A DNA stretch of 21,241 bases, taken from IMG/VR virus record IMGVR_UViG_3300048839_001866, positions 1 through 21,241 of that record. The stretch is one strand, 5' to 3'. This document shows positions 1-21,241 of the stretch, piece by piece. The stretch is from a virus. The translations under genes were made by a program, and so were the position numbers. The notes under the pieces are model-generated. The model was not told the DNA's origin and did not search any database. It saw only the letters and a list, made by a program, of their open reading frames with translations. Positions within the stretch are counted from its first letter, which is position 1, and each line of letters opens with the position of its first letter.

Positions 1-324
1 GTGTCCAAGAAGAAGCGCAACCGAAACACCGAACGCCACATCTCCATCGCCGTCAGCCCCTCGGCCGTCGAGATGGCCTACTCGTTTATCCACCACGTCA
101 TCGGCTCCCAAGGTCTCGACCCCGATGATTATTGGATTGTCGTCGGCCACGCCGTTGAGTTGCTGGCCCTGGTCGCGGTGGCCAAGCGGGATCCCCATGA
201 TGGGGTCAACACACTCTCCGTCCTTCAGGGCCTTTTGGAGATGCGATTTACGCATCTTTCCGGCCCCGATGGTGCCGCGACCGTCGCCGCTACAAGGTTC
301 CCGACCCCGCAGGGGTCGGCGTGA
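1..324 (+). CDS. Hypothetical protein, 107 aa
   Basis: The frame opens with GTG at the very first base, so the true start could lie upstream; the lysine/arginine-rich opening MSKKKRNRNTERH is nevertheless a plausible N-terminus. I do not recognise a family. The middle (about residues 18-83) is rich in helix-forming residues with an amphipathic pattern (AVEMAYSFIHHVI, HAVELLALVAVAKR), and the tail is a short Thr/Pro/Gly segment. There is no signal peptide or convincing membrane segment. The last codons lie in a perfect 8-bp inverted repeat (301-319). It could be a small accessory or regulatory protein of the left-hand element. Function unknown. Confidence 0.55.
   Translation: MSKKKRNRNTERHISIAVSPSAVEMAYSFIHHVIGSQGLDPDDYWIVVGHAVELLALVAVAKRDPHDGVNTLSVLQGLLEMRFTHLSGPDGAATVAATRFPTPQGSA
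301..319 (+). other. Perfect 8-bp hairpin at the 3' end of the first gene
   Basis: CCGACCCC (301-308) and GGGGTCGG (312-319) are perfect inverted repeats around a 3-nt loop, five nucleotides from the stop codon's last base. No T-run follows, so it is not a standard intrinsic terminator. It may block 3' exonucleases or be the first of the series of hairpins that continues to 505. Confidence 0.5.
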
Positions 325-364
325 CCCTGTGATGAAAGAAAGAAGTAGCCCCCGCCGTCCTGGC

Positions 365-426
365 GTCAACCCGTCGGCCACCCACGCTCCCTTTGGTGTG
401 CGTGGGTCCCTGTGCCGAGGGTTGAC
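365..426 (+). other. Three-tier stem-loop in the 325-517 leader
   Basis: Three pairs of perfect inverted repeats nest inside each other: GTCAACCC (365-372) with GGGTTGAC (419-426), CGGC (375-378) with GCCG (414-417), and ACCCACGC (380-387) with GCGTGGGT (400-407). The inner loop is 12 nt. No U-tract follows. The fold would form in RNA or as a DNA cruciform. It lies in the 193-bp gap between the first gene and the exonuclease gene. It does not match any riboswitch I recognise. Confidence 0.55.
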
Positions 427-460
427 CCTGCGGACCTATGGGGGGCTGGACTGTCTGCAA

Positions 461-505
461 GAAGTCGAAGGAGGGGTGTGGTCAAGGCACCCCTCTTCCG
501 ACTTC
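461..505 (+). promoter_or_regulatory. 18-bp hairpin just upstream of the exonuclease RBS
   Basis: Arms 461-478 and 488-505 are 18 nt each and pair at 16 positions plus one G-T wobble, with a 9-nt loop. The right arm ends two bases before the purine-rich ribosome binding site (AAGGAAG, 507-513) of the exonuclease gene. The left arm itself contains AAGGAGG (468-474). A stem ending beside the ribosome site suggests a role in translation or message stability, or a protein-binding site. Confidence 0.5.
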
Positions 506-517
506 GAAGGAAGAAGA

Positions 518-1063
518 ATGGAGCCGAATATGAAATCCCTGATTTTCATGGATGTGGAGGCTGCGAGCTTTTCCGGTTTTCCCATCGAGGTCGGCTGGGC
601 CGAGGTCCGACTGCCGGGCCTGGCCATCGGGCTGGAGACCCACCTGATCCGCCACGATCCCTGGCTGATCGGATGCCAGGATGAGTGGTCCATGGATGCT
701 CAGCGGGTCCATGGCATCTCCCAGGAGATGCTGATCCGCGACGGCGAGCCGGTCGATGCCGTGGTCGCCCGCCTGGCGGAGGCCTTCGGGGCCGGTACGG
801 TCTATTCCGACGCGCCCCAGAACGATTTCGACTGGATTTTGCGCCTACACGATGCCGCCGGCGTCTGGCCGGGTTTCCGGATCAGGGGCGTTAATGAAGC
901 CTTCGTGGGCAACGACGCCGACCGCTTCGCAGCCGAATGGAAGGCCTTCAAGGCTGTCCCGGCACCCCACCGCGCCGCCCTCGATGCTTATCGCTGGGCC
1001 CTCCTCTGGACCGCCACCGCCCGGCCCCACGATCCCGAGTGGCGGAGGCGATGGGGCCTATAG
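518..1063 (+). CDS. DEDDh-family 3'-5' exonuclease (DnaQ/RNase T fold), 181 aa
   Basis: Likely a metal-dependent 3'-5' exonuclease acting on DNA or RNA. The first acidic pair is in FMDVEA (D12, E14), followed by FPIEVGWA as in many small RNase-T-like proteins. VHGIS (about 64-68) matches the conserved HGI segment. A further acidic cluster lies at YSDAPQNDFDW (96-106), and the last motif is PHRAALDA with H151 and D156 in DEDDh spacing. The length suits a stand-alone exonuclease domain. I chose ATG 518 because AAGGAAG (507-513) lies 4 bases before it; ATG 530 is in frame and would remove four residues. It follows a hairpin-rich leader. The substrate and role in the element are unknown. Confidence 0.75.
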   Translation: MEPNMKSLIFMDVEAASFSGFPIEVGWAEVRLPGLAIGLETHLIRHDPWLIGCQDEWSMDAQRVHGISQEMLIRDGEPVDAVVARLAEAFGAGTVYSDAPQNDFDWILRLHDAAGVWPGFRIRGVNEAFVGNDADRFAAEWKAFKAVPAPHRAALDAYRWALLWTATARPHDPEWRRRWGL

Positions 1064-1454
1064 ACGCCAAATAACTACCATTCGCATCGGGTCCGGCTGT
1101 TTCCGGTTCCGGACGGAGGGAGGTACGTCCCGGCACCCGGCGGTCGGAGAAAACGCCGAAAAAACCGTCTTCCGGCATGATCTCCACATGCGAGACCGGC
1201 ACGACAAACACTCCCCCAAAAGAAGGCGCCTCGTATTTTCGGCCCGATCCAGCAACGAAAGCCGCGACCATGGAGGGGCCTACCCGCCCATCTGGCGACG
1301 GTATCAAATTGGTGTTTTTTGCATGTTTTCGAATGGCTAGCAAAACCGCATGCCAGACCCACAGGAATACGCTTTTTGTTCTTGACATGGTGCGATGGGA
1401 GGGCTGATCTTTGGTTCGCGCTTCTTCTTTTTCTTTATGTTGGAGAAGCCCCCG
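1064..1454. other. 391-bp gap without a convincing gene
   Basis: No frame here has both good composition and a ribosome site. A short inverted repeat GTCCGG (1091-1096)/CCGGAC (1109-1114) lies just after the exonuclease stop, without a T-run. The stretch from about 1300 to 1440 is T-rich and less GC-rich than its surroundings, as expected of a promoter region. It includes a consensus TTGACA at 1382-1387. Confidence 0.4.
1382..1410 (+). promoter_or_regulatory. Weak candidate promoter for the membrane protein/recombinase pair
   Basis: A perfect -35 hexamer TTGACA (1382-1387) is followed after 17 bp by TGATCT (1405-1410), which matches the -10 consensus poorly. Location and spacing fit transcription of the two downstream genes, but the poor -10 makes this a low-confidence call. 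Confidence 0.25.
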
Positions 1455-1694
1455 ATGACCTCCCCTCCCCCAGACATCAAGAAGCAACCGGCCCCGACGG
1501 ACGGCAAGAGCGTGCCATCCGGTAAGCAGGATGGCGCCCTGCCGGATTTGCGCGATCTGATTGCGCTGCTTGCCCGGCAGACGGCGCGAGGCGACAAAAA
1601 CCAGCGTGGGTTTGCCGCGGCCTGGGTCGTTATGTTGACCGTGGTTGTCAGTCTGGTCGCAATACTGATAACCGTTTTCATTCGCCATGAATGA
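1455..1694 (+). CDS. Small single-pass membrane protein, 79 aa
   Basis: The protein has a hydrophilic proline/lysine-rich N-terminal half (about residues 1-48). One strongly hydrophobic segment follows (AAWVVMLTVVVSLVAILITVF, about 54-74), and it ends in RHE. That predicts a single membrane anchor near the C-terminus. I chose ATG 1455 because GGAGA (1442-1446) lies 8 bases upstream; longer in-frame starts have no better site. It ends 12 bp before the serine recombinase gene, so the two are probably cotranscribed. I do not recognise the family and cannot assign a function; small membrane proteins of this kind are common element-borne genes. Confidence 0.5.
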   Translation: MTSPPPDIKKQPAPTDGKSVPSGKQDGALPDLRDLIALLARQTARGDKNQRGFAAAWVVMLTVVVSLVAILITVFIRHE

Positions 1695-1706
1695 CGGAGG
1701 AAAGAA

Positions 1707-3425
1707 ATGCATCCTCGGACGAAAGGGCCGGTGCGGGCGGTTATCTACGCCCGGTATAGTTCCGACCTACAAAGATCAGCTTCGATCGACGACCAGACGC
1801 GTCTTTGTCGCCAGTACATCGAGAGGCAGGGCTGGCAACTGACCCAGGTCTATGCCGACCCGGAGATGACCGGGCGGACCGCGCATCGGCCGGAATATCA
1901 GAGGCTTTTGCGGGATGGGGAAGAGAGGCGCTTCGACATCGTCGTCACCGAGGCCGTTGACCGCCTGAGCCGGCGCTTGGCGGATCTGGCCGACATGTAC
2001 GACAACCTGCGCATCTCCGGGATCAAGATGGTCACGCCGGAGTTGGGCGAGTTGTCGGAGGTTCATATCGCGATCCTGGGCCTCGTCGCCCAGCTTTATT
2101 CCAGCCAGCTGGCCGAGAAGACCAGACGGGGCCAGGTCGGCCGGGCCGAAAAGGGCTTTATCCCCGGTGGTCTTGCGTATGGATACCGGGCCCTGCCGCC
2201 CAAAAAGGAGGGCAAGAAGATGGTGGCCGGGGAACGCGAGATTATCCCCGAGCAGGCGGAAATCGTGGCCCGGATTTTCCGGGAATACGCCGACGGCAAG
2301 AGCCCGGAAGCGATTGCGCGGGACCTCAATCGTGAGGGCATCCCGGGTCCCAGGGGCGGATCCTGGTACAACACGACCCTCCGCGGCCAGGGCCGGCGAA
2401 CCGCCGGGATGCTGCGCAATCCGATCTACGTCGGGCGAGCGGAGTACGGGCGCGCCAGCTATGTAACGCACCCCAAGTCTGGCAAGCGGAAGGCCAGGCT
2501 GAATGACGGAGATGACGTCGTCGCCATTGACGCGCCGCACCTTCGGATCGTCGATGAAATTCTGTGGGCCCGGGTGCAGCGGCGGCTCCAGGAGGTCAAT
2601 GCCAAGGCGACTGACACGCGAAGGGCCGTGGCCTCGGATCGCCCCGGAACCGACATCGATTTGAACGCCACGCACCGGCCGCAATATCTTCTGTCTGGGC
2701 TGATGCGGTGTTCCGTCTGTGGCGCGAAATACACGATGATCGGCAAGGACCGGTACGGCTGCGCAAACCGGGGGCGGGGGACCGGCATGTGCACCAACAG
2801 CAAGACCATCATCCGCCAGACGGTCGAGGATCGGGTGCTGGCGGCCTTGCAAAGCCGCCTCCTGACGCCGGAGAACGTCGACCACTTCGTCAAGACGGTG
2901 ACCAAGGAGACCGAGAAGCGTCGGGACGCGGCGGCGAAGGACGAAAGGAGCCTCCGGAAGGCGCTTGCGGCCGCCAAGCAGGCGATCGACCATATCATGG
3001 TGGAAATCGAGCAGGGACGCTCCTCTCTGGCGCTGTACGAAAGGCTGGCCTCGCGGGAAGCGGAGAAGGCCGGGATCGAAGGGCAGCTGGCCGACCTGGA
3101 GGCCAGGCCGCTGGAGATCGCCCTGCCGGAGAACCTGCCCGAGATTTTCGCCGGCAAGGTTGGCAACCTGGCCGAGGCCCTGAACGATCCCCAGGAGAAG
3201 GATGCGGCGATGACGATCCTGCGGGAATTGATCGACAAGGTGGTGATGATCCCGGACCCGGAAGCGCCGAACGGCATGGCGCTGGAGGTGCATGGGGCCC
3301 TGGCGGAGATGCTGGCGCTGGGCGAAGAAATGGGCCGAAAAGGCCGACGGCCCGCTGGTTTGGCGGGCCGTCAAGCTTCGGTGGTTGCGGGGGCAGGATT
3401 TGAACCTGCGGCCTTCAGGTTATGA
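1707..3425 (+). CDS. Large serine recombinase (site-specific integrase), 572 aa
   Basis: This enzyme would integrate and excise the left element by the serine-recombinase mechanism. The resolvase domain opens with AVIYARYSSDLQ, with S18 the likely nucleophile, followed by SIDDQ, a DRLSRR segment (about 87-92) and the helix-rich region typical of the family. The recombinase domain follows (about 150-290). A zinc-ribbon-like segment with CSVC and GCANRGRGTGMC lies at about 335-362. A charged coiled-coil-like stretch follows (about 390-470). The start at ATG 1707 has a strong GGAGGAAAG site. The length is typical of large serine integrases. Its last residues, GAGFEPAAFRL, are encoded by the antisense of the tRNA 3' fragment at 3382-3425, and the TGA stop lies opposite the anticodon loop. 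Confidence 0.93.
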   Translation: MHPRTKGPVRAVIYARYSSDLQRSASIDDQTRLCRQYIERQGWQLTQVYADPEMTGRTAHRPEYQRLLRDGEERRFDIVVTEAVDRLSRRLADLADMYDNLRISGIKMVTPELGELSEVHIAILGLVAQLYSSQLAEKTRRGQVGRAEKGFIPGGLAYGYRALPPKKEGKKMVAGEREIIPEQAEIVARIFREYADGKSPEAIARDLNREGIPGPRGGSWYNTTLRGQGRRTAGMLRNPIYVGRAEYGRASYVTHPKSGKRKARLNDGDDVVAIDAPHLRIVDEILWARVQRRLQEVNAKATDTRRAVASDRPGTDIDLNATHRPQYLLSGLMRCSVCGAKYTMIGKDRYGCANRGRGTGMCTNSKTIIRQTVEDRVLAALQSRLLTPENVDHFVKTVTKETEKRRDAAAKDERSLRKALAAAKQAIDHIMVEIEQGRSSLALYERLASREAEKAGIEGQLADLEARPLEIALPENLPEIFAGKVGNLAEALNDPQEKDAAMTILRELIDKVVMIPDPEAPNGMALEVHGALAEMLALGEEMGRKGRRPAGLAGRQASVVAGAGFEPAAFRL

Positions 3426-3429
3426 GCCA
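3382..3429 (-). other. attL-like remnant: 3' fragment of a tRNA-Met(CAT) gene
   Basis: On the minus strand this reads GGCTCATAACCTGAAGG, then the T-arm with GGTTCAAATCC, then CCCCCGCAACCA. That is the anticodon loop (anticodon CAT) through the encoded CCA end of an initiator-type tRNA-Met. Beyond 3429 the sequence no longer pairs with the anticodon stem, and no D-arm or acceptor 5' strand follows, so the gene is incomplete. The tyrosine integrase begins 170 bp further right. tRNA 3' ends are the classical targets of tyrosine integrases, and insertion leaves such a fragment at one end and an intact tRNA at the other. The other copy is not in this window. Confidence 0.8.
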
Positions 3430-3459
3430 TGTGGCGCCCCATATCTAGGGCCTTGATCC

Positions 3460-3585
3460 GTTGACATAATTTTCCGCACCCTCCTGTACCCCCTGCATTT
3501 CCGCGCTTTTCTGTTGATGCCCTCTGTATATCGACGCAATGTCACGTCAAACGGCACCATACGGTGCGTTGACACAGTGTTGACA
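3460..3585 (+). repeat. Three direct GTTGACA copies between att and integrase
   Basis: GTTGACA occurs at 3460-3466, 3568-3574 and 3579-3585, all in the same orientation; the last two are 11 bp apart start to start. An inverted repeat GCACC (3554-3558)/GGTGC (3563-3567) sits beside them. Direct 7-mers between an att core and the integrase gene are candidates for integrase arm-type binding sites. The copies also resemble -35 elements, and the last lies too close to the start codon to act as one. Confidence 0.4.
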
Positions 3586-3596
3586 GGAAAAGCGCC

Positions 3597-4754
3597 ATGT
3601 CGGAACGCATCACCGATGCCCTCGCCAAGCGGGCCAGTGCGGGCGACCGCCCCCAGGTCTTCTTCTGGGACGCCGACGTCAAGGGATTCGGCCTGCGCGT
3701 CACCAATCGCGGCGCCAAGTCCTTCATCCTGGATTACCGCGTCGGCGGCCGCCAGCGGCGCATCACCATCGGCAGCTATCCCGACTGGTCGGTGGCTGCC
3801 GCCCGCACCGAGGCCGGCAATCTGAAGCGGGACGTGGACCTCGGCAATGACCCCATGGGCGAGCGCCATGCCGAGCGGTCGGCCCCCACCATGCGCGACC
3901 TGTGGGACCGCTACAAGCGCGACCACCTGCCACGCAAGGCGGCCCGCTCCCAGGCCGACGAGACCATGATGTGGGAAAAGCTGGTGCTGCCCACCCTGGG
4001 CAAGCACAAGGTGGCCGACGTCACCCACACCGACATCGAGTCCCTGCACCGCGACATCACGGTGAGCCGCGGCACGCCGGTGCGGGCCAACCGGGTGATC
4101 GAGGTGGTGCGCCGCGCCTTCAATCTGGCGATGCGCTGGGAATGGGTGGAGAAGAATCCAGCCTCGGGCCAGCAGCGCAACCCGGAGGAGAAGCGGCAGC
4201 GGTATCTGTCGCCCGAGGAACTCTCCCGCCTGTCTGCGGCGCTGGCCGCCCACCACGAGCCGGTTTCGGCCGATGCCATCCGCATGCTGATGCTGACCGG
4301 CGCCCGCAAGAGCGAGGTGCTGGGGGCCACCTGGGAGATGTTCGACCTGAACGCGGGGGTGTGGACCAAGCCCAGCGCCCACACCAAGCAGCGGAAGGAA
4401 CACCGGGTGCCGGTCTCGGCCAACACCCTGACTCTGCTGAAACGAATCAGGGAAGCCGCCACGGGACCATACGTCTTCCCCGGCAAGGGTGGCGACCAGC
4501 CGCTCACCGACGTCAAACGCTCCTGGGCGGCGGTGTGCAAGGCGGCGGACATTACCGGCGCCCGCATCCACGACCTGCGGCATTCCTTCGCCTCGCTCCT
4601 GGTCAGCGGCGGCGCGTCGCTGCCGATCATCGGCGCCATGCTGGGCCACACCCAGGTGCAGACCACCCAGCGTTACGCCCATCTCTACGACGAGCCGCTC
4701 CGCGCCGCCGCCGACCATGTGGGCAAGGCCATCGACATGGCGGGGAAGAAATAG
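3597..4754 (+). CDS. int: Tyrosine recombinase/phage integrase (P4-type), 385 aa
   Basis: This would catalyse integration and, with an excisionase, excision of the prophage at the tRNA site. The N-terminal part (about 1-85, VFFWDADVKGFGLRVTNRGAKSFILDYRVGGRQRRITIG) is the arm-binding domain of P4-type integrases. A core-binding helical domain follows (about 95-195). All catalytic residues are visible: R237 in LTGARKSEV, K264 in HTKQRKEHR, H325 and R328 in HDLRHSF, H351 in LGHTQ and the nucleophile Y360 in QRYAHLY. The ATG start is preceded by AGGAAA (3585-3590). The length is normal. It reads away from the att fragment, as expected for the integrase-proximal end of a prophage. Confidence 0.95.
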   Translation: MSERITDALAKRASAGDRPQVFFWDADVKGFGLRVTNRGAKSFILDYRVGGRQRRITIGSYPDWSVAAARTEAGNLKRDVDLGNDPMGERHAERSAPTMRDLWDRYKRDHLPRKAARSQADETMMWEKLVLPTLGKHKVADVTHTDIESLHRDITVSRGTPVRANRVIEVVRRAFNLAMRWEWVEKNPASGQQRNPEEKRQRYLSPEELSRLSAALAAHHEPVSADAIRMLMLTGARKSEVLGATWEMFDLNAGVWTKPSAHTKQRKEHRVPVSANTLTLLKRIREAATGPYVFPGKGGDQPLTDVKRSWAAVCKAADITGARIHDLRHSFASLLVSGGASLPIIGAMLGHTQVQTTQRYAHLYDEPLRAAADHVGKAIDMAGKK

Positions 4755-4788
4755 GACACTCGCCAAGGAACAAACGGAGAAACGATCC

Positions 4789-5574
4789 ATGGCCAGCCGC
4801 GTCCTGCCCCTCCGATGGCGGACCTTGCAGGAACTCGCAGATGTCTTGCTGGCCAGCACAACAACACAGGACGGGCATACCCTTGCCGAGGCGATGGAGC
4901 GGATACGGCGCAACCGCGACCAGGAAACCGAATTGTTCACCGCCATCACGGACGGTTCGGCGGCGGATCGACAAAACTTCGACCGCATCATGGCGGAGTT
5001 TGATCGCCTGCTGTCCTCGGCCATGGATAGCGTTCGGCGGGCAATGAAGAAGGATGCGGAAGCGGGCCGGTGGACCGCATTCGGCCGCCGCCATCCCGAT
5101 GCACCCGAGGAAGCGATCCCGCCATATTACTGGCCCTTCCTCGACATCGATATCGAGGAGGACTGCGCCAAGGGCCACGATTTGCTGTTCCGGGGTATTC
5201 GCTGCCTGCTGGCGGAGGACATTCCGGCGGGCCATCCGATCCTGGAGCAGATCCACCGACAAGCCCCCGACACGCCCCCCGCTTCGGCCGAGGAAGGCCA
5301 CCCCGTCGAGGACGTCTCCGCGCCCCAGCCTCCGGCCCCCCTGTACAGCGGCACCCAGGGGCGCCCGTCCTCGGTGGAAACGCTGATCATGCCGGAACTG
5401 CGCCGCCGGGCCGCCGCCGGCATCATGGAACCCAGCCTTGCCAAGGAATGCCAGTATCTCTCGCAGTGGCTGCACGCCTCCCACCCCACCGCCCACCAGA
5501 TCAAACCGGCCTCGCTGGAGAACAGCCTTCGACAGCTTTACCGCGAACTGAAGAGTACGCCCACGAAACACTGA
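4789..5574 (+). CDS. Hypothetical protein, 261 aa
   Basis: I do not recognise a characterised family. The N-terminal half (about 1-105) is helical and charged, with long amphipathic stretches (RTLQELADVLLAS, RQNFDRIMAEFDRLL). A compact segment with acidic residues follows (PFLDIDIEEDCAKGHDLLFRGIRCLL, about 120-145). A proline/alanine-rich linker comes next (about 160-190), then a C-terminal helical domain (RRAAAGIMEPSLAKECQYLSQWL...). The C-terminal part resembles a small helical region seen in proteobacterial integrase-associated proteins, but this is from memory and unproven. GGAGA (4776-4780) precedes ATG 4789 by 8 bases. It follows the integrase by 34 bp and is closed by a strong terminator, so the two probably form one transcript. 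Confidence 0.75.
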   Translation: MASRVLPLRWRTLQELADVLLASTTTQDGHTLAEAMERIRRNRDQETELFTAITDGSAADRQNFDRIMAEFDRLLSSAMDSVRRAMKKDAEAGRWTAFGRRHPDAPEEAIPPYYWPFLDIDIEEDCAKGHDLLFRGIRCLLAEDIPAGHPILEQIHRQAPDTPPASAEEGHPVEDVSAPQPPAPLYSGTQGRPSSVETLIMPELRRRAAAGIMEPSLAKECQYLSQWLHASHPTAHQIKPASLENSLRQLYRELKSTPTKH

Positions 5575-5589
5575 GGGACCATGAAACAC

Positions 5590-5622
5590 CCCATGAAATT
5601 ATGATTTCGTGGGTATTTTAAT
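5590..5622 (+). terminator. Intrinsic terminator after the integrase operon
   Basis: CCCATGAAAT (5590-5599) pairs with ATTTCGTGGG (5604-5613), ten pairs with one G-U, around the loop TATG. It is followed by the T-rich tail TATTTTAAT (5614-5622). It starts 16 bases after the stop codon of the 261-aa gene and separates integrase transcription from the replication genes. Confidence 0.8.
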
Positions 5623-5659
5623 GCCGATTATTCATGCCCCCGTCCCTCGATATCTGGAG

Positions 5660-5687
5660 TGCCGACGCGGCCTTGCGCCGCTTGGCA
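5660..5687 (+). promoter_or_regulatory. Hairpin directly upstream of the first DNA-binding gene's RBS
   Basis: TGCC (5660-5663) pairs with GGCA (5684-5687), and inside it GCGGC (5667-5671) pairs with GCCGC (5677-5681) around a 5-nt loop. The probable ribosome site AAAGG starts about three bases after the stem. It may tune translation of the next gene, or be an operator for a DNA-binding protein. No clear promoter hexamers were found in 5623-5702. Confidence 0.35.
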
Positions 5688-5702
5688 TGAAAGGTATCGA
5701 CC

Positions 5703-5957
5703 ATGACGGAGACCTCCCCCACCCCGGCGGAAACCGACCTCTTCAGCGGCTACGTTGACGAGCTCGAATACTGCCGCCAACGCGGCATCTCGCTGCGCAC
5801 CGCCCAACGCGATCGCCAGCTTCGCCAGTCCCCGCCCTACACGCTGATCGGCCAACGCGTGTTGTACCGCGTCGAGGCGGTGCGCGCCTGGCTGCTGGAT
5901 CGCGAGCGCCAGGTCGAGCGCAAGGCGTCGGCGCCCCGTGCCGGAGGGCGCAAGTAA
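5703..5957 (+). CDS. Winged-helix/AlpA-like DNA-binding protein (candidate excisionase), 84 aa
   Basis: The core (about residues 18-68: VDELEYCRQRGISLRTAQRDRQLRQSPPYTLIGQRVLYRVEAVRAWLLDRERQ) matches the layout of MerR/AlpA-type winged helices. There is a helix-turn-helix with RTAQRDR as recognition helix, a beta wing with IGQRVLYR, then a helix with W-L. Such small proteins act in phages as excisionases or transcriptional activators. The ends are disordered and rich in Thr/Pro or Arg/Lys. The ATG at 5703 has AAAGG upstream. The stop overlaps the next start by one base (TAATG). The role as excisionase is an inference from fold, size and context. Confidence 0.72.
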   Translation: MTETSPTPAETDLFSGYVDELEYCRQRGISLRTAQRDRQLRQSPPYTLIGQRVLYRVEAVRAWLLDRERQVERKASAPRAGGRK

Positions 5958-6178
5958 TGACCGCGCCCGAAACCGACGCCCTGGCCGACGATCTGCTGAT
6001 CGGCGCGGCCGAGATCGCCCGCCACATCTTCGGCTCGGACGAGGATCGCTTCACCCGTCGCGTGTACTACCTCGCGACCCGCTGCAAGTGCCGCCTGCCC
6101 AGTTTCCGCCTCGGCTTCCAGCTTGCCGCCCGCAAATCCACCCTACGCCAGTGGATCGCCAACCAGGAGGTGGTGTGA
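5957..6178 (+). CDS. Small helix-turn-helix DNA-binding protein, 73 aa
   Basis: LIGAAEIARHIFG forms the first helices. A segment RRVYYLATRCKCRLPSFRLGFQLAARKSTLRQWI follows, giving the wing and terminal helix common in small phage wHTH proteins. In those the motif runs from a helix through PxFRLG to ARKSTLxxWI. It probably binds DNA near the phage replication or integration region as a regulator or second excisionase-like factor. It is translationally coupled on both sides: TAATG with the gene before and TGATG with the gene after. No other domain is present. Confidence 0.68.
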   Translation: MTAPETDALADDLLIGAAEIARHIFGSDEDRFTRRVYYLATRCKCRLPSFRLGFQLAARKSTLRQWIANQEVV

Positions 6179-6504
6179 TGCCCCATCGCGACTCCCGCCT
6201 CACCCCCGACGACCATGTCGCCATTGGCGCCAGCATCAAGGTGGCCATGGACGAAATCCATATCGTGGCCCGTATTGCCCCCCTGGCCAGCACCGTTCAG
6301 CAGGACGCGGTTGCTGCCATGGCCAGTCTGGAGCGCCTGCGCATCACCCTGGACAACCTGCTGTTCCAGCACATCCATGACGACATGGACCCGCGCCAGA
6401 TCCGGGACATGGTCTATTGCCACGAGGCCCGTCTGTACCGCCTCTGTGACGGCAGTGCGGAAAACAAGCGAGATGTTTTTGCCCATTGGGAATTGGAGGG
6501 TTGA
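6178..6504 (+). CDS. Hypothetical small helical protein, 108 aa
   Basis: I do not recognise the family. The sequence is mostly helical (IGASIKVAMDEIHIVARIAPLA, DAVAAMASLERLRITLDNLLFQHIHDDMD) and ends ARLYRLC...DVFAHWELEG. It has no membrane segment or metal-binding cluster. The start is fixed by the TGATG overlap with the upstream stop and by AGGAGG at 6166-6171. It ends two bases before the primase start, and GGAGG within its last codons (6495-6499) serves as the primase ribosome site. Its position suggests a role in replication or its control. Confidence 0.65.
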   Translation: MPHRDSRLTPDDHVAIGASIKVAMDEIHIVARIAPLASTVQQDAVAAMASLERLRITLDNLLFQHIHDDMDPRQIRDMVYCHEARLYRLCDGSAENKRDVFAHWELEG

Positions 6505-6506
6505 CC

Positions 6507-9095
6507 ATGGAGACCGCCCTCCCCTCCACCACCCTGGTCGAACTGCGCCGCACCCTGCGGCGCAACGGCTACCTGCCGGTGCCGATTTCCGGCCCCCACC
6601 TGCCCATCAAGGCCGCCGGCAAGCGGCCCCTGATGCGCGGCTGGGAGACTGCCTGCGCCGTGGCCGACGACGCCGAGATCGAACGCTGGGCCAAGAAGCA
6701 GCCCGAATGCACCAACACCGGCCTGCTGTGCGGCACCGTCGTCGGCATCGACATCGACGTGCCGCTGGACGAACCGGCGGCCGAGATCGAGCGCCTCGCC
6801 CGCGACCTGCTGGGCGACACGCCACTGAAGCGCATCGGCCGCGCGCCCAAGCTGTTGCTGGTGGCGCGGGCGGACACGCCCTTCGACAAGATCCAGACGC
6901 CGGAACTGGTACTGCCCGATGGCACCGTGGTCCGTGTCGAGATCCTGGCCACCGGCCAGCAGTTCGTCGGCTTCGGCATCCACCCCGACACCAAGGGCGA
7001 ATACCTCTGGCCCGACCGCTCGCCGCTGGAGGTGCCCGCCGCCGATCTGCCGGTGGTGACTGCCGAACAGTGCGCCACCTTCGTCACCCAGGCGGAAACC
7101 CTCCTGCGCGGTGTCGGCGGCCAGACGCGGGCCGAGATCAAGGGGGCCGAGCGGGCGGGCCGCAAGGCGGCGGGACTCTCCTCCAACTCCCAGGATATGC
7201 CCGACCGCGACCTGATCGCCTCGGCCCTCGATCATATCCCCAACGACGACCTACCCTACGACGAATGGATCAAGGTCGGCTTCGCCCTTTATGCCGGTCT
7301 CGGCCCCGATGGATGCGGCCTGTGGGAGGCTTGGTCGGCGCAATCCTCCAAGAACGATCCGGGTGCGACCATCAGCAAGTGGCCCAGCTTCGCGTCGGGC
7401 CGCAGCATTTCCGTCCGCACCCTGTTCTGGGAGGCCAAGAAGAACGGCTGGGAACGCCCCAAGCCCGCCAGGAAGCGTGCCGACCGCCCCAGCCCCGCCG
7501 AAGGCATGAACGCATCTTCGGGTCGCCCCACCATCCGCATCACGGCCGGCGATCTGCCCCGCATCGTCGGCGAAGGCGAACGGGCCATGATCTCCGCCAA
7601 CCTCCCCTTCTACCAGCGCGGCAGCATGGTGGTGCGCCCGACGGCCACCACCATCCGCATCACCGGGGGACGCAAGCTCACGGCCCCCCGCCTGATCACC
7701 GTCACCCGCCACCACATCGCCGAGGCCATGACCTTCGCCGCCCATTGGGAACGCTTCGACGCCCGCGCCGAGGACTGGGTGGCCACCGACTGCCCCCTGC
7801 GCATCGCCGACACTTATCTGGCCCGAGACGGCTTGTGGCACCTGCCGGTGCTGACCGGCATCATCAATTGTCCCACCCTGCGCCCCGACGGAACCCTACT
7901 CGACCAGCCCGGCTACGATGCCGCCACCGGCCTGCTGTACGATCCGCAAGGCGCGACCTTTCCGCAGGTCCCCACCGGGACCGACCGCCATCAGGCCATG
8001 GCGGCGCTGGGCTATCTGAAGCATCTGATCGCCACCTTCCCCTTCGTCTCCGACGCCGACCGCTCGGTGGCCCTGTCGGCCATGCTCACCGCCGCCATCC
8101 GCCGTTCCCTGGCCTCGGCCCCGCTGCACGGCTTCAACGCCCCCACCGCCGGATCGGGCAAATCGCTGCTGGTGGACATCGCCAGCATGATCGTCTCGGG
8201 CCGCCCGGCCTCGGTGATCGCCCAGGGCAAGACCGAGGAGGAAATGGAAAAGCGCCTAGGCGCCGCCCTGATCGCGGGTGATCCGCTGATCTCCATCGAC
8301 AACTGCGAGACCGGCCTGGGCGGCGAACTGCTCTGCCAAGTGCTGACCCAGCCCATGCTCAAGGTCCGCCTGCTGGGCAAGTCCATCAACGTCGAGGTGC
8401 CCAGCACGGCGGCCCTGTTCGCCACCGGCAACAACCTGACCATGGTTGGCGACATGACCCGCCGGGCGCTCCGCTGCACCCTGGATGCCGGGGTCGAGCG
8501 CCCGGAACTGCGCAAGTTCGATCACGATCCCCTGGCCCTGATCGCAGCCAACCGGGGCGACTATCTGGCGGCGGCGCTGACCATCCTGCTCGCCTTCCAC
8601 AACGTCGGCCGACCCCGGCAGACCACGCTCCTCGGCTCCTTCGCCGAATGGTCGGGCTGGGTGCGCGACGCAGTGATCTGGCTGGGCGAGGCCGATCCGT
8701 GCGCCACCATGGAACAGGTGCGCGGCGCCGATCCCAAGCTGGAGGCCCTGACCGCCGTGGTCGAGCAGTGGCACGCCCATGTCGGCTCCCGCCGCGTCTC
8801 GGTCAAGGAGGTGATCGACATCGCCACCGACCAGCACACCGCCCTGTACGGTCGCGGCGAATTCATGCGACCCGACTTCCGCGAGGCGCTGCTGACCGTG
8901 GCCGGCGATGGCGGCGCCGTCAGCGGCAAGCGCCTGGGCAAGTGGCTGTCGGCCAATCAGGGCCGTGTCGTCAACGGCATGCGCATCCTCGCCGACGGAC
9001 AACACGCCGGCATCATCCGGTGGCGTTTGTGGGAGCCGCAGACGAAAGCGGCGGAAAACAGCCACTTCGCACCGGACCACGCCCCAGCGGCCTGA
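6507..9095 (+). CDS. Replication protein: PrimPol domain, PriCT domain and P-loop ATPase, 862 aa
   Basis: This is a multi-domain primase-helicase-like protein that would start phage DNA replication. The N-terminal part (about 10-200) is a bifunctional primase/polymerase domain: TGLLCGTVVGIDIDV gives the DxD pair D82/D84, and FVGFGIHPDT supplies the conserved His. A PriCT-2-type helical domain follows (about 230-315, LIASALDHIPNDDLPYDEWIKVGFAL...). The C-terminal half holds a P-loop ATPase with Walker A TAGSGKS (GSGKS at 549-553) and a probable Walker B ending LISIDNCE (about 593-600). ATG 6507 has GGAGG upstream. Its layout is like that of satellite and prophage primase-helicases such as P4 alpha, which bind iterated sites at their origin. 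The palindrome right after the gene is therefore noteworthy. Confidence 0.88.
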   Translation: METALPSTTLVELRRTLRRNGYLPVPISGPHLPIKAAGKRPLMRGWETACAVADDAEIERWAKKQPECTNTGLLCGTVVGIDIDVPLDEPAAEIERLARDLLGDTPLKRIGRAPKLLLVARADTPFDKIQTPELVLPDGTVVRVEILATGQQFVGFGIHPDTKGEYLWPDRSPLEVPAADLPVVTAEQCATFVTQAETLLRGVGGQTRAEIKGAERAGRKAAGLSSNSQDMPDRDLIASALDHIPNDDLPYDEWIKVGFALYAGLGPDGCGLWEAWSAQSSKNDPGATISKWPSFASGRSISVRTLFWEAKKNGWERPKPARKRADRPSPAEGMNASSGRPTIRITAGDLPRIVGEGERAMISANLPFYQRGSMVVRPTATTIRITGGRKLTAPRLITVTRHHIAEAMTFAAHWERFDARAEDWVATDCPLRIADTYLARDGLWHLPVLTGIINCPTLRPDGTLLDQPGYDAATGLLYDPQGATFPQVPTGTDRHQAMAALGYLKHLIATFPFVSDADRSVALSAMLTAAIRRSLASAPLHGFNAPTAGSGKSLLVDIASMIVSGRPASVIAQGKTEEEMEKRLGAALIAGDPLISIDNCETGLGGELLCQVLTQPMLKVRLLGKSINVEVPSTAALFATGNNLTMVGDMTRRALRCTLDAGVERPELRKFDHDPLALIAANRGDYLAAALTILLAFHNVGRPRQTTLLGSFAEWSGWVRDAVIWLGEADPCATMEQVRGADPKLEALTAVVEQWHAHVGSRRVSVKEVIDIATDQHTALYGRGEFMRPDFREALLTVAGDGGAVSGKRLGKWLSANQGRVVNGMRILADGQHAGIIRWRLWEPQTKAAENSHFAPDHAPAA

Positions 9096-9101
9096 GTCTT
9101 G

Positions 9102-9273
9102 TTGGTGGGTTTGATCGGTTTGGTGGGTGTCTGCCAATACCCCGCAGGAAAGTGCCAGAACGCTTTCATTCCCTTGAGAGAAGGGAAAATAAATTCAGAA
9201 GGAATGAAATATGAATCTGACACTTTATAGGAAATGGCTGGCAGGAACCCACCAAACCACTCAAACCCACCAA
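9102..9273. repeat. 172-bp imperfect palindrome with four TTGGTGGGT iterons (candidate replication origin)
   Basis: Outer arms 9102-9128 and 9247-9273 are inverted repeats matching at 25 of 27 positions. Further arms lie inside: CTGCCA (9131-9136)/TGGCAG (9239-9244), a 10-nt pair at 9149-9158/9217-9226 with one mismatch, and TTTCATTCC (9164-9172)/GGAATGAAA (9201-9209). A 7-bp apical hairpin TTCCCTT/AAGGGAA (9169-9187) lies near the centre. The outer three arm pairs share the centre 9187/9188. Each outer arm carries TTGGTGGGT twice. It starts seven bases after the primase stop. The interior is relatively AT-rich. It could be an origin or a foldback/MITE-like element. Confidence 0.7.
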
Positions 9274-9449
9274 GGGCGTCTTTGGAACCATTACCAATCG
9301 CTCCCAATGAACTGCCCACGCAACCCTGGTAGACTGCTCCCTGGTCACGAGAGGCACAGCCTCCCAGAGCCTGGAAGGCGCGGTTCCTCCTGGGCCTTTC
9401 CCTATGCGGGGAGCCTCAGCGCACGACCTTGCCAGCCTGGGGCCGTACC
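9274..9449. other. Non-coding region before the small terminase (candidate cos/packaging region)
   Basis: No gene is supported in these 176 bp. Short dyads are present, for example GAGGC (9351-9355)/GCCTC (9359-9363) and GGAA/TTCC around GGCGCGG near 9372-9386, along with repeated GCCTC words. In lambda-like phages with a Nu1/GpA-type terminase, cos lies immediately upstream of the small terminase gene, which is exactly this position. The cohesive-end sequence itself cannot be recognised by eye. Confidence 0.3.
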
Positions 9450-9956
9450 ATGACTAAACTCAACGAGAGCAAGACCGAGTTCGCCGCCCGCGTCGGCCTG
9501 ACCAAGGGCCGCATCTCGCAATTGGTCGGCCAGGGACTGCCGGTCGAACCCGACGGCACCATCGCGGTGGCGGAGGGGCTGGCCTGGATGGAAAGCAACC
9601 TTGATCCCGCCCGGCGCAACAAGGGCGGCACCCCGGCAACCGCCGCCAGCGGCACCCTGTCGCTGGCCGAGGCCCGGCGGATGTACATGGTGGTGCAGGT
9701 GCAACGCGCCCGCCTCGCCTACGACAAGGAACGCGGCCAGGTGATCGACGCCAAGGAAGCGGCGGCGGCGGTGTTCTCCCGCGCCAAGGCGGAACGCGAT
9801 TCCCACATGGCCTGGGTCAGCCGCACCGCGCCGCTGCTGGCCGCTGAAACCGGCGCAGATCCGCAGGCCACCTTCGCGGCGCTCGACCGCTTCATGCGCG
9901 AGCATCTGGAGCACCTGTCCGACACCCCGGTGTGGAGCCTGCGCGATGCAGGGTGA
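9450..9956 (+). CDS. Terminase small subunit-like protein (Nu1-type), 168 aa
   Basis: The N-terminus (about 1-45, SKTEFAARVGLTKGRISQLVGQGLPVEPDGTIAVAEGLAWM) is a winged helix-turn-helix of the kind used by small terminases to bind cos. A central helical segment rich in Arg/Glu follows (SLAEARRMYMVVQVQRARLAYDKERGQVIDAKEAAAAVFSRAKAERD), typical of the oligomerisation region of Nu1-like proteins. The gene overlaps the large terminase gene by 11 bp, supporting a partner relationship. I chose ATG 9450; an in-frame TTG at 9429 has no advantage. There is no strong Shine-Dalgarno upstream. Confidence 0.75.
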   Translation: MTKLNESKTEFAARVGLTKGRISQLVGQGLPVEPDGTIAVAEGLAWMESNLDPARRNKGGTPATAASGTLSLAEARRMYMVVQVQRARLAYDKERGQVIDAKEAAAAVFSRAKAERDSHMAWVSRTAPLLAAETGADPQATFAALDRFMREHLEHLSDTPVWSLRDAG

Positions 9957-11799
9957 CAGCGCCCAGGTGGTGGTGGATCGGGCGTGGCGTCGAGGCATCC
10001 GGCCCGAGCCGCCGATCCCGGTGTCCGAATGGGCCGACCGCCACCGGGTGCTGCCGCCGACCTCGGCCGAGCCGGGCCGTTGGCGCACCAGCCGCACGCC
10101 CTATCTCAAGGACGTGATGGATGCGCTCTCCACCGCCAGCCCCTTCGAGCGGGTGGTGCTGATGAAGGGTGCCCAGACCGGCGGCACCGAGGCCGGCCTC
10201 AACTGGCTGGGCTACATCATCCACAACGCCCCCGGCATCACCATGCTGGTGCAGCCGTCCCTCGACATGGTCCGCCGCAACACCACCGTGCGCATCGATC
10301 CGCTGATCGAGACCACCCCGACCCTGCGCGAGCTGGTGTCGCCCGCCCGCTCGCGCGACGCCGGCAACAGCCTGTTCCGCAAGTCCTTCCCCGGCGGCCA
10401 ACTGGTAATGACCGGGGCCAATTCCGCCGCCGGCCTGCGCTCCACCCCGGTGCGCTATCTGTTCCTCGACGAGGTGGACGGCTATCCCGGCGATGCCGAT
10501 GGCGAGGGCGATCCGGTCGATCTCGCCATCCAGCGCACCGCCACCTTCCGGGGCCGGCGCCGAATCTATATGGTGTCGACGCCGACGCTGAAGGGCCATT
10601 CCCGCATCGAGGCCGCGTTCCTCGATTCGGACCAACGGTATTTCCATGTCCCCTGCCTGCATTGCGGCGAGATGGCCGCGATCACCTGGGCGCGCATCCG
10701 CTGGCCCGAAGGGCGCCGCGATCAGGCGTTCCTTGTCTGCGAATCATGCGGCGGCATCCACCACGAGCACGACAAGCCCGCCTTGCTGGCGGCGGGAGAA
10801 TGGCGGCCCACGGCCACCGGCGATGGGCGCACCGCCGGCTTCCACCTGTCGGCTCTCTATTCCCCCTGGGAAACCTGGGCCGAGATCGCCCAGGAACATG
10901 GCCGCGTCAAATCCGACCCGCCCCGATTGCAGGTGTGGGTCAACACCAAGCTGGGCGAGTCCTGGGAGGACCAGGCCGGCGACACAGTGCCCGCCGATCC
11001 GCTGATGGCCCGGCGCGAGGATTGGGGCGACCGCCTGCCCGAGGCTGCTGCCATGCTGACGGCGGGCGTCGATGTCCAGGGCGACCGGCTGGAGGTGCAG
11101 GTGATCGGCTGGGGCGCCGACGAGGAAGCCTGGGTGGTCGATTATCGCGTGCTGTGGGGCGATCCGTCCGGCCCGCGCGTCTGGGCCGATCTCGATTCTT
11201 ACCTCGCCACCACCTTCGCCCACCCCAAATCCGTCGCCGACATGCCCATCCGCGCCGCCTGCATCGACACCGGCGGCCACCACACCAAGGCGGCCTACGA
11301 ATTCTGCCGCACCCGGCTGGCGCGGCGCATCTGGGCGATCAAGGGCCGTGGCGGCGCCGCCATCCCGGTGTGGCCCCGCCGCCCCACCCGCGTGCGCGGC
11401 AAGGTGCCGCTGTTCATCGTCGGCGTCGATGCGGTCAAGGACGCCCTCTACGCCCGGCTGCGCCTGACCGAGCCCGGCCCCGGCGCCGTCCATTTCCCGC
11501 GCCGGATGGACGCCGACTATTTCCGCCAGCTCACCGCCGAGCGGGTGGTCACCCGGTTCGACCGGGGCCGCCCGATCCGCTCGTGGCAGCCGAAGCGGGA
11601 CGGCGAGCGCAACGAGGCGCTGGACACCTTCGTCTACGCCACCGCCGCACTGCATGGTCTGGTCGCCATGGGGCTGCGGCTGAACGACGAGGCGGTGGCG
11701 ATAGCGGTGCTGCCAACGCGGGGAGCGCCGGTCACGGCGAACTCGGCTTCCACCGCCCGCCCGGCACTGGCGCCAATCCGCTCGCGGTGGATGGGGTAA
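9946..11799 (+). CDS. Phage terminase large subunit, GpA family, 617 aa
   Basis: This is the DNA-packaging motor: an ATPase that pumps phage DNA into proheads and a nuclease that cuts it. The N-terminal region WADRHRVLPPTSAEPGRWRTSRTPYLKDVMDAL (about 25-60) is characteristic of GpA terminases. The ATPase shows a Walker-A-like segment VLMKGAQTGGTEAG (about 70-83) and Walker B YLFLDEVDG (about 170-178). A CxxC pair (CLHCG, CESCGG) lies at about 235-270. The nuclease domain opens with LTAGVDVQGDRLEVQVIGWG (about 370-390). The length suits the family. The C-terminus ends in the usual basic IRSRWMG tail, so the protein appears complete. In related phages the portal usually follows closely, but here a 5.7-kb insert intervenes. 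Confidence 0.93.
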   Translation: MQGDSAQVVVDRAWRRGIRPEPPIPVSEWADRHRVLPPTSAEPGRWRTSRTPYLKDVMDALSTASPFERVVLMKGAQTGGTEAGLNWLGYIIHNAPGITMLVQPSLDMVRRNTTVRIDPLIETTPTLRELVSPARSRDAGNSLFRKSFPGGQLVMTGANSAAGLRSTPVRYLFLDEVDGYPGDADGEGDPVDLAIQRTATFRGRRRIYMVSTPTLKGHSRIEAAFLDSDQRYFHVPCLHCGEMAAITWARIRWPEGRRDQAFLVCESCGGIHHEHDKPALLAAGEWRPTATGDGRTAGFHLSALYSPWETWAEIAQEHGRVKSDPPRLQVWVNTKLGESWEDQAGDTVPADPLMARREDWGDRLPEAAAMLTAGVDVQGDRLEVQVIGWGADEEAWVVDYRVLWGDPSGPRVWADLDSYLATTFAHPKSVADMPIRAACIDTGGHHTKAAYEFCRTRLARRIWAIKGRGGAAIPVWPRRPTRVRGKVPLFIVGVDAVKDALYARLRLTEPGPGAVHFPRRMDADYFRQLTAERVVTRFDRGRPIRSWQPKRDGERNEALDTFVYATAALHGLVAMGLRLNDEAVAIAVLPTRGAPVTANSASTARPALAPIRSRWMG

Positions 11800-11814
11800 T
11801 AGACTGGATCGTCA

Positions 11815-11843
11815 TTGGCAATCCTTGCCAACCGCGTTATGCT
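11815..11843 (+). promoter_or_regulatory. Promoter and overlapping operator of the toxin-antitoxin operon
   Basis: A -35 element TTGGCA (11815-11820) and a -10 element TATGCT (11838-11843) are separated by exactly 17 bp, matching consensus at 5/6 and 4/6 positions. TTGGCAA (11815-11821) and TTGCCAA (11825-11831) form a perfect 7-bp inverted repeat around TCC, covering the -35 and half the spacer. This fits autorepression by the ribbon-helix-helix antitoxin. The antitoxin ATG is 24 bp downstream of the -10, with GGGAG before it. Confidence 0.72.
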
Positions 11844-11867
11844 TCCGGGATCGAAGGGAGATTCACC

Positions 11868-12131
11868 ATGCCCACGCGAAACGTCAATCTGACCGACGAC
11901 CAGGACGCCTTCGTCGAAAGAATGGTCAAGGCCGGCAAATACCAGAATGCCAGCGAGGCCATGCGCGACGCCGTGCGCGGATTGCAGCAGCGCTGGAAAG
12001 AGGATGAACTGAAGCTCACGGTGCTACGGGAACAGATCAAGGCAGGTGCTGAGGCCCTGGATCGCGGCGACTTCACCGAGGTGGATGACGCCGACCTCGA
12101 CGCGACTCTCGACAAGCTGGCATCCAATTAG
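11868..12131 (+). CDS. parD: ParD-family antitoxin (ribbon-helix-helix), 87 aa
   Basis: The antitoxin of a type II toxin-antitoxin pair. The N-terminal RNVNLTDDQDAFVERMVKAGKYQNASEAMRDAVRGLQQR (about 4-42) is the ribbon-helix-helix DNA-binding fold, with the typical GxYxNASExxRDAxR signature of ParD proteins. The C-terminal part (LTVLREQIKAGAEALDRGDFTEVDDADLDATLDKL) is the acidic, flexible toxin-binding tail. It is expected to neutralise the downstream toxin and repress its own promoter through the palindrome at 11815-11831. The start is fixed by GAAGGGAG shortly upstream. The toxin gene begins 12 bp after its stop. Confidence 0.9.
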   Translation: MPTRNVNLTDDQDAFVERMVKAGKYQNASEAMRDAVRGLQQRWKEDELKLTVLREQIKAGAEALDRGDFTEVDDADLDATLDKLASN

Positions 12132-12143
12132 GCGCGGCCCTTG

Positions 12144-12509
12144 ATGGCACGTTATCGTCTTTCCGGCCCCGCGAAGGCGGATATCTCCTCCATCCTGCGC
12201 ACGAGCGAGACGCAACATGGCACGGAAGCGCGCATCCGCTATCGCGGACTGCTGACGGCGGCGATGCGCCGCATCGCAGCGGCCCCACAAGGGCGATTGA
12301 CCTTGGAGCGGGGCGACCTTCTCGCCGGATTGCGCAGCCTGCATATCCGCCACAGCCGCAACGAGAGCCGCGAGGCACCGGTCGGCGACCCCGTGCATGT
12401 CATCTTCTACCGCGTCGTCGAGCCCGAACTCGTCGAGATCGTGCGCGTGCTGCATGACCGGATGGAACCAAGTCGGCATATGTCGAAAGAAGCGGAAGAC
12501 GACGCATGA
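12144..12509 (+). CDS. parE: ParE/RelE-superfamily toxin, 121 aa
   Basis: The toxin of the pair. It opens MARYRLSGPAKADISSILRTSETQHG, as in ParE toxins, and continues with a helical region containing RYRGLLTAAMRRIAAAPQ. It ends with GLRSLHIRHSR, then VHVIFYRVVEPELVEIVRVLHDRMEPSRHM, the beta-strand core and C-terminal RVLHxRM signature of the ParE subgroup. ParE toxins generally act on DNA gyrase, but the target of this one is not shown by sequence. It is of normal length or slightly long, with about ten extra residues after the usual end. Its stop overlaps the next start (ATGA), coupling it to the methyltransferase-like genes. Confidence 0.88.
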   Translation: MARYRLSGPAKADISSILRTSETQHGTEARIRYRGLLTAAMRRIAAAPQGRLTLERGDLLAGLRSLHIRHSRNESREAPVGDPVHVIFYRVVEPELVEIVRVLHDRMEPSRHMSKEAEDDA

Positions 12510-13207
12510 AAAAACCATCCCCCACGAACTCGCGGGCTGAACAGCCATCCGCCGATGAACTGATCAAGTCGAAGAAGCGCGTCGCCGACCACGGCGAGGT
12601 GTTCACGCCCGCCTGGCTGGTGGACGCCATGCTAACCCTCGTCAAGGACGAGGCCGACAGGATCGACTCGCGCTTTCTGGAGCCCGCCTGTGGCAGCGGA
12701 AATTTCCTGATCCGGGTTCTTCAACGGAAGCTGGCCGCCGTCGAAGTGAAGTTCGGCAAGTCCGAGTTCGAAAGGCGCCACTACGCCCTTCTCGCGTTGA
12801 TGTGCGCCTACGGAATCGAGTTGCTGGCCGACAACATCGCCGAGTGCAGGGCGAACATGCTCGAGGTTCTGGCCGAGTACCTCGACATCGGCGAGGCCGA
12901 CGAATTTTACCACGCAGCCTCGTTCGTCCTTTCGCGGAACCTCGTCCATGGTGACGCCCTGACGATGCGAACGCAGGACGGGGCGCCGATCACGTTTGCC
13001 GAATGGGCCTATATCGGGAAGGGCAAGTTCCAGCGCCGCGATTTCCGCCTGGACGTTCTCACAGGGTCCTCGGCCTTTAGCGCGGAGGGTTCGCTGTTCG
13101 CGCATCTGGGCAAGCACGAGATCTTCACTCCTACCAAGACCTACCCGCCGATGACGGTGCGTGACCTCGCGTCTGCCGATGGCGGGACACCGAAGGAGGC
13201 CGCATGA
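12506..13207 (+). CDS. N6-adenine methyltransferase-like SAM-binding subunit without NPPY, 233 aa
   Basis: This looks like the front half of a gamma-type adenine methyltransferase. Visible in order are a motif-X-like GEVFTPAWLV (30-39), motif I FLEPACGSGNFL (57-68), motif II YGIELLADNIAECRANML (102-119) and motif III LVHGDAL (146-152). The catalytic (D/N)PP(Y/F) that should follow is absent. In its place are APITFAEWAYIGKGKFQRRDFRLDVL (160-185) and a C-terminus ending in TKTYPPMTVRDLA. The protein is not obviously frameshifted: it ends in a clean ATGA overlap with the next gene, which carries NPPY. It may bind SAM as one subunit of a split enzyme, or be a degenerate regulatory subunit. The overlap with the toxin stop points to one transcript. 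Confidence 0.75.
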   Translation: MKKPSPTNSRAEQPSADELIKSKKRVADHGEVFTPAWLVDAMLTLVKDEADRIDSRFLEPACGSGNFLIRVLQRKLAAVEVKFGKSEFERRHYALLALMCAYGIELLADNIAECRANMLEVLAEYLDIGEADEFYHAASFVLSRNLVHGDALTMRTQDGAPITFAEWAYIGKGKFQRRDFRLDVLTGSSAFSAEGSLFAHLGKHEIFTPTKTYPPMTVRDLASADGGTPKEAA

Positions 13208-14866
13208 GCATAGAGACTGGCTTCACCCAGGCTAGCTTTGCCTTGCGCAGCCGCAATCCGGACGTGTTGACCTGCATCGCGAACCTGTCGAACGACGAGG
13301 TCTTCACGCCACCCGAATTCGCCAACCGCATGCTCGACACGCTGGCCGAGGCGTGGGCGACCGGCCATGACGGCGCGAATATCTGGACCGACAAGACGGT
13401 GACGTTCCTCGATCCCTTCACCAAATCGGGCGTGTTCCTGCGGGAGATCACCAGCCGCCTGACCGCGGGGCTGGCGGCCGAAATTCCCCATCTTCGGGAA
13501 CGCGTTGATCATATCTTGACCAAGCAGGTCTTCGGCATCGGCATCACCCAGTTGACCAGCCTGCTGGCGCGGCGCAGCCTCTATTGCTCAAAACACGCGA
13601 ATGGCGAACATTCGATTGCCATGAGTTTTGAGAGTGACGCCGGCAACATTTGGTTCGAGCGCACCGAACATACGTGGATTGACGGCAAATGCAAGTATTG
13701 CGGCGCCAGCCAAACATCGCTCGACCGCGGCGAGGGGTTCGAAACCCATGCTTACTCATTTATTCATACCGACAACATCAAGACTCGGATCGCCGAGCTA
13801 TTTGGAGGCAACATGCATTTCGACGTGATCATTGGCAACCCGCCATATCAGTTAGAGACTGATGGACACGGCAAGCAAGCGCGCCCCATTTATCACCAGT
13901 TCGTCCAACAGGCTAAAGCTCTCGAACCGCGCTATCTCTCGATGATTATTCCCGCGCGCTGGTTTTCTGGCGGCATGGGATTAGATGAGTTCCGCGAGAG
14001 TATGCTTTCCGACAACCGATTGCGCGAAATCAATGACTATCTTACCGCTTCGGATGTATTCCCTGGTGTTGGACTGAAGGGAGGTGTGTGCTACTTCCTT
14101 TGGGATAGGGACAACCCTGGGGAGTGCCGCGTCACCACGCGGTTCAAGGATTGGCCCGCCTCCACCGCCATACGTCCGTTACTTGAAGAAGGCGCTGATG
14201 TTTTCATCCGCTTCAATGAAGGGCTGTCGATTCTCAAGAAGGTCGTAGCTGTTGAGACTGGGAAATCCCAGTCCCTTTCGCTCCCGGAAAGCAAACGATT
14301 CGACCGACTGGTCAGTTCAATCGGCGCCTTTGGCCTTGAAAGTACATTCAAGGGTAAAGAAAAGAAATCTGCCGATGATGACCTGAAGGTCTATCGAAAT
14401 GGCGGCATTGGATTTATCGCAAGATCAAAGGTGTTGAAAGAACGAAACGTTTTCGATAACTGGAAAATATTCATTGGCCGTGCCGCCCCAGGCACTGGAA
14501 ACAAAGATACATACCCCCACCGCATCATCAGCACCCCCTTCATCGGTGAGCCGGGCAGCATTTCATCGTGGACGTATATGTATATCGGTCCGTTCAATTC
14601 GAAGAACGAAGCCGAAAGTGCTTTGTCGTATCTAACTTGCAGGCTGACGCGTTTTTTGATTCTGCTGCACAAGCCCTCGCAGGACACGACGCGCAAGGTC
14701 TATACATTCGTTCCCAAGCAAGATTGGGAAAATAAATGGACAGATGCGGACCTTTATAAAAAATACGCCCTTACCGCTGAGGAAATAGCGTTCATTGAAA
14801 AAATCGTTCGCCCGATGGATTTGACCAGCGACTTGTTCGGTGACGTCTCCGTGGATGATGGCGACG

Positions 14867-14874
<8 letters not shown>
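13204..14874 (+). CDS. Eco57I-type adenine methyltransferase subunit with NPPY and degenerate motif I, 556 aa
   Basis: Resembles Eco57I-like restriction-modification methylases. A motif-X-like DEVFTPPEFANRML lies at 31-44. Motif I is degenerate: FLDPFTKSGVFL (68-79) replaces the usual DPACGSGxFL. Catalytic motif IV is intact, FDVIIGNPPYQ (206-216). Between them is a probable zinc-binding insert with C128 and CKYC (163-166). Downstream, YLSMIIPARWFSGGMGLDEFRESML and FPGVGLKGGVCYFLWDR are typical of this family. The rest (about 300-530) would hold the target-recognition domain, ending in an acidic tail. It overlaps the upstream gene by 4 bp and the helicase gene by 8 bp. Much of this gene is visibly AT-richer than its neighbours. 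It probably supplies the catalytic motif to a complex with the preceding protein. Confidence 0.82.
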
Positions 14875-17407
<2,533 letters not shown>

Positions 17408-17502
17408 TCTTTTTGGCCTCTGCGAAAAGCCCCAGTTCCTCGCCAATCTTTCCCAAACTCTCCGAATAGCCAGGGAATCCGCCGCCTCCGATAATCGGGG
17501 GC
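17408..17502. other. Right edge of the cargo with a palindrome next to the portal start
   Basis: These 95 bp hold no gene. CCGAT (17488-17492) and ATCGG (17494-17498) are inverted around a single A. With one T-G wobble at 17487/17499 the pairing extends to about 17485-17501, ending one base before the portal ATG. The portal lacks a clear Shine-Dalgarno at normal spacing. The palindrome may be an operator or a scar of the cargo junction. No terminator was found for the cargo operon, so it may read into the head genes. Confidence 0.35.
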
Positions 17503-18894
17503 ATGTGGAAATCCCTTCTCCGCGCCGTTGGCCTCGACCGCCGCCGCTCGTTTGACGCGGCCGGCGGTGGTCGCCGTTGGGACGGCGCCCGCACCGTGGA
17601 CGGCCTCAACTCCTCGATCCAGGCCGGCGCCACCACGGCGGCGCGCCGCGCTGGCTGGTACGCCCGCAACAATCCCTGGGTGTCGGCGGCGGTGCAGTCG
17701 CTGGCCGCCAACGCGGTGGGGGCCGGCATCAAGCCGCGCTCGCGCCATCCCGACGCCAAGATCCGCGACACCCTGCATTCCCTGTGGGACCGCTGGACGG
17801 ATCGGGCCGATGCCGCCGGCCTCACCGATTTCTATGGCCTCCAGGCCCTGGCCTTCCGCGCCATGGTCGAGAGCGGCGAAAGCTTCGCCCGCCTGCGCGT
17901 CGCCGAGGATGTGTCCCCGCTGCCGCTCGCCATCGACCTGCTCGACCGCGAGCAGGTGCCGCTGGACCTGCACCGCGACATCGGCGGCGGCGCCCGCATC
18001 CGGGCCGGCATCGAGTTCGACGCCAATGGCCGCCGCGTCGCCTTTCACTGCTATGCCCATCGCCCCGGCGATGCCCTGGCGCCGCTGTCGCTGGACACCG
18101 TGCGCCTGCCGGCCGGCGACGTGGCCCATCTGTTCCAGCCGCTGGCGCCGGGGCAGGTGCGCGGCATCACCTGGCTGGCCCCGGTGCTGCTGCGCGTCCA
18201 CGAACTCGACCAGTACGAGGACGCGGCGCTGGTCAAGGCCAAGGTCGCCGCCCTGTTCACCGGCTTCATCCGCGATCCCGACGGCACGGTGGCCGGCTTC
18301 AACGACGGCAGCGGCGTCGGCGGTGTCCTCCAGGTGGGCATGGAACCGGGCAGCCTGATTCCGCTGCCGCCCGGCGCCGACATCCAGTTTTCCGACCCGG
18401 CCGATCCCGGCGATTACGGTGCCTATACCAAGACCCACATCCGAGCCATCGCCAGCGGCCTCGGGCTTCCCTACGAACTGGTCTCGGGCGACCTGGAGGG
18501 CGTCACCTATTCCAGCATCCGCGCCGGACTGGTGGAATTCCGCCGCCGCATCGAGCAGGTCCAGCACTCGGTGCTGGTGCATCAGTTCTGCCGCCCGGTG
18601 TGGGAGCGGTTCGTCCGCCTCGCCGTGCTGGCTGGCCATCTGCCCGCCGCCGGATTCGACCGCGATCCGTCCGCCTTCCTCGCCTGCGACTGGCTGCCGC
18701 CGAAATGGGACTGGGTCGATCCGCTGAAGGATGCGCGGGCTGAGATCGAGCAGATCAACGCCGGTCTCAAGAGCCGAGGCATGAGCATCGCCGAACGCGG
18801 CTACGACGCCGAGGACGTGGACGCCGCCATCGCCGCCGACCGCGAGCGGGAGAAGCGCCTCGGCCTGAATATGGAGGCAGCGCCCAATGCCTGA
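17503..18894 (+). CDS. Phage portal protein, lambda gpB family, 463 aa
   Basis: Forms the dodecameric ring at the head vertex through which DNA enters and leaves. The N-terminal WDGARTVDGLNSSIQAGATTAARRAGWYARNNPWVSAAVQSLAANAVGAGIKPR (about 27-80) is the family signature. Central segments include SGESFARLRV and LLDREQVPLDL. The C-terminal part shows FSDPADPGDYGAYTKTHIRAIASGLGLPYELVSGDLEGVTYSSIRAGLVEFRRRIEQ (about 288-350), the most conserved part of lambda-type portals. Length is slightly short but normal for the family. The start ATG 17503 follows a palindrome and lacks a strong ribosome site. The stop overlaps the protease/capsid gene by 8 bp, indicating coupled expression. Confidence 0.93.
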   Translation: MWKSLLRAVGLDRRRSFDAAGGGRRWDGARTVDGLNSSIQAGATTAARRAGWYARNNPWVSAAVQSLAANAVGAGIKPRSRHPDAKIRDTLHSLWDRWTDRADAAGLTDFYGLQALAFRAMVESGESFARLRVAEDVSPLPLAIDLLDREQVPLDLHRDIGGGARIRAGIEFDANGRRVAFHCYAHRPGDALAPLSLDTVRLPAGDVAHLFQPLAPGQVRGITWLAPVLLRVHELDQYEDAALVKAKVAALFTGFIRDPDGTVAGFNDGSGVGGVLQVGMEPGSLIPLPPGADIQFSDPADPGDYGAYTKTHIRAIASGLGLPYELVSGDLEGVTYSSIRAGLVEFRRRIEQVQHSVLVHQFCRPVWERFVRLAVLAGHLPAAGFDRDPSAFLACDWLPPKWDWVDPLKDARAEIEQINAGLKSRGMSIAERGYDAEDVDAAIAADREREKRLGLNMEAAPNA

Positions 18895-20686
18895 CCTGAT
18901 CACCCGTCGCGCCCCCCTGGCCCCGGCCAGCATCGACGCCCAGGCCCGCACCGTCGAGGTGGTGTGGAGCACCGGGGCCGGTGTCCGCCGCCGCGACCTC
19001 TCCGGCCCCTACGAGGAGCGGCTGTCGCTGGCCCCCGATTCGGTGGACCTGTCGCGGCTGATCGGCGCCTCGGTCCTGGATGCTCACCGCCAGGACGCGG
19101 TGCGCGACGTGCTGGGCACCGTGCGCGAGGCATCCGTCGATGGAAGCCAGGGTGTTGCCCTGGTGCAGTTCTCGGCCCGCCCCGAGGTGGAACCGGTTTG
19201 GCAGGACGTGGTGAGCGGCATCCTGCGCCACATCTCGGTCGGCTACACCGTCGAGCAATGGGCCGAGAGCCTGGACAAAGGCGTCCGGGTACTGACCGCC
19301 ACCCGCTGGACGCCCATCGAAATTTCCCTGGTCCCGACGCCGGCCGATCCCGGCGCCCACATCCGCATGGAGGAGAGAATGCCCGAAGCCGCAACCACCA
19401 TCCCCGAAGGCGATGGAGTCCACACCCGCGCCGCCATCAATGCCGAAATCCGCTCCGTCGCCCGCGTTGCTGGGCTGGGGCAAGATTTCGTCGATGGCCT
19501 GATCGACCGTGACGCCAGCGCCGACGAGGCCCGCCGCGCCGCCTTCGCCGAACTGGCCCAGCGCAGCAGCCCGACGATCCGCACCGAGCAGCCCCGCGTC
19601 GAGCACGTCGCCAGCCATGACGATCCCGACGCCCGCGCCCGCCAGATGGGCGAGGCGCTCTATGCCCGCATCAATCCGGCCCATACCTTGTCGGAACCGG
19701 CGCGCCGCTACGCCTATTCCACCTGCGCCGAGATGGCCCGTGAACTGCTCACCCTGCGCGGCCACGCCGTCACCGGCCTGTCGCCCGCCACCATCGTGAC
19801 GCGGGCGCTGCACACCACCAGCGATTTCGGCATCATCCTGGGCGACACGGTGGGGCGCACCCTGCGCGCCGCCTATCAGGCCGCGCCCTCGGGCATCCGC
19901 CAGTTGGGCCGCCAGACCACGGCGCGGGACTTCCGCGCCGTCAACAAGATCATGCTGGGCGAGGCGCCCTTGCTGGAAAAGCTGGGCGAGCACGGCGAGA
20001 TCAAGGCCGGCACCATGGCCGAGGCCCGCGAGGCGTACAAGATCGAGACCTGGGCGCGCAAGATCGGCATCACCCGCCAGGTGATCGTCAACGACGACCT
20101 CGGCGCCTTCTCCGACCTTGCGCGGCGCATGGGTCAGGGGGCGGCGGAGACCGAGGCCCGCGTGCTGGTGGACCTGGTGGAGGCCAATTCCGGCAATGGG
20201 CCGAAGCTGTCCGATGGCAAGCCGCTGTTCCATGCCGACCATGGCAACAAGGCTGGATCGGGCGCGGTGATCTCCGACACCACCCTGTCGGCGGCCCGGC
20301 TCAGCTTGCGTACCCAGAAGGGTATCGAAGATCGCATCATCCGGGTGACGCCCAAATACCTGCTGGTGCCGCCAACGCTGGAGACCGAGGCCGAACGCTG
20401 GCTGTCCTCGGTGGCGGCGGCCAAGGCGGCCGACGTCAATCCCTTCGCCGGCTCGCTGACCATGGTGGTCGAGCCGCGCCTGTCCTCTGCCTCCCGGTGG
20501 TACGTCACCGCCGACCCGGCCGAGATCGACGGCCTGGAATTCGCCTATCTGGCCGGCGGCGAAGGCCCGCAGGTGGAATCGAAATCGGGCTGGGACGTGG
20601 ACGGCGTCGAGATCCGGGTGATCCTCGACTTCGGCGCCGGCTTCGTCGATCACCGCGGCTGGTACGCCAATGTGGGGGCCGCGTGA
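18887..20686 (+). CDS. Prohead protease/major capsid protein fusion, 599 aa
   Basis: One polypeptide joins the head maturation protease to the HK97-fold capsid protein. The protease part (about 1-165) opens ITRRAPLAPASIDAQARTVEVVWSTGA. It contains LDAHRQD with the probable catalytic H67, and HISVGY with the probable nucleophile S117, then WTPIEISLVPTPADPGAHIRM. A charged linker or scaffold-like region follows (about 166-290). The capsid part begins near 300 (ALHTTSDFGIILGDTVGRTLRAAYQAA) and includes RQVIVNDDLGAFSDLARRMGQGAAETEARVLVDLV and GKPLFHADHGN, which are typical of this capsid family. Self-cleavage would release the mature capsid protein. Such fusions are known in Mu-like and lambda-like prophages. 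It overlaps the next start by one base. Confidence 0.9.
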   Translation: MPDLITRRAPLAPASIDAQARTVEVVWSTGAGVRRRDLSGPYEERLSLAPDSVDLSRLIGASVLDAHRQDAVRDVLGTVREASVDGSQGVALVQFSARPEVEPVWQDVVSGILRHISVGYTVEQWAESLDKGVRVLTATRWTPIEISLVPTPADPGAHIRMEERMPEAATTIPEGDGVHTRAAINAEIRSVARVAGLGQDFVDGLIDRDASADEARRAAFAELAQRSSPTIRTEQPRVEHVASHDDPDARARQMGEALYARINPAHTLSEPARRYAYSTCAEMARELLTLRGHAVTGLSPATIVTRALHTTSDFGIILGDTVGRTLRAAYQAAPSGIRQLGRQTTARDFRAVNKIMLGEAPLLEKLGEHGEIKAGTMAEAREAYKIETWARKIGITRQVIVNDDLGAFSDLARRMGQGAAETEARVLVDLVEANSGNGPKLSDGKPLFHADHGNKAGSGAVISDTTLSAARLSLRTQKGIEDRIIRVTPKYLLVPPTLETEAERWLSSVAAAKAADVNPFAGSLTMVVEPRLSSASRWYVTADPAEIDGLEFAYLAGGEGPQVESKSGWDVDGVEIRVILDFGAGFVDHRGWYANVGAA

Positions 20687-20892
20687 TGGCCGCCCCCGAC
20701 CAGCTGCTGGCCTGGCGGGAAGCGCTGCTGCGCGCCCGCTATGCCGGCACCCGCACGGTGGAATGCGACGGGCGCAAGGTCGAGTACCGCTCGGACTCCG
20801 AGATGGCCTCGGCCCTGGCCGATCTCGAGCGCCGCCTCGGCACCAGCACCCGCGTCACCCAGGTGCGGATCAATTCCAGCAAGGGAGTATGA
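20686..20892 (+). CDS. gpW-like head-tail joining protein, 68 aa
   Basis: The sequence QLLAWREALLRARYAGTRTVECDGRKVEYRSDSEMASALADLERRL fits the gpW-type fold: two helices flanking a short beta hairpin (RTVECDGRKVEYR). gpW binds at the portal after packaging so that a tail can attach. The length of 68 aa matches lambda gpW. It starts in a TGATG overlap with the capsid stop and is followed four bases later by the next gene. In lambda the W gene lies between terminase and portal. Here it follows the capsid gene, an order also seen in other lambda-like prophages. Confidence 0.78.
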   Translation: MAAPDQLLAWREALLRARYAGTRTVECDGRKVEYRSDSEMASALADLERRLGTSTRVTQVRINSSKGV

Positions 20893-20896
20893 GAGC

Positions 20897-21241
20897 ATGA
20901 AGAACTTCATCCAGTCCGGCCATATGATCACCGTGCCGGCCCCGCCCGGCGGCATCGCCTCGGGCCAGGGCATGATCGTCGGTGGGCTGTTCGGCATTGC
21001 CGCCACCACGGCATCGGAAGGCAGCACCGTCGAGATCGCCACCACCGGCGTCTACGACCTGCCGAAAGCCCCGGCGACCGTGCTGGCGCTGGGCGACCGG
21101 GTGGCGTGGGACGATGCAGCCAAGGTCATCGCCCCGCCCGCGACCGGACTGTATCCGGTCGGGATCGCCGTCACCACCGCTGGCAATGGCGTCAGCACCG
21201 TGCGGGTGCGGCTGGACGGGGTGGCGACGGTCGCTGCGTAA
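20897..21241 (+). CDS. DUF2190-family phage head protein, 114 aa
   Basis: The protein opens MKNFIQSGHMITVPAPPGGIASGQGMIVGGLFGIAATTASEGSTVEIATTGVYDLPKA and ends with a beta-rich part (LALGDRVAWDDAAKVIAPPATGLYPVGIAVTTAGNG...). This is the pattern of DUF2190 proteins found beside capsid genes in many prophages, where they are thought to decorate or stabilise the head. The beta-strand-rich, glycine-rich composition and position support that, but the role here is inferred. AAGGGAG (20881-20887) precedes the ATG by 9 bases. The stop codon is the last three bases of the window. Confidence 0.78.
   Translation: MKNFIQSGHMITVPAPPGGIASGQGMIVGGLFGIAATTASEGSTVEIATTGVYDLPKAPATVLALGDRVAWDDAAKVIAPPATGLYPVGIAVTTAGNGVSTVRVRLDGVATVAA

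Follow-up and report, generated by a model that had tools for sequence, protein, structure and literature searches.

The segment at positions 9102-9273 of the window (the whole stretch of DNA analysed here, a virus contig of 21,241 bp) is very probably a phage replication origin, which would be recognised and opened by the helicase module encoded immediately upstream. The case for this interpretation is built on features that can be observed directly: the position of the segment, its symmetry, its 9-bp period, the constant spacing of its parts, their conservation, and the association of the whole with a particular type of helicase.

In the origin model that we infer from these features, winged-helix-like domains at the C-terminus of the helicase would bind three 9-bp iterons in each arm of a palindrome, and the opposed orientation of the arms would set a pair of helicase rings face to face across a GC-poor centre. 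The inner boxes of the form (AA)(C/G)TGTCA, lying at a constant distance, may mark the site of duplex opening or of the first primer; primers would be laid at the melted centre, and two forks would depart from it in opposite directions. The general kind of origin is already known from the SaPI/PICI origins and from the stem-loop of the plasmid pRN1, and the fact that these precedent systems use this very position supports the origin reading. What appears to be new, judging from sequence comparisons, is the family itself, its inner boxes, and the evidence for inverted 9-bp iterons in BPP-1-type phages and in the stems of pRN1, pHEN7 and pRN2. The parts of the locus in the window are as follows.

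6486-9095, plus strand: gene for a protein with Prim-Pol, PriCT_2 and a D5/SF3-type helicase, the proposed initiator (phrog_29234; start codon provisional)
8733-9032, plus strand: C-terminal helix-helix-helix-strand-strand domain in the AlphaFold2 model, winged-helix-like, candidate iteron reader
9102-9110, 9111-9119 and 9120-9128, plus strand: left array of three 9-bp iterons, the 9-bp period being kept in relatives
9150-9159, plus strand: left inner box AAGTGCCAGA, a degenerate form of AACTGTCAG by comparison with the TGTCA boxes of relatives
9158-9217, no strand: GC-poor centre, candidate melting region (50-base windows with 32-40% GC, the surroundings having ~65-75%)
9216-9225, minus strand: right inner box, which reads AAGTGTCAGA and has TATA on its outer side
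9247-9255, 9256-9264 and 9265-9273, minus strand: right array of three 9-bp iterons, inverted relative to the left one

The palindrome and the adjacent helicase

The palindrome is real and beyond chance, with an ungapped score of 25 against a maximum of 16.5 and a mean of 12.8 when the window is dinucleotide-shuffled 60 times. It begins 7 bp past the stop of the helicase gene (9095) and ends 178 bp past it. As stated in the original prediction, the outer arms (9102-9128 and 9247-9273) are identical at 25 of 27 positions and share their axis, at 9187.5, with an inner pair (AAGTGCCAGA, 9150-9159, and TCTGACACTT, 9216-9225); a repeat search even lengthens the outer arms to 35 nt (9102-9136 and 9239-9273, 89%). 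Two further details of that prediction hold as well: the 9-bp pair TTTCATTCC (9164-9172) and GGAATGAAA (9201-9209) is one base off the axis, and the middle is AT-richer, the GC content falling to 32% in 50-base windows over the centre of a region that averages ~68%. The 7-bp hairpin described as apical, TTCCCTT-GAGAG-AAGGGAA (9169-9187), is in fact centred on 9178, ~9 bp off the palindrome axis, and overlaps an inner arm, so it is not coaxial.

The word TTGGTGGGT is present in exactly four copies in the 21 kb window, all of them inside the palindrome, where 0.14 would be expected. These four exact copies had been noticed before, but the organisation into two words per arm had not been read correctly: each arm consists of three tandem 9-mers. 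The left arm reads TTGGTGGGT TTGATCGGT TTGGTGGGT and the right arm, in minus-strand orientation, TTGGTGGGT TTGAGTGGT TTGGTGGGT, with a degenerate middle word in both, which gives six iterons altogether. The inner boxes of the two arms follow the form AAGTG(T/C)CA, with an exact TGTCA in the right box only and a deviating left one.

The protein encoded next to the palindrome matches the Pfam domains Prim-Pol (1.6e-10) and PriCT_2 (2.9e-16). Its helicase family is without a Pfam domain, and the sole description covering the helicase end to end is phrog_29234 (E=0), annotated as 'unknown function'. A sequence search of solved structures with the helicase returned no match. An AlphaFold2 model of the helicase module (525 residues, mean pLDDT 89.5) has Foldseek fold matches to the ASFV PrimPol, MPXV E5 (D5), the NrS-1 CTR and PriRep1 with dsDNA (7pds), which we take to be the SaPI5 protein. 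The predicted fold would place the module with the D5/SF3 PrimPol-helicases, including the SaPI5 PriRep1. The order of the modelled elements in its C-terminal domain (helices 406-421, 429-436, 452-462 and 470-479 and strands 488-496 and 499-505, in module numbering) suggests a winged helix.

The small and large terminase subunits are encoded after the palindrome, and the window also codes for portal and capsid. Just before the gene for the small subunit, at 9380-9445, there is a block that is highly conserved in relatives, more so than the palindrome, with the pattern GCGGTTCCT..TGGGCC..TATG.GGGG..GC.CAGCGCA..CCAGC; we regard it as a candidate cos site. Right after terL (11883-12509) follow a ParD-like antitoxin (frame 9984-12131) and a 122-aa protein (phrog_18611), probably a toxin-antitoxin pair in which the toxin role is assigned by position. 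The interval between terminase and portal (12506-17407) contains an adenine-methyltransferase-like fragment, an Eco57I-type methyltransferase and a ResIII helicase, which PADLOC matches to parts of type IIG/II restriction-modification, and looks like defence cargo within the packaging operon. A large serine recombinase with remote similarity to the SCCmec CcrB, encoded at 1707-3425, is likely the phage integrase.

Conservation among relatives of the helicase

The palindrome, used as a nucleotide query against phages and plasmids, yielded chance-level matches only, and the exact outer arm had no match in IMG/VR. The iterons thus change too fast for DNA searches, and relatives were sought via the protein, with helicase homologues drawn from IMG/VR, GTDB genomes and plasmids. 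In a palindrome census of 109 loci (numbered with L below; 0.90 Mb in total, ungapped score at least 16), 85 palindromes were located 30-300 bp past the stop codon of the helicase gene; another 7 were situated elsewhere and include one displaced layout of the origin type (L055). The layout is carried directly after the helicase gene by ~90 relatives, comprising phages, prophages and plasmids, and this comparison of sequences lends strong support to the predicted origin, in which iterated sites would be bound by the neighbouring primase-helicase.

The 9-bp period played no part in choosing the palindromes, and it is evident from 40 non-redundant arm pairs, whose lag-9 self-similarity is 0.59 compared with 0.32 after shuffling (z = 23.8); lag 10 ranks second, and a Psychrobacter plasmid has a 10-bp unit. 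The iteron words vary by lineage (GTGGGTTTG, GAAGGAGAT, GCAGGATTT, GGTGGCTTC, GTGGGTTTA, GGGGGTTTA and others) around the loose consensus G-N-R-G-G-N-(T/A)-T-N, with the G-rich strand pointing to the centre in the listed arms. Of the 40 non-redundant relatives, 28 have an exact TGTCA in each arm, mostly at equal distances. In either arm the typical inner box, AACTGTCA, mostly lies ~48-51 nt from where the iteron block begins, and many members from Rhodobacterales have an extra TGTCA ~12 nt further inward in the left arm. The stretch between iterons and box is kept in length, its sequence being largely non-complementary.

Agreement between the arms reaches 0.79 in register, compared with ~0.59 when they are slid by one iteron, a difference that is favoured by the selection of palindromes. 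In several lineages, deviations from the local word are common to both arms (GATCAGGG in L034; GTTGGTTTG and GAGGGTTTG in L016), which fits either pairing or copying between the arms during replication. The mismatches between arms show no bias towards G-U compatibility (22 vs 28), hence no sign of selection for single-strand pairing. Iteron similarity tracks helicase similarity (rho ~0.55); for the iterons and the C-terminal domain, with the helicase core held constant in a partial Mantel test, the partial correlation is 0.14 (p = 0.065).

One locus deserves a separate remark. The deviant GATCAGGG of L034 (5578 onward) is present in both arms, and in the close relatives L080 and L084 it is present in the right arm only; this pattern looks like the result of one arm having been copied to the other by template switching.

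What the layout travels with

Comparison of gene neighbourhoods indicates that the layout tracks the helicase module and neither the primase domain nor the terminase. It occurs with helicases fused to Prim-Pol (the window, L119, L120) or to Toprim (L107, L115), as well as with a helicase alone, the primase domain being absent (the 548-aa protein of L118, and L110). The inverted arrays also follow the helicase homologue in small plasmids, namely pMNOD06 (12.6 kb) and pA32H2 (6.5 kb, with a 10-bp period), for which this homologue is likely the initiator.

In some loci the layout is displaced. It lies beyond an ORF in L055 (+1093) and L105 (+544); in L212 and L211 it is 6.6-10 kb distant from the helicase gene and has the opposite orientation to it, an arrangement that suits an origin. 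The clade of L020, L021 and L054 seemed to be an exception without the layout, until a displaced palindrome was found on the same contig for L020 and L021. No such layout was found in L061 and L122, distant homologues with ~31% identity, or in L022, L043 and L057/L112, where the helicase ends are truncated or replaced. The sequences of L042 and L044 stop at the gene, and L024, L050, L052, L075 and L107-L109 are under the score cut, with arrays visible by eye.

L020, L021, L054, L211 and L212 represent an integrative element that combines this helicase with a HepT/MNT pair, a TOTE-type AEP primase-helicase and tyrosine integrases (the TOTE-type primase and HepT being found in L212 and the tyrosine integrases in L211); no terminase was found near the element in these five loci.

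This distribution bears on the alternatives to an origin. Instead of loading the helicase, the iterons might be read by the Prim-Pol domain as sites of primer synthesis, an idea suggested by the NrS-1 PrimPol, whose recognition sequences in the template are TTTGGTTA and GTG(G) (PMC8718748); the window iteron TTTGGTGGG resembles both. We find it improbable, as near-identical iterons (GTGGGTTTA) follow the primase-less helicase of L118 and the Toprim-fused ones of L107 and L115, and the iterons GAAGGAGAT and GCAGGATTT are without GTG. The iterons may nevertheless have a secondary role in priming.

Inverted iterons serve also as operators and partition sites, and the segment might accordingly be an operator or a partition/incompatibility site to which the replication protein, or some other protein of the phage, binds, the origin being elsewhere. 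We give this possibility slightly less credence again: the segment is located after the gene and not before it, the window has no further iteron copies ahead of the gene, and the precedents put origins at exactly this position.

A structured RNA (a terminator, an attenuator or an mRNA-stabilising 3' hairpin between early and packaging genes), named as an alternative in the original prediction, would agree with the gene-boundary site and with the strong predicted fold of the segment, whose z-score is about -8.9 for RNA and DNA alike. It is nonetheless very unlikely to be the explanation. A scan for terminators and promoters finds nothing at the site, there is no Rfam match, a hairpin does not need tandem 9-mers, and the arm mismatches show the lack of G-U bias described above. 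Moreover, the displaced and inverted copies can be as far as 10 kb away from the gene, which rules out a role at the 3' end of the helicase mRNA in L211 and L212.

The remaining two readings have a negligible probability. A foldback or MITE-like insertion, the other alternative proposed earlier, would explain the long imperfect terminal inverted repeats, but a check for further copies revealed a single one in the record and none dispersed in the genomes searched, where matches are situated after helicase genes or on a helicase-bearing contig; the outer arm is without an exact counterpart in IMG/VR, and relatives keep both position and geometry. Similarly, the segment could be taken for a part of the cos/packaging signal before the gene for the small terminase subunit, since terminase comes next in most close relatives, yet the layout persists in elements with a distant terminase or none at all (L100, L107, L118 and the small plasmids), and a separate, much better conserved block adjoins terS.

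Comparison with known origins

The origin reading of the segment finds close parallels in published bacterial systems. PICI origins are located immediately 3' of rep, with an AT-rich region between two sets of iterons, an organisation that, according to PMC6092414, no other known bacterial replicon has, and the rep-ori module of the EcCICFT073 PICI replicates a plasmid (PMC6092414). In SCCmec, Cch2 uses its C-terminal domain to bind repeats that lie past its own gene (PMC7581432). As in SaPIbov1, SaPI5 and EcCICFT073, with their Rep or Pri-Rep plus ori, the window segment is directly 3' of the initiator-helicase gene and has its AT-rich region flanked by two sets of iterons, and the modelled helicase appears to share a related D5/SF3 fold with PriRep1 of SaPI5 (7pds). 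Unlike the PICIs, the window family is carried by complete phages and by plasmids instead of satellites, and has conserved inner boxes and a helicase without a Pfam domain. Its 9-bp arrays are strictly inverted and form one palindrome, which may also set it apart from the PICIs. As the window codes for terminase subunits, portal and capsid, we have not filed it as a PICI.

Phage P4 has a second cis site, crr. No second, crr-like iteron array is present in the 21 kb record, itself a fragment, all iterons being in this segment. The description of the system as 'P4-like' in the original prediction holds for the iterated-site origin beside a primase-helicase, which in P4 binds the sites via a winged-helix domain (PMC4234260) and in the window putatively does the same. 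It fails for the type of primase: the P4 alpha protein has a Toprim-type primase (PMC4234260), whereas the window protein has Prim-Pol and PriCT_2, Toprim fusions occurring only in other family members. Given the different primase and the lack of a second array, we do not count the window as a P4 member.

A stem-loop after orf904 is needed for replication of pRN1 (PMC4234260), although the work on this plasmid could not directly show origin firing. Berkner et al. described the pRN plasmids as without recognisable iterons, proposed recognition of the stem-loop, and left the binding motif of ORF904 open (PMC4234260). Like the window, pRN1 combines Prim-Pol, an SF3 helicase and a C-terminal winged helix (in the window protein suggested by the structural model) with a long stem-loop soon after the gene (~100 bp, within ~170 bp downstream); unlike it, pRN1 is archaeal and has one perfect 21-nt stem with two repeats per arm. 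The stem arms of pRN1, pRN2 and pHEN7 (L215, L216 and L217, respectively) each consist of two 9-bp repeats: the pRN1 stem TTATGTCCATAGTGTCCAACT reads TGTCCAtag TGTCCAact, that of pHEN7 reads GTCACCACT GTCACAACT, and pRN2 has GGACnG at 9-bp spacing. When five plasmids are pooled, none of 5000 shuffles reaches the observed value at lag 9 (z = 4.9), the signal being weak in pDL10 and pSSVx.

The phages of the BPP-1/BIP-1 type, also cited by Berkner et al., who drew their stem-loop (PMC4234260), share with the window the combination of Prim-Pol, PriCT_2 and a helicase module. They have inverted pairs of 9-bp iterons downstream (GCGACGTTT, TTTGCCTCG, AGTGGCGTT; lag-9 z = 15.8). They differ from the window in having two iterons per arm (TTTGCCTCG), the inner sequence AACTTTCTCAT, and a helicase of the D5_N type that has no BLAST similarity to that of the window, which implies that the origin design is either very old or convergent.

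We see an even chance that one origin design, in which inverted 9-bp iteron arrays enclose a variable centre and lie just past the 3' end of the initiator gene, is common to replicons with AEP/D5-SF3 primase-helicases, including pRN1, the BPP-1-type phages and the alphaproteobacterial phage and plasmid family described here. If so, the pRN1 'stem-loop' would act as an iteron origin in double-stranded form, with two helicase rings facing each other, and not as a recognised hairpin, which may answer the question of pRN iterons and of the ORF904 binding motif left by PMC4234260. Origins of many AEP/SF3 phages and plasmids could then be located by sequence alone, and such origins could be used for alphaproteobacterial vectors. 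A large phage family whose helicase (phrog_29234) is unassigned in PHROGs is in any case given a candidate origin, and the helicase-iteron pairs, with several clearly different words, make up a natural set from which a recognition code could be worked out.

In BPP-1 itself (4608-4711 of L124; 26607-26710 of NC_005357), the inverted TTTGCCTCG pair is located ~0.5 kb past the primase, and the published stem-loop of BIP-1 lies where the gene ends, with the iteron palindrome ~0.5 kb further on. Relatives of BPP-1 (L125-L195) have inverted iteron pairs with other words.

What the first reader, a model, noticed from the sequence alone, without database searches (positions are those of the whole stretch)
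12506..14874. Adenine methyltransferase split across two genes with complementary motifs
The first protein has a textbook SAM-binding motif (FLEPACGSGNFL) and motifs X, II and III, but no NPPY. The second, overlapping by 4 bp, has a perfect NPPY but a degraded SAM motif (FLDPFTKSGVFL). Both carry the FTP segment. The simplest reading is an obligate heterodimer, one subunit binding SAM and the other providing catalysis and target recognition. Alternatively one subunit is regulatory and the other an active but unusual methylase. I know of split methyltransferases in principle, but not of this arrangement as a described system.
Basis: partly seen in the sequence, partly recalled or inferred. Interest (0 to 1): 0.8.

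Follow-up and report, generated by a model that had tools for sequence, protein, structure and literature searches.

The report
Split DNA methylase with swappable half
A prophage carries a three-gene restriction-modification system, of an already published type called DrdVI, in which one gene makes the cofactor-binding part of a DNA methylase and the next makes the catalytic, sequence-reading part, and comparison with relatives suggests that this second part is traded between systems as a cassette.

Summary
In detail: M1 (12506-13207) has an intact SAM loop but no NPPY; M2 (13204-14874) has NPPY and a lysine in place of the loop's first glycine. The claim that it is undescribed is wrong: with M3 (14867-17407, GIY-YIG-like plus helicase) this is a DrdVI-type 'split methylase' system. 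M2 is 74% identical to M2.DrdVI, and M1-2.DrdVI cloned in E. coli gave m6A at GCAGCC.

In 93 operons M1, M2's N-half and M3 share one history and the NPPY+recognition half another; the change falls at NPPY. So M2's C-half looks like an exchangeable specificity cassette on a constant chassis.

Against strict obligacy: phages carry solo M1 genes, and M2 alone is predicted as a complete fold. Nothing was tested biochemically here.

The parts
12506..13207 (+). M1: SAM-binding part of the methylase (motif X, motif I GSGNFL, motifs II and III), no NPPY
   Evidence: (69% identical to M1 of pDrdVI)
12674..12709 (+). motif I of M1, FLEPACGSGNFL
   Evidence: residues 57-68; GxG in 172 of 174 M1 domains
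13204..14874 (+). M2: degraded N-half (M2N) plus catalytic and target-recognition half (M2C)
   Evidence: (74.2% identical to M2 of pDrdVI over residues 9-543)
13204..13818 (+). M2N: degraded SAM-binding half; Lys at the first Gly of motif I, motif-II acid lost; includes a conserved C128/H156/C163/C166 segment
   Evidence: follows M1 and M3 in history
13405..13440 (+). degraded motif I of M2, FLDPFTKSGVFL
   Evidence: residues 68-79; Lys in 150 of 152 M2N domains
13819..14874 (+). M2C: NPPY half of the fold plus target recognition domain; exchangeable cassette
   Evidence: boundary; correlation drop; AU test
13837..13848 (+). NPPY, motif IV
   Evidence: residues 212-215 of M2; Asn in 163 of 165 M2C domains
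14867..17407 (+). M3: restriction subunit, N-terminal GIY-YIG-like nuclease segment plus ResIII helicase; ATG overlaps the end of M2 by 8 bases
   Evidence: resembles DrdVI, called a fused translocase and REase in PMC4996451

Best explanation
12506-17407 is a DrdVI-type restriction-modification operon, M1 | M2 | M3, carried by a lambda-like prophage between its terminase and portal genes. M1 is the SAM-binding half of an N6-adenine methylase, up to motif III. The second half of M2 (M2C) supplies the rest of the fold: NPPY catalysis and target recognition. I infer that the active methylase is built from M1 and M2C. M2's first half (M2N) is a degraded relative of M1 that has lost SAM-binding residues and follows the helicase-nuclease M3; I infer that it ties methylase and motor together. 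M2C is exchanged between operons as one cassette on a constant M1 + M2N + M3 chassis, which would change the recognised sequence and keep methylation and restriction matched. Shown here: motifs, gene order, fusions, mosaic history, predicted folds of the single chains. Published for relatives: m6A activity of cloned M1+M2 pairs. Inferred: the composite active site, the role of M2N, and that cassette exchange changes specificity.
For: Family: operon neighbours on pDrdVI, M2 74.2% and M1 69% identical; published activity of M1-2.DrdVI and of the MaeIV pair. Motif complementarity in 174 M1, 152 M2N and 165 M2C domains. Natural M1-M2C single chains without M2N: L155 and L156, and L259, where M2N sits instead at the C-terminus of M3. 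Other orders: M1 | M2C | M3-M2N (L185, L186, L189), M1 | M3-M2N | M2C (L183, L262), M1 | M3-M2N-M2C (L016, L020, L250, L251). L155 fusion predicted as a complete methylase, pLDDT 88.4, pTM 0.86, best match CamA 7lt5 Z 23.9, rmsd 5.4, 419 aligned. Mosaic history in 93 of the 103 standard operons (10 incomplete ones dropped): distance correlations M1-M3 0.96, M2N-M3 0.93, M1-M2N 0.92, against 0.33 and 0.40 for the two parts of M2C versus M3; sliding windows fall from 0.73 to 0.46 to 0.28 at NPPY and return to 0.90 at M3. Pairs: L009/L135 M1 0.97, M3 0.99, M2C 0.39; L027/L060 M1 0.48, M3 0.57, M2C 0.84. One chassis clade of 20 rows has 99.7 support in M1 and in M2N and one change in M3, but is rejected by M2C data (p-AU 1.95e-5; 6 changes).
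Against: No complex could be modelled, so contact between M1 and M2C in the two-gene form is not shown. M2 alone is predicted as a complete methylase fold with M2N beside M2C (pLDDT 86.5, pTM 0.85; CamA 7lt5 Z 22.2), so M2N would have to give way to M1, or M1 sits elsewhere. M.TaqI works with a motif I lacking that glycine (recalled), so the Lys alone does not prove loss of SAM binding. M1 occurs alone in 24 viral loci, 20 of them without any NPPY-type ORF found in the locus. L253 has M3 with no M2N detected. L116 has M2N with no M3 in the 2.1 kb to the contig end. The clade for the AU test was picked by me after seeing pairwise identities (M3 identity to L060), not beforehand.
Confidence: 0.72

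Rival explanations
1. METTL3-METTL14-like pair: M2 is the active methylase, binding SAM in its own unusual KSG pocket, and M1 is a non-catalytic partner that stabilises it or helps it hold DNA.
For: M2 is predicted as a complete methylase fold; Ser-Gly of motif I is kept.
Against: 0 of 152 M2N domains keep a motif-II acid, while 174 of 174 M1 domains do. Single-chain relatives keep M1 and M2C and lack M2N in that chain, the opposite of what this model predicts. M2N's history follows M1 and M3, not M2C.
Confidence: 0.17
2. Decayed copy: M1 is a truncated methylase left from a duplication and M2 a dying one; no functional pair.
For: M1 and M2N are related: the M1 profile hits M2 ORFs weakly, at about 20-41 bits.
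Against: Complementary motifs are conserved over many phyla; cloned pairs methylate DNA.
Confidence: 0.04
3. The mosaic signal is not recombination but fast, saturated change of the recognition domain in a fixed lineage.
For: M2C is the most divergent part (mean pairwise identity 0.48 against 0.61-0.68 for the other three).
Against: Windows just behind NPPY have mean distances of 0.34-0.36, like M2N, and still correlate at only 0.28; some pairs share M2C at 0.84 on chassis of 0.48-0.57; M2C data reject the chassis clade.
Confidence: 0.08

Closest known systems
DrdVI of Deinococcus wulumuqiensis 479, plasmid pDrdVI (m6A, GCAGCC, listed as type IIG)
   Same: Same three-gene order; M2 74.2% and M1 69% identical; M1-2.DrdVI was cloned and expressed in E. 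coli ER2796 (PMC6430315, whole text).
   Different: Carried here by a prophage between terminase and portal genes; M2C, and so perhaps the recognised sequence, differs.
MaeIV of Methanococcus aeolicus (GCACY)
   Different: Archaeal; its sequence was not compared here.
Type ISP enzymes LlaGI and LlaBIII
   Same: Helicase-nuclease coupled to an N6-adenine methylase; M2 model matches LlaGI 5ffj Z 19.9, rmsd 5.5, 403 aligned.
   Different: Single polypeptides; here three genes, with a GIY-YIG-like instead of the Mrr-type nuclease (the latter recalled).
Split m5C methylases M.AquI and M.EcoHK31I
   Same: One methylase from two polypeptides (PMC3404938, passages).
   Different: Cytosine-C5 enzymes cut behind motif VIII or with motif IX apart; here an adenine enzyme cut between motifs III and IV, with an extra degraded half.
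PacII M1M2S, non-canonical type I
   Same: Two different M subunits (PMC9613975, passages).
   Different: There M1 (NPPF, m6A) and M2 (NPPY, m4C) are two catalytic subunits sharing an S subunit; here only M2 has the catalytic motif.

Membership tests
DrdVI-type split methylase R-M system | adjacent M1 and M2 genes homologous to M1/M2.DrdVI | tested here: met
   69% and 74.2% identity, same order
DrdVI-type split methylase R-M system | fused translocase-REase gene with GIY-YIG domain behind M2 | tested here: met
   ResIII above cut-off, MUG113 below its cut-off (E 0.0011); GIY-YIG-like residues conserved in 93 operons; phmmer 1508 bits to the pDrdVI gene
DrdVI-type split methylase R-M system | m6A activity needing M1 and M2 together | not testable with these tools
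   published for the cloned pairs only; no text seen on single genes
N6-adenine methylase, gamma-type motif order X-I-II-III-IV with TRD behind | SAM motif I and NPPY in one chain | tested here: not met
   split over M1 and M2; the order holds when M1 and M2C are read together, as in L155, L156 and L259
METTL3-METTL14-like heterodimer | one subunit has both SAM site and catalytic motif | tested here: not met
   by motifs neither M1 nor M2 has both; SAM binding itself was not tested
Type ISP restriction enzyme | nuclease, helicase, methylase and TRD in one polypeptide | tested here: not met
   three separate genes in the window

The most novel reading that the evidence does not exclude
A DNA methylase fold cut between motifs III and IV, with two rival N-halves for one C-half: M1 brings SAM and makes the methylating enzyme, while M2N, a pseudo half with a conserved Lys where SAM would bind, occupies the same place on M2C when M1 is absent and links it to the helicase-nuclease. 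Exchange of M1 for M2N would switch the same recognition cassette between 'methylate' and 'restrict or hold', and whole M2C cassettes plug into the chassis to give new specificities.
Probability: 0.2. Interest if true: 0.85.

Novelty: new member of a known kind. Interest (0 to 1): 0.5.

Why it matters
The family is in print in a few lines, without a mechanism in what I saw. The data here give a testable one: which half binds SAM, what the degraded half does, and that catalysis plus recognition move together as a cassette. TRD exchange is known in type I and other systems; exchange of half of the methylase fold with its catalytic motif would be a different unit of exchange. If right, specificities could be read, and perhaps re-matched, by M2C alone.

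Tried and rejected
PDB by sequence: no chain for M2 at E 0.01, one weak one for M1 (3ufb, E 0.00079). NCBIfam, PHROGs and PADLOC gave partial hits only; PADLOC PDLC03626 matches M3 and M2 as parts of one 1359-aa model. Lower GC of M2C in the window (0.504 against 0.580-0.621 for M1, M2N and M3) was considered as a sign of import and dropped: M2C GC is lower by more than 0.05 in 47 of 93 operons and higher by more than 0.05 in 0, so it reflects the domain. Partial correlations were higher for M1-M3 (0.74) than for M2N-M3 (0.40), so they do not single out M2N as the partner of M3. Invertible or silent M2C cassettes: one spare copy (L283), no general pattern in the 35 loci looked at. Three alignments for the fusion (A4, A6, A8; A5 was set aside for its plasmid rows) put M2C's FDVII out of register or were replaced by A9 before folding.

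Full report
What is there. The window is a virus record with lambda-like genes: gpA terminase at 9946-11799 and portal at 17503-18894. Between them lie a ParE-type toxin gene, M1, M2 and M3 on the same strand. M1 (12506-13207) and M2 (13204-14874) share ATGA; M3 starts at ATG 14867 and overlaps M2 by 8 bases. M1 has the SAM-binding motifs and no NPPY; M2 has NPPY and KSG instead of GxG. Motif names are recalled; their positions come from the alignments.

Known relatives. tblastn of M2 against plasmids found 86 records, 37 covered to 80% or more. One is pDrdVI, with the same three genes. PMC6430315 (whole text) lists M1-2.DrdVI, GCAGCC, m6A, type IIG, cloned and expressed in E. coli. [quoted passage not shown] Searches for DrdVI and for split methylase wording listed no paper on its mechanism; the library lacks most subscription journals.

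Distribution. Genome surveys with the M1 profile: Actinomycetota, 11 of 296 genomes at 130 bits or more (two of them known beforehand), 10 with M2 directly behind and the eleventh with M1 | M3-M2N | M2C; Pseudomonadota, 4 of 349 at E 1e-12, two of them full length, one known beforehand, and two fragments; Bacillota, 5 of 348: three M1 | M2 pairs (one with M2 broken into two ORFs, one with a short M2 ORF), one M1-M2C fusion and one broken fragment. With the M2 profile, Bacteroidota: 25 of 296 at E 1e-30, one known beforehand; in the 12 best loci M1 is present in 12.

Exceptions. M2 without a clear M1: L017 (plasmid pTEF3, insertion sequences nearby) and L136 (6 kb upstream, no M1 hit); in L018 and L252 only a divergent M1-like ORF of 19-24 bits per piece precedes. 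M1 without M2C: 24 viral loci, mostly short proteins; 4 have some NPPY- or DPPY-bearing ORF in the locus and 20 none that my pattern found; five are full length (L159, L177, L182, L187, L188).

Modules. With separate profiles for M1, M2N, M2C and M3, 197 distinct loci (duplicates by identical M1 or M2C removed) gave 103 with M1 | M2N-M2C | M3 and many cut or divergent ones. Informative others: M1-M2C in one chain without M3 or M2N in the locus (L155, L156, and with a divergent M1 part L256); M1-M2C with M3-M2N (L259; L260 similar, with its M2C spread over two ORFs); M1 | M2C | M3-M2N (L185, L186, L189); M1 | M3-M2N | M2C (L183, L262); M1 | M3-M2N-M2C (L016, L020, L250, L251). Where M3 could be read and M2C was present, M2N was found except in L253, whose M2C ORF has 165 unassigned N-terminal residues; in L284-L286 it is weak (24-56 bits). 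M2C without M2N and without M3 in the locus: L155, L156, L195, L209, L255 and L256; L154 ends at the contig end just behind M2C. M2N without M3: several cut loci; L014 is interrupted by a transposon; L116 has 2.1 kb to the contig end without M3.

Folds. The window's M2 is predicted as a complete methylase with TRD, pLDDT 86.5, pTM 0.85, best match CamA (7lt5_A Z 22.2, rmsd 4.5, 404 aligned). The L155 fusion, M1 plus M2C, is predicted equally well, 88.4 and 0.86 (CamA 7lt5_B Z 23.9, rmsd 5.4, 419 aligned). So M1 and M2N are both predicted to fit the same side of M2C; single-chain prediction cannot decide between them in the two-gene enzyme. The loss of the motif-II acid in all 152 M2N domains argues that M2N does not bind SAM in the usual way.

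Mosaic history. In 93 complete standard operons (of 103) distances of M1, M2N and M3 correlate at 0.92-0.96; the catalytic third and the TRD part of M2C correlate with M3 at 0.33 and 0.40 and with each other at 0.72. Windows of 40 residues along M2 give 0.70-0.87 up to NPPY, 0.46 across it and 0.19-0.38 behind it; M3 starts at 0.90. L009/L135: M1 0.97, M2N 0.87, M2C 0.39, M3 0.99; L027/L060: M1 0.48, M2N 0.60, M2C 0.84, M3 0.57. Of 1169 pairs with M3 identity of 0.8 or more, 767 have M2C below 0.5. In profiles of nine pairs the fall is not always abrupt: identity often dips already in the zinc-like segment before NPPY. For 20 operons with a common chassis against 28 others, M1 and M2N trees hold them together (support 99.7) and M3 needs one change, but M2C needs 6 and rejects the clade (p-AU 1.95e-5); the group was chosen after looking at identities. 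The window's own modules have different nearest relatives: M1 L005, M3 L091, L005 and L003, M2C L023.

Conclusion. It is a member of the DrdVI family. The evidence favours one methylase made of M1 and M2C, with M2N as a degraded half that goes with the motor, and M2C as the unit that is exchanged. The composite site and the role of M2N are inferences; the decisive tests are those on single genes and mutants. TRD exchange as such is known (PMC3077401 and PMC3983042, search listing only).

Noticed in passing
L159, L177, L182, L187, L188 and 19 more viral loci: Phage contigs with an M1-like gene alone and no M2C; 20 of 24 show no NPPY-type ORF in the fetched locus. Perhaps partners for a host M2, or counter-defence.
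   Followed up: partly
window 9946-18894; L006: In the window and in L006 the operon sits in the same slot, between gpA terminase and Phage_portal_2 genes; in L005 a portal gene follows, and the solo M1 of L159 lies just before a gpA terminase.
   Followed up: partly
window 12141-12509: ParE-type toxin gene (PF05016, E 3.4e-11) directly upstream of M1, its end overlapping M1 by 4 bases; an ORF end before it (about 11868-12131) looks like its antitoxin (by eye).
   Followed up: no
L283 6339-7876 and 9657-11197: A second copy of M2C plus the start of M3 (72.7% DNA identity over 1554 aligned columns) upstream of an intact M1 | M2 | M3 operon.
   Followed up: partly
window 13585-13701 (M2 residues 128-166): Cys128, His156, Cys163 and Cys166 are invariant in 59 of 59 aligned M2 rows, a possible zinc site between M2N and M2C.
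   Followed up: no
window 1707-3425 and 3597-4754: A serine recombinase and a tyrosine-integrase-like ORF (by eye) lie close together at the left end.
   Followed up: no
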